Source: Leptospiraceae bacterium (lineage in GTDB: Bacteria > Spirochaetota > Leptospiria > Leptospirales > Leptonemataceae). Taken from it: a stretch of DNA of 64,000 nt. The notes under the pieces are model-generated. The model ran no database searches, had not been told where the DNA came from, and saw nothing but the letters and a program-made list of their open reading frames with translations. The stretch covers positions 1 through 64,000 of the forward strand of contig JAOACE010000009.1 of the NCBI GenBank assembly GCA_026418015.1, in the 5' to 3' direction. The position numbers and the translations under genes were made by a program. This document shows positions 1 through 64,000 of this stretch, one piece after another; within the stretch, counting starts at the first letter, position 1, and the number at the start of each line of letters is the position of its first letter.

Positions 1-126
1 TTTTTCACTCCACCACCAAAAAAAATTTAACCAAGAACTACCCTCGGTTGACTTCCCCTCATCCACTACCCCAACCTCAATGTCGGGATTTTCCAATTTA
101 TTCACTACCTCCACTTCGTCAACCAC
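1..126 (-). CDS. possible partial ORF running off the left edge
   Basis: An open frame of 42 codons without a stop reaches the window edge. It would start at a GTG with a GGGG run about 7 nt upstream, and an in-frame TAA lies just before it. The predicted peptide is acidic, then ends in an aromatic stretch with three consecutive Trp. It follows the neighbouring small gene on the same strand. The stretch is C-rich on the + strand, unlike the rest of the window. No family is recognised and it may be non-coding; sequence beyond the edge is needed to decide. Confidence 0.25.
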   Translation of the reverse strand, partial: MVDEVEVVNKLENPDIEVGVVDEGKSTEGSSWLNFFWWWSEK

Positions 127-162
127 TTTTTACCCCAACTCATCCATTTTTTTCCATTTTTT

Positions 163-513
163 TTACACCGCTATGCTGAGAACACCTTCACCACCTACAC
201 CATCTCCCATCATTTCGCAATGAACTAAATAATGGACAAAACAATCCATATCAACTTCGAAATATTCAGAGAAACTTCTTAAAACTTCGTATATAAAACC
301 TTCTACCTGGATTGTTTTATACAATAATTTTTCCCTTTTGATGATTCTTGCTTTATAAAATTCCTCTAACCAACGAATTTCCATTCCATTCAGTAATTCA
401 ATCCCCCACCTACTCCACAACCGAAATAAAAACCCATCAATCCCTAAGTTTTCTACTTGTTTTTGAAAAAAATCCCACTCCAATTCCTTTAATCCTATTT
501 TTATGTAGTACAT
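163..513 (-). CDS. small protein of unknown function, possibly a divergent DUF1564 relative
   Basis: A 116-residue protein starts at an ATG preceded by a strong GGGAGG Shine-Dalgarno, which supports it as a real gene. It has no signal peptide or membrane segment. By eye its layout resembles the two DUF1564 proteins in this window: a short N-terminal strand, a helix pair around residues 8-40, a basic K-R-E-K linker near residue 60, then a helical C-terminal half ending near an Glu-Met pair. The resemblance is weak and is my inference. The last 15 residues are Gly-rich (residues 102-110) and look like an unstructured tail. Function unknown. Confidence 0.6.
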   Translation of the reverse strand: MYYIKIGLKELEWDFFQKQVENLGIDGFLFRLWSRWGIELLNGMEIRWLEEFYKARIIKREKLLYKTIQVEGFIYEVLRSFSEYFEVDMDCFVHYLVHCEMMGDGVGGEGVLSIAV

Positions 514-711
514 TTTGACCTCCCTTAAATAATAATTCGTTATCTTTAATTTTTTTTATTTTTATTTTTTTATTTTCTAAGCATAAAAATTGCATTTTTG
601 TTTGCTTCTTTCAATATATGAATTTTTTTATAAATATTTTAGAATTTGAGATTCAGAACATGAACACTTATTTATCTTGATCTTCTTGGACCTAAAATTT
701 TTAAGTTTTTT

Positions 712-1380
712 ATGTTTACAGGAATCATAGAAACAACAGGAATAATCGAAAAAATAGGAAAAAAAGGCACCAACATTAGCTTTTATGTTAAATCCAACAT
801 TGTAGATAAAATCAACATTGGAGATAGTGTAAGTCATAATGGTGTATGTTTAACAATAGAAGAAATTATCAAACCAGATATTTATAGAGTAACAGCGATT
901 CAGGAAACCTTATCAAAAACTAATTTAGGACTTTGTAAAGAATCAAGTATAATGAACTTAGAGTGTTCACTTTCTGCAAATGGCAAGATCGATGGTCATT
1001 TTGTTCAAGGCCATGTAGATTGTGTAGGAATCGTTTACAAAAAAATTTCCAAAGATGGTAGTTATGAGTTTCAAGTTTTATATCCTAAATCCTTTAATTA
1101 TTTAGTTATTCCTCGAGGAAGTATTGCATTAGATGGAATTAGTTTAACTATCTCTAGTATAGATGATACAATTTATAAAAAAGAAGATATTCAATTCCTT
1201 ATAAAAAATTTTGAGCTTGTCTATCCAGAATATTCATCTCTTTTTGTGAATATTATTCCTCATACATACAATATAACAAACATAAATACATGGGATCAAG
1301 GAAGTATTGTGAACATTGAATTTGATATTTTAGGTAAATACATTGATCGATTTTTTAAGGTTTTGAATTATTATAAATAA
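712..1380 (+). CDS. ribE: riboflavin synthase, alpha chain
   Basis: The enzyme dismutates two 6,7-dimethyl-8-ribityllumazine molecules to riboflavin, the last step of the pathway, in the cytoplasm. The N-terminus MFTGIIE is the family signature, and GHFVQGHVD near residue 100 is the conserved linker into the second lumazine-binding barrel. The second barrel keeps IPRGSIALDGISLT and the IIPHT strand. At 222 residues it is slightly long: about 21 extra residues, including a KKED stretch, sit between those two motifs. There is no clear Shine-Dalgarno and no recognisable FMN riboswitch upstream. It stands alone and converges on the patatin gene. Confidence 0.93.
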   Translation: MFTGIIETTGIIEKIGKKGTNISFYVKSNIVDKINIGDSVSHNGVCLTIEEIIKPDIYRVTAIQETLSKTNLGLCKESSIMNLECSLSANGKIDGHFVQGHVDCVGIVYKKISKDGSYEFQVLYPKSFNYLVIPRGSIALDGISLTISSIDDTIYKKEDIQFLIKNFELVYPEYSSLFVNIIPHTYNITNINTWDQGSIVNIEFDILGKYIDRFFKVLNYYK

Positions 1381-1397
1381 TTTATAAATGCTTTTTA

Positions 1398-2279
1398 TTA
1401 TTCGGAATGATATTCAATACTTTGAATATGTTTTTTTAATTTATTTTTTTTAGAAGGTAGCCTGCGTATTTTTGAATGAACAACTTTTAATATTTCATCC
1501 TTTTTTTCCATGGTGGCACGATAACCTTCTGCTATTGCTAATTGGTGTTTGTGATAGTCTAAAAATTGGATTTCATCTAATTCGGGTTCAATTACCACAT
1601 CAGGTTTTTCGAAAATTTTATTATCAATGTTGATTCGATTTCGCATAATCTCTATACTTCTTAAAAAGATTTCTCTAATTGAAGAAGGAATTTCCGTTTC
1701 TGGTCTAGAATCCAAATCCACTGCAATCACTACATCAGCCCCTAAGTTTCTTGCTAAATCCATAGGAACAGGATTTAATAAACCACCATCGACAAATTTA
1801 TAATTCTTATATTCGAAAGGAGAAAAAAAACCTGGAACAGCTATTGTAGAGCGTATTGCTGGTAGCAATTCTCCTTTAATGATATGAATCTCTTGCATTG
1901 TGACTAAATCAACAACAACAACTCCAAAAGGCTTTTTTAACTCATCAAAATTTCTAACAGGAAGATAATTCTCTAAAAATTTTTTCCACCAACGTTTACC
2001 CGAAACCAATCCACCAGTCCCTATACCCAAATCTAAATGAGCTAATGTATCTCTTAAACTCTTAAAATTCTTTAAAGAATCTTCTAAGATTTGAAGTGCA
2101 TCTGCGGCATAAAAAGCACCTACAACGCCTCCAGCAGAAGTGCCTGCGATAACATCTGGTTCAATACCGATTTCTTCTAATGCTTTGATTACGCCAATAT
2201 GAGCCCAGCCCCTCGCGGAGCCAGACCCAAGTGCTAATCCAATCTTTGGTCTTCCTATTAGAAGATTTCCTATACGCAT
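1398..2279 (-). CDS. patatin-like phospholipase (RssA family)
   Basis: A soluble serine acyl hydrolase of 293 residues, expected to act on phospholipid or lysophospholipid ester bonds with a Ser-Asp dyad. It shows the oxyanion-hole glycine motif GSGSARGWAHIG near residue 18, the nucleophile elbow GTSAGG near residue 46, and the catalytic Asp in DGGLLNPVP near residue 164. No signal peptide is visible, so it is probably cytoplasmic like E. coli RssA. The start codon lies 2 nt after the stop of the acyl-CoA dehydrogenase gene, so the two are probably co-transcribed and linked to lipid turnover. The physiological substrate cannot be told from sequence. Confidence 0.9.
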   Translation of the reverse strand: MRIGNLLIGRPKIGLALGSGSARGWAHIGVIKALEEIGIEPDVIAGTSAGGVVGAFYAADALQILEDSLKNFKSLRDTLAHLDLGIGTGGLVSGKRWWKKFLENYLPVRNFDELKKPFGVVVVDLVTMQEIHIIKGELLPAIRSTIAVPGFFSPFEYKNYKFVDGGLLNPVPMDLARNLGADVVIAVDLDSRPETEIPSSIREIFLRSIEIMRNRINIDNKIFEKPDVVIEPELDEIQFLDYHKHQLAIAEGYRATMEKKDEILKVVHSKIRRLPSKKNKLKKHIQSIEYHSE

Positions 2280-2281
2280 TT

Positions 2282-4060
2282 TTAAACTCGTACAGTTTCT
2301 TTTTGAATTTCTTTTTCCATTTGGATTTTCACGAGATTGCCTTTTAAGATTCCTAAACTATCTTTGTTGTATCGTTCGGAAATTTGTTTTCTTTTATCGA
2401 TGATTTTTTGATCAACTTTACCGTTTAATTTTGCAATAGAACGCTCTATCAACAAACCTGCTAAAAATCTTGCAGCTGATTCTACAATCTCTATTGCATA
2501 AGCTTCTTTTTTATCTTTATCTTCTATATCTCTGTATGTAGAAACAATTTCTTCGAATAGTTCTAATTTTTTTTGCAATAAACTTGATGGGTTAAATTTA
2601 GCCATTTCTTCGCTGATATATTGCCTTAGGTTTCCTTTTTCTGTCATACCAGACATGATTCCACCAATAGCTGCAACAACTTGTAATTGAGTTGTTCCTT
2701 CGTAAATATTTGTTATTCTTGCATCGCGATAGATTCTTGCTACATCATACTCTTCTGTGTAACCAGAACCGCCAAAAACTTGTAATGCATCAAAAGCAAT
2801 TCGGTTGCAGGTTTCTGAATTATAATATTTTGTAAGCGGAGTAAAGAGATCTGCTAATTTTTCCCATTTTAGAATTTCTGCATCTTTACGAACATCCCGT
2901 TCTGGTATTCCAGCGTGAATCATTCTATCTTTTTTCCAATGATACATATCTACGGTTTTTCCAGCTTCTACTAATAAACTTCTCATCGCGACAATTTCTT
3001 GTTCCATTTTGTCCAACATACGTTTTACTGCTGGAATTTGCTCGATGGGTTTTCCAAACTGAATTCTTTCGGATGCATATTTTTTTGCTTCTCTATATGC
3101 AGCTGTTGCAATTCCCATTGATTGTGCTGCAATACTTAAACGTGCTCCATTCATCATTTGCATTGCATATTTTACAAGACCTTTTCCTTCTTCCCCGATT
3201 AAATCTGCTGGTGTATTTTCATAAACGACTTCGCAAGTAGGAGAAATATGAAGTCCCATTTTTTCTTCTATTTTTGCAATCTCTACATATTTGCCATCAA
3301 CAATAAAAAAAGACAATCCTTTTCCACCACTATCTGGCGAACCAGTACGTGCAAGAGTTAAAATCACTGCTGGTTTGTCTGCAAAGCCACAACCATGTGT
3401 GATAAATCTTTTAGTTCCTGTTATATACCATTTTCCGTCTGCTCCTTTAACAGCTTTTGTTTGAACTCTTTGTAAGTCTGATCCATAGTTGGGCTCTGTT
3501 AATGCCATAGCACCCCAGTACTCACCCTGAGCCATTAAGGGAACCCATTTTTTTATTTGCTCTTCGGAAGCGAAATTTTCGATTGTTTCTCCCAAGTTTA
3601 CACAGCCAAAACAAATTGCAACAGAAGCATCACCTCTGGATATAATTTCAGAGATCAACATTTGGACACTTGCAGGTAATCCTAATCCGCCATTTTCGCG
3701 TTTTATCGCATAAGGAAGTAAACCAGCTTCTTTAAAGGTGTTCATTACATCGATCATTTCTTGGGGAAAAATAACTTTCCCTTTTTCGAACTTTAACCCT
3801 TTTTTGTCCATAATTTGAGATTTGGGAGCTAATTCATTACCAGCTAATTCACCGTAAGAATCTAGTATCGTTCTGTAATAATCTTTCGCGGATTCTACAC
3901 TATCTGGAGCCATTGCAAACCTTTCATCATTGGTCTCTCGATATTTTTTCGCATCCTCAAAACCGTTTTCATAGATTTGAATAATTTCATCCCAATCTAT
4001 AAGATATTCAAATTGCAGCTTTAAATCGTCATTATCCTGAAAGTAATTTCCAGTAATCAT
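2282..4060 (-). CDS. acyl-CoA dehydrogenase, long form
   Basis: A FAD-dependent acyl-CoA dehydrogenase that would make the alpha,beta double bond in the first step of beta-oxidation. The flavin/substrate motif ALTEPNYGSD is near residue 190, and the C-terminal FGGSGYTEEYDVARIYRDAR block followed by NIYEGTTQLQ is typical. At 592 residues it exceeds the usual ~380 because of N- and C-terminal additions, as in very-long-chain/ACAD9-type enzymes; chain-length preference is inferred only. The ATG follows a clean AGGAGG. A palindrome lies 45-64 nt upstream. The downstream patatin gene could supply fatty acids. Confidence 0.93.
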   Translation of the reverse strand: MITGNYFQDNDDLKLQFEYLIDWDEIIQIYENGFEDAKKYRETNDERFAMAPDSVESAKDYYRTILDSYGELAGNELAPKSQIMDKKGLKFEKGKVIFPQEMIDVMNTFKEAGLLPYAIKRENGGLGLPASVQMLISEIISRGDASVAICFGCVNLGETIENFASEEQIKKWVPLMAQGEYWGAMALTEPNYGSDLQRVQTKAVKGADGKWYITGTKRFITHGCGFADKPAVILTLARTGSPDSGGKGLSFFIVDGKYVEIAKIEEKMGLHISPTCEVVYENTPADLIGEEGKGLVKYAMQMMNGARLSIAAQSMGIATAAYREAKKYASERIQFGKPIEQIPAVKRMLDKMEQEIVAMRSLLVEAGKTVDMYHWKKDRMIHAGIPERDVRKDAEILKWEKLADLFTPLTKYYNSETCNRIAFDALQVFGGSGYTEEYDVARIYRDARITNIYEGTTQLQVVAAIGGIMSGMTEKGNLRQYISEEMAKFNPSSLLQKKLELFEEIVSTYRDIEDKDKKEAYAIEIVESAARFLAGLLIERSIAKLNGKVDQKIIDKRKQISERYNKDSLGILKGNLVKIQMEKEIQKETVRV

Positions 4061-4104
4061 AAAAACCTCCTAAATAGGATTATAATTATAAACCATAACT
4101 TTAC

Positions 4105-4124
4105 AATTGACATAGACGTCAATT
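4105..4124. promoter_or_regulatory. palindrome upstream of acyl-CoA dehydrogenase, candidate operator
   Basis: AATTGAC, six bases, then GTCAATT gives a perfect 7-bp-arm inverted repeat. It lies 45-64 bp upstream of the acyl-CoA dehydrogenase start, where a repressor or activator could act. Fatty-acid and branched-chain amino-acid catabolic genes are commonly controlled by TetR- or MerR-type regulators on such sites, but no regulator gene is adjacent, so the identity of any binding protein is unknown. Confidence 0.4.
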
Positions 4125-4246
4125 TAAATCAACAATTTTTTTTGTTTTAAGATATGTTTTTAATTTTTTACGAGACATAAATATTATTAAAATTTTTTGA
4201 AAGAATTTTTTTTCGTTTTTTTTGAAAAATCAGTTGCCATAAAAAT

Positions 4247-4275
4247 TGATTTTTGTTTTTTGGTTTATATACACT
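4247..4275 (+). promoter_or_regulatory. candidate sigma-70 promoter for the thioredoxin reductase/radical SAM operon
   Basis: TTGATT, a 17-bp spacer and TACACT are correctly placed ahead of the first gene of the operon, giving a leader of about 40 nt. The -10 box lies inside the long palindrome that follows, which suggests repression. The match to consensus is moderate. Confidence 0.45.
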
Positions 4276-4295
4276 ATACCAGTATAGTGTATATA
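4266..4295. promoter_or_regulatory. perfect 14-bp-arm palindrome, likely repressor operator
   Basis: Arms TATATACACTATAC and GTATAGTGTATATA are exact reverse complements separated by CA. The repeat overlaps the putative -10 box and start site of the downstream operon, the classic position for a repressor operator. Size and symmetry resemble TetR- or ArsR-type operators, but no regulator is encoded nearby. It is too far from the ATG and lacks a following T-run, so a terminator role is unlikely. Confidence 0.65.
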
Positions 4296-4319
4296 TATAT
4301 TAACTCTAAGGAGTAAAAT

Positions 4320-5687
4320 ATGGCAAAAAATATCATAGAAATAGAAGAAAAAGATTACGAATCCTATGTTTTGAATTCTGACAAACCAGTAATTTTGGAT
4401 TTTTATTCAGATGATTGTGTACCATGCGAAGCATTGGCTCCTAAATTCGAAGATTTGGCTAACTATTTTGGCGAATATATTCAATTCCTTAAAATATGGA
4501 GGCAAAAAAATCGACCATTAGCACAAAAGTTGGGTGTTTTTTCTAGTCCTACACTCATTTTTTATCATCCCAAAGGAAAAGAAACCGGTAAAAGACTTTC
4601 TGGTGCAATTCGTAAAAAAGAAATAGTAGAACAAATAAAAAACTTGATTGGATCAGAACTTACAGAAGAAATATTAGCAAAAAAAACCAAACAACGAATG
4701 GATGTTGATGTAATTGTCTTAGGTGGTGGACCAGCTGGTTTAACGACTGCTTTATATACAGCACAAGCAAAACTCGATACAATTGTGATTGATCAAGATT
4801 TAACTGGTGGACAAGTTAAAATTACCCACCAAATTTCTAATTATCCAGGAACTGGTGGTCCTATATCTGGCTGGGAATTAGGAGAAAGAATGCTTAAACA
4901 AGTATTAGATGCAGGTGCGAAAGTCATCTCTGCTGTGGATGTAACGAAAGTAGTATTAAAACCAAGAGATCATACTGTATGGATTGATGATGAAATTGAA
5001 GTTCATGGAAAAGCAATTGTTCTAGCAATGGGCTCAGAACCAAGAAAATTAAACATCCCAGGCGAAGAAGAATACAAAGGAAAAGGAATTTCTTATTGTG
5101 CAACATGTGACGGAAAATATTACGAAGGAAAAGATGTGATAGTTGTAGGTGGTGGTAACTCTGCTGTGGAAGAATCCCTCTTTTTAACGAAGTTTGTTAA
5201 TTCTGTAACAATTGTGCATCAGTTTGATCATCTTCAAGCAAATAAAACTGCACAAGAAGAAGCATTCAAAAATCCTAAAATTAAATTTATCTGGAATAGT
5301 GAACCAAGAAAAATAGAAAAAATTCATGACCAAATGAAGATGACCATAGAAAACGTAAAAACACATCAATTCTCCGAAATAATAGCAGATGGAATCTTTA
5401 TTTTTATTGGTTATCAACCCAATACATCAAGTATCCAAGAATGTGATTGCGAAATAGAAGACGAAATTCGAAGAGATCGTTGGGGTTATATTATTACAGA
5501 CGAGGATATGGCAACCAATATAGAAGGTGTATATGCTGTAGGTGATATTCGTTCGAAAAAATTTAGACAAGCAGCAATAGCTGTTGGAGAAGGTACAATT
5601 GCAGCATTGGCATTAGAAAAATATCTTGCAAACTTAAAACATCAACATATACAGGCAACATCATCAGAATTTATTTACACAAATTAA
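4320..5687 (+). CDS. thioredoxin-thioredoxin reductase fusion
   Basis: Residues 1 to about 115 form a thioredoxin domain with active site C33-V-P-C36 (not the usual WCGPC) and the cis-Pro strand SSPTL. From about residue 127 there is an NADPH/FAD thioredoxin reductase: GGGPAG for FAD, redox pair C260-A-T-C263, GGGNSA for NADPH, and YAVGDIR near the C-terminus. It should pass electrons from NADPH to its own thioredoxin domain and on to a thiol target. A GGAG site precedes the ATG. It opens an operon with an ArsM-like methyltransferase, a Cys peptide and a radical SAM enzyme, so a dedicated reductant for one of these is a reasonable inference. Confidence 0.93.
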   Translation: MAKNIIEIEEKDYESYVLNSDKPVILDFYSDDCVPCEALAPKFEDLANYFGEYIQFLKIWRQKNRPLAQKLGVFSSPTLIFYHPKGKETGKRLSGAIRKKEIVEQIKNLIGSELTEEILAKKTKQRMDVDVIVLGGGPAGLTTALYTAQAKLDTIVIDQDLTGGQVKITHQISNYPGTGGPISGWELGERMLKQVLDAGAKVISAVDVTKVVLKPRDHTVWIDDEIEVHGKAIVLAMGSEPRKLNIPGEEEYKGKGISYCATCDGKYYEGKDVIVVGGGNSAVEESLFLTKFVNSVTIVHQFDHLQANKTAQEEAFKNPKIKFIWNSEPRKIEKIHDQMKMTIENVKTHQFSEIIADGIFIFIGYQPNTSSIQECDCEIEDEIRRDRWGYIITDEDMATNIEGVYAVGDIRSKKFRQAAIAVGEGTIAALALEKYLANLKHQHIQATSSEFIYTN

Positions 5688-5703
5688 TCAAGAGAAGCAA
5701 AAT

Positions 5704-6339
5704 ATGGAAACAATTCAAGCAATACGTATTAGATACGCTAACGAAGCAAATACAGCTTGCTGTCTTTCTTGTGGTTCAGCATTAGAATATTCGTATCTTA
5801 AAAATGGCGAAACCCTGATTGATTTAGGCTGTGGTAGAGGCACAGATGTAATCAAGGCAACAAAATATATAGGAAAAGAAGGAAAAGCGATAGGATTAGA
5901 TGCAACACCAGAGATGTTAGAGGTTGCAAGAAAGAATGCAGAAAAACTTCGTCTAAAAAATGTAGAGTTTATCCAAGGAGAAATAGAAAATATCCCTTTA
6001 TCTGACAACTCTGTTGATGTTGTTATTTCTAATTGTGTTTTGAATCATGCAAAAGATAAAGAAAAGGTTTTTAAAGAAATCTATCGGATATTAAAAAAAG
6101 GTGGTAGGTTTATTATCTCTGATATAATTGCAGAAAAGCCTCTACCAGAAGAAGTAAAAAATAATCCAGAAGCTTGGGCACAATGTTATGGTGGTGCCAT
6201 AACCAAAGAAGAATACTTTTCTGCTATTGCTTCGGCAAACTTTAAAGAAATCGAAATTTTGGAAGAAAGCGAACCTTACGAAAAAGGCGAAGAAAAAGTG
6301 CTCATAAGGAGTATAACTATAAGAGGTTATAAAGAATAA
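5704..6339 (+). CDS. ArsM-like SAM-dependent methyltransferase
   Basis: A class I methyltransferase of 211 residues: SAM motif LIDLGCGRGTD (residues 38-48), acidic residue D66, and the ISNCVLN strand. Three cysteine positions used by arsenite methyltransferases for As(III) binding are retained: C19/C20 in the N-terminal TACC, C111 in SNC, and C161 in AQCYGGA. It is shorter than typical ArsM, lacking the C-terminal extension. ArsM needs thiol reductants, matching the thioredoxin reductase fusion 16 nt upstream. Arsenic, another soft metalloid, or the small peptide downstream are all possible substrates; this choice is not settled by sequence. Confidence 0.8.
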   Translation: METIQAIRIRYANEANTACCLSCGSALEYSYLKNGETLIDLGCGRGTDVIKATKYIGKEGKAIGLDATPEMLEVARKNAEKLRLKNVEFIQGEIENIPLSDNSVDVVISNCVLNHAKDKEKVFKEIYRILKKGGRFIISDIIAEKPLPEEVKNNPEAWAQCYGGAITKEEYFSAIASANFKEIEILEESEPYEKGEEKVLIRSITIRGYKE

Positions 6340-6350
6340 AGGAGCAACTT

Positions 6351-6476
6351 ATGAAAAATCAACAAACTAACAGTGGCTTTAAGCCAATATCTCAAAAACA
6401 ACCAGTAAATAAACATAAATTAGTTGCACAATGTTGTTCCAAACAATCTAAAATTATTTCTGGTTGTCACGATTAA
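6351..6476 (+). CDS. 41-residue Cys-containing peptide, candidate radical-SAM substrate (RiPP precursor)
   Basis: A short ORF begins at an ATG with AAGGAGC five bases upstream, 11 nt after the methyltransferase stop. The product is polar and basic for residues 1-27, then ends in a core-like tail CCSKQSKIISGCHD with C28, C29 and C39. It has no membrane segment. A strong terminator-like hairpin follows and then the radical SAM/SPASM gene, the usual layout for a ribosomal peptide precursor and its maturase, where the attenuator makes precursor exceed enzyme. I do not recognise the peptide family. An alternative is a small metal- or metalloid-binding peptide that is not modified. Confidence 0.72.
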   Translation: MKNQQTNSGFKPISQKQPVNKHKLVAQCCSKQSKIISGCHD

Positions 6477-6483
6477 TTTTTAC

Positions 6484-6515
6484 TCCCTTCTTCTTAACGA
6501 AGAAGGGATTTTTTT
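6484..6515 (+). terminator. attenuator hairpin between the peptide gene and the radical SAM gene
   Basis: A 10-bp stem (TCCCTTCTTC with GAAGAAGGGA), a 5-nt loop and seven T residues form a textbook intrinsic terminator. The GGAGG ribosome site of the radical SAM gene begins immediately after the T-run, so partial read-through must express that gene unless it has its own promoter. Confidence 0.85.
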
Positions 6516-6525
6516 GGAGGAAAAA

Positions 6526-7995
6526 ATGATTAAATCAAGATATACATTTACTTTCGAATCCCCTTCTAATAGATTTTTTATCATGAATTATCTAACAGGA
6601 GCTATCGACGAAGTAAATCTATTCGAACGGCCAGAATTGGAACACCGTTTACAATCAAACCAATGGGATGATTACCATCTAAAAGATTATATGCTAGAAA
6701 GAGGATATCTATTCGAATCTGTCGAAGACGAAGAAGAATATATTCAAATGCGATACATTGAATTTTTAGAAGAATACGAAAACACCCCAGTACAAATTAT
6801 TTTTTCTACAACCTATGCATGTAATTTTTCTTGTATTTATTGCTTTCAGGAAAGTTATAAAGAAAATTCGAAAATCATTACACCAGAAGTTACCGATGCT
6901 TTTTTTAATTACATCAATACACAATTTGCACCAGAAAAACAAAAACCTTATATCACTCTATTCGGTGGAGAGCCATTATTAGGGGGAGAACGATACAAAA
7001 AAAACCTGATTTATTTTTTAGAAAAAGCAAAAATTTATGATTACCAAATCACCATTGTTACAAATGGGTATGAATTAATCAATTATATTCCCGAACTAAA
7101 ACGCATTGGTGTAAAAATAAAAGAAATTCAAGTTAGTGTAGATGGAAGTCCCGAACAACACAACAAAAGAAGGCCCACTGTTACAGGTAAACCAACCTTT
7201 GATCGTGTAGCACAGGGTATTTCCGAAGCATTAAAAAATGGTTATCGCATCAATTTAAGAATGATTATCGATAAAGAAAACTTACCAACCATTGTGGAAT
7301 TAGCAGAATATGCACAAAAAGCTGGTTGGCTTGATTATTCCGAAACTCTATTCGAAACATCCATTGGAAGAAATTATGAACTTCATACTTGTCAGCCTAA
7401 AAACACACTCTACAATCGAATTGATCTCTGGAAAGATTTTATTGACTTAGCAGAAAAGAATCCTATTTTAAAAAAGTTTCATAAACCTCATCTACATGGA
7501 ATTCGGTATTTGGCAGAAACTGGTTCTTTACCCATGCCTATTTTTGATGGCTGCCCAGCTGGTAAAAAAGAATGGGCATTTGACTTATACGGAAATATTT
7601 ATGGTTGTACAGCATCCGTAGGGGTTGAAAAATACAAATTAGGAAACATCTTCGAAAATACACAAATTACGAAAGAAAAAATCTTAGAAACAGAATTTTC
7701 TTGTGAACAAATTGATCCCGAAGTATCACATTTAGATACATCCCACAAGCCAGAAATGTATCATAGCAACATAGTGCTTAAAGATAACCAAAAAGAGCAA
7801 CGAATCAAATGGCAAACAAGAGATGTGTTATCTATTCCACAATGTAAAAACTGTGCTGTTTCTTTGTCTTGTGGTGGTGGATGTGGAGTTCTTGCAGCAA
7901 ACCATCATGGCGATATTCTTTCTCCTGATTGTCGTCCTGTAAAAGAAATTGTATCAATGGCTGTGGATTATTATCGAATTGGGTTAGAAGAATAG
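6526..7995 (+). CDS. radical SAM/SPASM peptide maturase
   Basis: A 489-residue enzyme with a roughly 85-residue N-terminal domain that may bind a leader peptide, then the radical SAM cluster motif C99-x3-C103-x2-C106 (CNFSCIYC) and the GGEPL SAM-binding motif. The C-terminus has a SPASM domain: C343, C361, then CKNC, SCGGGC and a final Cys in SPDC, for auxiliary Fe-S clusters. SPASM enzymes typically modify ribosomal peptides, for example with thioether or C-C bonds. I chose the ATG behind GGAGG; an in-frame extension upstream would overlap the peptide and the hairpin. It lacks the short ArsS layout. Its 3' end overlaps cobS by 12 bp. Confidence 0.9.
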   Translation: MIKSRYTFTFESPSNRFFIMNYLTGAIDEVNLFERPELEHRLQSNQWDDYHLKDYMLERGYLFESVEDEEEYIQMRYIEFLEEYENTPVQIIFSTTYACNFSCIYCFQESYKENSKIITPEVTDAFFNYINTQFAPEKQKPYITLFGGEPLLGGERYKKNLIYFLEKAKIYDYQITIVTNGYELINYIPELKRIGVKIKEIQVSVDGSPEQHNKRRPTVTGKPTFDRVAQGISEALKNGYRINLRMIIDKENLPTIVELAEYAQKAGWLDYSETLFETSIGRNYELHTCQPKNTLYNRIDLWKDFIDLAEKNPILKKFHKPHLHGIRYLAETGSLPMPIFDGCPAGKKEWAFDLYGNIYGCTASVGVEKYKLGNIFENTQITKEKILETEFSCEQIDPEVSHLDTSHKPEMYHSNIVLKDNQKEQRIKWQTRDVLSIPQCKNCAVSLSCGGGCGVLAANHHGDILSPDCRPVKEIVSMAVDYYRIGLEE

Positions 7996-8775
7996 TTGAT
8001 ATTTATAAAAAAGCACTACCAGTAAATATAATAAGATTTCCGAAATTTGTTGTATAGCACCGAGGGTATCGCCAGTATATCCCTCGATTTTTTTTATCAA
8101 TAAGTTTTTAAAATATAAAAAAACGAAAAACAACACCAAAAAAAATAACGTTAAAAAATAGAAAAAATTTTTATCATAAAATATTATATAAATTATTAAT
8201 AAATTTATATAAATAATTTGAAAAATCCAAAAACGTCTAGAAGAAATTTGTTCAAAAGGTTTTGATTTTCCATCGCTTCTAGCATAGGGTAAAAACTTAA
8301 TAAAAAATAATAGCACCCACCTACTAAAAACTTGCACTAATATAAAAATTACATAGTAGGTTTGAACATTCACAAATATATGTTTTAACAAATAAAATTT
8401 TAATAAGATTAAATAAATTAACGATATTGCAGCAAAACTTCCAATTTGTGGATCCTTCATAATTTTTAATATTTGATCTTTATTGTATCCACCACCGAAA
8501 CCATCAAAGAAATCGGAAAATCCATCTTCGTGTAATGCGCCCGTCAAAATGCTATGAAAAATCATCATAAAGATAATAGCAATCTCTACTTCTTTGGTTA
8601 TAAAGAAACACAAGTAAAAAAACACTATGCTTAACAAACCAATGAAAAACCCTACAAGTGGCAAATAAACAATACTATTATAATTAAAATCAAAATGATG
8701 ATTTTTGCTTATCGGGATTCGCGTAAAATATTGAATTGCACTTATTAAGCTATAAAACTCTTTTTTTAAATTCAT
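7984..8775 (-). CDS. cobS: adenosylcobinamide-GDP ribazoletransferase
   Basis: CobS joins adenosylcobinamide-GDP to alpha-ribazole (phosphate) to finish the lower loop of vitamin B12. The membrane protein has the signature LHEDGFSDFFDGFGGG around residue 82 followed by ILKIMKDPQIGSFA. Hydrophobic segments run throughout its 263 residues, so it sits in the inner membrane. No other cobalamin gene is in the window and no B12 riboswitch is visible upstream; a 20-bp palindrome lies about 50-70 bp ahead of the start. It ends convergently, overlapping the radical SAM gene. Confidence 0.93.
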   Translation of the reverse strand: MNLKKEFYSLISAIQYFTRIPISKNHHFDFNYNSIVYLPLVGFFIGLLSIVFFYLCFFITKEVEIAIIFMMIFHSILTGALHEDGFSDFFDGFGGGYNKDQILKIMKDPQIGSFAAISLIYLILLKFYLLKHIFVNVQTYYVIFILVQVFSRWVLLFFIKFLPYARSDGKSKPFEQISSRRFWIFQIIYINLLIIYIIFYDKNFFYFLTLFFLVLFFVFLYFKNLLIKKIEGYTGDTLGAIQQISEILLYLLVVLFYKYQLFF

Positions 8776-8823
8776 TGATTTTAGGTTTTTTTGATGTCTT
8801 ATATCGTAAAATCAAATATTGTA

Positions 8824-8843
8824 TTTAACAATATATTGTTAAA
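8824..8843. promoter_or_regulatory. perfect 20-bp palindrome between cobS and 5S rRNA
   Basis: TTTAACAATATATTGTTAAA is fully self-complementary. It lies upstream of cobS, overlapping a possible TTGTTA -35 box read leftward, and about 60 bp past the 5S 3' end. It has no loop or T-run, so an operator is more likely than a terminator. No binding protein can be named. Confidence 0.4.
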
Positions 8844-8901
8844 ATGATTTTGTGAATTAGCTATTACACATTTGATTTGATTATTAGAAAGAATAAAGAA
8901 A

Positions 8902-9015
8902 CCGACACCGTCCTGCTCTCCCACGCGGCGAACCGCGCAGTACCATCAGCGATACAGGGCTTAACTTCCGTGTTCGGGATGGGAACGTGTATATCCCCTG
9001 CTCTATCGGTGTCGT
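8902..9015 (-). rRNA. rrf: 5S ribosomal RNA, solitary gene
   Basis: Read on the minus strand the segment carries conserved 5S blocks: CCCATCCCGAAC, GAAGTTAAG and a terminal helix pairing CGACACCG with CGGTGTCG. Predicted length is about 114 nt, normal for 5S; ends are set from the terminal helix and may be off by one or two bases. The high GC contrasts sharply with flanking DNA. No 16S, 23S or tRNA lies next to it, as in Leptospira where rRNA genes are dispersed. A weak leftward promoter (TTGCAT about 30-35 bp upstream of the 5' end) is possible. Confidence 0.95.
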
Positions 9016-9138
9016 TAAGACCATTTTTATTTTGACCTGTAAAAATGCAAGAAAAAACTGAATTCATGATGGAACTTTTTATAAAAAATAAACCAATAAA
9101 TTCATTTTTTTTATCAATATAAATTTCATTACAACTTT

Positions 9139-9167
9139 TTGTCATAATGCCCGGTCTAATATATATT
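9139..9167 (+). promoter_or_regulatory. sigma-70 promoter of the sulfatase-like gene
   Basis: TTGTCA, a 17-bp spacer and TATATT lie just ahead of the gene and leave a leader of about 20 nt that contains GGGAGG. This is a close match to consensus. Confidence 0.6.
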
Positions 9168-9193
9168 ATATACATATTATATGGGAGGATGAT

Positions 9194-10744
9194 ATGAAAC
9201 AGATTTCTAAAACTATCGCAAAAATAACGATTGTAGTTTTTTGTGCTTTTGTATTTTTTTCGTTTTTATGGTTAAAAAATAGTGTTTGGAATCTTACGTT
9301 TGGCGAAATCCTTTTTCATTTATTGATGCCAATAGAGGGTGCTGGTAGAGAAATATTATTATCTTTTGAGAAAAACGTATTAATAAATTTAATAAAATTT
9401 TTTATTGTATACATAGCAATAAAACTTTTATTAAAAAAACTTCCTCTTAAAATTAAAAATCACTCACTTAATTTAGACCAATATTCAACCAAGATGGATG
9501 TTTTAACTGCTTTCGTTTTTCTTGTTATTTCTTTAAAAATTTTTATAATTGATTTTAAATTTTACGATTATGTTAAAAAAAACATTACTTATACAGATAT
9601 TTATAAACAAGAATACATCGATCCTATGAACGTTTCTTTTAAATTCCCAGAAAAAAAACGAAATCTTATATTGATTATTCTAGAATCGATGGAAACAACC
9701 TTTTTTGCAAATGAATATGGCGGTGCATTTGACGAAGACTTAATACCAGAATTAAGAAAATTAGCAAAAGAAAACCTACATTTTTCGGATACATCAAGTT
9801 TAGGTGGAACATTACAAATCGAAGGTACCAATTGGACAATGTCTGCAATAGTTGGAATGACTTTGGGAATACCTATAGTTACAACGATTGATGGATTTGA
9901 TGTTGATTGGAATGGCTTTGATAGGTATGTAAATTTTAAAAAAACAAGATTCTTACCCGGTATCATTGGTTTAACAGATATATTAGGAGATGCTGGTTAT
10001 GATCAACGTTTTCTTATTGGTTCGGACAAAAAATTCGCGGGAAGAGATTTATTTTTTTCTACACATGGAAATGTTGTTATTAAAGATTTAGATTATTTTA
10101 AAAATGTTGGTAAAATTCCCAAAGACTACCATGTTTTCTGGGGATTCGAAGACGAAAAGTTATATCAATTTGCCAAAGAAGAATTAATCGATTTGTCTTC
10201 GAGTTCAAAACCATTCAATTTAATCCTACTTACAGTAGATACTCACTTTCCTAAGGGCTATTTAAGCGAAACCTGCAAAAAAATTTCCCATTTCGACGAA
10301 CAATACAAAAATGTATTATCATGTGCAAGTAAACAATTGTATGCTTTTATCACCTGGATTAAAAAGCAACCTTTTTACAATAATACTACAATTGTAATAT
10401 TAGGGGATCACCTCTTTATGGATGATGGTACTTTTATCCCCAAAAACGCGAAAAGACGAATCTATAACGTATTTATTAATACTCCTATAAAGCCAGTAAA
10501 AGAAAAAAATAGACAATTTTCTACCTTAGATATGTTTCCAACAATTTTAGATAGTATAAACATACAATATAATTCGCCCGGATTAGGATTAGGAAGATCT
10601 CTTTTTAAAGATACACCTACTCTAATAGAAAAATATGGATACGAAAAATTCAACCAAGAAGTAACCAAAAAAAGTAAAGAATATATTAACTTTTGGAAAG
10701 AAAATAAAACATCTCGTATACAAGTTGTTTTACACAATAAATAA
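9194..10744 (+). CDS. membrane sulfatase/phosphoglycerol transferase family protein (LtaS/MdoB-like)
   Basis: The 516-residue protein has N-terminal membrane helices (about residues 10-135), then an alkaline-phosphatase-superfamily domain starting at NLILIILESMETT. In this motif the metal-binding Glu is followed by the nucleophile-region Thr/Ser. TVDTHFPKG around residue 350 and ILGDHLFMDD near 405 match MdoB and lipoteichoic acid synthase-type enzymes, which move phosphoglycerol from phosphatidylglycerol to extracytoplasmic glycans or polymers. The active domain would be periplasmic. GGGAGG precedes the start. Substrate is inferred from family only; a phosphoethanolamine transferase activity cannot be excluded. 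Confidence 0.85.
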   Translation: MKQISKTIAKITIVVFCAFVFFSFLWLKNSVWNLTFGEILFHLLMPIEGAGREILLSFEKNVLINLIKFFIVYIAIKLLLKKLPLKIKNHSLNLDQYSTKMDVLTAFVFLVISLKIFIIDFKFYDYVKKNITYTDIYKQEYIDPMNVSFKFPEKKRNLILIILESMETTFFANEYGGAFDEDLIPELRKLAKENLHFSDTSSLGGTLQIEGTNWTMSAIVGMTLGIPIVTTIDGFDVDWNGFDRYVNFKKTRFLPGIIGLTDILGDAGYDQRFLIGSDKKFAGRDLFFSTHGNVVIKDLDYFKNVGKIPKDYHVFWGFEDEKLYQFAKEELIDLSSSSKPFNLILLTVDTHFPKGYLSETCKKISHFDEQYKNVLSCASKQLYAFITWIKKQPFYNNTTIVILGDHLFMDDGTFIPKNAKRRIYNVFINTPIKPVKEKNRQFSTLDMFPTILDSINIQYNSPGLGLGRSLFKDTPTLIEKYGYEKFNQEVTKKSKEYINFWKENKTSRIQVVLHNK

Positions 10745-10776
10745 AATGAATCCAAATCTTTTGATTTTAAATTCTA

Positions 10777-10804
10777 TTGACTTAAAATCCATATTTAATA
10801 AAAT
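10777..10804 (+). promoter_or_regulatory. sigma-70 promoter of the acetoacetate decarboxylase family gene
   Basis: TTGACT, a 16-bp spacer and TAAAAT are followed after about 20 nt by an AGGAG ribosome site and the ATG. A good match in the right place. Confidence 0.55.
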
Positions 10805-10831
10805 GAAATATAAATTATATAGGAGAAAAAT

Positions 10832-11707
10832 ATGAGGCAAAAAAAAGACAAGAGTGACGTTTTTTTTCAAGTTCCAAGAGAATCGTTTAAAACTAGAGTA
10901 GGGAATATCGAACTACCAATATTATATTACGATGTAAATTTATTTTTAGCTTTTTATTTTGTTGAACCAGAAAGAGCAACTGCTGTTCTTCGTAATACAG
11001 ATTTGGAACCACTGCGCTTTTATAATGGAAAAAGTTTGGTTGCATTAGCTCTTTTCGAATACAAAGATACGACGGTGGGTATTTATAATGAAGTTGGACT
11101 TGCAATCGGTGTCAAAGAAAAAGAAAAAAAGGTATCTTTTCCTACGTTACAATTATTTAAACTTCTATTTAAACTAAACCCGCAAAATATTCCCATCGGT
11201 TTTTATATTTTACACTTACCAGTTACAACAAAAGAAGCGAATGTTGCTGGACGCGAAATCTGGGGATATCCTAAGTTTATAACCGAAATTCCCTTAAAGT
11301 TTGATCTAGAAAATTCTCACTTTGCTGGTTCTGTAAAAGATCCGGATAACAAAAAATCTATCTTCGAGCTTGAAGGAAGGCTAAAAAAAGGAATTCCTAT
11401 TCCAGCATTCGATTTAATTACTTATACATATTACGAAAACCAACTGATTCGGACAATTATCGATGTTTCTGGTAATTTTAATTTTTCTTTTACATCAACC
11501 TTTCGATTAAGAAATGTAGAATCGAATCATCCTATGGCAGAAACTATCAAAGCATTGGGAATCGAAAATCAAGATTCTTATGCTGCAATGTACAGCACAA
11601 ATTGGCAATCGCGATTAAACAAAGGCAACTTTGTATTAGAAAGCAAAGTGTACCGTCACCCTATAAAAGTTATCAAAAGTAAAAGCAAAGCAAAAATTAA
11701 GCGATAG
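10832..11707 (+). CDS. acetoacetate decarboxylase family protein
   Basis: A soluble 291-residue protein of the acetoacetate decarboxylase superfamily. The conserved stretch GREIWGYPKF places K148 where the family's Schiff-base lysine normally sits, preceded by a typical IPIGFYILHLPVTT strand. Start follows AGGAG. True acetoacetate decarboxylases make acetone and CO2, but many family members have other aldolase or dehydratase roles, so the reaction is uncertain. It has its own promoter and converges on the inositol-phosphatase-like gene with an 11-bp overlap. No ketone-body genes are near. Confidence 0.85.
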   Translation: MRQKKDKSDVFFQVPRESFKTRVGNIELPILYYDVNLFLAFYFVEPERATAVLRNTDLEPLRFYNGKSLVALALFEYKDTTVGIYNEVGLAIGVKEKEKKVSFPTLQLFKLLFKLNPQNIPIGFYILHLPVTTKEANVAGREIWGYPKFITEIPLKFDLENSHFAGSVKDPDNKKSIFELEGRLKKGIPIPAFDLITYTYYENQLIRTIIDVSGNFNFSFTSTFRLRNVESNHPMAETIKALGIENQDSYAAMYSTNWQSRLNKGNFVLESKVYRHPIKVIKSKSKAKIKR

Positions 11708-12551
11708 AATTTAATATTAACTCTACAAAGGATTGATGAATATTCCGATTGGTGGCAATCATCAAAGAATCGCCAGGTTGGTATTCTTCCATTCTTTCGT
11801 TAACAATGATGCCACCAGCTTCTTTTAAAATGATACTTCCCGCTGCTGTATCCCAGGGAGATAAGTTCCATTCGTAATGTGCATCAAACCTACCTTCTGC
11901 CACCCAACAAAGATCTAGTGCAGCAGAACCTGTTCTTCTTATACCCCTACAGTTTTTTAAAACCATTTGGAAGGTTTTCATTAATTGATCCAACATTTCT
12001 AATCGATTGTATGGAAAACCTGTAACAATTAAAGATTTCTTTAAATCGGATGTCTGCGAGACAAAAATTCTTTTATGATTTTTATAAGCACCATCGTTGT
12101 AAACTGCTCGATATAGATCATTCAAAGCAGGAATATAAACAATACCACCCACAGGAATATCTTTATATAGAATGCCCACAGAGATAGAAAATAAAGGTAA
12201 ATGATGGGAATAGTTAATTGTACCATCGATGGGATCAATACACCAAGTAAATTCCGAAGCTTTTAAATGAATCGAAGGAATATGATTGACGATGGGTTCT
12301 TTTTTCCCCGTTTCTTCGGAAAGAATCGAATCCATCGGAAATCGACTCTGCAGAAAATGAACGATGGTTTGTTCGGAAATATAGTCCGCTTTTGTTACTA
12401 AATCTAATTCATTGGATTTATACTGAACTTCTAAATCGTCTTCCCACAATTCCAACAAGATTCGTTTTAGTTCCGGAAGCAATCCTTCGAATACATCGAG
12501 TCTTTTGTAAACTTCTTCTTTTAGGTTATAGGGTAACACAACGTTTTTCAT
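11697..12551 (-). CDS. inositol monophosphatase family protein
   Basis: A Mg-dependent, Li-sensitive-type sugar phosphatase. It shows the metal-binding motifs EETGK (first metal Glu), the WCIDPIDGTINY block with two catalytic Asp, and WDTAAGSIILKEAGG near the C-terminus. I use the internal ATG, which gives 284 residues and starts 10 nt after the FmdB-like gene; a GTG 45 bp further upstream would overlap that gene. It is the last gene of the operon headed by the Pup-like protein. Substrate could be inositol-1-phosphate, a nucleotide or PAP; sequence alone does not tell. Confidence 0.9.
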   Translation of the reverse strand: MKNVVLPYNLKEEVYKRLDVFEGLLPELKRILLELWEDDLEVQYKSNELDLVTKADYISEQTIVHFLQSRFPMDSILSEETGKKEPIVNHIPSIHLKASEFTWCIDPIDGTINYSHHLPLFSISVGILYKDIPVGGIVYIPALNDLYRAVYNDGAYKNHKRIFVSQTSDLKKSLIVTGFPYNRLEMLDQLMKTFQMVLKNCRGIRRTGSAALDLCWVAEGRFDAHYEWNLSPWDTAAGSIILKEAGGIIVNERMEEYQPGDSLMIATNRNIHQSFVELILNSIA

Positions 12552-12561
12552 AATTTGATGG

Positions 12562-12780
12562 TTAATTATCGGAAAAACACCTACAATGTTCTCCACATCC
12601 TATATATTCTTTTTGATTATGAACAGATGTATTAACTGCAATAGGTTGAAAATATCTTTGAGTATTGTAAGAATTACATTGATTACATTTTACTTTAACG
12701 CCATTTTCTATATCTTTTACAGAGAGCTTTATTGTAGTAATATTTTTACAGTCAAGGCATTCAAAATCATAGTAAGGCAT
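12562..12780 (-). CDS. FmdB-type zinc ribbon protein
   Basis: The 72-residue protein starts MPYYDFECLDCKN, the FmdB-family opening, with a four-Cys zinc ribbon (C9, C12, C32 and C35). A Cys/His-rich tail CGEHCRCF is typical of the family. The family is widespread and of unclear function, named after a suggested regulator of formamidase genes. It lies 23 nt after the PafA/Dop-like gene and 10 nt before the phosphatase gene, so it belongs to the same transcript and might assist or regulate the modification system; that link is inference. Confidence 0.85.
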   Translation of the reverse strand: MPYYDFECLDCKNITTIKLSVKDIENGVKVKCNQCNSYNTQRYFQPIAVNTSVHNQKEYIGCGEHCRCFSDN

Positions 12781-12803
12781 ATTTATAAAAAAATCAAGAA
12801 TAT

Positions 12804-14633
12804 TTATGTGTCAATTCTTCTTTTTTTGAAATCTTCTAATTGTATGATTTTTGATATTGCACCACTACCAATCTTAACATAGTTCCAAGAGATTTGAATA
12901 TTTTCGTAAGATTGATGCATACGTTTAATGATAGAACTACGAATTTTTGCAAGTTCACTACTTTTAGGAGGATTTTTGATGGAATATTCTATTTCTTGTT
13001 CCGAAAAAAAGCGCTTCGTTAAATTTGCCTTTTCTAATTCGTAATAATATCCTTCGTATAGATCGTGATATTTAATATCGATAACCTTTAATAGTTCATA
13101 ATGTTTCAAATAATCTTCCTGAGTTATACCATCGATATCTAAGACATTATTATTAGACTTAAGGTTTTTTTCTTTGATTAAGGTTTGATTGATTAAAATT
13201 CGTTTGGTAATCCAATCAATTTTTCCAAATAATTTTTCTGGTTCTTCTTTTAAAAGATTTAAGGTATGTTCCCATTCTTGTACAATTAAATGATATTCTG
13301 GTTCTACAATGGTTTTTTGTTTTAAATATTCTTTTGTTTGATTTAAATACCAATATTGGATTTCCAATGCTGTTAAACTCGAAGGTAGTTTTAATTTTTT
13401 ATAATTTTTTATTTCTAATTTGGCTGTTCGATAGTTTGGATATTGATTGATAGTTTTTAATGCTTTGATAGGAAAACGAATTTGTGGTGTTTCTTTTAAA
13501 AAACCTTCGTCAATCATATCCATTAATAAATAAAGAGGTCCAACTTTTAATAACTCGGAAACTTGGCACATACAAGAATCCGACATACCAATCTGAAACC
13601 TTTGCACTTTATTAAACAATTCTTTTAAATAATGAAATTCAAAACGAAATAAGAAAAGAACACTTAGATAAGTTAACTTCATCAAATTACCTGAGTCATA
13701 AATACATCGATCTGCGGGGAAATTGGATGTTCTAGAAACCCTTTTTGTGAACATTGTTTTTTCGGATAAATAAAACATACCCCTGTTATTGATACTACCA
13801 CTTCCAGTAAAAAGAATCCGCGTAACAATAAATGCAAGTAGATGTTTTTTGTATTCTCTAAACGTAAAATATTTTAGCACAAAAACATAAGGAACAATCA
13901 GAGGAAAAGACAAAATAATTTCTGTAAAAGTTAATGCTATCCCCGATAATCTTTCAAAGTGATAAAAAAAGCTTTTATGATTCGGATAAAAAAATACTTC
14001 ATAACTGTTAAATTTATGATTTCTTTCTCGAAACCAGGCAAGATAGATTAAGTAGAAAATATAGAAAAAAATCATTAAAACACTCTGAAAAAACAAAATA
14101 AAAAACGATGCTATAAACACAAAAAAGATGTATAATGCTAGCAATGGTAAATAAAATACCAAAAACAACCGATAAAAGAATAAAAATATTCCCTTTGCAA
14201 TCAACCCCGAATAATTTTCTTGGGCGCCGTAAATGTTATCATAAGCATCTTTGCAGTTTTTAATTAAACTTATAGTAGATTTAGAAAATAACCTAGATTG
14301 ATTTTGATTTAATTTTTCTAATGTTTGTTGTAATAACTTGTCAATGGATCGTTGATATAGGATTAATTCTAGGGGGGATGTGCACTCTGGCGTTGCTGCT
14401 TCTAATAGACCACTATCAATATGATGAGAGAGGCTTTCGTAGCAGAAAGCACTCCCATTTTCCAAAAATATTTGTTTCCATTTTAGAATGGAAGTACCAT
14501 CAGCTATTTTAACAAAAGAAGGTATAACTTTTATAATTAAATCGTATAATACTCGATTATCTTGTTTTTCAGAAATAAAAGAAGAATAACGAATGGCATA
14601 TTCTGTTTCTAATCCAACGATTCTTTTTTTCAT
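12804..14633 (-). CDS. PafA/Dop-family Pup ligase/depupylase homologue with an inserted membrane domain
   Basis: PafA and Dop are glutamine-synthetase-like enzymes that attach or remove the modifier Pup on lysines using ATP. Family blocks are present in order: RIVGLETEY (4-12), GLLEAATPEC (75-84), SLIKNCKDAYDNIYGAQENY (122-141), FIVTRILFTGSGS (268-280), a DSCMCQVSELLKVG block (352-365), IDWITKR, and IDIKYHDL. At 609 residues it is about 100-150 longer than PafA. The excess is mostly a segment at about 145-262 with three or four hydrophobic helices, absent from classical PafA/Dop. The position of the catalytic Asp appears to be E66. The Pup-like gene ends 21 nt upstream. Ligase or depupylase direction cannot be decided. 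Confidence 0.85.
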   Translation of the reverse strand: MKKRIVGLETEYAIRYSSFISEKQDNRVLYDLIIKVIPSFVKIADGTSILKWKQIFLENGSAFCYESLSHHIDSGLLEAATPECTSPLELILYQRSIDKLLQQTLEKLNQNQSRLFSKSTISLIKNCKDAYDNIYGAQENYSGLIAKGIFLFFYRLFLVFYLPLLALYIFFVFIASFFILFFQSVLMIFFYIFYLIYLAWFRERNHKFNSYEVFFYPNHKSFFYHFERLSGIALTFTEIILSFPLIVPYVFVLKYFTFREYKKHLLAFIVTRILFTGSGSINNRGMFYLSEKTMFTKRVSRTSNFPADRCIYDSGNLMKLTYLSVLFLFRFEFHYLKELFNKVQRFQIGMSDSCMCQVSELLKVGPLYLLMDMIDEGFLKETPQIRFPIKALKTINQYPNYRTAKLEIKNYKKLKLPSSLTALEIQYWYLNQTKEYLKQKTIVEPEYHLIVQEWEHTLNLLKEEPEKLFGKIDWITKRILINQTLIKEKNLKSNNNVLDIDGITQEDYLKHYELLKVIDIKYHDLYEGYYYELEKANLTKRFFSEQEIEYSIKNPPKSSELAKIRSSIIKRMHQSYENIQISWNYVKIGSGAISKIIQLEDFKKRRIDT

Positions 14634-14654
14634 GAATCATATTGAACGTTTTAA

Positions 14655-14825
14655 TTATTCCCCGCCTGCTTCTACTTTTGTGTCTTCTAAATATCGGGAA
14701 GTTTCTTTTTTTGCATCATAATAAATAAACTCTAATGTATTAGAAATTCTATCTTCTATGGTTTGGATTTCTGGAGCTTGTACTTTATTTTCTTGAACCA
14801 AATAACTTTTTGCAGTATTTGTCAT
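14655..14825 (-). CDS. Pup-like small modifier protein ending in Gly-Gly-Glu
   Basis: The 56-residue protein starts at an ATG preceded by AAGGAGG five bases upstream and a near-consensus promoter. A longer reading frame would begin inside that promoter and is rejected. The sequence is charged, predicted helical or disordered, without cysteine or membrane segment, and ends EAGGE. Mycobacterial Pup is about 64 residues and ends GGQ, deamidated to GGE before ligation; here Glu is genome-encoded so no deamidation would be needed. It is immediately followed by the PafA/Dop-like gene. Sequence similarity to known Pup or UBact outside the tail is weak; the call rests on size, tail and neighbour. Confidence 0.78.
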   Translation of the reverse strand: MTNTAKSYLVQENKVQAPEIQTIEDRISNTLEFIYYDAKKETSRYLEDTKVEAGGE

Positions 14826-14853
14826 ATTGTCCTCCTTCGGATATCGTAAATCA

Positions 14854-14882
14854 AATATAAAAAGTTTTTTAAAATCTGTCAA
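14854..14882 (-). promoter_or_regulatory. near-consensus sigma-70 promoter of the Pup-like operon
   Basis: On the minus strand TTGACA, a 17-bp spacer and TATATT form one of the best promoter matches in the window. The start site would fall about 20 nt before the Pup-like ATG, with AAGGAGG in the leader, which predicts strong expression. Confidence 0.75.
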
Positions 14883-14926
14883 CCAATTTAAAAAAATATT
14901 GATAAAAACTCACTTTATTTTTTGAA

Positions 14927-14941
14927 TTAGAATCATTCTAA
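14927..14941. promoter_or_regulatory. PerR/Fur-like box (7-1-7 inverted repeat)
   Basis: TTAGAATCATTCTAA is a perfect 7-1-7 inverted repeat that differs from the PerR box consensus TTATAATNATTATAA at one symmetric position per arm. It lies between a possible -35 TTGAAT (14922-14927) and -10 GATAAT (14946-14951) of the polysaccharide deacetylase gene, and about 45 bp upstream of the Pup-like promoter. That -10 would make the deacetylase mRNA almost leaderless, so the promoter is uncertain, but the box is exact. Confidence 0.5.
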
Positions 14942-14958
14942 ATACGATAATTATAAAG

Positions 14959-15807
14959 ATGAAGTATAAAATTTTTCTTTCTTTTCCCATTTTTTTTATG
15001 ATGTTTTATTTTTATATATCTTATCTAAAAAGTGAAATCAAAAGCCATCAAAATTTTAGCGCTAATAATCCCTACTATTTAGTTCCGGTAATTTTATTTC
15101 ATGATATAGATGGAAAAGGACCTTATTCTGTAACCCGAGAAGAATTCAGAAACTATTTAAACATTTTAAAAGAAGAGAAAATCCAAATTGTTTCTTTAAA
15201 AACTTTATATCAACATGCTATCAAGAATCAATTTTTCGACAAGCCAACCATGGTAATCACCATTGACGATGATTATGTAAATATTGTTCGAGTTTTAGCT
15301 CCAATATTACGCGAATATCATTATCCAGCTACTTTTTTCTTTTATGTTAAAGATATACAATCCCATCCAACGAAAGGAACATCTTGGGAAGATCTAAAAA
15401 GACTTTTAAAAGAGGATTTTGATATTCAAAACCATTCTTTTTCGCATACTGTATTTCATAAAAAAAAAGATGGGGAGTCCGAAGAAATCTTTTATCAACG
15501 TCTTTATCAAGAGATTGTATTATCCAAAAAGATACTTGAATCGAACCTAAACCATACAATCTGGGCATTCGCATATCCCATGGGCTATTATACAGAAGAA
15601 ACTCATCAATATATATTTAAAAACGATTACAAAATTGTGCTTACAACAGATGCTAAACCATTAGATCTTTCGAAACCTTTCGATGGAATTGTTCATCGTT
15701 ATACCATACAGAAAGAATACGTAAAAGATCCTGTTAAGATGTTTTATCTACAAATTTCTTACGCGAAAAGGACCTATCAAACAAACAAAAATATTTCTTC
15801 TCGATAA
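14959..15807 (+). CDS. polysaccharide deacetylase (NodB domain)
   Basis: A membrane-anchored or secreted carbohydrate esterase of 282 residues: hydrophobic N-terminal anchor (about 4-24), then VPVILFHDI, the NodB metal/catalytic motif TIDDD near residue 97, the HSFSH metal motif near residue 159, and WAFAYPMGYY near residue 195. Such enzymes remove acetyl groups from peptidoglycan, chitin-like or envelope polysaccharides outside the cytoplasm. It is divergent from the Pup-like operon and shares with it a region holding a PerR-like box. The actual polymer is unknown. Confidence 0.9.
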   Translation: MKYKIFLSFPIFFMMFYFYISYLKSEIKSHQNFSANNPYYLVPVILFHDIDGKGPYSVTREEFRNYLNILKEEKIQIVSLKTLYQHAIKNQFFDKPTMVITIDDDYVNIVRVLAPILREYHYPATFFFYVKDIQSHPTKGTSWEDLKRLLKEDFDIQNHSFSHTVFHKKKDGESEEIFYQRLYQEIVLSKKILESNLNHTIWAFAYPMGYYTEETHQYIFKNDYKIVLTTDAKPLDLSKPFDGIVHRYTIQKEYVKDPVKMFYLQISYAKRTYQTNKNISSR

Positions 15808-15877
15808 AAAAGCCTATAATTAAAAATCGCTTTTAACTTGACACTTGAAAAATAAAAAAACATAATTCATTTTGAAT

Positions 15878-18334
15878 ATGGAAGATTCAGTTTTAAAAAA
15901 AGACATAAATTCAGGTGTTGTAATCATTGGGGGAGGACCAATGGGCTTTGCTATAAGCGATATCATTTCGAAAAATTTAAAAGAATTTTATTTTTGGTTC
16001 CCCGATACTTTATCTTATCGTAAATGGAAAAATGAGAAAATTGTTCAAATCAATGATTTTGAATTTATCATACCGAACAATATTAAGTTTGTTACAGGAT
16101 ATGATTTTTTTAAAGATCGTTCGTTGATTTTAATCATTGCATTACCATCTCGTCAGTTCGAAGAAGTGATAGAAATGATATTCGAACATTTAAACCCTAA
16201 CAATCATTATGATTTTATTCTAATTTCGAAAGGTTTTTTAAATTATCATAATAGAAGCAAATATAAGGTATATGTATTTCATCAGATGCTCCAAGAATTA
16301 CAAAAACAGCATAAGATCGAAGGTCATTTAGCAGTAATGGCAGGACCTTCTTTACTTTATGATATTGTCCAAAAAAATTATATTCTTTTCGATGTTGGTT
16401 TAGATTCAGTAGAATTTTATCAACTTATAAAAGAAATCTTTCATCAACCTTTCATTAACTTTTCTTCGCACAATGATTTATTTTCTGCAGAATTAGGGGC
16501 AATTCTAAAAAATCCTATGGCAATTTTGATTGGAATGGTTTCTGCACTTCCCAACGTCGGTTCCAGTTTATTGGGAGAATTAGCAGCAAAAGCCTTTTTG
16601 GAAATGTTCAACTTCGCAAAAACCTTGGGAGCAAACGAAACAATTTTATTGGGGCGAAGTGGCATATCTGATTTTCTTGGTACAGTTTTTAGTCCTTATA
16701 GCCGCAACAGAACTTATGGCAGACAATTTACAGAAAAATTATTAAAGGGCTCGAATAAACCAACATTTTTAGATCAAATTCAACTATTTCTTACACCAAC
16801 GTATTATATCGAAAAAGAGGTTTTATCGAGTCAAAATTTAGCAGAAGGTGGTCTTGCGATATCTCCTATTATAGAAATTGCAAAAGAAAAAAACATTCAA
16901 GTGCCATTATATAAAATACTTTATAATATTTTTTTAAGAAAAAATTCACCAGAAGATGTTCTATCGTTACTAATAGAAAGAGAAATTCAACAATCGAAAA
17001 TCCCTGTCCTAAGAAAAAAAGGAAAAATAGAAATTGTAGCCTCCGGTAGAATGATAGCGAAAGCCCTAAAAGATAGAGTCTATAAAAAAATCCTTTTTAC
17101 CCCCGGAATGCAAAATAGAATTAAAAGACAAGCATCACACATTATTTCTTCTCTCGAAAAAAGAATCATCAAAGCGAAAAGACAAAAATTAACCAAAGAT
17201 CAAAACAATTTCGAAACAGAACTAAAATTATGGCAAAAGATACAAACATGTAAGCCCGAAGAAGAACCCTATTACATAGAAAAAATCATTGAGTTTTACA
17301 TCGATAACATGGTGGATTATTTTTTAGCACCAATACGAACTTTAATTATCTATTTAGTTATGCCTTTTCGGTTGATTTTTGGAAAATTTCAGCGTGGTTC
17401 AATTAGTCCTTTCGTCGGCGGACATCTCGAAGAAGTAAAAAACGTTATCAATACTTATCCCGTATTCTATGCACCAACCCATAGAACTCATTTAGATTCC
17501 GTCGAATTAGCCTATGCATTATATTTTAAAGGATTTCCCATTCCAAGAGCAGCAGCAGCAAGCGTACTGATGTCTAACCCCTTGTGGGGAGCTTTTTTAC
17601 GTTCCTTAGGTGCATATGTAGTAGATCGAGAAAACACCCGCAACATTTTATATTTAGAGGTTCTAACTCAATATACGACTATGATGTTAGAATCCGGCAT
17701 TCCAGCATTAGCATATCCAGAAGGTACAAGAAGTAGAAACGGAAAATTTCAGCAAATCAAGACTGGGTTGTTATCTACAGCCATCGATGCATACAGAGAA
17801 TCTGGAAGAGAAATTGCCATCATTCCTATTGCAATATCTCATCAGTGGGTGCCAGAAGACCTATACTTTACTGGACAAGCAAAAGATACAAGCTTTATTA
17901 CTTATGGTTATAGACGTGGTAGGGTTTATTTTGATTTTGGAAAACCCATCCTTGTTTCTAATTTTGTAAAATCAGATGAACCTACCTCCGAAATAGCAAA
18001 AATCATCTTAAAAGAATGGAAATATCATTTTAGAGTACAAGAGCATTTTGTTATATGTTATTTATTGTACAATCATTTAGGAAAAGACAACAAAGAAATC
18101 TTATTAAAAGAAATTAAAAATTTTGTGGATAACTATCCCGGCTCGATGGTAACAAGGGATATCAACAAAATATACAAAAAAGGGATAAATTTACTAAAAA
18201 AACGAGATATCATCAGAGAAACGAGCAATGGATTTGATATTATCAATCCATCACTATTAGAGTATTATGGCAATATGATTCCAGAATTTGACGAAGAAGA
18301 CATAGAATACATCAAAAAACATGAAAAAAATTAA
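15878..18334 (+). CDS. glycerol-3-phosphate dehydrogenase-acyltransferase fusion
   Basis: The N-terminal part (about 1-345) is GpsA-like: nucleotide motif GGGPMG, AGPSLLYDI, GAILKNPMAI and the SRNRTYG loop. This would reduce dihydroxyacetone phosphate to glycerol-3-phosphate. A basic helical linker follows. From about residue 470 there is a PlsB/PlsC-type acyltransferase with HRTHLD (HX4D motif, about residue 535) and PEGTRSR near 614. One 818-residue polypeptide may therefore make and acylate glycerol-3-phosphate, starting phospholipid synthesis. I use ATG rather than the TTG six bases earlier. The stop overlaps the next gene by 14 nt. Confidence 0.88.
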   Translation: MEDSVLKKDINSGVVIIGGGPMGFAISDIISKNLKEFYFWFPDTLSYRKWKNEKIVQINDFEFIIPNNIKFVTGYDFFKDRSLILIIALPSRQFEEVIEMIFEHLNPNNHYDFILISKGFLNYHNRSKYKVYVFHQMLQELQKQHKIEGHLAVMAGPSLLYDIVQKNYILFDVGLDSVEFYQLIKEIFHQPFINFSSHNDLFSAELGAILKNPMAILIGMVSALPNVGSSLLGELAAKAFLEMFNFAKTLGANETILLGRSGISDFLGTVFSPYSRNRTYGRQFTEKLLKGSNKPTFLDQIQLFLTPTYYIEKEVLSSQNLAEGGLAISPIIEIAKEKNIQVPLYKILYNIFLRKNSPEDVLSLLIEREIQQSKIPVLRKKGKIEIVASGRMIAKALKDRVYKKILFTPGMQNRIKRQASHIISSLEKRIIKAKRQKLTKDQNNFETELKLWQKIQTCKPEEEPYYIEKIIEFYIDNMVDYFLAPIRTLIIYLVMPFRLIFGKFQRGSISPFVGGHLEEVKNVINTYPVFYAPTHRTHLDSVELAYALYFKGFPIPRAAAASVLMSNPLWGAFLRSLGAYVVDRENTRNILYLEVLTQYTTMMLESGIPALAYPEGTRSRNGKFQQIKTGLLSTAIDAYRESGREIAIIPIAISHQWVPEDLYFTGQAKDTSFITYGYRRGRVYFDFGKPILVSNFVKSDEPTSEIAKIILKEWKYHFRVQEHFVICYLLYNHLGKDNKEILLKEIKNFVDNYPGSMVTRDINKIYKKGINLLKKRDIIRETSNGFDIINPSLLEYYGNMIPEFDEEDIEYIKKHEKN

Positions 18335-19103
18335 ACAAGATACTTCTTGGGACCAACAAGCTTATTGGTACGATAAAATAGTCGGAGAAGAGGGATCCTA
18401 TTACCATAAAGAAGTTATTGTCCCAACCTTGTTAGAAGAAATAGGAAACATCAAAAATAAAAAAATTTTGGATATGGGTTGTGGACAGGGTTTTTTTTGT
18501 AGAATTCTTAAAAGTAAAGGTGCTAACGTTGTTGGTATTGATTTATCAAAAAATTTGATAGATTTAGCAAAAAAATATTCTTCCGATATTGAATACTATG
18601 TTGCTAATGCAGAAGATTTATCGCTTTTAAAAAACGAAGATTTTGATCTTATTGTAAGTATTTTATCGTTAGGTAATATCAAAAACTTACAAAAGGTTTT
18701 TTCTGAGGTACATCGTTTATTAAAACCAGAAGGAAAGTTTTATTTTGTTATTATGCACCCTTGTTTTCGCATTCCTCGACAAAGCCACTGGGAATACGAC
18801 GAAAGTAAAAAAATTCAATACCGAAGAGTTGATCTATACATGAGCGAAATGCAGATTCCCATCATTACCCATCCAGGAAAAGTACAAAACGAACAGTTAT
18901 TAAGAGATCAAGACTATACAGTAATGTTTCATAGGCCTCTTTCGAAAATCTTTGAATTTCTTAACAAAAATCATCTCTATGTTTCTAACCTAAAAGAGTT
19001 ATGCTCCAACAAACAAAGTGTAGGAAAGCGCGCCAAAGCAGAAAATCGAGCACGTAAAGAAATTCCGTTATTCATAATGGTAGAAGTGGTAAAATGCAAT
19101 TAA
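18321..19103 (+). CDS. class I SAM-dependent methyltransferase
   Basis: A soluble 260-residue enzyme with the SAM-binding motif ILDMGCGQGFF near residue 50, acidic residue in VVGIDLS, and a VSILSLGNI strand, as in UbiE/Methyltransf_11 proteins. It translationally overlaps the glycerol-3-phosphate dehydrogenase-acyltransferase gene, so the two are co-translated and it may act on a lipid or envelope precursor; that is inference. The N-terminal WDQQAYWYDKIVGEEGSYYH segment resembles small-molecule methyltransferases. Substrate unknown. It ends convergently on purD with a 4-bp overlap. Confidence 0.85.
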   Translation: MKKIKQDTSWDQQAYWYDKIVGEEGSYYHKEVIVPTLLEEIGNIKNKKILDMGCGQGFFCRILKSKGANVVGIDLSKNLIDLAKKYSSDIEYYVANAEDLSLLKNEDFDLIVSILSLGNIKNLQKVFSEVHRLLKPEGKFYFVIMHPCFRIPRQSHWEYDESKKIQYRRVDLYMSEMQIPIITHPGKVQNEQLLRDQDYTVMFHRPLSKIFEFLNKNHLYVSNLKELCSNKQSVGKRAKAENRARKEIPLFIMVEVVKCN

Positions 19104-20377
19104 TACAATATACCGATATCCTTCCTGTAAAAGGTATTGGGTATAGGATTTTGATCTAAGAATGGATAGATTTTATTTCTAACTTCGTCGATGGTGCTTC
19201 CTGTTGCAGTTATATTTAATATTCGTCCACCATTACTATAATATTGCTGAGTTTCGGGATTGTATTCTGTACCAGCATGAAAAACAATCAAATCTTCGGG
19301 AATATTTTTTAAAAAATTCGTTAAATCCATCTCTTTTTTGTAAGATCTAGGATATCCTTCCGCGGCAACTACAACCGTCATACTGGATAAATTTTTAAAA
19401 GAAATGTGGGATTTGTTCTTTGAAAGTGTTCCACTAGCAGCATGAAAACATAAATCCAATAGATCTTCGTCTAACAATGGAAGTAATGCTTGAATTTCTG
19501 GATCCCCAAATCGGCAGTTAAATTCTACAACTTTTGCACTGTGGTTATGGATCATAAGTCCTGCATAGAGAATCCCTTTATACGAAATATTGAGTTTTTT
19601 AAATCCATCAATTGTCCTATCGAATATTTCTTTTTGTATGTAATCCATCAATGAACTATCGATATATTCCACGGGCGTAACAGACCCCATACCGCCAGTA
19701 TTTGGTCCTTGATTTTTATCATAAGCTCTTTTGTAATCTCGAGCTGCCTTCATAGGGATTGCTTTTTCTCCATCGCAAAAAGCAAACACCGAAGCTTCTT
19801 TACCTGGTAAAAATTCTTCAATAAGAAGAGGATAATTTCCAAAAACCTTATTTTCTAAGATATCTTTGATGCTTTGAATTGCTTCTTGTTTATCGTTGGT
19901 AACTGTTACACCTTTTCCTGCTGCTAATCCATCTGCTTTTATTACATACGGTGGTGAAATCTCTTCTAAATATTCTATAGCTTTTTTAAAATCGTTAAAT
20001 ACTTGAAATTTCGCAGAAGGAATACCAAAACGATCCATAAAGCTTCGCGCAAAAGATTTAGAACCTTCAATTCTCGCACCATGCTGATTCGGTCCAAAAA
20101 CTAAACATATATCTTGAAGGGAATCCACAATACCATCTACCAAGGGTTGTTCTGGTCCAACTATGACTAAATCAATTTCTTTATCGAGGATAAATTTTTT
20201 TAGACCAAGAAAGTTATCTTTAAACAAATCTCCATAGGTTTCCTTTCTTAAACGATGTTCTTCTTGTATTCCTCCATTCCCAGGATAAACATAGATTTCT
20301 TCGAGTTTTGATGATTGTAGAATTTTCCAATAAATTGCATGTTCTCTCCCACCAGAACCAATAAGTAGTACTTTCAT
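19100..20377 (-). CDS. purD: phosphoribosylamine-glycine ligase
   Basis: PurD joins glycine to 5-phosphoribosylamine using ATP, step two of purine synthesis. The start MKVLLIGSGGREHA is the family signature, the ATP-grasp core has VIKADGLAAGKGV near residue 146, and the family motif RFGDPE is near residue 291. Length 425 matches family norms. No other pur gene adjoins. It is divergent from the second acyl-CoA dehydrogenase gene across 185 bp that hold a long hairpin. Confidence 0.96.
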   Translation of the reverse strand: MKVLLIGSGGREHAIYWKILQSSKLEEIYVYPGNGGIQEEHRLRKETYGDLFKDNFLGLKKFILDKEIDLVIVGPEQPLVDGIVDSLQDICLVFGPNQHGARIEGSKSFARSFMDRFGIPSAKFQVFNDFKKAIEYLEEISPPYVIKADGLAAGKGVTVTNDKQEAIQSIKDILENKVFGNYPLLIEEFLPGKEASVFAFCDGEKAIPMKAARDYKRAYDKNQGPNTGGMGSVTPVEYIDSSLMDYIQKEIFDRTIDGFKKLNISYKGILYAGLMIHNHSAKVVEFNCRFGDPEIQALLPLLDEDLLDLCFHAASGTLSKNKSHISFKNLSSMTVVVAAEGYPRSYKKEMDLTNFLKNIPEDLIVFHAGTEYNPETQQYYSNGGRILNITATGSTIDEVRNKIYPFLDQNPIPNTFYRKDIGILY

Positions 20378-20438
20378 AAAAATTGATTTTTTATCATCGA
20401 ATCATTAGTCAATAATTTTTAAGAAAAGCAATAAAAGC

Positions 20439-20479
20439 AAAAATCATATAAAATATTAATTAAATTTTATATGATTTTT
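20439..20479. repeat. long AT-rich hairpin in a divergent intergenic region
   Basis: AAAAATCATATAAAAT and its exact reverse complement ATTTTATATGATTTTT (16-bp arms) flank a 9-nt loop. T-runs on either strand make it look like a bidirectional terminator, but both flanking genes point away from it. It may end a short unannotated RNA or be a protein-binding or cruciform-prone site. Confidence 0.5.
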
Positions 20480-20561
20480 TTAATAAAGGTTCAATATTCA
20501 ACCAATCTCAAAAACTAAAAAAGAGTAGTCAAGAAAAATCAATTAAAAATACTAAACCATT

Positions 20562-22214
20562 ATGGCAACAGTAGAATCCATCAACAAAATCAAACAAGCT
20601 TACAACGAGCAACTAAAAAAGGTTATAGATCGATTAGCAAAAAAAGTACAAGATAATGGGGATATATCTGTCCAAAAAATGGACGAAAATCAATACGTTC
20701 ATTATAACTTAGCCTTTTGTGTTGCAGAAAAATATATAGCAGATCACTTTTTAAAATATTCAGAAAATAAGAGCAATCTCGAAAAAAACATGGCTGCAAT
20801 TTTTCTTGGAGAATCATTCCAACATCTTCGAAGCGAATTATCTTCTCGAATGAATGAATACGAAATTCCTCCAGAAGAATTAAACGAATTATTTAGTTCT
20901 GATCTAAACCATGCCGTACAAGAACTTTTAAGCAAAGATTTGTATGATCATGTAGCAGAAGAAGTATCCAAAGGCAACTATGGAAGTTTAGATACAGATG
21001 ATTATCAAGATATAAGGGATTCTTACAGAAAAATTGCAGAAGAAGTCGTTTATCCACACGCAGAACGCGTCCATAGACATGATGAATTCGTTCCAGAAGA
21101 AATTATCCAAGTCTTGATAGAAAATGGTGCATTTGGTTTATCCATTCCCGAACAATATGGTGGTTTTCTAGATTCTTTTGGTAATATTGGGATGATGATT
21201 GTAACAGAAGAACTCTCCCGAGGTAGTTTAGGAATTGCAGGTTCACTTATAACGCGACCAGAAATTTTATCCAAAGCATTACTTAAAGGTGGTACAGAAG
21301 AACAAAAACAAAAATGGTTACCCTTAATTGCATCGGGAGAACGCATGGTAGCCATTGCAGTAACAGAACCCAATTTTGGAAGCGATGTTGCTGGAATGAA
21401 AGTAGCCGCAGATAAAGTAAACGGTGGTTGGGTAATCAATGGGGTTAAAACATGGTGTACCTTTGCTGGATATGCAGATACTTTACTAGTGCTTGCAAGA
21501 ACAGAAAAAGATCCAAACTTAAAACATAAAGGTTTATCTATCTTACTTGCAGAAAAACCACGTTCGAAAGATCATAAATTCCATTTTACAAAAGAAGAGA
21601 ACGGCATTAAAGGTACAATTACTGGTTCTGCAATCCCTACAATTGGTTATAGAGGAATGCATAGCTACGAAGTAAGTTTCGAAAACTGGTTTGTTCCCGA
21701 CGAAAATCTCGTTGGAGGAGAAGCAGGTAGAGGTAAAGGTTTCTATCTACAAATGGCAGGATTTGCTGGTGGTAGAGTTCAAACCGCAGCAAGAGCAACT
21801 GGTGTTATGCAAGCTGCACTCGAAGCAGCCAATCGATATTCACAAGAAAGAAAGGTTTTTGGAAAAGAAATATACCAATACCAACTAACACGATGGAAAT
21901 TAGCTAGAATGGCAATTATAACACAAGCAAGTAGACAATATTCTTACGAAGTAGCAAGAATGATGGATCAAGGCAAAGGAAATATGGAAGCAACACTTGT
22001 AAAATTTTATGCTTCGAAATTAGCAGAATGGGTGACAAGAGAAGCAATGCAGATTCATGGTGGTATGGGTTATGCGGAAGAATATCCCGTATCGCGATAT
22101 TTTGTAGATGCAAGAGTATTTTCTATTTTCGAAGGAGCAGAAGAAGTAATGGCATTACGCGTATGTGCAAGAGATATCTTAAATCAAGCTGTTAGTTCTG
22201 GAGTACTTACGTAA
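20562..22214 (+). CDS. acyl-CoA dehydrogenase with N-terminal helical extension (possibly methylsuccinyl-CoA dehydrogenase-like)
   Basis: A 550-residue flavoprotein with a helical domain of about 150 residues ahead of the acyl-CoA dehydrogenase core. The core has AVTEPNFGSDVAG near 267, GYRGMHSYEVSF, and the C-terminal MQIHGGMGYAEEYPVSRYFVDAR followed by IFEGAEEVMALR. Length and N-terminal extension resemble (2S)-methylsuccinyl-CoA dehydrogenase of the ethylmalonyl-CoA pathway, but other acyl-CoA substrates are possible and no pathway partner is near. No clear Shine-Dalgarno. It ends at a strong bidirectional terminator. Confidence 0.85.
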   Translation: MATVESINKIKQAYNEQLKKVIDRLAKKVQDNGDISVQKMDENQYVHYNLAFCVAEKYIADHFLKYSENKSNLEKNMAAIFLGESFQHLRSELSSRMNEYEIPPEELNELFSSDLNHAVQELLSKDLYDHVAEEVSKGNYGSLDTDDYQDIRDSYRKIAEEVVYPHAERVHRHDEFVPEEIIQVLIENGAFGLSIPEQYGGFLDSFGNIGMMIVTEELSRGSLGIAGSLITRPEILSKALLKGGTEEQKQKWLPLIASGERMVAIAVTEPNFGSDVAGMKVAADKVNGGWVINGVKTWCTFAGYADTLLVLARTEKDPNLKHKGLSILLAEKPRSKDHKFHFTKEENGIKGTITGSAIPTIGYRGMHSYEVSFENWFVPDENLVGGEAGRGKGFYLQMAGFAGGRVQTAARATGVMQAALEAANRYSQERKVFGKEIYQYQLTRWKLARMAIITQASRQYSYEVARMMDQGKGNMEATLVKFYASKLAEWVTREAMQIHGGMGYAEEYPVSRYFVDARVFSIFEGAEEVMALRVCARDILNQAVSSGVLT

Positions 22215-22215
22215 A

Positions 22216-22239
22216 AAAAAGGCACTTTTGTGCCTTTTT
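22216..22239. terminator. bidirectional intrinsic terminator
   Basis: AAAAAGGCAC, a TTTT loop and GTGCCTTTTT form a 10-bp stem with T-tails on both strands. It sits exactly between the convergent acyl-CoA dehydrogenase and cardiolipin-synthase-like genes and can serve both. Confidence 0.9.
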
Positions 22240-23352
22240 CTATAAATAATATCTTAATGCATAAGCAAATTTTTCTGTAATTTTTTCTAGGAGTCCTCTT
22301 TTTTTCCAATCTTTTAGGTGAATTTGATGACTTTCCAATAAATCCTTTTCCCATTGGTATAATGTATCCCATATGATTTTTTCGTTGGATAAGTAAATAT
22401 CTATTTCCATATTGTGAAGAAAACTCCTATAATCCATGTTGGAAGATCCTACAATTAATCCATTTTCGCTTAAAGTTTGCTTTGCATGAAAAATCCTTGT
22501 ATGAAATTCATAAATCTTTATACCAGATCTTAAAAGAGTAGAATATACTGCACGTCCCGCTTGTCTTGCAAACCAAACATCTGTATTACCAGCTGTTAGA
22601 ATTCTTACATCTACACCTTCGATTGCTTTCTTTTTTAACAATCGTATCAACTTTATTGGAGGTACAAAATAGGGAGTTGCAATATATAAAAAATTTTTAG
22701 ATTTATTTATAAAATCATAATAAAATTTACGAAATAAGGTTCTTCTTTTTTTATTGATAGAAGAAAAAATTAAATATTTTTTATTATTTTTTAAAGCATG
22801 AATGATGGGAATAAGCTTGGGAAAAAAATAAAATCCTTTTTGAGTAATTCTCCACAAACCAATAAAATCCAATTTAGCTTGGAAAAAAATTCTTCGAATT
22901 TCTTCATCTAGTTTATTTTGAATGCGAAGCATAGTATCTCGCCAACGTTCATTACCAAAAAGTTTTTTCGAAAACACGTCTTTTATGTTCATTCCTCCCG
23001 TGTACATAATTTGATCATCGATTAAAATCAATTTTCTGTGGTTTCTTCGATGATAACCACTTTTAAAAAGCATTCTGTAATAAAAAGGCTTATAGACGGC
23101 AACATCAATCGAAGTATTTTTAACACTTTGCATTAGAACTTCTAAATAATCACGTGTACCAATACCATCTACAAGTATTTTGATTTCAACTTTATCGTTT
23201 ACATTTTTTTCTAATAGAAGATTTAATATTTCTTTACCAATCGCTTCTAACTGAAAAATATAAAATTCTATAAAAATGTATTTTTGAGCATTTATTATAT
23301 CGCTCTTTAATTGTTCAAAGAAATTATCCCCTTCGAAATAAATCTGTATCAT
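22240..23352 (-). CDS. cls: phospholipase D-family cardiolipin synthase
   Basis: Two HKD half-sites are visible: HRKLILIDD near residue 105 with Tyr-Thr-Gly-Gly after it, and FHAKQTL near residue 292 followed by VGSSNMD. The family transfers phosphatidyl groups to make cardiolipin. At 370 residues it lacks the two N-terminal membrane helices of ClsA and resembles ClsB-like enzymes. It is the last gene of a three-gene unit after the CapA-like and lipoprotein genes, separated by 3 nt. Another phosphatidyltransferase activity is possible. Confidence 0.88.
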   Translation of the reverse strand: MIQIYFEGDNFFEQLKSDIINAQKYIFIEFYIFQLEAIGKEILNLLLEKNVNDKVEIKILVDGIGTRDYLEVLMQSVKNTSIDVAVYKPFYYRMLFKSGYHRRNHRKLILIDDQIMYTGGMNIKDVFSKKLFGNERWRDTMLRIQNKLDEEIRRIFFQAKLDFIGLWRITQKGFYFFPKLIPIIHALKNNKKYLIFSSINKKRRTLFRKFYYDFINKSKNFLYIATPYFVPPIKLIRLLKKKAIEGVDVRILTAGNTDVWFARQAGRAVYSTLLRSGIKIYEFHTRIFHAKQTLSENGLIVGSSNMDYRSFLHNMEIDIYLSNEKIIWDTLYQWEKDLLESHQIHLKDWKKRGLLEKITEKFAYALRYYL

Positions 23353-23355
23353 TTT

Positions 23356-24510
23356 CTACCGTATTTCGATTTTTTTTGGTAAGACTTTTAGAATTTCTAA
23401 TGAATTGATAAAAAAATTAGCCATTTTTTGTTTATTTTTTATATGTTCGTTTTTAAAATAAACAAAATATTTTTTATCATTCCAAGTTAGATGGCCATAA
23501 TTCGCTTTATTTTTTTCTATGGATGAAGATAAATAGATATATTCATGAATAGGTAATATATAGTGTTTCCCGCGAAAATCGACATAAACAGGTATATAAT
23601 CAATGTTTTCTATCAAAATATGATTGTTTTGTTTGATTAGCTGAAACTGAAAGATCATTCCCCCATCTGTATTTACCCGCAATTGATTCGAAACAAAATT
23701 TCCCAAAGACCACACAATTAAACGATTTTTATTTTGTCCATATTTGTCTTTTATTTGTACAACTTCGAAAGGTTGAAGAACATGAGGATGTCCTCCTAAA
23801 ATAATATCTGCACCTTCTCTTAAAGCAACATGTACAACATAGTGCTGATAGATATCTGGTTGAGTTTGGTATTCTGTTCCATAATGAAGCAAAACAATGA
23901 TTGCATCTGGGTTGTATTCTTTTGCTTTACGAATCTGTTTTCTTAGAATATTCAAATCGATTTCGTTCACTTTTGCTGGGGAAGGTACAGGAATTCCATT
24001 TGTACCGTAAGTAAAATTCAGTAATGCTAGTTTAAAACCATTTTTCTGGTAGATTACAACTGCTTTTTTTTCTTGATCCATATCATCATAAAAGGTTCCT
24101 AAGGGAATCATTCCATTTTTTTCTACCATATTTCGCGTTCTTATAATTGCATCCAATCCTTTATCTACACAATGGTTATTTGCTAATGTCAATACATCAA
24201 AACCTGCCCACTTAATCGCATCCAACAATTCATCTGGTGCGCCGAATTGAGGATATCCCGAAAACTTTTCTCTATCCCCAGGTAAAGTTGTTTCTAAATT
24301 TCCAATAGCAATATCCGCAGTTTCGAGATAGGGTTTTACAAATTCAAACGAAAATTTGTAGTCCCATGCATCAATTTCTTTGTTGTATGCAGTCTGAATT
24401 TGAAGATCATGATTCATGATATCTCCAACAACAGCAAATGTTAAGCTCGATTGTGCGAATAAAGCGAAAGGAATAAACCCTATTATTATAAAGAAATCTT
24501 TTCGAATCAT
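23356..24510 (-). CDS. CapA-family extracytoplasmic metallophosphatase-like protein
   Basis: The 384-residue protein has a signal peptide (about 1-19, ending near FAQSS). The CapA/PgsA signature follows: VVGDIMNHD near residue 28, IGNLETTLPG near residue 70, LANNHCVDKG near residue 109, and GGHPHVLQP near residue 218. CapA proteins assist poly-gamma-glutamate capsule synthesis in some bacteria, but in spirochaetes the role is unknown and no capsule polymerase is adjacent. Its start overlaps the stop of the lipoprotein gene by ATGA, indicating translational coupling. Confidence 0.9.
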   Translation of the reverse strand: MIRKDFFIIIGFIPFALFAQSSLTFAVVGDIMNHDLQIQTAYNKEIDAWDYKFSFEFVKPYLETADIAIGNLETTLPGDREKFSGYPQFGAPDELLDAIKWAGFDVLTLANNHCVDKGLDAIIRTRNMVEKNGMIPLGTFYDDMDQEKKAVVIYQKNGFKLALLNFTYGTNGIPVPSPAKVNEIDLNILRKQIRKAKEYNPDAIIVLLHYGTEYQTQPDIYQHYVVHVALREGADIILGGHPHVLQPFEVVQIKDKYGQNKNRLIVWSLGNFVSNQLRVNTDGGMIFQFQLIKQNNHILIENIDYIPVYVDFRGKHYILPIHEYIYLSSSIEKNKANYGHLTWNDKKYFVYFKNEHIKNKQKMANFFINSLEILKVLPKKIEIR

Positions 24511-25583
24511 GGCTGTTTTGTAACAAAAATATTTAAGTCATTGGGGGATTTTTTTAAAATCGAGATTCCTAAATCTAAATCATCTCTATAATGCATCATC
24601 TCGTAAATCCATAGTTGATCAAATTGGAACCATTGAACTAAATTCTCTATGGGTTGAATGTTATAATGAAAGGGTATATTAGGATACTTTTCCCCTTTGG
24701 GAAAACCAAATTTAGGTGCACCGGATGTAACAGTTCTTATGATAATTGCCTGGTTATCGTAATTTAGGTTTATTATGTTATTTCGAAAACTCTCAGGATA
24801 GCGATAATATTCCTCTGCATTTGATAGATAAACAACATGAATGGGAATACACAAATTTTTAGATGCAACGCCAATATTTTTTAAGGTGATATTTCCATTA
24901 ATATCTCCTATTACGGCATAAATTCTATTTTCTTGGATCATTTTTTTTATATATTCGAAATCATTCGGATTATTATGGAACGAAGAAAAACCAAAATTCT
25001 TGCTCATAGATTCTAAATCGTTCAAGCGTTCCCAAACCATACCGCGAGATAATTCGTAAGTTTGTAAATATTTTTTTTGTTCAGTAGCGTCGATAATTCG
25101 ATTTCGAATTAATTCAATTGCATTTTTTTTGTTTCTTATAGACCAATATTGCTTAAATTCTAAAAAATTTTCACTTGCATCAAAAAAAAGTAAATGTAAG
25201 CGATTTACGTAAACCACCATCCAATCTACATCTACTAAATATGCATAATCGGATTTTGCCCATGCAATAAAAGTAAAATTTTGATCTGTTCCAACACCGA
25301 TGTAGCCACCTTTTTTATCTTTTATGTAAGGATAAAATAAATCAATCCTTCTTTCGTTCGAAGCAAAATAATGATCTGCAAACAATTGGGGTTTTTCTTC
25401 AATTTGATCATATTCATAAAAAAGAAATTTTTGATAGAATTCTTCGGTGCTTTTAGGACATGAATTAGATTGATTACTTTGTATAATATTCTCTTCTTGT
25501 TTGATTGGTTCAGTGGTTTTACATTGGGAAAAAATCGAAATCCATATTACTGTTAAAAAAAATAATTTTCTATCAAACTTCAT
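24507..25583 (-). CDS. predicted lipoprotein with a LIC_10091-like domain
   Basis: The N-terminus is a lipoprotein signal ending IFSQC, with Cys at residue 21, so it is probably membrane-attached outside the cytoplasm. The body, from YIGVGTDQNFTFIAWA through residues around 300, contains blocks such as VIGDINGN and VVYLSNAEEYYRYP. These recall a conserved family of leptospiral and myxobacterial proteins (LIC_10091-type) with a methyltransferase-like Rossmann fold but unknown activity; this is from memory and not verified. It is first in the operon with CapA-like and Cls genes, suggesting an envelope role. Confidence 0.7.
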   Translation of the reverse strand: MKFDRKLFFLTVIWISIFSQCKTTEPIKQEENIIQSNQSNSCPKSTEEFYQKFLFYEYDQIEEKPQLFADHYFASNERRIDLFYPYIKDKKGGYIGVGTDQNFTFIAWAKSDYAYLVDVDWMVVYVNRLHLLFFDASENFLEFKQYWSIRNKKNAIELIRNRIIDATEQKKYLQTYELSRGMVWERLNDLESMSKNFGFSSFHNNPNDFEYIKKMIQENRIYAVIGDINGNITLKNIGVASKNLCIPIHVVYLSNAEEYYRYPESFRNNIINLNYDNQAIIIRTVTSGAPKFGFPKGEKYPNIPFHYNIQPIENLVQWFQFDQLWIYEMMHYRDDLDLGISILKKSPNDLNIFVTKQP

Positions 25584-25626
25584 AATTTTATTTTACTCGA
25601 AACACACGTTAATTATTTGGTTCTTT

Positions 25627-26814
25627 ATGTCAAATCATATTGATGTAGAATACAAATCTTTTAAGTCGAAAATCATTCTATTTTTAAAAGGTTTTTCGAT
25701 GGGGACAGCAGATATTATTCCCGGTGTCTCTGGTGGTACAATTGCACTTATTTCAGGAATTTACGAGCACCTTATACTTGCACTTTCTTCGATAAACCTA
25801 AAAGAAATCCTTCTTTTTTTAAAAAAAATTTTTAAGAGAAATTCGAACATTCAAACAAAGATTCCCATAGTTTTTTTGATTGTATTAGTTTCTGGAATCG
25901 CATCGGGTATTTTAAGTATGTCAAGAATTATTCCTTTTCTAATGGACGAATATCCTTTTTATACTTATTCGCTTTTTTTTGGTCTAATTCTTTTTTCTGT
26001 AACTATTCCTTACAAAAAAATGGATCATGGTACGATAGAATATATTTTGATTACAATCTTTGCTATCTTTACGTTTATCTTAACAGATATAGAACCATAC
26101 AAAGGTTTTTATGTACAACTAGAATTAAACGAACATACTAAAAAAGTTAAGATTGATGATTCGGGGAAATTTCAGTTTGAACTTCCTAATCATTTAGCCA
26201 ACCAAATTACGATGTATATCTTTAAAGATCAAAAAACTTTATTATCGATAACTACAATAGAACCAGATAAAAATATATCGTTAGATTTAGACGAAATTTC
26301 TTTTTTTATGCGAACCAAACAGCAAAAGGATAACATCGAAGTAAAAGGATATATTTCTCATAAAACAGGTTTTTCTTTTTTAGGCTCTATGGTAGGAAAA
26401 TACCTTTGGATATTTTTTGTTGCATCTGTGGCAATTTGTGCGATGATTTTACCTGGGATTTCTGGAGCATACATGTTAGTGCTTTTTGGAGAATATCAAA
26501 ACATCTTAAAAGCATTATACGAAAGACAATTGGATATTATTTTTGTTTTTATTTTAGGAATTGTTGTAGGAATTTTATCTTTTGTTCGATTGTTAAAATA
26601 TTTACTACAAAAATATCATTCTTATACAATGGCAGCATTAACAGGATTTTTGGTAGGTAGCTTAAACAAAATCTACCCAATGAAATACATAGGTCATAAA
26701 CCAGAAGTAAAAGAAATCCTCTTAGCTATATCAATTGCCATTGGAGGTGCATTGTTACTATATCTATTAGAAAAACTTTCGTCTAAGATTGGCGATCCAG
26801 AACCTCCCGTTTAA
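25627..26814 (+). CDS. popT: DUF368 undecaprenyl-phosphate translocase with an inserted soluble domain
   Basis: DUF368/PopT proteins return undecaprenyl phosphate across the inner membrane for reuse in cell-wall synthesis. The two family repeats are seen as GTADIIPGVSGGT near residue 29 and MILPGISGAYM near residue 279, each in a membrane re-entrant region. At 395 residues it is about 100 longer than usual. The excess is a hydrophilic, strand-rich insertion at about 160-255, between central membrane helices. I chose the ATG at the family-typical start; a longer frame would overlap the lipoprotein gene. It converges with the TPM gene by 4 bp. Confidence 0.85.
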   Translation: MSNHIDVEYKSFKSKIILFLKGFSMGTADIIPGVSGGTIALISGIYEHLILALSSINLKEILLFLKKIFKRNSNIQTKIPIVFLIVLVSGIASGILSMSRIIPFLMDEYPFYTYSLFFGLILFSVTIPYKKMDHGTIEYILITIFAIFTFILTDIEPYKGFYVQLELNEHTKKVKIDDSGKFQFELPNHLANQITMYIFKDQKTLLSITTIEPDKNISLDLDEISFFMRTKQQKDNIEVKGYISHKTGFSFLGSMVGKYLWIFFVASVAICAMILPGISGAYMLVLFGEYQNILKALYERQLDIIFVFILGIVVGILSFVRLLKYLLQKYHSYTMAALTGFLVGSLNKIYPMKYIGHKPEVKEILLAISIAIGGALLLYLLEKLSSKIGDPEPPV

Positions 26815-27482
26815 TCTTCTTTTTCTGTTATTTCGTTGGATAATTCATTTACATCATTAACAGCAATTGCAAGACCAGATTTTTGGAGTAATTCTCCACA
26901 CTTTTCGATTGCTTGTTCTATTCCTAATGCAACATCATGATTTTTTATTCCGTTGATAACGAGATTTACAACTTCTTCCCAATCCTTTTGAGTTACATGT
27001 TGATTGATTCCAGCATCACCCAAAACAACTACTCTATGTTCAAAATAACTAATAAAAATCAAAACACCCGTTCTATTACTTGTTGCAAAAACCTCTTTTT
27101 CCAAAAAAGCTTCTTTTGCACGTGCATAAACCCTTTCGTTAAGCAATTGCTTCCCTGCGAAGAATCTTCGAACAAAAGGGATATAACAAATCACAAAACC
27201 GAATATTGTAAACATCAAGGTAAAAGATATTACAACTGGTAGAGTAAGAAACTTATCCCAAATAGACCATTCTGGGATATGTCCTATTGTTTGTAATTCG
27301 TAAATAGTAAAAAAAATTAATAAAGAAATTATATTAAAGGTTAAAGCAGATTTTAAAAATGCTTCCCAATAAAAATCCGAACGTTTAACGATGTATGGTA
27401 CTATTTCTCCCGATGTTTTTTTTTCCGCATCTTCCACAGCACGTTGAATTCTTTCTTTTTGTTCCTGTGTTAGTAGATTCAT
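26811..27482 (-). CDS. TPM-domain membrane protein
   Basis: A 223-residue protein with a TPM (YgcG/Psb32) domain split around two membrane helices: N-terminal KTSGEIVPYIVKRS near residue 22, helices at about 41-62 and 76-101, then LIFISYFEHRVVVLGDAGI near residue 145. TPM proteins in photosynthetic organisms support photosystem II repair; in other bacteria their role is unknown. It starts 23 nt after the stop of the upstream 7TM receptor gene on the same strand only if read backward, so it lies downstream in transcription order after its own start; operon membership is uncertain. Confidence 0.82.
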   Translation of the reverse strand: MNLLTQEQKERIQRAVEDAEKKTSGEIVPYIVKRSDFYWEAFLKSALTFNIISLLIFFTIYELQTIGHIPEWSIWDKFLTLPVVISFTLMFTIFGFVICYIPFVRRFFAGKQLLNERVYARAKEAFLEKEVFATSNRTGVLIFISYFEHRVVVLGDAGINQHVTQKDWEEVVNLVINGIKNHDVALGIEQAIEKCGELLQKSGLAIAVNDVNELSNEITEKED

Positions 27483-27505
27483 AGTTCTATAAATATTTAT
27501 AAAAA

Positions 27506-29980
27506 CTAACTGTCAATCCAATTAGAAAAAACTTTTTTATGCTCTTCGCTTAGCAATTTACCATAACCTTGAATGTCCGAATAAGAAATATGTTCTGCCA
27601 ACCATTTGGACAAATAATCCGAGAATTTTATTAACAATTCTGGAGGATTTTCTTTATCTTGAAATTGATTTTTAAAATATTCTATAGAAGTAAAAAAGGC
27701 TTTATGTTCGTTAATATGCTCTTCTAATTGCTGATAGTTCATGAACTTCATCAAACATTCTTCTGTTGAAAAATGAACCTTAGCATAAATTTCTAAAAGA
27801 TGGAATAAATCCATGATTTTTTCACTATCGATAAGTTGGATCTCTAAAATAATTTGAATCAATTGTTGATGATGAAAATCGATCAAAGGATGACCAACAA
27901 CATATTTAAAATAAGTTTTATCGATTAAAGAATCTTTCAATGGACTTCTTTGATTTAAATCCAAAAAGATTTGATTTAAATAATACAAATAAACCAAATC
28001 TTCTGTTGTATTGTATAAACGATAAAAAATTTCGAAGGAATGATAAAAATGTTTTTGATTATATTCTTTTATTGCTTGATTGTACAATTCTTTATGATTA
28101 TTTTTCAACACCTTGATTTCTTGAGGTTCATTTCCATAATATTCCCAAATGTTGATATATTGATTGTTGTAAAAAAGAGATTTTATAAATCGTAATTCAC
28201 CGAGTTTTTTTAAAAGAGAATATTTTTCTATAATAGATTCTGTTAGAATAAATTTTATGTTCAAACTTTTAGAAAAAAGAAAAATTTTATTGAGCAATTC
28301 ATTGTTCGAAATAAAAATATTAAAAGTAAATTGATTTTTTAGGTTCATTGGATCGAAAAATACCCAATCGTTATCAATGACACAACAATATTCATTTTCT
28401 TTGGGAAATAAAATCATCATTAAATTAGAAAGATCTTCTAAGTAATTTAGAAGATCAAAATGATCTTCCGAAAACAAAAATGTTAACTTTTCGCTATCGT
28501 ATTTTTCTAAAACACCTTCGTATTTTGCGGATAATGCAATGATTTGTTGAATTTTATCATTAACAGAAGTTGAAATATTTTTTGTTAAATAGATTTGAAC
28601 AATGGTAATTCTTTTTTTAATAGTTTTTGAAGGAATTTTTTCTAAATCCTCCGATATACCTAAAAGTCGAATTAAACTTAAAGGAAAGAACTTTTTTAAA
28701 AACATGTTTTCTTGTTTTAGATTATTTATAAATAGTTTAAAATTTATAAAAGATATTTCGAAGATACGACTAATCATAAAAGAATGTAGCAGAATAAATA
28801 AAAAGAGACCAAACGAAGAAATATAAGCAGTTTGAATGATACTTCTGGCATGAAGGATATCGTTAATCACACTAAAATATAAAATTAAACCACCAATAAA
28901 AGATTCTAATGCACCAGATACTTTTTTGATTGTATTAAAAAATACCAAATATGTTAGATAAGTAATAATAAAAATCAAAAAAATTTCATAATAAATTAAG
29001 TGGGAAGTAAATAAAATTGTGCTGCCAAAAATAGTTTCTAAAAAGAAATATATAGTTCCAACCACTGTTATCCATAGAATTTTAGGATTCCAAGAATACT
29101 CAAAAGATGATAAAAAAAATAAAGTTGCAAAAAGTAAACCAAGTATGTGGGTCCAATATTCAATTCTTACAAACAAAAACCAATTGATGTAGCTTTCGGG
29201 AATAATACGATAAATCAAATAATTGTTTACGAAAAGAACTCTTACAGCTAACAAAAAACAAAAAATAGAAAAATAGAGAATGCTTAAACTTTGTTTTGTA
29301 ACATATGATGTTCTATGTTCGTCTTTATAATTTAAAATTGACTTCTGAAAAAATAAACCTAAATGAAACAATGCCATAATCAATATGGCACCAAACAAAG
29401 ACAGATCAAAAAATAAATTTTTATAGAATAGATTCAATATTTCTCTTTCTAACCCAAAAGAAAGATTGTACCATAAACCTCCTGATTTGTGATAAAAATT
29501 CGAAACATGGATCAAAATGTGTTGTTCTAATCGATCTGCTTTCCATAAAAAAAATCGACTACCATACAAGGGTATCTGTTCGTTTTTAGAAGGAGCTACT
29601 TTACCAACCTCCTCGACTAATTGTCCATTGATAAAAATTTTATAAGATGTTCCAATAGTGGGAATATACAAACCAATGTTGCGATTGATCCAATGTTCGG
29701 GAATTTTTATTTTTACATAATATGTTGCAAATCCTTGACCTGATTGTTGTGCATTACAGGGAATCCAATTATGGGGAACAAAGCAATAATCTTTTTTTTC
29801 TATTTTTTGTATATCTTCTAAAGAATAAAATTTTTCCCAGTAGAATTCCCAATTTCCTTTTAAGTTTACAAGAGAAGAATCTTTGATTTCTAAAAATCCA
29901 TTTACAACATTTTCGGAAAATATATAATTACTAAAACAAAAAAACAATATAACGAAAAAAAATCTTCTTTTTTTGAACAT
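27506..29980 (-). CDS. 7TM receptor with degenerate cyclase-like and hemerythrin domains
   Basis: The 824-residue protein has a signal peptide (1-22), an extracellular 7TMR-DISM-type beta domain (about 25-180), seven or so membrane helices (about 185-410), and a cytoplasmic region at about 455-615. That region looks like a class III nucleotide cyclase that has lost its metal Asp and GD motifs, and is followed by a helical repeat. The C-terminus (about 695-805) is a bacteriohemerythrin domain with all seven diiron ligands: H704, H736, E740, H755, H759, H797 and D802. It probably senses oxygen, NO or redox state together with an external ligand. The output partner is unknown. Confidence 0.85.
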   Translation of the reverse strand: MFKKRRFFFVILFFCFSNYIFSENVVNGFLEIKDSSLVNLKGNWEFYWEKFYSLEDIQKIEKKDYCFVPHNWIPCNAQQSGQGFATYYVKIKIPEHWINRNIGLYIPTIGTSYKIFINGQLVEEVGKVAPSKNEQIPLYGSRFFLWKADRLEQHILIHVSNFYHKSGGLWYNLSFGLEREILNLFYKNLFFDLSLFGAILIMALFHLGLFFQKSILNYKDEHRTSYVTKQSLSILYFSIFCFLLAVRVLFVNNYLIYRIIPESYINWFLFVRIEYWTHILGLLFATLFFLSSFEYSWNPKILWITVVGTIYFFLETIFGSTILFTSHLIYYEIFLIFIITYLTYLVFFNTIKKVSGALESFIGGLILYFSVINDILHARSIIQTAYISSFGLFLFILLHSFMISRIFEISFINFKLFINNLKQENMFLKKFFPLSLIRLLGISEDLEKIPSKTIKKRITIVQIYLTKNISTSVNDKIQQIIALSAKYEGVLEKYDSEKLTFLFSEDHFDLLNYLEDLSNLMMILFPKENEYCCVIDNDWVFFDPMNLKNQFTFNIFISNNELLNKIFLFSKSLNIKFILTESIIEKYSLLKKLGELRFIKSLFYNNQYINIWEYYGNEPQEIKVLKNNHKELYNQAIKEYNQKHFYHSFEIFYRLYNTTEDLVYLYYLNQIFLDLNQRSPLKDSLIDKTYFKYVVGHPLIDFHHQQLIQIILEIQLIDSEKIMDLFHLLEIYAKVHFSTEECLMKFMNYQQLEEHINEHKAFFTSIEYFKNQFQDKENPPELLIKFSDYLSKWLAEHISYSDIQGYGKLLSEEHKKVFSNWIDS

Positions 29981-30070
29981 GCGATATTGTTTATAAAATA
30001 TAATAGTTTATTAAAATCAATAATTTTATTATTTTCTTTAAAATAAAGAAAAAAAAATTGTTCAAAAAAT

Positions 30071-31891
30071 ATGAAGGACTTATCTTTAATCCGAAATTTT
30101 AGCATCATAGCACACATTGATCATGGTAAATCTACATTAGCTGACCGGCTATTAGAACTTGCAAAGGTGATAGACGAAAGAACCAAAAAAGATCAAATCT
30201 TAGATAGCATGGATATAGAAAGAGAACGAGGGATTACGATTAAATCCAATTCCGCAACGTTTGATTATTTCGCAAAAGATGGGAAAACTTATACCTATAA
30301 TCTAATCGACACACCAGGACATGTGGATTTTACTTACGAGGTTTCTCGCTCCTTAGCTGCTTGCGAAGGCGTTTTATTAGTCATTGATGCAACACAAGGC
30401 ATCGAAGCACAAACATTAGCAAATTATTATCTAGCCATCGAGCATGATTTAGCTATTATACCCATCATCAACAAAATTGATTTACCAGCAGCAGATATCG
30501 AACGCTGTTTAGAACAAATTGATCACACACTTGGATTAGATCCAACTTTGGCAATACCTATCTCCGCGAAAACAGGACAAAACGTAGAATTAGTCTTCGA
30601 AGCAATTCGCGAGCATATTCCACCTCCCAAAGGGGACATAAACGCTCCGTTAAAGGCATTAATTCACGATTCTTTTTATAATTCTTACTATGGTGCTGTT
30701 ATGAAGGTTCGTATCTTCGATGGAGTAGTAAAAAAAGGAGATAAGATTCTACTGATGAGTAACAAGAAAACCTTTGTAGTTACGGAATTAGGAATACAAC
30801 AAATCAAAATGGTTGCAAAAGATTCTCTCCAAGCCGGAGAAGTAGGTTATATTATCGCGGGAATTAAGTCCGTAGAAGATACTCGTGTAGGGGATACCGT
30901 TACATTAGCAGATCATCCAGCAGATAAGCCATTACCCGGTTATAAAGAGATCAAACCCATGGTATTTGCTGGTCTTTTTCCCATCAATAACGAAGATTAT
31001 GAATTCCTAAAAGAAGCCATAGCAAAACTAAAATTAAACGACGCATCGTTGGTTTATGAACCAGAAAGTTCTGCCGCATTAGGTCATGGATTTCGCGTAG
31101 GTTATTTAGGTTTATTACATATGGAAGTAATTCAAGAACGATTAGAACGCGAGTTTGGGTTAGAATTGATTCATACTGCGCCCTCTGTAAAATATCGACT
31201 AACATTAACCGACGGAACAATTTGCGAAATATCTAACCCAGCAGAATGGCCAGATCCAGTAAAAATAGCTGTAAATGAAGAACCTTATGCTAAGGTCAAC
31301 ATCATTACCCCACAAGAATATATTGGAAATATCATTACATTGTTACAAGAAAAACGCGGTATTCAAGAAAACATCATTTATTTAGACGAAACAAAAGTAC
31401 AAATTATTTATCAATTACCCTTATCAGAACTGATTTTCGAATTTTATGACCGATTAAAAAGTACTTCGCGAGGTTATGCATCCCTGGATTACGAACTAAT
31501 CGGATATAAAGAATCAGATTTAGTTAAAGTAGACATCATGGTTAATGGTGAACCAGTCGATGCATTAGCAATGATTACACATCGATCAAAAGCATACGAA
31601 AGGGCAAAAAGCGTCATCGAAAAATTAAAACACCTAATTCCTAAACATCAATTTCAGATTCCTTTACAAGCAGCCATCGGTTCTAAAATTATTGCACGAG
31701 AAAATATTTCTGCATTAAGAAAAAATGTATTAGCTAAATGTTATGGTGGTGATATAACGCGTAAGAAAAAACTACTCGAAAAACAAAAAGAAGGGAAAAA
31801 ACGAATGAAGATGATTGGTTCTGTGGAAATTCCCCAAGAAGCATTTTTAGCCTTATTAAAATCCGACATCAATGAAAGTTCAAAAAAATAA
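30071..31891 (+). CDS. lepA: elongation factor 4 (back-translocating GTPase LepA)
   Basis: LepA binds the ribosome and aids translation under stress and 30S assembly. G-motifs are intact: AHIDHGKST (P-loop), the switch [17 protein letters not shown] and NKIDLPAAD. The C-terminal LepA-specific domain has [25 protein letters not shown]. Length 606 is typical. It is divergent from the 7TM receptor gene. The start lacks a Shine-Dalgarno but matches the family N-terminus. Confidence 0.97.
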
Positions 31892-32007
31892 AAAGACTAT
31901 AAAAAAATTAATAATTAAACGATTTTTTTTATTGACTACAAACATGAAATTATTTTTTTGTACATAAAATATTTGTTTAACATCTAATTAAAAATCGAGG
32001 TGTCGCT

Positions 32008-33132
32008 ATGGGTAAAAACAAAAACGAAAAAAGTGAAAAAAAACGATACTTTATCAGCGAAGTATTTGGAGAAAGAAAATTTCTCTTACTTCGAGAATAT
32101 GCAAATCGTAAAGGATTGGTGTATGTAGATGAATTAGAAAACCACATAGATAGTATCAAAAACATTCGTGGTATTGGTCAGAAGAAATTAGAAATCATCT
32201 TAGAAAAGATTAAGAATCCAGAAATTCCTACACGTGTAGAGCCTATTCAGTTAAAAGAAATCGAATGGGAAACTCCCATCGAAATTGTATTTAGAGGTTC
32301 TTATCATGCATTGATTGAATATTGCCATAAAACAAAAAGAACAAAACTAAAAGATCTAAAAACATTAACGCTAGAAGAAATTCGATCCATCAATTGGCCT
32401 GGTAATGCAATCTATAAATCCTTTCTAAAAAAATTAGAAAAATTCGGCATAAAACCACAAGAAATAAAAGAACCATTAGATTTAGAAAAACATTCTATGG
32501 GTGTTTTAACAGATGATGTAAAATTAAACAAAGCATATCAAAATGCTCATGTCTCTAACTTAAAAGAATTCTTACAACTAGGTAGAGAAGGACGATTAGC
32601 AATAAAAAATTATGGTGAAATTAGTGAAAACTTATTAAGAGAATTATTAAAAGAACATGGTATAAATATCGACGATTACGAAAATCAATATCTGAATAAA
32701 TTTCCCAACAGAAATTTAGATCTTAAAATGGACGAGATTTTACCAAAAATGAAGGAATTCTTAACACAAAGGGAATATTATATTATTACAAACAGAGCAC
32801 TCGAAAAGAAAACCTTAGAAAGTGTAGGTTCCGAATTAGACTTAACAAGAGAAAGAATTCGTCAAATCGAGAAAAAAGCTGTAATAAGATCCAACATTTA
32901 TATTGGACCAGTAATACAAAAATATGCAGAAGAAGTTTATAAAATGGTGAAAGAAAATGGTGGAAAGATGAAGTTATCTCAATTGTGCAAAACTCTAAAA
33001 TGCAAACCTGATAGCGTAAATTTAGTGACTTATTTAGCAGGTTATCGCGATCTTCGAACAGAAGATGATTTGATTTTTATTGATTTAACACGAACCAGAG
33101 TTTGGAACGCTCCTACCTACGATTTTGCATAA
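32008..33132 (+). CDS. putative transcription factor: helix-hairpin-helix/alpha-CTD-like repeats plus sigma-70 region 4
   Basis: A basic 374-residue protein. Residues about 46-66 contain a helix-hairpin-helix (IKNIRGIGQKKLEIIL). Two further segments at about 95-148 and 177-220 resemble RNA polymerase alpha C-terminal or HhH modules. Residues about 250-293 match sigma-70 region 4.2 (TLESVGSELDLTRERIRQIEKKA), which binds -35 elements. No region 2 is visible, so it cannot be a complete sigma factor. A C-terminal winged-helix-like tail follows. GAGGTG lies ahead of the ATG. It might be an RNA-polymerase-associated regulator; targets unknown. The next gene overlaps or closely follows. Confidence 0.75.
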   Translation: MGKNKNEKSEKKRYFISEVFGERKFLLLREYANRKGLVYVDELENHIDSIKNIRGIGQKKLEIILEKIKNPEIPTRVEPIQLKEIEWETPIEIVFRGSYHALIEYCHKTKRTKLKDLKTLTLEEIRSINWPGNAIYKSFLKKLEKFGIKPQEIKEPLDLEKHSMGVLTDDVKLNKAYQNAHVSNLKEFLQLGREGRLAIKNYGEISENLLRELLKEHGINIDDYENQYLNKFPNRNLDLKMDEILPKMKEFLTQREYYIITNRALEKKTLESVGSELDLTRERIRQIEKKAVIRSNIYIGPVIQKYAEEVYKMVKENGGKMKLSQLCKTLKCKPDSVNLVTYLAGYRDLRTEDDLIFIDLTRTRVWNAPTYDFA

Positions 33133-33145
33133 TAAAACTTTTTCT

Positions 33146-34006
33146 ATGAAGGGAAATAAAGGGATTATTGTTTTAATCCCTTTATTCTTTCTTTTTTGCC
33201 ATTCGCCTTATAAATTCTTACTACGCGAATTTAAAATCGACTCACCAGAACAAGAGCAGTCGAGTAATATCTTTTTGTATTCCAATCAAGAAAATTCCTG
33301 TTTTGAATACGAAATCATGATCAATACACCACTAGCATATCCCTTTTTACCATCTTCTGAACGGTTTTATTTTGACTACGACAACAAAAACCTGATGCTT
33401 CAAAATTATTTTTTATGGGTCAGGGTTTATATAAAAAATAAAATTGATAAACCCATATCCATCGATATAAATCATTTTATGATAAAACAATCGAACAATC
33501 GATTTAAGCCAATGAGTATTTCGGAACTTGTAATTCAACATCCCCTATACTTGAACAACATTCCTCTTTTTTGGTACACCCTACCCAAGGAACCAATCCT
33601 ATATTTTAATCCTTCGTCGGACTGGTTAAAAAGTTTTTATTATAAACCTTTTAACATTCAAGACAGAGAGTATAAACTAAAATATTATCAAAACTATTTT
33701 GATTCTTACTCTAAAATTTTGTTAGAACCACAAAAAGAAATCTTGTTCTTTTTGATGTTTACCCCATTAAGAGAAAGTGATATCACCTATCATTTTTTCT
33801 ACGAGAATAAGCAATGTGGTTTCGAAATTCCTTTTACATACAAAATAGTTATAAAAGAAAAGCCCTTAAATATTTTTGACGAAGAAAAATATTTAAAAAA
33901 TATTTTGAATCAATTAGAAAAAAGAAATATGGCATGGCAAGAAGAGCTAAAAGAACGATTAAAAAAACACGATTTTAAAGAATTAGAAAGATTCAAATTT
34001 TTTTAA
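33146..34006 (+). CDS. hypothetical lipoprotein
   Basis: From the chosen ATG the protein has 286 residues with a hydrophobic signal and a lipobox-like FLFC (Cys near residue 18), so it is probably lipid-anchored. An ATG seven codons earlier would overlap the preceding regulator gene by 8 nt. The mature part is rich in aromatic residues and looks beta-rich, with a charged C-terminal helix (about 245-285). No family is recognised. It converges, 2 nt apart, with the large membrane protein gene. Confidence 0.7.
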   Translation: MKGNKGIIVLIPLFFLFCHSPYKFLLREFKIDSPEQEQSSNIFLYSNQENSCFEYEIMINTPLAYPFLPSSERFYFDYDNKNLMLQNYFLWVRVYIKNKIDKPISIDINHFMIKQSNNRFKPMSISELVIQHPLYLNNIPLFWYTLPKEPILYFNPSSDWLKSFYYKPFNIQDREYKLKYYQNYFDSYSKILLEPQKEILFFLMFTPLRESDITYHFFYENKQCGFEIPFTYKIVIKEKPLNIFDEEKYLKNILNQLEKRNMAWQEELKERLKKHDFKELERFKFF

Positions 34007-34008
34007 GC

Positions 34009-36270
34009 TTACTCTGCCCTACAAAATTCTTTTTTATATATAGCGATATTTCTTAACAAGAATTCAGAATAATTTTTAGAAAAAGCAAATAAAAAATTTC
34101 GTGATGTTTTTTTTAAGGGAAGGTATAAAAGATTTTCTTTAGGAAGTATATTGTAGGTTTCTTTAAAGAGATCGCCTTGACTATTTTTTATGTATAGAGT
34201 AATTTCTTGATTTTGATCAAGAGGGTTAAAAACCTCGATTTTTAAACAATAGAGATCATTTTTATTAGTAAAAAAATAATAAGAAAATAATAAATCTCCT
34301 TCGGGAGAATCCTGATTTTGATTGATTCTTAAAAAAAGTGGGATTAAATCTTTATGTTTTTGTACCATTTCTTTATCGATTCTTAAAGATTGATTTTCTT
34401 TTTCGTCTTGTCTAAAATACAAAGAACACATCTTATAACCAGGATAAATTACCTCGTTAAAATACAATGGTTTCGATCGATAATAGATTTTATGTAAGAA
34501 CAATGGATCGTCTATTTTCCAAACATTTCTTTCTACATCTTTATGATGATATTTTCTTTCGTGAGTATCACAATACCAATCCCCCAATAAATTTAAAGAT
34601 AGATTTCCATAAAATTGAATTATCACACTGATAATTACAAAAATATTAAAAATATAGAACCATTTTTTATTAGAAATTTTCTCGATAGCAATCACTAATA
34701 GAATAAAAAAATAAACTAGTACATCGGTAAGCATCCTTGTGCCATAATTATACATACCTGTCCATTGTTGATTAAAAGAATAAAAAATTAGATAAATCAA
34801 AATACAAAAAAACGAACTATATAACAATAATTGTATATTGGGAGAAGTTACTTCGTTTTTACTTTTAAATTTATCGTAAAAAAAATACAATAAAGCAATG
34901 AGTATATAGGGATGGAATACAAAAAAACCATAGTTGGGAGAAAATAACAAACCCAAAAGGTTCCAGAAGAATTTATCGAATACAAAAATCACATCTGTGC
35001 TATTTTGATTACTTACCGTCCTTCCATAACCACCTAAGGGATGATCATAAATAGAAAGATTCAATGTAGCCATAGGAATGATCATCAAAAATGCACCTAA
35101 TAACACCAGACTAATAGCATGAACCAAAGATTTTAAATGATTCTTTTTTATTATAAGAAAATTTATTATTAAAAAAAATAAATTTAATATAATACTTATA
35201 AAGATGGTTGTTGGTCTTATATAAAATAATAATCCTTCCAATAATCCAATTATAAACAAAGATTTTTGATTTTCTTTTTGGAAATATTTTATCCATATTA
35301 ATAATAATAGAATGTTAAAAAATTCAATAAATGTATGTTGCCAAAGATTATTCGCAGAAATACTAAAATGAATACTTGCTAAACTATAAATTCCAGTATA
35401 ATAAAGTGCTTTGACTTTTTTGATTGGAAATTTTAATAATAATAGATAGAATAAATATGAGGTAAAAACAGCAATCAAACTTGCATTGATACGTTCTACT
35501 TGATGTGGTTCAAAGTAGGATAAAACCCAACCAGAAGTACTATTTATGTATATATAGGGATAATTTAAAGAAGCAATGGGCAGCCCTAAAAGTTTTTCTG
35601 CAAGAAAAATCAAAAAATGCAAAAAACCCGGTAATAAAGGAAATACAGGATAAGAATTTTTATCTTTACCCAAGAGATATTTTCCACCAGGATGATATAA
35701 TTCTATATGATCTTTATTAATATATCGCGAATTGTCTAATTCGTTTATATTGATATCTTTTTCGTAAAGCACAGAATAAGGAAGAAATTTTGTGTAATAA
35801 GTATCAAAGGTACTTAGAGGAAATGATAAAAACAAATAAATAAAGAAAATGCAAAAGAAAAAGGTTAAAATAAAGATTGAGTAAAAATAACGAATCTTTG
35901 TGTGTAATTTGAATTTTTTTAATATAAATAAAATTCCTAAAATCAATAAAGTAGAAAATAAATATAAAAGTTTTATATCTTTTAGATAAATAGCCTCGTA
36001 ATTGATTTCGAAATGAATTTTTATATACAGAAAATTACTAACAATAAAGGCAAAATAAAAAAGCAAAATATAGATGAAGAATCGTTTTTTAAAATTTTTA
36101 AAAAAGTAAAATTTATAAAAATAAATAACATAAAAAAATATGATTACAATGAAACCAATTTTATTGATTATATCAAATCGATTGAAATATAAAAGTAAAT
36201 TAATGATATAAAAAAACAATATAAAAAAGAAAACGAATTCATATTTTTTAAAAAAACGCTCTATTAACAT
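34009..36270 (-). CDS. polytopic membrane protein, probable GT-C glycosyltransferase
   Basis: A 753-residue protein with about 12 or more membrane helices in the first 560 residues and a soluble C-terminal domain. An early extracytoplasmic loop contains STFDTYYTKF followed by a large loop (about 160-225), the layout of GT-C enzymes, which use lipid-linked sugars and place an acidic residue in the first loop. A YGTRMLTDV stretch near residue 510 recurs in similar membrane proteins. It probably adds a sugar to an envelope polymer or lipid. Substrate unknown; the assignment is by architecture. Confidence 0.6.
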   Translation of the reverse strand: MLIERFFKKYEFVFFFILFFYIINLLLYFNRFDIINKIGFIVIIFFYVIYFYKFYFFKNFKKRFFIYILLFYFAFIVSNFLYIKIHFEINYEAIYLKDIKLLYLFSTLLILGILFILKKFKLHTKIRYFYSIFILTFFFCIFFIYLFLSFPLSTFDTYYTKFLPYSVLYEKDININELDNSRYINKDHIELYHPGGKYLLGKDKNSYPVFPLLPGFLHFLIFLAEKLLGLPIASLNYPYIYINSTSGWVLSYFEPHQVERINASLIAVFTSYLFYLLLLKFPIKKVKALYYTGIYSLASIHFSISANNLWQHTFIEFFNILLLLIWIKYFQKENQKSLFIIGLLEGLLFYIRPTTIFISIILNLFFLIINFLIIKKNHLKSLVHAISLVLLGAFLMIIPMATLNLSIYDHPLGGYGRTVSNQNSTDVIFVFDKFFWNLLGLLFSPNYGFFVFHPYILIALLYFFYDKFKSKNEVTSPNIQLLLYSSFFCILIYLIFYSFNQQWTGMYNYGTRMLTDVLVYFFILLVIAIEKISNKKWFYIFNIFVIISVIIQFYGNLSLNLLGDWYCDTHERKYHHKDVERNVWKIDDPLFLHKIYYRSKPLYFNEVIYPGYKMCSLYFRQDEKENQSLRIDKEMVQKHKDLIPLFLRINQNQDSPEGDLLFSYYFFTNKNDLYCLKIEVFNPLDQNQEITLYIKNSQGDLFKETYNILPKENLLYLPLKKTSRNFLFAFSKNYSEFLLRNIAIYKKEFCRAE

Positions 36271-36596
36271 ATATATCCAAAAATTTTTTCATTAAATATT
36301 AGTCAAAAAATCTTTTCGAGAAAAAGAGAAATCTGTTTAAAAGGATCAATATATATAAAATGGATTAAATTATAATAGATTGTTATTAAGATCAAAAAAG
36401 ATTTAATAATTAACAGTATGTGAAATAATCATTAAAAAACATAGAACATTTTATAACTGTACTGAAACTCTAAGTTAATCAAAAAATTTTTATTAGAAAA
36501 AACAGAATACGCTATTAGGGTTAATGAAAAAAGTAAAATAAAACTATATATAAATATAATAAATTTAATATAATTTTAAAAATAATTCACACTAAT
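36271..36596. other. intergenic region without recognised features
   Basis: This AT-rich 326-bp stretch separates the membrane glycosyltransferase start from the DUF1564 stop. I see no plausible ORF with a ribosome site, no tRNA or structured RNA, and no clear terminator or palindrome. Confidence 0.6.
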
Positions 36597-37106
36597 TCAT
36601 GCCGCAGGACACGAAAACTCACTATAAACCCCATGGTTCGCATGACTCAATCTGTTATAAGATGAATAATTATTCCCAACTTGAATTCGGGCATGAATCT
36701 GTTGCTCCTCTGGGCTCAAAATAGGTCTAATAAATATTGGTTCATTGGACATTTGCTCTTCTTGCATCTCCCAGTCTAACATGATGCGAATAATAAAACT
36801 TATGGAATAACCTAAAAAAAATCTTAGTTCAAACAACTTGCCCCAATAGGTTGGTTGTATACAAATTTTTCGTATAACGTAGTTTTTGGTTCTTGGTTGA
36901 TAGGTTGCTGTTAATGTTCTTTTATTGGGCGCTAAACTAATCTTATATAGATAGGCTAAGTGTCGCCTGATTAAATATTCAATCGTTAGAGATAAATTGC
37001 CATTAAAGTGCGTCTCTGTAAGATATATTAAATACTGATAATGAAAAGGAGTTATATTGATGGATGTTTTGCATTCATCATACGTAAAAAAGTGTTGAGT
37101 CTTCAT
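36597..37106 (-). CDS. DUF1564 family protein, copy 1
   Basis: A 169-residue protein of the type known as DUF1564 from Leptospira, of unknown function. The central block NKRTLTATYQP-TKNY-IRKI, IQPTYWG and FLGYSISFIIRIMLDWEM is shared nearly word for word with the second copy 15 kb away. The protein starts with a strand-like segment then helices, which may be a ribbon-helix-helix-like DNA-binding fold (inference). Both copies end in FSCPAA. It stands alone between two long intergenic regions, suggesting independent mobility or regulation. Confidence 0.82.
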   Translation of the reverse strand: MKTQHFFTYDECKTSINITPFHYQYLIYLTETHFNGNLSLTIEYLIRRHLAYLYKISLAPNKRTLTATYQPRTKNYVIRKICIQPTYWGKLFELRFFLGYSISFIIRIMLDWEMQEEQMSNEPIFIRPILSPEEQQIHARIQVGNNYSSYNRLSHANHGVYSEFSCPAA

Positions 37107-37358
37107 ATCTAAGAAATACTATTTTTTTGCAATTTTTAACAAAAAATTTTATCAAAATGCTTAAAAAAATTATTCTGAATAGATTATGCATATGGATTCG
37201 TACAAAACGAAATAACAAAACTTCTTTGATTTACTCAAGAATTGCAATAAATACAAAGTTGATTCCAATACACTAACACCTATTATAAATATTTATAATT
37301 TGATTTACAAAAAAATACCGTTCAATTAATGGTATTAGATATATTGATGGGAGGGGAT

Positions 37359-38438
37359 ATGAAAAACTTTCTATTATCTTTTTTTACCATAATTTTGACA
37401 ACAATGTCGTGTATTTCTATATCACCAGCAAAAGGAGAAATACATCACCCGACCACTAGAGATGGTTGGAAATTAACCTTAGAGCATTTCTCCGATAAAG
37501 ATGCTCAACAAAAATTCAAAAGAAAATATCCGGTAATTTTGTGTCATGGGTTAATGGCGAATCGAACTTATTATACCATTAATGGTGAATCTTCTTTTGC
37601 CCTACAACTTGCAAAGGCTGGCTATGATGTTTGGGTATTGGACTTACGCGGTAGAGAAGAAGCAGGTCCTCCATCCTGGTTTTTTGGAGAAAAAAAATAT
37701 GATTATTCTATTGATGATTACATAAAATATGACGTTGATGCTGCCATTCAGTATGTTCTTGAAAAAACCAAATCCGATAAAGTAAATTGGGTTGGTCATT
37801 CTATGGGTGGTATGATTGCTTATGCACGAATTGGTTCTTATCAAGAATCGAGAATAGCGAACCTTGTTACTGTTGGTTCCCCTTTTAGTTTTGAACTGAG
37901 CACAACTTCTCTTAGATTATGGCATAAGGTAGGAAGTTGTACGACAAGCGTCTTACCTACTGTTCCCATGGGCTCCCTTGCAAAATTTAACAGCTACATG
38001 TGTGTGGATTTAACACCAAAGCCTGGTCTTGTAGAAATTCTCTTATATCCAGAAAATACAGATAAAGAAGTCATCAAAGCTTCGCAACGATATATGATTA
38101 CAAATATTGCAAAACCAGAAGCTTTACAATTAAAAACAGCCTTAGAATTAGGTGAATTTTATTCTATCGATGGAAAAATAAACTATACAGAAAATTTAAA
38201 AAATATTCAAATACCTACGTTGATGGTATTGGGTAGAAGGGATCATCTAGGGTTTGGATATACCATTCGTTTAGTATACGAAAAAATCCAAACAAAAGAC
38301 AAACAACTCTTGATTGTAGAAAGAGCACAAGGAGCAAGCGAAGACTATGGTCATGGAGATCTCTTTATGGGAAAAAATGCACCAAAAGATGTGATGGAAC
38401 CTATCATTCAATGGATGAATGAACGAAATAAACTTTAA
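37359..38438 (+). CDS. alpha/beta hydrolase lipoprotein, lipase-like
   Basis: I start at the ATG behind GGGAGGGG; an ATG-less extension upstream is unlikely. The 359-residue product has a lipoprotein signal with Cys in TTMSC near residue 17. The hydrolase core shows VILCHGLMANR (oxyanion region, near residue 60) and the nucleophile elbow GHSMGG near residue 150, with an Asp in GRRDHLG near 295 and a His in YGHGD near 330. The layout resembles acid lipase/esterase relatives, acting outside the cytoplasm. It is followed 15 nt later by a second hydrolase-like lipoprotein, probably in one operon. Confidence 0.87.
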   Translation: MKNFLLSFFTIILTTMSCISISPAKGEIHHPTTRDGWKLTLEHFSDKDAQQKFKRKYPVILCHGLMANRTYYTINGESSFALQLAKAGYDVWVLDLRGREEAGPPSWFFGEKKYDYSIDDYIKYDVDAAIQYVLEKTKSDKVNWVGHSMGGMIAYARIGSYQESRIANLVTVGSPFSFELSTTSLRLWHKVGSCTTSVLPTVPMGSLAKFNSYMCVDLTPKPGLVEILLYPENTDKEVIKASQRYMITNIAKPEALQLKTALELGEFYSIDGKINYTENLKNIQIPTLMVLGRRDHLGFGYTIRLVYEKIQTKDKQLLIVERAQGASEDYGHGDLFMGKNAPKDVMEPIIQWMNERNKL

Positions 38439-38453
38439 TAAAGGAGAATTATA

Positions 38454-39326
38454 ATGAAAATCAAATTTTATAAAATTTTTATATTAATTATTTTACTTTC
38501 TTTTTGTTCCACCCCCATCATCAAACAAGAAAGAAACTCTTCTTTTTATAGAATTGAACATTATAAAACAAAACGAACACCAAAAGGTATTTTACTACAA
38601 TTCGATCCCATATCTTTTTCGATAGATACATTAGAAAAACATTGGATTCCCTTCTGGCTTAAAGAAAATTACGAAGTTGTTCAAATCATTCAAAACGAAA
38701 AACGCTTTTTATCGAGTCAAGAAGTTGATGTGATTCTAAAAGATATTCAAGAAAACAATTCATTATCATCGAAAAAAATCATTTTAACAGGAATATCTTT
38801 GGGTGGTATTACTATATTGGATTATCTCAACGAAAAAGAAAATATCGAAGGCATTTCTCGCGTAGTGGTTATAGGAACAGGTTGGGATTATGCTTATTCT
38901 GGAAACCTATTTTACGAAAATCATGATCTACTGAATAAAAAAATCAAAGATATTAAGAATTTCAAATTTCTGTCTTATAAAAAATATTTAGAAGAAAATT
39001 ACAACAAACCCTTTATAGAAGATTTTTTTATCCCCAATGTTTCTATCGAAAAAAAGAAGGTTAAGTATCTTGGAAATCATCGTTTGCCTATGTTGATCGT
39101 CGTTGGAAAAATTGATCCCTTTTCTCCAGAAGATAGTATGATTCCTTTTATAAAAAACTATCAACAATGTAGTTTTAAAACACTTTTGAATCGATGCTAT
39201 TACATCGAAGCAAGTAGAGCAAATTTCTTCGATAAGGATTACAATCATTTTGATCTATTTTTATACGATGATGTAGTAGATGATTTGTATCAAGACATGA
39301 ATGAATGGATTAGGAAAGAATTTTAG
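38454..39326 (+). CDS. alpha/beta hydrolase lipoprotein
   Basis: A 290-residue protein with a signal peptide and lipobox LLSFC (Cys 18) following AAAGGAG and ATG. It keeps a nucleophile-elbow-like GISLGG near residue 113 and a late VVGKIDPFSPED stretch that can hold the acid residue; the C-terminal H in DYNHFD may be the catalytic His. It is diverged from its neighbour but likely arose from a related lipase. The pair may process lipids at the envelope. It ends at a terminator. Confidence 0.8.
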   Translation: MKIKFYKIFILIILLSFCSTPIIKQERNSSFYRIEHYKTKRTPKGILLQFDPISFSIDTLEKHWIPFWLKENYEVVQIIQNEKRFLSSQEVDVILKDIQENNSLSSKKIILTGISLGGITILDYLNEKENIEGISRVVVIGTGWDYAYSGNLFYENHDLLNKKIKDIKNFKFLSYKKYLEENYNKPFIEDFFIPNVSIEKKKVKYLGNHRLPMLIVVGKIDPFSPEDSMIPFIKNYQQCSFKTLLNRCYYIEASRANFFDKDYNHFDLFLYDDVVDDLYQDMNEWIRKEF

Positions 39327-39329
39327 TTG

Positions 39330-39350
39330 AAAGGGGAAGTTTTCCCCTTT
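39330..39350. terminator. bidirectional terminator between convergent transcripts
   Basis: AAAGGGGAA and TTCCCCTTT form a 9-bp stem with a 3-nt loop, with T-rich flanks. It ends both the lipase operon from the left and the long leftward operon from the right. Confidence 0.8.
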
Positions 39351-39352
39351 TA

Positions 39353-39448
39353 TTATCTTAATTTCTTTTTATGACGATTCATTCTTCTTTTCTTTTTTCT
39401 CTTATGAGTTCTGATTTTTCTTCTTTTTCGCTTTTTTCCTGAAGGCAT
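39353..39448 (-). CDS. AURKAIP1/COX24-type small basic ribosomal protein
   Basis: This 32-residue ORF is too short for usual callers. It starts MPSGKKRKRRKI and is almost entirely Lys, Arg and His, with the THKRKKRKRR and NRHKKK blocks characteristic of small AURKAIP1/COX24-domain proteins seen in several bacterial phyla including spirochaetes; these are related to mitochondrial small-subunit protein mS38. AAGGAGT lies upstream of the ATG. It begins 24 nt after the mannose-1-phosphate guanylyltransferase stop, as last gene of the long operon, directly before a terminator. A ribosomal role is inferred from family and charge. Confidence 0.85.
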   Translation of the reverse strand: MPSGKKRKRRKIRTHKRKKKRRMNRHKKKLR

Positions 39449-39472
39449 TTCCCTACTCCTTATTCCAGTTTT

Positions 39473-40558
39473 TTATTTTATATATTTATGTAAAGTAGGA
39501 TTTTCTTTAAGTAATTTTAACATATTTTTTATATCATTTAATTTATCTTTTTTTGCAACAAATAAGACTTTATCGGTTTCTACAATTACCATGTTATCTA
39601 TACCTAACAATGCATACAATTTTTCGGATTCAGTAGATAGAATATTATTAAAAGAATCATATCCCACAAAATTTGCTTTTTTCGACAGCAATCGAATGTT
39701 GTTCTTATCATCAACTATATTCGCATCTTTTAAATAAATTCTTTCTAACGATAACCAAGAACCTACATCATCCCAAACAAAACTGGATTCCACCACAGCG
39801 ATTTGCTCTGCTTTTTCCATAATAGCAATATCTATGGGAAGTTCTGGAATAGTTTCGAATGCCATTTTAAGTTTTTTTTGCGATTGATAACTTTCTTTTA
39901 GAGGGTTTAATATATCGGGTGCATTTTTTTCGAATTCTTCGAGAATCCTTTTTCCTTTCCAGATAAAAATCCCCGAATTCCAATAAAATCCTTTTTTTAC
40001 GTATTCCAATGCTTTAGAAATATCCGGTTTTTCGTGAAACTTTAACACTTTATAGCCGTATTCATTGATTGCATCCCCTTTTTGAATGTATCCATAGCCG
40101 ATTTCTGGACGTGTTGGAACTACCCCGCATGTAACCAAATAACCTTCTTTTGCTAATTCTATAGCTTTTTGTAGGTTTTTTTTAAACTCACTGATAGGAG
40201 AAATATAATGATCTGCACTCAATACAACATGAACTCTATCGGGAAATTTTTCTTCCAAGATAAGAGAAGACAATGCTACAATGGGAGCTGTATTTCTACC
40301 AAATGGCTCAACGATAAATTGCTTGTCTTTAATTTTTAGCTCTTTTTGGATGGCTTTTTTTAAATCGTTATTGCAACCAATAAAGATATTTTCAATAGAA
40401 GTAAGAGTTTTTGCTCTATCGATGGTTTCTTCTAATAAGGTTTTATTCGAATAAATTTTTTGTAGTTGTTTGGGCTTAGATTCTGTGGATTTAGGCCAAA
40501 AACGTTCTCCTTTCCCACCAGCCATAATGAGCACTAATGGTTCGTTGTTTTTCTTCAT
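39473..40558 (-). CDS. manC: mannose-1-phosphate guanylyltransferase
   Basis: The enzyme makes GDP-mannose from GTP and mannose-1-phosphate for envelope glycans. The N-terminus LVLIMAGGKGERFWPKST is the nucleotidyltransferase signature, with FVEPFGRNTAPI near 80, SADHYI near 113 and GYGYI near 153. At 361 residues it is the single-domain form without the isomerase domain of ManC/AlgA. It follows the SPFH gene by 12 nt in the leftward operon. Confidence 0.92.
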   Translation of the reverse strand: MKKNNEPLVLIMAGGKGERFWPKSTESKPKQLQKIYSNKTLLEETIDRAKTLTSIENIFIGCNNDLKKAIQKELKIKDKQFIVEPFGRNTAPIVALSSLILEEKFPDRVHVVLSADHYISPISEFKKNLQKAIELAKEGYLVTCGVVPTRPEIGYGYIQKGDAINEYGYKVLKFHEKPDISKALEYVKKGFYWNSGIFIWKGKRILEEFEKNAPDILNPLKESYQSQKKLKMAFETIPELPIDIAIMEKAEQIAVVESSFVWDDVGSWLSLERIYLKDANIVDDKNNIRLLSKKANFVGYDSFNNILSTESEKLYALLGIDNMVIVETDKVLFVAKKDKLNDIKNMLKLLKENPTLHKYIK

Positions 40559-40570
40559 TTTTTCTCCTTT

Positions 40571-41530
40571 TTATGGGGGTGTTTTATCGACAAATTTGGT
40601 TTGAGATTCTTGAACAGGAACTTTTTTCTCAGGTAATGTTTCTGTTGGGTTTTTTGGTAAAGGAAAACCTTTGTTTACCTTTCCTTCGAAATTAAAATAT
40701 TCTGACGGTAAATAAATAAATTGTGCTTGGGAAGATAATTTTTCGATTTTTAGATAATCTTTTACCTCGGGGTATTCTCTGATCAATTTAGCAATATCTT
40801 GTAATTTTTCTTTTTCGAACTGAAATAAAATCCATTGGGATTCTTTTTTCGCTTTTGCTTCGTCAATTAAAGCACTTCTTTCTAATTTTCTTTCTAGATA
40901 ACGATTACTTTGTCGTAAAATTAAATTATATTGTTCTACATCAGGAACATATACATCTTGGATGTAAACCTTTTTAAAATAAACTCCCTCATTCTGGAAA
41001 CGTAAGTTTAATTCTTCTAAAAAACCATTATGGACATAGGCTTTGATCTGCTCTTCTGCATTATTTAAATTTTTTTCTATGTTGAGCTTTTGTCGAAAAA
41101 CCTCGTACAATAAATCTTTTAATTTAACCTGAATATAATTGTCCAAATACTTCCAATCTTTTTGTTCTAATTTTATAAAAAGATCAGGTAATTTATTCGG
41201 ATCTAAATCATATACATAGACCAAATCCAACTTAATGGAAAAGGAATCATCAAGTCCTAAAATTTCATTAGGTGGTAAAGAATATTTATAAATAAAATTT
41301 AAATACCGAGATTGGATGTAAATAGGATGCAGTTTGATTCTTTCTGGAATCAACCTTCTAAAAATAAAATCATAACTATCGGGTTTGATTGCTTTTTTTT
41401 CTATTCCCCAATAAACATCTTCTATAATGATGGCTTGTTGATAACCACTTCTTACAAAAGCTTGATAAATCGCGTAACTAAAAAAGATAATAAATAAAAA
41501 AAACAAAAAGCTTTTTTTTATTTGGTACAT
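40571..41530 (-). CDS. SPFH/band-7-like membrane-anchored protein
   Basis: A 319-residue protein with one N-terminal membrane anchor (about 7-25), an SPFH-like region (about 30-220) with the typical VQVKLKDLLYEVFR-like helix and YIQDVYVPD strand, then a charged helix about 205-265 and a Pro-rich tail. Related bacterial HflC/stomatin-like proteins form ring assemblies and control proteases. Here it starts 3 nt after hfq, where hflK/hflC are also near hfq in E. coli, which supports the assignment. The exact partner protease is not in the window. Confidence 0.7.
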   Translation of the reverse strand: MYQIKKSFLFFLFIIFFSYAIYQAFVRSGYQQAIIIEDVYWGIEKKAIKPDSYDFIFRRLIPERIKLHPIYIQSRYLNFIYKYSLPPNEILGLDDSFSIKLDLVYVYDLDPNKLPDLFIKLEQKDWKYLDNYIQVKLKDLLYEVFRQKLNIEKNLNNAEEQIKAYVHNGFLEELNLRFQNEGVYFKKVYIQDVYVPDVEQYNLILRQSNRYLERKLERSALIDEAKAKKESQWILFQFEKEKLQDIAKLIREYPEVKDYLKIEKLSSQAQFIYLPSEYFNFEGKVNKGFPLPKNPTETLPEKKVPVQESQTKFVDKTPP

Positions 41531-41533
41531 TCA

Positions 41534-41752
41534 TTACTCGACTGGAATATCCGCAGGTATGATAATCGTGGAAATTGCATGTTTGTAGAGTAAACTTTTT
41601 TTTCCTTCACTTTCTAATACTAGCGTAAAATTATCAAAACTTAAAACTTTTCCTTTTAATGGAACACCATTCATTAAGTAAAACGTTAACTCTGCACCAA
41701 TTTCTTTTGCTTTTGTTAGTATATAATCTTGTATATTGTTTTTTTCGCTCAT
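41534..41752 (-). CDS. hfq: RNA chaperone Hfq
   Basis: Hfq is a hexameric Sm-like protein that pairs small RNAs with mRNAs. This 72-residue copy has the Sm1 region ([20 protein letters not shown]) and the Sm2 signature YKHAISTI near residue 57. It has almost no C-terminal tail, unlike the enterobacterial form. It follows miaA and precedes the SPFH gene in the long operon, the same miaA-hfq order as in many proteobacteria. Confidence 0.96.
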
Positions 41753-41804
41753 CGTTTTGCCCTTTATTTTTTTTAAAGAAACATTTTTGATTACTTGTTA
41801 AGAG

Positions 41805-42782
41805 TCAATTATTTATTATGATTGAATTTGCAAGATTTTCTAAAAATTTTTCTGCTTCTTGGTATGTTACAGGTTTTAAAGATTTTTCGTTTTTAAACCA
41901 TTTGATTTGTGCTTTTCCATATTTCTTATGAGTGGAATATAATAAATGGACGATTTCTTTTTTAAATTCTTTTTGATGCAATAATTCCTCACCAAATTTA
42001 AGATAAAGATCATAAGTTTCTTTGTAGCCTGGGGTTTTTAAAGCTGGACATTCACCATAATTTCTGAATAAATTTATCGCTTCTTCGATAAAACCGCATT
42101 CAACCATTTTTTCCGCTCTTATTTTTAAGTGACTTTCCCATTTTTCTAAATCAGGAACAATAAAGATGCCTTCGTATTCTTTTTTATTTTTGTGTTGATC
42201 CATTTCTTTATAATGCATTGCCAAAGTTTTTCCAGTAAGATAATACAACTCTAAGCTACGAAAAATTCTATATGTATCGTTTGGATGAATGAATCCCTTC
42301 CCTAATTTATCATTATCTGTTGTAAGAGAAGAAGGATCGATTTCTTGTAATAATTTTAACCGTTCTTGTGGCGAAAGTTGATTTAGCATATTTCGTATTT
42401 CTTGTTTTTTTTCTGGATCTTCTTCAATATAAAACATCCCTGTATTAAAGGCTTTTAAATAAAATCCTGTTCCACCACACAAAATAGGAATTTTATTTCT
42501 ATTCCATATATCTTGTATGATGGTTTGTGCATCTTTTACAAATTTACCTGCGCTATAAGATTGATTAGGTTCTAAAAATTCTACCAAATGATGAGGAATC
42601 TTTTTTTTTATGTAAGGTTCTGGTGATGCTGTTCCTATGGACATATAGCGATAAACTTGTCGCGAATCCAACGAAACCACTTCGAAGATTTGTTCTTGTT
42701 GATTAAGATATTGATAGAGCAAATCTGTTTTACCGATGCCTGTTGGACCTGTTATAACAAAAAGTTTTTTAGAAACATTCAT
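41805..42782 (-). CDS. miaA: tRNA dimethylallyltransferase
   Basis: MiaA adds dimethylallyl to A37 of tRNAs that read UNN codons. The P-loop is ITGPTGIGKTDL near residue 10, followed by SLDSRQVYRYMSIGTA near 38 and HHLVEF near 65; GGTGFYLKA is near 100. Length 325 is normal. Its start overlaps the gmk stop by 4 nt, so translation is coupled. Confidence 0.96.
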   Translation of the reverse strand: MNVSKKLFVITGPTGIGKTDLLYQYLNQQEQIFEVVSLDSRQVYRYMSIGTASPEPYIKKKIPHHLVEFLEPNQSYSAGKFVKDAQTIIQDIWNRNKIPILCGGTGFYLKAFNTGMFYIEEDPEKKQEIRNMLNQLSPQERLKLLQEIDPSSLTTDNDKLGKGFIHPNDTYRIFRSLELYYLTGKTLAMHYKEMDQHKNKKEYEGIFIVPDLEKWESHLKIRAEKMVECGFIEEAINLFRNYGECPALKTPGYKETYDLYLKFGEELLHQKEFKKEIVHLLYSTHKKYGKAQIKWFKNEKSLKPVTYQEAEKFLENLANSIIINN

Positions 42783-43354
42783 AAAAGCATTTGTTCTTTT
42801 TTTAATATATCAACAATTTGATGAATACATTCGTTTAATTCACCATTGATTACAATATAATCATATTCTTTTGCTGCTTGAATTTCCTTCTCTCCTTCTT
42901 GAATGCGTATTTGTAAATCTTCTTCCGATTCTGTATTTCTTTTTTTTAAACGTTCTAACCAAATTTCTTTCGAAGGCGGCATTAAAAATATCGATAGAAC
43001 ATTCGAGGGATACTTTTTTTTAATCGTTCTCATCCCTTGATAATCTATGTTCAATATTAAAATTTTTTTTTCTTCTATTGCTTTATCTAATTCCCAAGCA
43101 GGTATTCCATAGAAGTTACTATGAACTTTTGCATACTCGATAAATTGATTTTCTTGGATCATTTGATGGAATTTATCATAAGAAAGAAAATAATAATGTT
43201 TACCATCAATTTCGTTTGTACGAGGACTTCTTGTGGTAGCGGTTATAGCAACGCGAAACCTATGGGGAAATAGTTTTAAAAGCTCGTTTATAATCGTAGT
43301 TTTTCCTCCACCAGAAACAGAGGAAATAATCAGAATATTTTTTTTTGTATTCAT
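42779..43354 (-). CDS. gmk: guanylate kinase
   Basis: Gmk phosphorylates GMP to GDP. The 191-residue protein has the P-loop SSVSGGGKTT (usually GPSGVGKST; here the first positions differ but Gly-Gly-Gly-Lys-Thr remains), and the GMP-binding region TATTRSPRTNEIDGKHYYF near residue 40. The late RIQEGEKEIQAAKEYDYIVIN block is also typical. It sits between cheR and miaA in the long operon. Confidence 0.95.
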   Translation of the reverse strand: MNTKKNILIISSVSGGGKTTIINELLKLFPHRFRVAITATTRSPRTNEIDGKHYYFLSYDKFHQMIQENQFIEYAKVHSNFYGIPAWELDKAIEEKKILILNIDYQGMRTIKKKYPSNVLSIFLMPPSKEIWLERLKKRNTESEEDLQIRIQEGEKEIQAAKEYDYIVINGELNECIHQIVDILKKEQMLL

Positions 43355-43363
43355 AAGTTATTT

Positions 43364-44221
43364 TTATGATATTTTTTTATAAATTGTTCCATATTCTGTA
43401 TGCATGACTTGAAATGGTGTATCTAACATCTGTAAACTTTCTGCATGTCCAATCAATAAATATCCATTTGGCATTAAACGATTGTAAAATTCCATTGCTA
43501 GTTTTTGTTGCTCTTTTTTTTGAAAATAAATCATCACATTTCTACAAAAAATAACATGGGCGTTCTCTATGGTTGGTTCGAATAGATTTTCGATCTTAAA
43601 TATCACTTTGCTTTTGATATCCTCTCGTACACAATAGATTTCTGGATCATAGGGATTTTGTCGAAAATATCTTTTTAGAATAGTGGGAGGTATTTTTTCT
43701 ATTTTTCTACCAGAATAACATCCTTCTTTTGCAAATTCTATCACTCTTTTGGAAATATCCGTAGCTATGACTTCGAAAACAAAATAGCCTAAATCTTTCA
43801 TCGCTTCGATGGATTCTATAACAATATTATACGGTTCTTCTCCCGTAGAACATCCCGCTGACCAAATTCTTAACTTGATTTTATATAGTTTTAATAACTC
43901 TGGTAGAATAATTTTTTTGTATGCTTCGAAGTTCTGAGGCGTTCTCCAAAAATAGGATTCATTGGTGGTTACAACTTCTAAAAAATGAATCATCTCTGTA
44001 TTAGATTTATCGCTTTTTGTCAAGTAGTAATAATATTGATCATAGTCTTTTAATTTTAATTCGCGAAGTCGCTTTCTTAAACGGTTGGAAAGTAAAGTAA
44101 TCTTATGTTCTTTTAAATAAATACCAGTGATATCATGAATTAAACTCGCAAATCTTTGGAATTGTTCAGGAGTTAAATCGGGAATATCGATAGAAATGAT
44201 TTCCTTCTCTTGCTCGAACAT
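43364..44221 (-). CDS. cheR: chemoreceptor glutamate methyltransferase CheR
   Basis: CheR methylates glutamates of chemoreceptors during adaptation. The N-terminal helical domain (about 15-85) is followed by TTNESYFWRTPQNF near 88 and the SAM-binding LRIWSAGCSTGEEPY near 121. VIFCRNVMIYF near 228 completes the signature. Length 285 matches the family. The start overlaps the preceding gene's stop by one base. Presence in an operon with fapA and housekeeping genes suits a motile spirochaete. Confidence 0.95.
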   Translation of the reverse strand: MFEQEKEIISIDIPDLTPEQFQRFASLIHDITGIYLKEHKITLLSNRLRKRLRELKLKDYDQYYYYLTKSDKSNTEMIHFLEVVTTNESYFWRTPQNFEAYKKIILPELLKLYKIKLRIWSAGCSTGEEPYNIVIESIEAMKDLGYFVFEVIATDISKRVIEFAKEGCYSGRKIEKIPPTILKRYFRQNPYDPEIYCVREDIKSKVIFKIENLFEPTIENAHVIFCRNVMIYFQKKEQQKLAMEFYNRLMPNGYLLIGHAESLQMLDTPFQVMHTEYGTIYKKIS

Positions 44222-45102
44222 TACTTTTCCTTTTTTGATTTTAACTTAGAAATCAATAAAATTTCTGCATTAGGAAGTTCTGTTATAAGATAAATCTCGT
44301 CTTCTGTAAACCCTAATTCAAATAATTTATGGACAAATTTTACTTTTTCTTCTTGTGTTCGAAGTTCTAAAAAGAGTTTTTTGGTTTCTTGAATCAAGAC
44401 GTCCTTAGGATTAATAGTTTCTTTGATGGATCTTTGTTGAGTTGGCTCTTCTTTTTCCTTAGATGTGATATTTTTTTCGAACTCTTCTAATGTTATAGGT
44501 TTTTGTGTAGAGGTTGGTTTTTCTATTTTATCTAATGTGATAGTTTCTGTTGTAGTTGCGATAGGGATGGTTACAGGTATTTCGGGTAAGTTGAAAGTTT
44601 TTCGAAAAAAACTACCGATTTGTTGGATAAAGGTTTGATTCTTTTGGTAGTTTGAATTCGAAAGGGTTGGAGAAATCATCGGTTTTTCTTTTTGAAAAGA
44701 AAAATCAATTTTATCTTCTTCTAAGCTATCGAGAACTTTCGTTAAAAAAGATGAATTTATTTCTAATTCTTCCTCTGGATTTTCGCTTTTTTGTTCTGAG
44801 GGAATTTTTGGATCAACCTTATGGTTATTAGTAGTAATCGTTTTTTTGCTTCGCTTTTTAGTCTGCTTATCTTCTAGGTCTTTTTTTAATTCCATCAATT
44901 TTATGTAGACTTTATTAATATTTTCTTGTTTTTGTTTGATTAATTCTAAAGAATAGTCAATATAATTGATGGCATCCTTTAAGTTCTCATAGAATTCTTT
45001 AGGAATTTTAAATTCTTTTTTTTCGTTTTTAATTCTTCTCTTGTGGATTTCGTTATATAAAACATAAAAACAAAATATAATGGTTAATATAATAAATTCC
45101 AT
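44221..45102 (-). CDS. membrane-anchored coiled-coil protein of unknown function
   Basis: A 293-residue protein with one N-terminal membrane helix (about 1-17), a coiled coil of about 30-85, a long low-complexity charged linker, and a C-terminal helix-turn-helix-like segment (LFELGFTEDEIYLITELPNAEILLISKL) similar in layout to DUF6115/SwrB-type tails found near flagellar and motility genes. It lies between the 109-residue unknown and cheR, which supports a motility link. Function is not known. Confidence 0.72.
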   Translation of the reverse strand: MEFIILTIIFCFYVLYNEIHKRRIKNEKKEFKIPKEFYENLKDAINYIDYSLELIKQKQENINKVYIKLMELKKDLEDKQTKKRSKKTITTNNHKVDPKIPSEQKSENPEEELEINSSFLTKVLDSLEEDKIDFSFQKEKPMISPTLSNSNYQKNQTFIQQIGSFFRKTFNLPEIPVTIPIATTTETITLDKIEKPTSTQKPITLEEFEKNITSKEKEEPTQQRSIKETINPKDVLIQETKKLFLELRTQEEKVKFVHKLFELGFTEDEIYLITELPNAEILLISKLKSKKEK

Positions 45103-45103
45103 G

Positions 45104-45433
45104 TTAAACTACTAAATCTAAGGTGGTTCCTTTGTTATAGTTCTTTTTTGTTCGTAAATTTGTAAATGATATTTCGTAAGTTTCTTTTTTTAGAGGTTGA
45201 TTTTTTGTAGTGTTAGTAAGATTCTTTTCTTGTGCTTTATATTGATTAAAGATTTGATTTTCTGTACCAGTCTTGTAGATATCTACAACGGTTTGATCTC
45301 TCATCAAATTGATGTTTTTTGCATTGTTGATTTCTTGCATTTCTCTATATGTTTGAATTGCTTGCTGTGCGTAAATTTGCTGGTGAACTTGTGGAACGTT
45401 ATTAAACGAAACTAAATGGTCGATTACTCTCAT
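45104..45433 (-). CDS. hypothetical protein, 109 residues
   Basis: A soluble, polar protein placed 4 nt after fapA and 1 nt before the coiled-coil gene, so it is firmly within the operon. It is rich in Gln and Asn, with a predicted helix at about 15-60 and a strand-like tail ending TTLDLVV. No motif or family is recognised. Consistent spacing and codon use argue that it is real. Confidence 0.75.
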   Translation of the reverse strand: MRVIDHLVSFNNVPQVHQQIYAQQAIQTYREMQEINNAKNINLMRDQTVVDIYKTGTENQIFNQYKAQEKNLTNTTKNQPLKKETYEISFTNLRTKKNYNKGTTLDLVV

Positions 45434-45437
45434 AAAT

Positions 45438-47414
45438 TTATTTTTTTTCTTTTGTTGATTCTTTCTTTTTTAGGTATTTTTCTTCTATAATCTTACCATC
45501 TTTGTAAACATATTGTACAGAGAAACGTTCATCGATTACATTATAAACCGCATCTTTGATTTTAATGATTACGCCAGGATATACTTGTTTTTCTACGATT
45601 ACTTTACCTTCTCCGGCCAACTCTTCCATCTCTTTTTGAAGTTGTTCTTTTTCTTTTTCTAGTTGTTGAATTTCTGTCTGTAAAGACTGAAATTGATCAG
45701 AAACTTCTTCTAATTTTTTTCTTTGTTCTGCTAAGAAAGAATCAGGATCTTCTTTTTTTCTCGTTTCTAATGTTTGCTTTGTTTTTTTGATTTTTTCGAA
45801 TTCTTCTTTTTTTTCTTTTAGTTTTTTCTCTAGTTCTTCGAATTGTTTTAACAATAAAGGATCATAACCAACAATGATTTCTGTTTTAGGTTGAGCAGTA
45901 GAACCAATAACACGAGCTCTTACCTCTTTTTTTGCGCGTATTTCTCCCCCTACGATTTGTGCACGTCTTCCTTGGCATACAACCCTTTCTCCTGCTTCTA
46001 CAACACTATGCATGATGGCTTCTTCTACGAGAACATCAATCGCAGCATAAACTTTTGCATTTTGTATAAACCTTGCTATAACAGAACCATTAGAAGAAAC
46101 AATCTTTGCTTCTTCTTTACCTAAGATACCACCTTTTACAATAATATTTCCTTCTGCTTCTACGATTGCTTTTTGTATGCTATTCATTATTTCGATGTTT
46201 CCACCAGCTTTTACTTGGTGGTTATCTAAAACAGAACCAACGATGTTCACAGAACCTAAAAACTCGATATTTCCAGTTTTTGGACCCACATCCCCTAGTA
46301 CGCGGTAGATATCTTCGACAGAAATACGGTTACCAATCATCACAACTTGACCATTAATTTCTGCTTTTAAAATTCTACCATCTTCGGAAAGAACAGTATT
46401 TTTTCCTGGTTTAAGTTCAATGTCTTTACCATCTCTGGCAGGTATAATTTTATTAAACAAGGTTCGTCCTGGGATCCCTTTTTCTGGTGGTATTTTTTCT
46501 GCTAATATTTGTCCTGGAACAACGTTTTCGATTAAATGCAAATTTTTAAAGTCAACTCTTCCATATTCATCTTCCTCTAATTGAAATTCTTTCTTGATTT
46601 TTACTTTATATTCAATATAAGCATCTCTACCATGTTTTGGAGGAATGCCTTCTGCTGCTAATATATCTTCCATGTAGATTTCTTCATCCAGTGCTTTTTT
46701 AATGTTCTCTTCTTTAAAACCAATCACAACCCCTTTGGCTTTTAATGCATTGACAATATCTTCGACTTTAAGGTCTCTTCCTCCTTTTCGAGGTGGTGTA
46801 ATTTTAACATAAGCCTTCATTTCGTCTGGGGTAATTTCTACTTTGCAAGTAGAATCATGTTCTGGAATAGGACGATCGTATTCTGCAACTTTGACTGGCT
46901 CACATTTGGCTTGTTTTACTACCTTTTCAATTTTTTTCTCATCGTAAATAGAAACACCTCTCTGTTCTAACCTTCGAATACACTCTTCTTTTTCGACAGG
47001 TTTTCCGTTTCCTTTGGGAGGACAAACCGTTAAAAATACCCCTTCTTTATAGACTCTAACTCTAAAATATCCATCTACATTTTTAGGTTCGATATACTGA
47101 TCCAATTCTGTACTTAGGAGTTTATCCCCAACCCCTAATTTCAACGCAAATTCTTCTAATTCTGAATAAGGATTATAATTTTGGTTGATGGTAACAAGAA
47201 TTTTATAAGGCTTTTTTTTAAAAAAACCTTTTTTCCCTTTTTCTAAAATCTCGTAGTCCAAATAAGAAATATCTTTTTTTAAATATTCCGATGCTTTTTT
47301 TAAACAATCACTGATAGAATATCCAACTACTACTACTTTATCTTGGATGTTTTTTTGTAATTCATCATCCACTTCTAGAAGCATTTTTTTTAAAGGATCC
47401 ATTCCACTTAACAA
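45438..47414 (-). CDS. FapA-family (DUF342) protein with Jag-N domain
   Basis: The 658-residue protein has an N-terminal Jag-N-like domain (about 25-75: VVVVGYSISDCLKKASEYL, then KGKKGFFKKKPY), followed by flagellar-assembly-A repeats. A right-handed beta-helix core runs at about 375-510, and a long coiled coil (about 525-605) precedes a final strand-rich tail. FapA proteins are linked to polar localisation of FlhF and flagella in Vibrio, and to cell-shape functions elsewhere. In this motile-type operon next to cheR a flagellar or envelope-associated role is reasonable but inferred. Confidence 0.88.
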   Translation of the reverse strand: MLSGMDPLKKMLLEVDDELQKNIQDKVVVVGYSISDCLKKASEYLKKDISYLDYEILEKGKKGFFKKKPYKILVTINQNYNPYSELEEFALKLGVGDKLLSTELDQYIEPKNVDGYFRVRVYKEGVFLTVCPPKGNGKPVEKEECIRRLEQRGVSIYDEKKIEKVVKQAKCEPVKVAEYDRPIPEHDSTCKVEITPDEMKAYVKITPPRKGGRDLKVEDIVNALKAKGVVIGFKEENIKKALDEEIYMEDILAAEGIPPKHGRDAYIEYKVKIKKEFQLEEDEYGRVDFKNLHLIENVVPGQILAEKIPPEKGIPGRTLFNKIIPARDGKDIELKPGKNTVLSEDGRILKAEINGQVVMIGNRISVEDIYRVLGDVGPKTGNIEFLGSVNIVGSVLDNHQVKAGGNIEIMNSIQKAIVEAEGNIIVKGGILGKEEAKIVSSNGSVIARFIQNAKVYAAIDVLVEEAIMHSVVEAGERVVCQGRRAQIVGGEIRAKKEVRARVIGSTAQPKTEIIVGYDPLLLKQFEELEKKLKEKKEEFEKIKKTKQTLETRKKEDPDSFLAEQRKKLEEVSDQFQSLQTEIQQLEKEKEQLQKEMEELAGEGKVIVEKQVYPGVIIKIKDAVYNVIDERFSVQYVYKDGKIIEEKYLKKKESTKEKK

Positions 47415-47474
47415 TTAAAATCATTTTAATAATCTTTCAACCATTTAATAAAAAATTTTATTTAAATTTATTTT

Positions 47475-48353
47475 TTACAATTCCTTCGATGCCTTATCTA
47501 AAAATTTTTTTTCTTCTTTTGTTAAAGAATTCATACCTTCTCGGGAAATCTTTTCTAAGATTCGATCCAGTTCTTCTTTCATTTCGATTCTTCGTAAAAT
47601 CTCCATTCGTTTTTTTTCTAACCTTCTTTTTTTCTTGTATTCGTTGATTTTTTCTAGAAATTTTTCTTTTAAAGAAACCTTGGGTTCTTCTGTCCAAATG
47701 CGATTTATCTGAGAACTGGAACGTGTAGAATATCGATTATACTCATCGAGGATACGCCCTCTTTTTGCAACAATGTATAGATATAAGGCAGAGGCAATTG
47801 CACCCCCTAAATTCAGAATCAACTGATTAACAGAACCAAGGGATAAAAAAACAAAAAATATCAATGCTACCCATTTCATTTTTAAGGGTAAAACAAAGAA
47901 AAATAACACTTCTCTATTGGGATACAAAATCGCATAAGCTAAAAGTAATGCAGTAATTCCTGCTGTGGGACTAATAGCTAAAAGACCGGGCAAAAAAAAT
48001 GTACCAACTAAAAAAATAGACAATGCTCCTCCATAGATTCCAATAAAAAAATATTTATAAAAATTTTTACTTCCCCAAAGCTGTTCGATTTCTGAACCAA
48101 AACTCCATAAAATCAGCATTTCGAACAAAAAACTAAAAAAACCACTCAAACTAACAGGATAGATTAAATAATGAGTAAAAATGGATAAAAAATGAAAGTT
48201 TGGTTCTGGAAACAAGATAAAAGATTGATAATCCATCGAAGAAAAAATTGTTGCAATAAGTTGGATTAAATAGGTTATGGTAAAAATTACAATTAAACGA
48301 AAAACACCCTCAGTTAAGGATGGAAAACGCACTTCATATTGGTATTGTTGCAT
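47475..48353 (-). CDS. rhomboid-like membrane protein lacking the catalytic dyad
   Basis: A 292-residue protein with six or so membrane helices and the rhomboid layout: a WSFGSEIEQLWGS motif after helix 2, and a later helix that should carry GxSG. At that site it has SPTAGI, putting A131 at the expected Ser position, and the helix expected to carry the catalytic His reads NLGGAIASAL. Both catalytic residues therefore seem lost, as in pseudo-rhomboids. A basic coiled-coil tail (about 205-290) extends into the cytoplasm. It leads the leftward operon. Confidence 0.75.
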   Translation of the reverse strand: MQQYQYEVRFPSLTEGVFRLIVIFTITYLIQLIATIFSSMDYQSFILFPEPNFHFLSIFTHYLIYPVSLSGFFSFLFEMLILWSFGSEIEQLWGSKNFYKYFFIGIYGGALSIFLVGTFFLPGLLAISPTAGITALLLAYAILYPNREVLFFFVLPLKMKWVALIFFVFLSLGSVNQLILNLGGAIASALYLYIVAKRGRILDEYNRYSTRSSSQINRIWTEEPKVSLKEKFLEKINEYKKKRRLEKKRMEILRRIEMKEELDRILEKISREGMNSLTKEEKKFLDKASKEL

Positions 48354-48379
48354 AAATCTAAAAAAGGTTGAATAGGAAT

Positions 48380-50791
48380 ATGAGTCAAGATATTAACAAA
48401 TCAATATTTAAAAATTATGATAAATTTATCTATTTTTTGATTTTAAGTATTACCATGGGAATATTGTTTGGATTTTTTATTGCAAGTATCAGTAATCAAG
48501 ATTTAGGTTTACTAAAAGCATATCAACCTACAAGACCAACGATTTTATACGATATAAAAGGAAGGCCTTTTGCAGAACTCTATATACAAAAATCAGAAGT
48601 AACTCCTTTAGAAAGAATTCCTCCTACCGTTGCACAAACATTTCTAATTGTTGAAGATGATAATTTTTATCATCATATAGGGTTTGATATTTTAGGCATC
48701 GTTCGGGCTGCGGTAAAAAATGTTTTAGCTGGCAAAATCGTGCAAGGTGGTTCTACATTAACTCAACAAGTATCGAAAATGCTTTATTTAAATGTTTATA
48801 AAGCAAGGAAAAAATCTTTTATTCAAAAGTTTAAAGAGTTGATTCTATCGTTAAAATTAGAACAAAATCTTTCCAAAGAAGAAATTTTAGAATTATATTT
48901 AAACATGGTATATTTTGGTCATGGATGCGAAGGATTAACATGTGCCTCGAAGATTTATTTTAACAAAGATGTAGAAGATTTAACTATTGGAGAAGCAGCT
49001 CTTTTAGCAAGATTACCCAAATCTCCCGTTGAATATTCTCCTTTTAAATTTCCAGAAAATGCTAGAACTCAACATAAATTCATTTTATCTAGGTTGTTAA
49101 AAGAAAAATTTATTAACAAAGAAGAAGCAGACAAAATCTACGAAAATTTTTGGAACAAATACTGGGGTTATTTTATTACAACATCGCCCTCTACCAACAT
49201 ACGAACGAATCGTTTAGATCTTGCTCCATTTTTTACAAATTATGTAGAAACAATCTTAAAAAATGATCCTGCGGTAGGAGAAGAACTATTATATACGGGC
49301 GGATTAAAAATCTACACAACATTAGATCTTGATCTACAACTGATTGCTCAAGAAGAAATGCTAAAAACCCTCGAAGAAGCAGATAAAATCGGAAGAATCC
49401 ACGCATTAGCAAGTGGGAAAACAGGAGTAGATTATAGTCTATTTGGTATTCATAATTTACTTTCTATGATATTACCAGTGGGAAAACCAGAAATTAAAGA
49501 ACCAACAGCGAAACAATATTTCAATTCTTATTTGGAAAATCATCTTCTTGATGCAAACCAACTACTTACATATTTTCTTCCAGCAGAAAACGAAAATAAA
49601 GCATTTACAGAAGCGCGCAAAAATACTCTAACATTATCACATAATCTTCGCGTAGAAGGTGCATTATTAAGTATAGATCACACTACTGGTGGTATCAAAG
49701 CAATGATTGGCGGAAGAGAATTTTCGCCATCGAACCAGTACAATCGAGCTCTATTTGCTCGTAGACAACCAGGAAGTGCGTTTAAAATCTTTGTATATGG
49801 TTCTGCAATCGAATACAGAAAAATCAACTCTATGTCGCCATTAAGCGATGCGCCGATTCAAATTATTTCTGATGATGGAAGTGTTTGGTCACCAACCAAT
49901 TACGAAGGAAGTTACCATGGTCTTGTACCTGCAACATTAGCATTAGCCTATTCTTTGAACACATGTTCAGTAGATCTTTATAATAAAATTGGACCAACTC
50001 CCATTATAGAATTTGCTCAAAGGTTGATGAAGTTAACGAATCCCTATCGTTTACGACCAGAACCCAGTTTAGCTCTTGGTTCGAGTGAAATTACCCCCAA
50101 AGAATTAGCAACAGCAACAGCAATCATAGCTAATGAAGGAAAAGATGTAATACCCTATGCAATCAGATATGTGGTTGATGGAAACGAAAATGTAATTTTT
50201 AGTCAGGAAGATATAGTTAAGTATAATCTTGGACAAAAAGTAAAAAACGGAGAAATTCAAATTATTTCTAAAGGCACATCATTTATATTGAGAAAGATGA
50301 TGGAAGAAGCAGTAGAAAGAGGAACATTAAGAAATGGAATTCGCGAAATCGGCAATTTTAAAGGAGATTTAGCAGGTAAAACTGGAACAACTTCTAGCTG
50401 GTCCGATGCATGGGTTACAGCTTTTAACCCCGAATTTACTTTTACTTTGTGGTTTGGTTTTGATCGTTCCTCAATTACTCTTGGTCCAGGACAAGCGGGA
50501 GGAAGTGTAGCAGCACCCACACTTGGAAGAATCCTAAAACGATATTATGATTTAACTCAAAAAACCCCCAAAAAGTTCGACAATACTCTTCCAGAAGAAG
50601 TGGAAGCCTTTGATTGTGGTTATCAACTAAAACCCATCACAGTAAACAATACTACCATTGCACCTCCTCATGATCATATATGTGGAATTGCCAATTCTAT
50701 CAAAGATCAGAGAGAATTGATGATGGAAGAGTTGGGAATCAAACCAGAGGATTTAGGTATAAAAGATAAAAAAATCAAATTTAGAGATTAA
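48380..50791 (+). CDS. mrcA: class A penicillin-binding protein 1A
   Basis: A bifunctional peptidoglycan polymerase: N-terminal membrane anchor (about 17-40), glycosyltransferase family 51 domain with VEDDNFYHHIGFD and QGGSTLTQQVSK, and a transpeptidase domain with RQPGSAFKIF (active Ser-x-x-Lys), SLNT (SxN) and KTGTTSSW (KTG). It has 803 residues from the chosen ATG; a TTG four codons earlier is the other option. It acts in the periplasm. The following S1-domain gene starts 11 nt later with its own ribosome site. Confidence 0.95.
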   Translation: MSQDINKSIFKNYDKFIYFLILSITMGILFGFFIASISNQDLGLLKAYQPTRPTILYDIKGRPFAELYIQKSEVTPLERIPPTVAQTFLIVEDDNFYHHIGFDILGIVRAAVKNVLAGKIVQGGSTLTQQVSKMLYLNVYKARKKSFIQKFKELILSLKLEQNLSKEEILELYLNMVYFGHGCEGLTCASKIYFNKDVEDLTIGEAALLARLPKSPVEYSPFKFPENARTQHKFILSRLLKEKFINKEEADKIYENFWNKYWGYFITTSPSTNIRTNRLDLAPFFTNYVETILKNDPAVGEELLYTGGLKIYTTLDLDLQLIAQEEMLKTLEEADKIGRIHALASGKTGVDYSLFGIHNLLSMILPVGKPEIKEPTAKQYFNSYLENHLLDANQLLTYFLPAENENKAFTEARKNTLTLSHNLRVEGALLSIDHTTGGIKAMIGGREFSPSNQYNRALFARRQPGSAFKIFVYGSAIEYRKINSMSPLSDAPIQIISDDGSVWSPTNYEGSYHGLVPATLALAYSLNTCSVDLYNKIGPTPIIEFAQRLMKLTNPYRLRPEPSLALGSSEITPKELATATAIIANEGKDVIPYAIRYVVDGNENVIFSQEDIVKYNLGQKVKNGEIQIISKGTSFILRKMMEEAVERGTLRNGIREIGNFKGDLAGKTGTTSSWSDAWVTAFNPEFTFTLWFGFDRSSITLGPGQAGGSVAAPTLGRILKRYYDLTQKTPKKFDNTLPEEVEAFDCGYQLKPITVNNTTIAPPHDHICGIANSIKDQRELMMEELGIKPEDLGIKDKKIKFRD

Positions 50792-50802
50792 GGAGTAAAA
50801 TC

Positions 50803-51942
50803 ATGAAAAGTAAACAAATTGGTATAGACAAATTAAATTCCGATTTAGCAAAACTTTATTTAAAAACATTAGAAACACCCAAACAATTCGATTTAGGAGA
50901 ACAAGTCTATGTAGTAATAAAAGATGTCAAAGATTCAGAGTATATTTTTGTAGAATCTGACATCGGAACTGGTCTTATTCCCAAAGAACAACTTATAGAT
51001 GACGATAAACAAATTACCGTAAACGTAGGCGAAACGATTCCAGCTTTTTATGTTGGTTCTAAGAATGGAGATCATCATTTTACCACTATTCCTAACGGTA
51101 GTTATGCTCATTTAATTATCGAAAATGCAAAAATAAAAAAAATTCCTCTAAAAGGTAAAGTAGAAACTATCCTAGAAAGTGGGTATCAAGTTCGTATAGG
51201 AGATGTATTAGCATTCTGTCCAAAATCCAAACTTCCAGGAGAAGTAAAAAAAGGAGATAGTTATTTATTTATCATCATTGAATACAATAAAAATAACATT
51301 ATAGCATCGCACATAGATTACTTACAAATTCAAAAAGAAGAAAAGCGAAAAGAATTGATCGAAAAGTTAAAAGTAGATTCTGTAATTACAGGAAAGGTAA
51401 AAAATTTTCTAAAATCAGGTGCAATTATAGATTTGGGATATGGAATAGAAGGATTTGTTCCCCTAAGTGAAATTTCTTATAAACGAATAGAACAACCTTC
51501 GGATGTTTTAAAAATAGGAACTGACGTAAGAGCTAAAGTAAAAGAAGTCAACTGGAAAGAAGATCGTATCATATTGTCTATCAAGGAATTAGAAAAAAAC
51601 CCATGGCTTGGCACACTTCCCTTTAATAAAGGAGATGTTCTAGATGTTAAGATTTTACAAGTACTAAAAAATGGTCTGATTGTTCAACTACCAGAACGCT
51701 TTCATGGTTTTATTCCTTTAAAAGAGTTGAACATTAATAAACAAAAGCAACTCAACAAGGAATTTCAGAAAGATCAAATCATTAAAGCAATGATAACGAA
51801 TATTGATAAAGAAAACCAGAAAATTACACTTTCTATAAGAGCAGCACAAGAATTCTATGAACAACTTGAATATAAAAAATACATAGAAAATTCTCAAAAT
51901 GACGATTCTATCACATTAGGTTCTATTTTGTTCAAAGAATAA
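50803..51942 (+). CDS. S1 RNA-binding domain protein (ribosomal protein S1-like)
   Basis: The 379-residue protein has at least two clear S1 domains: residues about 190-262 (ITGKVKNFLKSGAIIDLGYGIEGFVPLSEI) and 275-345 (LDVKILQVLKNGLIVQLPERFHGFIPLKEL). Two divergent ones lie at about 20-80 and 105-160. Ribosomal S1 of E. coli has six. It may help mRNA binding on ribosomes, or be an RNA-decay partner. AAGGAG precedes the ATG. It follows the penicillin-binding protein gene closely and ends at a hairpin. Confidence 0.85.
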   Translation: MKSKQIGIDKLNSDLAKLYLKTLETPKQFDLGEQVYVVIKDVKDSEYIFVESDIGTGLIPKEQLIDDDKQITVNVGETIPAFYVGSKNGDHHFTTIPNGSYAHLIIENAKIKKIPLKGKVETILESGYQVRIGDVLAFCPKSKLPGEVKKGDSYLFIIIEYNKNNIIASHIDYLQIQKEEKRKELIEKLKVDSVITGKVKNFLKSGAIIDLGYGIEGFVPLSEISYKRIEQPSDVLKIGTDVRAKVKEVNWKEDRIILSIKELEKNPWLGTLPFNKGDVLDVKILQVLKNGLIVQLPERFHGFIPLKELNINKQKQLNKEFQKDQIIKAMITNIDKENQKITLSIRAAQEFYEQLEYKKYIENSQNDDSITLGSILFKE

Positions 51943-51955
51943 TCAAACATAAAAA

Positions 51956-51981
51956 GGACGCTTAAATCAAACTAAGCGTCC
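51956..51981 (+). terminator. hairpin after the S1-domain gene, probable terminator
   Basis: GGACGCTTA and TAAGCGTCC form a 9-bp GC-containing stem with an 8-nt loop, 13 nt past the stop codon. The following bases are only partly T-rich, so termination may be weak or Rho-assisted. Confidence 0.5.
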
Positions 51982-52077
51982 CTAGTTTGTAACCTTAACA
52001 GTTTTTCGTATTTGGAAATTGAATCTTTTTGAAAAAATTTTTAATAGAAATTTGATAAAAGGCACATTTAATAATAT

Positions 52078-52587
52078 ATGAGAACCCGACACTTTTTAAC
52101 TTATGAACGAAATGTGACATCTATTAACATCACACCAATTCATTATCAATATTTGATTGATTTAAAGAATAGTAGGTTTCATGGGAATTTATCGTTAGCT
52201 ATCAACTATCTTTTGAAAAAATATCTTGTTTATCTTTATCAAATTAGTATATCACAAAATAAAAGAACATTAACTGCTACCTATCAACCCAAAACGAAAA
52301 ATTATATAATAAGAAAAATAAGGATTCAACCCACCTACTGGGGTGAACTTAATGATCTAAGAAATTTTTTAGGTTATTCTATCAGTTTTATTATTCGCAT
52401 TATGCTCGACTGGGAAATGCAACAAGAACAAATGCCCGTTATTTCTTTAATCGCTATGCCTGATCTAGATACAGAAGCATTATCGATGCATATTCTTGTT
52501 CAATTTGGGAATAACTATTCTTTTTATAACAAAATCAATCATACAAATTATAGGGTTTTTAGTTTATTCTCGTGTCCTGCTGCATAA
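52078..52587 (+). CDS. DUF1564 family protein, copy 2
   Basis: A 169-residue paralogue of the protein at about 36.6-37.1 kb, of identical length and in opposite orientation. The pair share the SINITP-HYQYLI start, the NKRTLTATYQP-TKNY core and LGYSISFIIRIMLDWEM almost without change; loops and the segment after residue 115 diverge. The last six residues are again FSCPAA. An ATG start agrees with the paralogue's N-terminus. Function unknown; possible DNA-binding fold is inference. Confidence 0.82.
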   Translation: MRTRHFLTYERNVTSINITPIHYQYLIDLKNSRFHGNLSLAINYLLKKYLVYLYQISISQNKRTLTATYQPKTKNYIIRKIRIQPTYWGELNDLRNFLGYSISFIIRIMLDWEMQQEQMPVISLIAMPDLDTEALSMHILVQFGNNYSFYNKINHTNYRVFSLFSCPAA

Positions 52588-52638
52588 TGATGAAATAGTT
52601 TTACTTTTTTTATATATATTTTATAATTTTTCTTTGTT

Positions 52639-53337
52639 TTATGGATTTACTGCTGTTTTCAACACTGCATTTTTTTGTTCTTCTAAACTTTCTAGTTGTT
52701 TTTCGTTCATTTTTAAGACTTCTTTGTACTGATTTTTTAAATCCTCTGGAAGTTCATCCTCTAATTTTTCTAATACATAGCGCAAAAGTTCTATTCTATC
52801 TTGTATGGGTTTTTTTTGGTATTCGTAATATTCTTGAATTTCTTCTGCATTTGCTTTGCGTGCAGAAATCTTGGATTGTATTTCTAGAATTCTTCGTTGT
52901 TTATCTTCTTGTGCTTTCTTTTCTTGTGGTGTCATTCTTTTGGGTATCAAAGAATTTTTAGGAAATTTTTCTCTTAATTTATCGAATTGTTCCATTTGTT
53001 CGTCAGTATAAGGTAAACCTGTTTGGGGGTTGATGGGGTTGCCTTCGCTTACTTTTTCCAAGATTTCTGGTTCTTCGTCAGACTTTTGTTTACTCTCTTC
53101 TATGGGAACGTTCGTTATCCCTTGCTTCCAAAAATCTGAATCGTATAAAGACTTATTTTTATCAGCTTTAGATTTGTTGGATAAAGTTGAATCGGAACTG
53201 CCTCCAAAAAGTAATGCTAAGGCTTTTTTATCTTCATCACTGGATAAGCTTTTTGGACTTGGAGCTGTCAAAAAAATTAAAACAAAAACTACTACACTAA
53301 AAATAATAAAATATAAATCTGCCTTTTTTTGCTTCAT
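52639..53337 (-). CDS. membrane-anchored coiled-coil protein of unknown function
   Basis: The 232-residue protein has one N-terminal membrane helix (about 8-25), a low-complexity Ser/Lys/Asp region, and a second half (about 110-225) of charged helices typical of a coiled coil, including INPQTGLPYTDEQ near residue 101. No enzyme motif is visible. It converges with the DUF1564 gene and is divergent from recC. A structural or scaffolding envelope role would fit, but it is a guess. Confidence 0.7.
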   Translation of the reverse strand: MKQKKADLYFIIFSVVVFVLIFLTAPSPKSLSSDEDKKALALLFGGSSDSTLSNKSKADKNKSLYDSDFWKQGITNVPIEESKQKSDEEPEILEKVSEGNPINPQTGLPYTDEQMEQFDKLREKFPKNSLIPKRMTPQEKKAQEDKQRRILEIQSKISARKANAEEIQEYYEYQKKPIQDRIELLRYVLEKLEDELPEDLKNQYKEVLKMNEKQLESLEEQKNAVLKTAVNP

Positions 53338-53474
53338 TAAACATAATCAAAATTCAAACAAACTCATTCGTCAAGAAAATATAGGTAGGTGGATTAGAAT
53401 GTTTTGGTACAATTGATGAAAAATTTGTTTGATTGCCAAAAATGTCTTAATAATTCTATATAATTTTTTGATAT

Positions 53475-55961
53475 ATGATATATCTATACTTGGCAAATTC
53501 CTTAGAAGATTTATGGAAAAAACTATTCGAAAAATTACAAATAGAACAAGAAAAAAAGATCAACCCCTATGAACCTACTTATATTCTTATACCCAACCCC
53601 AATATTCACCATTGGTTAAAACACAAAATTGCCGAAGAACAAAATATATGCATGAATTTTGAATTCCATTACTTTGAGTCAGGAATATGGCACATCTATA
53701 AAAAATTGTTAAAAAAGTATTATTTAGAAGAACGCATCGATCCAGATACACTTTCTTTGATCATTTACCAGATCCTTCACGAAAAAAAATCAAGTTTAAA
53801 ATATTTTGATAGCTACATACAAGAAAACCTCCATTTTCCAGGAAATATTTATGCATTAAGCTTAGAACTTTCTGAGCTATTTTTTCGGTATAATTTTCAT
53901 AACCAAAAATTGATTGAATTTATTAAATCAAACAACAATGTCGACAATCCCATTTTATACGACGAAATGCTCCTATACCAAGAAATACCCAAAATAATAA
54001 ATGAATTTAATAAAAATAATCAAACAAATTTTATCTTATTTTTTGATTACGAAAATCAGTTCTTAGAAAATATAAAAAAAATTAAAGAAAAAATGCATTC
54101 CAATCTATCATTATTTATTTTTGCTTTTCAATTCAACAATGCTTTCTACTTTCGCTTATTAAAACATCTAAAAGAAATCTTTGATATTCATTACTTTCAG
54201 TTTATTCTGTATGATTATAAAAATCCTAAATTTTTTTATATCGCGCAAAAAATCTCTTATAACAACGTAGAATTGATTAAAAAGATTACAGAAATCCCCG
54301 AAGATCATATTGAATTTATTCCTAGAATTAAAAACGAAACTAATTCTCTTTTAAGAAAGTTGCAAGAAACTTTTATCGAAAAAGGGATTTCTTTCGAACA
54401 TAAAAATATTTCTATGGATTCCGAAGATCATAAAAGTATTCGGTTTATCGAAGCACCTGATAAACGTTCCGAAATTAAAGCAATCATAAAAGATATTCAA
54501 GATCAATTGATACTAGATCCTAACTTAAAGCTAAATGAAATAGCCATCTTATCTCCGGTATTAAAACAATATTTTCCTTTACTTCGCGGATATTTAGATT
54601 ATCTCAATATTCCCTACAATATTCAAGATCCCTCTATCGTAGAAATTAGTTATTTATCCGACGCCATCAAATCCCTCTGTCAATTTTTAGATCAATATGT
54701 GAATCATAATATTTACTTAAAGAAAAAAGATATACTAAAAATATTAGAGAATCCTTTGTTTCAAAAAACTCATCATATATCGCAATCGCATATAAGTCTT
54801 TTTAATAAATTTATTGAATCATTGAACATCTATTACGAAAGCCCTTTTGATTTTTACCATAGTTGGGAGGTTGCTTTAAAACGTTTAAGATTAGGAAAAA
54901 TCACCCATGATATTGTTCATTACAAAAAAAATGATTTTGATCTGGATATTCTTCCCTACGAAGATTTCGAGATAGGCATAGAAACATTAGAAATTGTACA
55001 TAAATCCTTAGTAAAATTTATCGAAGATTTCAAACTATTAGGAGAATCTTTTAAGAATCCATCCATCGAAACCTATCAACAATTCGAAGAAATTATCCTC
55101 AATCACTTTAATGCATTCTTATACGAAGATACCTTTCAAATCGAAAAAAAGGTCTACGAAGAGTTTTTACAAAAACTAGCATTATTGAAAAGTTTTCAGA
55201 TTCTTCCTAATCCGCATTTTCTTTCTGTTTATTTTAACTTAACATTCAACAAAATCAAAGGCAACCTTCATGAATATCTCTTTCAAGGTATTACGATTTC
55301 GTCTCTACAACCACTTCGTCCTATTCCCTTTAAAAGAATTTATGTATTAGGATTAAACCAAGAAAACTTTCCAGGAAAAGAAAACCATAAAAGTTTTAAC
55401 CTAATCGATCTCTTCTTAGAAGACGAAATCCAAAAAAGCAATATCCTCAAAAAAACCGAAGAGAATATTTTTCTTTTTTACGAGATCTTTTTTTCTGCAA
55501 GAGAAGCTCTTGTCTTATCGTACATCAACAAGGATTTAGAAGATAAAAAAGAATTGTATCCATCGTTTATCTATCAAGAATTAAAAGAATTTGTCTTAAA
55601 CCTTACAAAGAATCATTCCTATGTGTGGGAGGTTCCTTTAACCTTACGACTAAAAGAAAATAAAATCTTTAATCATTCGTTTGAATTTTACAACACAATT
55701 CTTGCTACATTTCGGGAGGATTTAGATGTATTACGAAAAGAAAACATTCAAAATCGTTATTTAGATATCGTTTATCAAAATCAAGAAAATTCTATAAAAG
55801 AAATTTATAAAAAATATAAATTTACTCAAAAAGAGATTCCTTTTACTGATAAAAAAGAAATCGTAAGCGAACATCAAAGAGAAATTCATTTAGACATAAA
55901 CAAAATCAAAGACTACTTAAAAGAACCTTTAAAATATTATTTTAAAAAACACCAACTATAA
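53475..55961 (+). CDS. recC: RecC, N-terminal part (interrupted by an in-frame stop)
   Basis: The RecC subunit of exonuclease V recognises Chi and holds the inactive helicase and nuclease-like folds. This 828-residue part spans from the helicase-like N-terminus to KIKDYLKEPLKYYFKK, where E. coli RecC aligns continuously with its later region. Translation stops at a TAA, but the same frame continues through 56816 after one intervening stop codon and three codons. RecB and RecD downstream are intact. The part shows the ALNQENFPG-like loop GLNQENFPGKE near residue 630 typical of RecC. Either a split gene or a recent nonsense change. Confidence 0.8.
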   Translation: MIYLYLANSLEDLWKKLFEKLQIEQEKKINPYEPTYILIPNPNIHHWLKHKIAEEQNICMNFEFHYFESGIWHIYKKLLKKYYLEERIDPDTLSLIIYQILHEKKSSLKYFDSYIQENLHFPGNIYALSLELSELFFRYNFHNQKLIEFIKSNNNVDNPILYDEMLLYQEIPKIINEFNKNNQTNFILFFDYENQFLENIKKIKEKMHSNLSLFIFAFQFNNAFYFRLLKHLKEIFDIHYFQFILYDYKNPKFFYIAQKISYNNVELIKKITEIPEDHIEFIPRIKNETNSLLRKLQETFIEKGISFEHKNISMDSEDHKSIRFIEAPDKRSEIKAIIKDIQDQLILDPNLKLNEIAILSPVLKQYFPLLRGYLDYLNIPYNIQDPSIVEISYLSDAIKSLCQFLDQYVNHNIYLKKKDILKILENPLFQKTHHISQSHISLFNKFIESLNIYYESPFDFYHSWEVALKRLRLGKITHDIVHYKKNDFDLDILPYEDFEIGIETLEIVHKSLVKFIEDFKLLGESFKNPSIETYQQFEEIILNHFNAFLYEDTFQIEKKVYEEFLQKLALLKSFQILPNPHFLSVYFNLTFNKIKGNLHEYLFQGITISSLQPLRPIPFKRIYVLGLNQENFPGKENHKSFNLIDLFLEDEIQKSNILKKTEENIFLFYEIFFSAREALVLSYINKDLEDKKELYPSFIYQELKEFVLNLTKNHSYVWEVPLTLRLKENKIFNHSFEFYNTILATFREDLDVLRKENIQNRYLDIVYQNQENSIKEIYKKYKFTQKEIPFTDKKEIVSEHQREIHLDINKIKDYLKEPLKYYFKKHQL

Positions 55962-55970
55962 GAGGATTTT

Positions 55971-56816
55971 ATGTACTATCGTAGAGAAAATGAATTCGAA
56001 AAAGAATATTTTGTTGCAATCAAAAATTCCTTAATAAAAGAAATTACGCAAGAAATCCTAAAAGAAGCTCTTCAAAAAAATCAAACTATTTCGCAAATCA
56101 TTCACAGCATACTGAAAGAATATTTAATCGCAGGAGAATTACCCATTTCTTTTCTTTATCCCAACAATATTGACGAAAACATCTTAAAGATATTCGACCC
56201 CAATACAATTCAAAAATTTATAAAAGATCATTTCGATGGCAAAACCTATCTAAAACAAAAGATTGTCTTAAACCCACATTTCGATCTATCCCAATTTGAT
56301 TTAACCCAAGAATTAGAAAAACATAGTTTGATATTAGAACTTCCCCCGTTAAAACTTGGTTCGTATACATTTTTGGGAGAATTTTCTTATGATTTTATTT
56401 TTACCAAAAATCCTGACTGGAAGATCTATCTATTCAAAGAAATTGCTGATGACGATATTGAAGCACATTTTTTAGCATTCATTTTAAACGAAATCTTTTC
56501 GATAGATTTTTTTCATCTTATCCAAATCGAATACAATAGGGATAAACTAAAGATTGAATGTAGGAATAAATTTCCCAAATTTAATATAAGTTTCGAAAAA
56601 GAAAGATCCATCGAAAAACTAAAATCTATTGTAGAACACTACATCCTCGAAAAAAACCTTCTTTTTAACGAATCTATTACCATAAAGAATTTAGAACCAA
56701 CAAAATCAGTTCTCGACGAAAATTCCCTCAACAACCAGAAAGACTTTTTATCGCTATGCTACGAAGAAATCGTTTTTTTGGACTTTTCCAATATAGGAGA
56801 TAGCCATGCAAACTAA
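55971..56816 (+). CDS. recC: RecC, C-terminal part (restart or remnant after the stop)
   Basis: In the same frame as the preceding part (offset exactly 832 codons), this 281-residue section continues the RecC alignment (NEFEKEYFVAIKNSLIKEIT, matching the segment after the RecC FFQ-RLQV motif). Its ATG has AGAGGA five bases upstream, so it may be translated as a separate chain. Together with the first part the total of about 1,110 residues matches E. coli RecC (about 1,120). It overlaps recB by 11 nt. If not translated, RecBCD could not assemble normally. Confidence 0.78.
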   Translation: MYYRRENEFEKEYFVAIKNSLIKEITQEILKEALQKNQTISQIIHSILKEYLIAGELPISFLYPNNIDENILKIFDPNTIQKFIKDHFDGKTYLKQKIVLNPHFDLSQFDLTQELEKHSLILELPPLKLGSYTFLGEFSYDFIFTKNPDWKIYLFKEIADDDIEAHFLAFILNEIFSIDFFHLIQIEYNRDKLKIECRNKFPKFNISFEKERSIEKLKSIVEHYILEKNLLFNESITIKNLEPTKSVLDENSLNNQKDFLSLCYEEIVFLDFSNIGDSHAN

Positions 56817-59800
56817 GGAAATCGAATTTATTCCTTTAAAAGATATTTCTTCTATCGATCTAGAAAAACATATTTTTATCGAAGCATCCGCAGGAACAGG
56901 AAAAACCTATACAATAACGCGAATTTTATTAAGATATATCTTAGAATACGAGGTCGATTATAAAAAAATCATTCTACTGACTTTTACGAATAAAGCAACG
57001 CAAGAGATGTTGATAAGAGTACGCGAAATTATCCAAAATGGAATCAAAGAAAAAAAGTTGGAATTTTTAAATAAAAAAGAATTATCAGAGCATCAAATTC
57101 GTATCTTAAAAGAAATGTTGAAATATTTTGATCAGATAAAAATTGCAACCATCCACAGCTTTTGTAAAAGCTTACTAAGCGAATTTCCCTTTGAACTCAA
57201 TATTCCTACTACAACAGAAATCATCAACAATACCGATAGCATAATCTACGAAATTTTATTGGACTTATTTATCAACCCGGCTAAAAAAGGTTTTGATGCT
57301 TCAAATCTACTCAACAAAAAAAATTTTAACAAAATATACAGATATGTAAAAATTTTTCTAAGCGAAATCAACAAAAGAGAAGATATTATCATAGACTTTA
57401 TTGATGAATCCATCTTATTAAGCCAAATCTTAAAAAAAGAATACTCCGAGCTTTCTAACGAAAATTATGTAGAACTTATAAAATTATTTTATTATGTTTA
57501 TCAGGAATTGGACAAATACACAAAATCAAACGGCATTTTTAGTTATGATGATTTAGTCTTACATCTATACAAAGCTTTAAAGAATAACGAATCATTTAGG
57601 AAAAAACTACAAGAAGAATTCAACGTTTGTATTGTGGATGAATTTCAAGATACAGATCCTTATCAATGGAAAATCTTTGAATGGATTTTCGTGGAAAATC
57701 CAAAAAACAAACTCGTTATTGTAGGTGATCCCAAACAATCCATTTATGGTTTTCGCGGTGCAGATTTTTATGCTTACGAAAATGCAAAAAATCTCCTTAA
57801 AGATAAAGCCAATTTCTATCAACTAGAAAAAAGCTATCGATCTACTAGGGAATTTATCGAAATGAGCAATCTTTTTTTCGAAAAATGTATTAACGCGAAT
57901 CGATATTCTTTTCCCATCAAATATCATAATCTGATATCGAACGAAAAAAAGACCTCAATTTACCAAAAATACAAACCAGTAAATTTTATCGAAATTCAAA
58001 ATAGTAGTAATGGTAGTACAGAAAATGCAAGACAAGAATACTCTAAAAAGATCGTAGCAATCATCGAAGATTTGGTTTATAACAAACACAAAGCCCTTGT
58101 CAAAGAAGAAGGGAAAAAAACACTCCGAGAAATCCAGTTTTCTGATATTGCTATTTTGATTCGCAACAACACTGATGCAACTAGCATCATCAATCAACTA
58201 AAATTTAACAATATTCCTTTTACGAATTATTCCCAAGACAATGTTTTTAATACACCAGAAGCCACCGCAATGAAGCTTTTATTAGAATTTTTCGCAAACC
58301 CCAAAGACATAAGCGATCCTAAAGTAAAAAAACGATTCATCACCTATTATTTTATCGATATACCTTATACGGATATTTCTAAAATCGATGAATATTATTC
58401 AAAGATTCAAGAAAGTATCTCGTCTTGGTTAGAACTATTAGAACAAAAAAATTGGTACAAACTATTCTATAAAATTATCGAAGATACAAAATTGTATTAT
58501 AAATATTTAGCTTTGCCAGATTACGAAAGAAAAATCACCAATTACGAACAAATCATGGAAATTCTGGTAGAAGCTGCAACACAAAATCATTATGGTCCCA
58601 TCGAACTCTACAACTATTTTTTAGATCTCCAACAACAAGAAAGCGAAGAATACAACTTACGTTTAGAATCCGAAGAAAATAAAGTACATCTTTTAACGAT
58701 GCACAAATCCAAAGGGTTGGAATTTCCTGTTGTATTTTTGTTTGGTTGGTTTACTAACAAAAAACCATCAGTAGGAATGGAAAACAATTACAAATTCTAC
58801 AACAAAGAAAAAGGATATTGGAACATCTGCTTTTTTTTCGACGAAAAAAATAAACAAGATAATATAAAAGAAAAAATCGTCCAAGAAACCCTATTCGAAG
58901 AATTAAGACTTCTCTACGTAGCATTTACAAGAGCAAAGAGTTATGTCTTTCTTCCTAAGTATAATTCTTCGTATATGAAAGAATTTATCTCAGATATTGC
59001 AGAGGAAGAGGAATTTCAACCAACAATCTTAAAATCAATTTCTGATACATCTATAAAAGAAAATGTTTCTATTTCTATCAGAGAGTCGAATTCGCAAGTA
59101 ATTCAACCTTCGATTTCGGAACTCTTGCAACATATAAAACAAATTGAATCGATTTCTTACCACGAAAAACGATTTATGCTCCATTCTTATACATCATTAA
59201 CAAGATATACTTCTTCCCAATTAGAAGAAATCGATTACGACGAAAAAGAAAATATCTCTACGGATACCATCAAAAGCGAAACTGAATTCGATGAATTTTT
59301 TAAAGCTGGTGCAAAAACAGGAATTTTTATCCATAAAATATACGAGATGGTGGATTTTAACGATTTTAAAAAACCAACTAATAAAGAACATTTATTAAAA
59401 AAATATAAAAATTTATTTAAATATTTTAACACCATCTATTCTATCTATAACAAAGAAGAGCTTGATCCCTTCTATCATTACCTCATTGAATTTTTAGAAG
59501 AAACTTTGAACCACAAAATTAACGAAGAATTTGCTCTGTGTGAACTAAACCCAGACTTTATAAAAAAAGAAATTGGATTTTTAATCCAAGATATTAAGCA
59601 CATACAAGAGTTTAAGCCTATATTAGATCGCAATTTCTTTACAGGAAATTTAGATCTATTTTTCGAACACAACAAGAAATTTTATCTTTTGGATTACAAG
59701 ACCAATAAATTTCCAAAGTACGATATAGAAACTCTGAAAAATTATACAGATAATCATTATAAAATTCAGTATTTGCTTTATAGCTACGCGTTGTATCTAT

Positions 59801-59970
59801 GGTTAAATCAAATCAGAAAAATTGATTTAAAACAAAAACTACCCGGTGGCATTATTTATTACTATGTTCGCGGATATAAAGAAACTACGAAAGGCATTTA
59901 TTATAAAGACTTCTTTACTTTCGAAGAAATCCATCAACAATTAAAGGAGATATTATGCAATCCATCGTAA
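56806..59970 (+). CDS. recB: RecBCD helicase-nuclease subunit B
   Basis: RecB is the 3'-5' superfamily 1 helicase and nuclease of RecBCD. Walker A ASAGTGKT sits at residues 27-34, Walker B VDEFQDTDPYQW near 281, then GDPKQSIYGFRGAD near 308 and LLYVAFTRAK near 705. The C-terminal nuclease motif FYLLDYKTNKF is near 960. At 1,054 residues it is shorter than E. coli RecB (about 1,180). The ribosome site GGAGATAG precedes the ATG. recD starts within its last codons. Confidence 0.95.
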   Translation: MQTKEIEFIPLKDISSIDLEKHIFIEASAGTGKTYTITRILLRYILEYEVDYKKIILLTFTNKATQEMLIRVREIIQNGIKEKKLEFLNKKELSEHQIRILKEMLKYFDQIKIATIHSFCKSLLSEFPFELNIPTTTEIINNTDSIIYEILLDLFINPAKKGFDASNLLNKKNFNKIYRYVKIFLSEINKREDIIIDFIDESILLSQILKKEYSELSNENYVELIKLFYYVYQELDKYTKSNGIFSYDDLVLHLYKALKNNESFRKKLQEEFNVCIVDEFQDTDPYQWKIFEWIFVENPKNKLVIVGDPKQSIYGFRGADFYAYENAKNLLKDKANFYQLEKSYRSTREFIEMSNLFFEKCINANRYSFPIKYHNLISNEKKTSIYQKYKPVNFIEIQNSSNGSTENARQEYSKKIVAIIEDLVYNKHKALVKEEGKKTLREIQFSDIAILIRNNTDATSIINQLKFNNIPFTNYSQDNVFNTPEATAMKLLLEFFANPKDISDPKVKKRFITYYFIDIPYTDISKIDEYYSKIQESISSWLELLEQKNWYKLFYKIIEDTKLYYKYLALPDYERKITNYEQIMEILVEAATQNHYGPIELYNYFLDLQQQESEEYNLRLESEENKVHLLTMHKSKGLEFPVVFLFGWFTNKKPSVGMENNYKFYNKEKGYWNICFFFDEKNKQDNIKEKIVQETLFEELRLLYVAFTRAKSYVFLPKYNSSYMKEFISDIAEEEEFQPTILKSISDTSIKENVSISIRESNSQVIQPSISELLQHIKQIESISYHEKRFMLHSYTSLTRYTSSQLEEIDYDEKENISTDTIKSETEFDEFFKAGAKTGIFIHKIYEMVDFNDFKKPTNKEHLLKKYKNLFKYFNTIYSIYNKEELDPFYHYLIEFLEETLNHKINEEFALCELNPDFIKKEIGFLIQDIKHIQEFKPILDRNFFTGNLDLFFEHNKKFYLLDYKTNKFPKYDIETLKNYTDNHYKIQYLLYSYALYLWLNQIRKIDLKQKLPGGIIYYYVRGYKETTKGIYYKDFFTFEEIHQQLKEILCNPS

Positions 59971-61763
59971 AAAATTTCATCCAAGAACCGAATGCATATT
60001 ATCTTTTTTTGATTGAAGATATCTATGATTATCTTGCTTTAAGCCTTAGGGAAGAAGATCAGCATTTATTCGAAATTTTAGTATACTATCTTTTATGGTC
60101 CATCGAAAAAGGAAACTTATGTATCGATTTAGATGACCCCATGTATTTGAATCTTTTTAAACAAGAATGCTTAAATTTGAATTCTATCGAATTGAATCAG
60201 TTAAAAATAATTATAAATAAAATAAAAGACTTCCCCAATTATAACAAAATCTTTGAGCTCTATCAAGAAAGATTTTTATTTTTTAAAAAACACTACGATG
60301 CTCAAATCTTATTAAAACAAAAAATAGAATCGTTAAAAAACCATCAACACGATAAAACTGAACTTCTAGATACACAAAAAATCCTCTCTTATTTCGAAAG
60401 CATTCCAACAAGGTTAAACCTAATGCAAAAATTGGGTGTTCTTCTAAGTTTACCCCAAAGATTTCTGATAATATCGGGAGGTCCAGGAACAGGTAAAACC
60501 ACAATTGCCTCGCATATCATTGGTCTACACTTATTCTTAGGTATGTCTCCTTATCGAATTGCTATTTCTGCACCAACCGGTAGAGCTGCATCTCGCCTAT
60601 ACGAAAGCTTAAAATCTCAGCTCGACACAAAAGATATTGAACTTATAGAACCAAAAACTTTGCATCGATTGTTGAATTTTCGACCTTTTAAAAACGAATT
60701 CTACTACGGAGAAAACAACCATCTACCCTTCGACTTAATCTTAGTAGATGAATCTTCGATGATTGATGTATTTCTTCTAAAACAATTATTTTCTGCTATT
60801 TCTTTTGAAAAAACCAAGCTGATTTTACTCGGCGATCACAATCAACTACCTTCGGTGCAAGAGGGCAATACGTTAAGTGATTTGATTCCTACATCGAACA
60901 TTCAACCATCGAAGAAAACCCAAGAATTTTTGTTGAGTTTTTTTCCCAATGAACCGATAGAAATAAATAAAATCAATCCTTATTTTGTAGAGTTAAAAGA
61001 ATCCTATCGAAGTAAAAAAATCATTAAGCTATTAGCAGATTCCATCATCAAAAACGAAGATTATAAGATGTATTTGAATTATAATGACGAAGTCCAATGG
61101 ATAGAAGAAGAAAATCCCAAACAAATCGAAAAAATTCTTCTGGATTTTGTAAATGATCACATTATAAAAAAAATAAGAGATGATTTAAAAGTTATCCAAC
61201 AAATTCCCAAAGAAGAATGGAGTCAAGATATTAGCGATAATAATCCAATCCATAGAATTTACGAAACGATTGTGAATTATAAAATCCTAACACCTTATAA
61301 TTCGGGGAATTTTGGTGTTCAAACCATCAACGAAATGATTTTAAACCATTTTTTTAAAAAAAAGGTTTCGAGCGGAATTCCTATTATTATTAAAGAAAAT
61401 GACTATCATAACAACCTTTACAATGGCGATATCGGTGTAATTCTCCAAGACAAAAACAATAATTTTTATGCCTGTTTTAAAAGTAGCAATCAATACATCT
61501 TCTATTCGTTTTTATCCTTATCGCTTTTTGATTATTCTTTTGCAATTACAATCCATAAAAGTCAAGGAAGCGAATACAAAAAAGTTTTACTGATTTTGCC
61601 CGAACGAAAAGAGCAAGAATCCTCAGAACTTATCAATCGTCAGATTTTGTACACAGGAATAACAAGAACAAAAGAAACATTGATATTGGTTTCGTCATAT
61701 AATACATTAGAAAAAGCAGTAAAAAACAAAATTATAAGAATTTCCGGAATAAAAATTTGGTAG
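59955..61763 (+). CDS. recD: RecBCD helicase subunit D
   Basis: RecD is the fast 5'-3' helicase of RecBCD. Walker A SGGPGTGKTT is near residue 174 and LVDESSMID near 265, followed by LGDHNQLPSV near 294 and the late SQGSEYKKV and LYTGITRTKE motifs. Length 602 matches E. coli RecD (608). It overlaps recB by 16 nt, so translation is coupled. Present with recB and a broken or split recC, the intended complex is clear. Confidence 0.95.
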   Translation: MQSIVKNFIQEPNAYYLFLIEDIYDYLALSLREEDQHLFEILVYYLLWSIEKGNLCIDLDDPMYLNLFKQECLNLNSIELNQLKIIINKIKDFPNYNKIFELYQERFLFFKKHYDAQILLKQKIESLKNHQHDKTELLDTQKILSYFESIPTRLNLMQKLGVLLSLPQRFLIISGGPGTGKTTIASHIIGLHLFLGMSPYRIAISAPTGRAASRLYESLKSQLDTKDIELIEPKTLHRLLNFRPFKNEFYYGENNHLPFDLILVDESSMIDVFLLKQLFSAISFEKTKLILLGDHNQLPSVQEGNTLSDLIPTSNIQPSKKTQEFLLSFFPNEPIEINKINPYFVELKESYRSKKIIKLLADSIIKNEDYKMYLNYNDEVQWIEEENPKQIEKILLDFVNDHIIKKIRDDLKVIQQIPKEEWSQDISDNNPIHRIYETIVNYKILTPYNSGNFGVQTINEMILNHFFKKKVSSGIPIIIKENDYHNNLYNGDIGVILQDKNNNFYACFKSSNQYIFYSFLSLSLFDYSFAITIHKSQGSEYKKVLLILPERKEQESSELINRQILYTGITRTKETLILVSSYNTLEKAVKNKIIRISGIKIW

Positions 61764-61769
61764 GCACTT

Positions 61770-62969
61770 ATGAGAATTTTACATACAGCAGACTGGCATT
61801 TAGGAAAAAAATTGAATGAATACATCGATTTAATCGAAGTACAAGAGGATTTACTTAATCAAATCCAAAACATCTTAAAAGAAGAAGAGATTGATGTTTT
61901 TGTATTAGCAGGAGATATCTATCAATCTATCCAGGTTTCGGATGATGCAATTCGTCTCTTGAATGAATTTCTAAAAGAAACTGTGCGAAAGTTTCCCCAA
62001 ACGCTGTTTTTAATTCTTAATGGAAATCACGATCCCGCAGAAAAGCTCAACTTTGGAAGCGAACTGATGATAGAAAACCTAAAAATTATTGCTAAATTAA
62101 ACGAAAAACATTTTCCCATTTCTATTTCGAAAAATGGAACAATGTATGATTTTTATCCAATTCCCTTTTATCGTGTAAATGAATATAGATATTTACTCTC
62201 GGATTCTACTATAAACGAAACAAAAGATATTTATAAAAATATTTTACAAAATATATCTATAAATAAAAATCATAAAAATATATTAATTACTCATACTGCT
62301 ATAGATTTTATGAGTAAACAAGAAAGAGTTGATTCCGAAGAAGACACCTATGGCAATGTAGGTTTAGTTCCAAGCGAAATCTTTTTTGATTTTGATTTGG
62401 TTTTACTAGGACATTATCATAAACACCAAAAGTTCGAAAGAAACATTTATTATTCTGGTTCAATCTATAAATATTCTGCAAGTGAATACAACAACAAAAA
62501 AGGTGTGTTAATTCACGATCTAAAAGAAGAGACCCATCAATTTATTGAACTTAGTCCTAAGAAAAACCTTCATTATATTGTGGGAACTTTCCAAGAAATC
62601 ATTACAAAGATCCATAAACAATTTAACAAACACCAAACCGAAAACGACTATTTTTACATCGAATTAGACGAAAAGAACCTGATTTCTTACGCAAAAGATG
62701 AATTGTCGCGATATTATAAAAATATTGTAAATATTTCTTACAAAAACGAAGATATCTTTTCTAATACGAGTAAAATCAACATCAACCATAAAGAAATCAA
62801 CCAATTAAACGAAATTGAGTTGTTCAAAAAATTTTTAGAATATTTGTATTTAGACGAAGAAGATCAAAACTTAGATGATGTTCTCTATGAACAAACCGGC
62901 TTTAAAAAACAAGAACTGTTAGATACCTATCAAGAGCTTTGGGAAGAATTTCGAAAACATCAAAGCTAA
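61770..62969 (+). CDS. sbcD: SbcD exonuclease, nuclease subunit
   Basis: SbcD is the Mn-dependent phosphoesterase of the SbcCD (Mre11-Rad50-like) complex that opens hairpins and trims DNA ends. Phosphoesterase motifs: HTADWHLGKK (1), LAGDIYQ (2), NGNHDPAEK (3), THTAIDF and LGHYHKHQ (5). Length 399 is typical. It begins 6 nt after recD, ahead of sbcC, so recombination repair and hairpin processing genes form one operon. Confidence 0.95.
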   Translation: MRILHTADWHLGKKLNEYIDLIEVQEDLLNQIQNILKEEEIDVFVLAGDIYQSIQVSDDAIRLLNEFLKETVRKFPQTLFLILNGNHDPAEKLNFGSELMIENLKIIAKLNEKHFPISISKNGTMYDFYPIPFYRVNEYRYLLSDSTINETKDIYKNILQNISINKNHKNILITHTAIDFMSKQERVDSEEDTYGNVGLVPSEIFFDFDLVLLGHYHKHQKFERNIYYSGSIYKYSASEYNNKKGVLIHDLKEETHQFIELSPKKNLHYIVGTFQEIITKIHKQFNKHQTENDYFYIELDEKNLISYAKDELSRYYKNIVNISYKNEDIFSNTSKININHKEINQLNEIELFKKFLEYLYLDEEDQNLDDVLYEQTGFKKQELLDTYQELWEEFRKHQS

Positions 62970-62980
62970 AGGAGAAAAAG

Positions 62981-64000
62981 ATGATTTTAAAAACCTTAAC
63001 CATAGAAAACTTTAAGTCCTACAAAAATAAAACCATCATAGATTTTCGTAAAATGCCCTTGAATCATCTATTTTTAATCCAAGGAAAAACAGGAGCAGGA
63101 AAATCCAGTATACTCGATGCAATCATCTATGCTCTTTATGGATCCGAAAAAAATCTTTTTATTCATCATTATCTTACAAATTCTGTAAAAGAAAACTTAC
63201 TGCAAAATCCACATCACTACAAAGGAAAAGTTATTTCTTTGGTGGAATTAGCATTCGAATATAAAAATCAAAACTATAAAATTGTTCGAACTTTTAAAAT
63301 AAAAAATTTTCGAAAAGAAAATCCCACCATCGACGAAATTAGCGAATTCGAAGAAAAAATTCTACAAGAGAATCAAGTAATTCCCCAAATACCGATTATT
63401 AGACATCTCTCTCGCGAACAATTTACAAAATCAATCATTATTCCACAAAACCAATTCGATGAATTCCTAAAAGCAGATGTAAAAGATAAAGAAGCCATAT
63501 TAAAAAATATTTTCAATACAGAAAAATATGAACTTTTTGCAGAATTTCTAAAAGAAAAATTATCTTTGATCGAAAGTAAGATAGAAAAAGTAAAAAACAA
63601 CCTCGAAAATATCTTAAAAAGAAATCAAATCGAAAAATCTATCGAAGATCCTATTATAAAAGAAATATTCTTACAAAAGATCAAGGATTATAAAACCAAA
63701 ATACAACTCAACGAGAGCGAAATCCAAAAAAAAGATAACCAAAAAAAAGAGATAGAAAATCTTTATAATAAGCAACAAAACAAAAGCGAAATACTCAAAG
63801 AATTAATTTCTCACCTACATGCCAAAGAAGAATTACAAAAAAAAGAAGAAGTGATCCAAAGCCAAAAAGAAAAAATCTTTAATGCTAAAAAGGTCATAGA
63901 TATCTATCCTGTTTATAAAAATATTCAAGATATTCAGATAGAACTAAAATTTAATATAAAAGAATTCGAAGAGCAAAAAAGATCCTTAGAAAATATCAAA
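62981..64000 (+). CDS. sbcC: SbcC ATPase, N-terminal part, cut by the window edge
   Basis: The open frame starts at an ATG behind AAAGGAG and runs to the right edge without a stop (340 codons). It begins MILKTLTIENFKSYKNK with P-loop GKTGAGKSS (residues 36-44). The Q-loop/signature region NQFDEFLKADVKDKEAILKNIF lies near residue 153, and a coiled coil begins near residue 185. SbcC (Rad50-like) supplies the ATPase and coiled coils of SbcCD. The remaining coiled coil and C-terminal ATPase half lie outside. Confidence 0.95.
   Translation, partial: MILKTLTIENFKSYKNKTIIDFRKMPLNHLFLIQGKTGAGKSSILDAIIYALYGSEKNLFIHHYLTNSVKENLLQNPHHYKGKVISLVELAFEYKNQNYKIVRTFKIKNFRKENPTIDEISEFEEKILQENQVIPQIPIIRHLSREQFTKSIIIPQNQFDEFLKADVKDKEAILKNIFNTEKYELFAEFLKEKLSLIESKIEKVKNNLENILKRNQIEKSIEDPIIKEIFLQKIKDYKTKIQLNESEIQKKDNQKKEIENLYNKQQNKSEILKELISHLHAKEELQKKEEVIQSQKEKIFNAKKVIDIYPVYKNIQDIQIELKFNIKEFEEQKRSLENIK

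Follow-up and report, generated by a model that had tools for sequence, protein, structure and literature searches.

The stretch of Leptospiraceae bacterium DNA that we analyzed (64,000 nucleotides, here called the window) carries the gene for a 609-aa enzyme of the Pup-ligase family directly downstream of a gene for a 56-aa protein ending in Gly-Gly-Glu (GGE). The enzyme has the fold and active-site motifs of the family together with a hydrophobic insertion, its GGE partner is invariant among the loci that we compared, and the other components of a Pup pathway are absent from the genome. Pupylation is commonly seen as a proteasome tag of Actinobacteria. In our judgment the two genes probably encode a two-component, membrane-anchored, Dop-free and proteasome-independent pupylation-like system, for which we infer that the enzyme acts as a ligase, which acceptor it uses and what the outcome is. 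A preliminary description of the locus had proposed a membrane-localized, proteasome-independent pupylation-like system, and our results support that reading, with conjugation as its presumed activity. On the three points on which it had been staked beforehand, a family profile match is present, the tag is retained among relatives and the insertion is strongly hydrophobic.

Organization of the locus

All the features described at this locus lie on the minus strand. The small gene (14655 to 14825, stop codon included) encodes a protein with the C terminus EAGGE, whose Gly-Gly-Glu codons occupy 14658 to 14666. It is followed after 21 nt by the enzyme gene (12804 to 14633) and, 23 nt further on, by a gene for a 72-aa FmdB-type zinc-ribbon protein (12562 to 12780; TIGR02605, E 7e-9). 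An inositol monophosphatase (IMPase) family gene (11697 to 12596; PF00459, E 6e-62) is the last of this gene string. Direct reading revealed a Shine-Dalgarno sequence, AAGGAGG, at 14831 to 14837, 5 nt ahead of the ATG at 14825, which makes a strong ribosome-binding site for the small open reading frame (ORF). A consensus scan placed a promoter-like site, TTGACA-17-TATATT, at 14854 to 14882. The near-consensus match reported earlier stands, at 11 of 12 positions, but the number of such sites does not exceed that in shuffled sequence, and we therefore regard this promoter as suggestive. A longer, 75-aa version of the small ORF, starting from a TTG and reaching to 14882, is unlikely, as the TTG coincides with part of the promoter-like site and it is the ATG that is served by the strong ribosome-binding site.

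The FmdB-type gene is probably a member of the same operon as the enzyme gene. It also adjoins the enzyme gene at two related loci (L002 and L014) and is missing at a third (L003); this adjacency is confined to the window genus, as is that of the IMPase gene. The two genes are thus no conserved part of the tag-ligase system. The FmdB-type zinc ribbon may be of the same type as Mtb Ruc, a zinc-ribbon redox chaperone whose induction requires the Pup-proteasome system (PMC7448276). Elsewhere in the window we found a 5S rRNA gene (8900 to 9016) and no tRNA, 16S or 23S gene. An 820-aa ORF at 15872 to 18334 resembles, by eye, a fusion of glycerol-3-phosphate dehydrogenase with a PlsB/PlsC-type acyltransferase.

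The enzyme belongs to the Pup-ligase family

The Pfam Pup_ligase profile (PF03136) covers residues 4 to 586 of the enzyme with an E value of 6.4e-59 and a score of 200.5 bits, against a curated cut-off of 25. The enzyme scores under the equivalog cut-offs of both PafA (TIGR03686, 151.9 versus 551 bits) and Dop (TIGR03688, 115.5 versus 492 bits). A profile of the enzyme family compared with the PDB matched structures of Dop and PafA at E values of 1e-43 to 1e-37 (6.5e-43 for Dop and 2.2e-37 for PafA). The AlphaFold model, built on 47 relatives, reached a pLDDT of 91.6 and a pTM of 0.92, and the structures that it matched best were Dop, with a TMt of 0.81, and the PafA-Pup complex, with one of 0.76. 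The structural match to PafA/Dop had an E value of 1e-24 versus 2e-3 for GCS2, with gamma-glutamyl ligases far behind. The enzyme is a Pup-ligase family protein with the GS-type fold, and the PafA/Dop membership claimed for it at the outset is borne out by the PF03136 match and by the structural matches to Dop and PafA. It is the sole Pup_ligase copy in the window genome.

The active site shows both retained and altered elements. The strand-1 GxExE motif is kept in all 46 alignment rows that reach it, and the strand-4 Q-E-N and strand-6 QxxxxD motifs are near-invariant in the membrane class, the strand-4 His being replaced by Gln. Iyer, Burroughs and Aravind list [HQ]x[NH] and [QH]x4D as motifs of the family in the main text of their 2008 study (PMC2588565). 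Both variants, the strand-4 Gln and the strand-6 QxxxxD, are within what they allow for the family. When aligned with Nonomuraea PafA (YLD), the window enzyme has E66 (14436 to 14438, minus strand) where PafA and Dop have their catalytic Asp; Glu stands there in 46/47 relatives and Asp in one. From the alignment, Glu at this position appears to be a mark of the class. The NTRDEPH motif of PafA/Dop is lost, with a DSGNLxK-like stretch in its place. Given this loss and the replacement of the catalytic Asp by Glu, the chemistry of the enzyme could differ from that of PafA and Dop.

One might suppose that a single enzyme both attaches and removes the tag, as a combined PafA and Dop, or that it works mainly as a hydrolase or deamidase. 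There is one enzyme per genome, both the PafA and the Dop profiles match it, and the model resembles Dop slightly more than PafA. The number of residues that separate the strand-1 Glu from the catalytic residue speaks against this idea. It amounts to 51 to 59 in the class, compared with 45 in Nonomuraea PafA and 83 in Nonomuraea Dop, and in this loop-length comparison no Dop-loop was found in membrane-class enzymes. A GGE protein moreover requires no deamidation, and a hydrolase would lack a substrate if the genome has no ligase. We consider a combined or hydrolytic enzyme rather improbable.

A hydrophobic insertion follows strand 4

The preliminary description had placed an insertion with several membrane helices at about residues 145 to 262. 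Hydropathy and the AlphaFold model confirm a hydrophobic insertion, located at residues 142 to 257 (13863 to 14210, minus strand) and missing in actinobacterial PafA; the number of helices is to be given as 2 to 4. It directly follows the strand-4 motif (YGAQENY) and precedes the next core block (FREYKKHLLAFIVTR), a position where actinobacterial PafA has next to nothing and no strong hydrophobic stretch. Strong hydrophobic stretches occur inside the insertion region in 47/47 relatives, and 45 of these 47 have none elsewhere. Hydropathy gives 2 to 4 candidate membrane segments per member, four of them in the window enzyme, whereas AlphaFold models the insertion as two long helices (148 to 201 and 222 to 256). 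The predictions suggest 2 to 4 membrane spans, with the model favoring two long helices over four.

A GGE-ending protein accompanies the enzyme

We scanned one genome per species and obtained 48 loci; adding the window and a further locus of its genus gave 50 enzyme loci from Spirochaetota, Myxococcota, Planctomycetota and others. The arrangement first noticed in the window, a 56-residue GGE protein directly before the enzyme gene, holds up on its short gap and strong ribosome-binding site and recurs as a GGE-ending small ORF directly upstream of the enzyme in 49/50 loci. The remaining locus (L016) had looked like a case of tag loss. A genome-wide profile search (E 4e-11) recovered its GGE protein, MSAAQDKK...YLRETVVPEGGE, on another contig (L112:3000-3400), where the gene has its own ribosome-binding site. 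A GGE-ending small protein is thus present in all 50 loci or genomes with a membrane-class enzyme; no relative has lost it while keeping the enzyme, in line with the pairing proposed earlier, and a GGQ tail was never found in the small proteins of these loci. None of 3331 other small ORFs of related loci ends in GGE. The count of 47/48 upstream ORFs ending in GGE corresponds to a P of about 1e-139, uncorrected for the relatedness of the loci.

An alignment of 28 small proteins yielded the consensus VRxDAxxxPxxYLxETxVPxGGE, with the terminal GGE invariant (28/28). Profile evidence upholds the enzyme half of the original Pup and PafA/Dop assignment and fails to uphold the other half: PafA/Dop profiles match the enzyme, and no Pfam or NCBIfam Pup model matched any of the 28 small proteins. 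An hhalign comparison with Nonomuraea Pup was weak (probability 24.6), both proteins ending in a helix followed by a tail. A read-through Pup-enzyme model showed a helix at residues 23 to 48 (pLDDT 85 to 94) and a tail of low confidence (pLDDT about 54). The small protein resembles Pup in being short, in its helix with a free GG[E/Q]-type tail and in the location of its gene beside the ligase gene. These traits would make it Pup-like in its working; its membership in the Pup family is unsupported by the Pup models.

The mismatch with Pup profiles would also suit a small protein that is never conjugated and instead regulates, as its subunit, a membrane carboxylate-amine ligase acting on a small molecule, and the fold, being common to glutamate-cysteine ligases as well, agrees weakly with such a role. 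Yet the terminal GGE is strictly invariant, as a Pup ligase requires, and the structure is far nearer to PafA/Dop than to GCS2 by the E values given above. We give a regulatory subunit very little credence.

The genome lacks a proteasome, Mpa/ARC and Dop

The preliminary description had found no Mpa/ARC or proteasome gene in the window, and this holds across the window genome, which is 97.9% complete. Neither a 20S proteasome nor Mpa/ARC nor Dop was found there. A PF00227 proteasome match was judged from its 181-aa sequence to be HslV, the only form in which the proteasome fold occurs in this genome, and the best Mpa-like match was read as FtsH. Among 29 genomes of the membrane class, none has a 20S beta subunit above cut-off, and 28 lack the Mpa/ARC OB domain, whose one match is marginal; the C. 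glutamicum control was positive for this domain. A single Pup_ligase gene is present in 27/29 of these genomes, and the other two are Pirellulaceae with an additional UBact-like set.

Conjugates might still be passed to a general AAA+ protease (FtsH, ClpXP, HslUV or Lon), in which case the small protein would remain a degradation tag. FtsH and HslV are encoded in the genome, and FtsH, as a membrane protease, would be in the same compartment as the enzyme. To our knowledge, however, these general proteases are nearly universal, and no protease is genetically linked to the locus. Such a hand-off is possible, although we lean against it.

Phylogeny, distribution and gene neighborhood

In our tree the membrane class forms one clade versus PafA, Dop and UBact-type enzymes (support 100/99; some outgroup branches are very long), and it includes the Plesiocystis enzyme (L057). 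The window genus was placed nearest Candidatus Uabimicrobium and other non-Pirellulaceae lineages. Candidatus Uabimicrobium amorphum (L018), which has the membrane Pup ligase and a GGE protein, carries the nearest enzyme outside the window genus. The nearest named relative of that genus is Leptospiraceae bacterium KatS3mg129. All four sampled members of the window genus have the enzyme, which is absent from most of the remaining family and from all eight genomes sampled in the order's other family.

Two Pirellulaceae (L101:4513-10563 and L100:177-4619) carry a second locus, in which two PafA/Dop-like enzymes flank a small protein ending in RRNxSGQ. In L101, an AAA ATPase gene lies directly upstream of this UBact-like set, and E1-like and JAMM-like ORFs are also seen there by eye. 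The UBact-like enzymes of both genomes fall outside the membrane-class clade; the UBact-like set and the membrane system are distinct kinds that coexist in these two genomes.

Besides the tag gene, no neighbor gene common across phyla was found at the enzyme loci, which indicates that tag and ligase are the minimal unit. The lack of a conserved protein target adjoining these genes, together with a membrane insertion directly behind the core active-site strand, could mean that the small protein is attached, in an Atg8-like anchoring, to a lipid with an amine group such as phosphatidylethanolamine, and not to proteins. Characterized PafA enzymes, however, act on lysine, and we think lipid attachment highly improbable. 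Just as slim is the chance of a system that works without a proteasome and without an unfoldase of its own, and in which the membrane-embedded ligase attaches the GGE protein to lipids bearing an amine or to integral membrane proteins alone. If true, this would be the bacterial equivalent, built on a GS fold, of Atg8-type conjugation to lipids.

Proposed mechanism

In the tag-ligase system that we favor, the small protein would be produced directly in its GGE form, and because the tail is always Glu, a deamidase would be unnecessary. The membrane-inserted enzyme, with ATP, would phosphorylate the gamma-carboxylate of the terminal Glu and ligate the activated residue to an amine, most likely that of a lysine in a membrane or membrane-near protein. 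As proteasome, Mpa/ARC and Dop are lacking, the outcome would probably be regulation, relocalization or hand-off to another protease, and not breakdown by a proteasome; degradation would require a general protease, and regulation or relocalization is just as conceivable. The data point to a widespread Gram-negative branch that conserves just the tag and a membrane-inserted ligase. They pose the question of what role a Pup-like tag has when nothing dedicated degrades, unfolds or removes it. Reconstitution of the system requires two genes only. In laboratory E. coli, PafA together with PupE yields a pupylome (PMC7947786, citing Cerda-Maira 2011).

Comparison with known systems

The window system shares with the actinobacterial Pup system the fold, most active-site motifs and a small protein with a C-terminal GG[E/Q]. 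Unlike the actinobacterial Pup/PafA/Dop/Mpa-proteasome pathway, it has no Dop, Mpa or proteasome; its enzyme differs from actinobacterial PafA in the membrane insertion, the catalytic Glu for Asp and the strand-4 Gln for His, and its small protein, unlike actinobacterial Pup, is invisible to Pup profiles. UBact, described by Lehmann et al. in 2017, reportedly combines a Pup-like tag with PafA-type enzymes in Gram-negative phyla. The UBact-like sets have a tag ending in SGQ, two PafA/Dop-like enzymes and, at one of two loci, an ATPase, whereas the membrane system has GGE and one enzyme. C. glutamicum, which carries out pupylation without a 20S proteasome and has kept the unfoldase ARC and Dop (PMC8223512), is a precedent for proteasome-independent pupylation; in the window genome neither ARC nor Dop was found.

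Single-copy Planctomycetes homologues of PafA and Dop have served as an outgroup (PMC7947786), and there, too, one homologue of both enzymes is present per genome. They are probably the same enzymes as our membrane class. In its passages on the outgroup, that paper brings up no small protein and no membrane insertion.

The closest parallel was drawn in silico by Iyer et al., who described membrane-inserted Pup ligases from Plesiocystis and Rhodopirellula and, in the main text of their paper (PMC2588565), suggested that membrane proteins are pupylated. Our literature search, which covered neither most subscription journals nor preprints, found no experimental study of such ligases. Like the systems of 2008, ours has a Pup-like neighbor, a transmembrane insertion directly after core strand 4 and no linked proteasome genes. 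The enzymes in that main text have four predicted spans, compared with the two long AlphaFold helices here, and the membrane-protein neighbor reported there is not general among our loci. The window system is a further case of the architecture predicted in 2008, not a new kind. New are the Spirochaetota host, a phylum unmentioned in that main text, and three features likewise unreported there, namely the invariant GGE pairing, the catalytic Asp-to-Glu change and the absence of Dop, Mpa and proteasome throughout the genome; also new is that two Pirellulaceae have the membrane system side by side with a UBact-like set.
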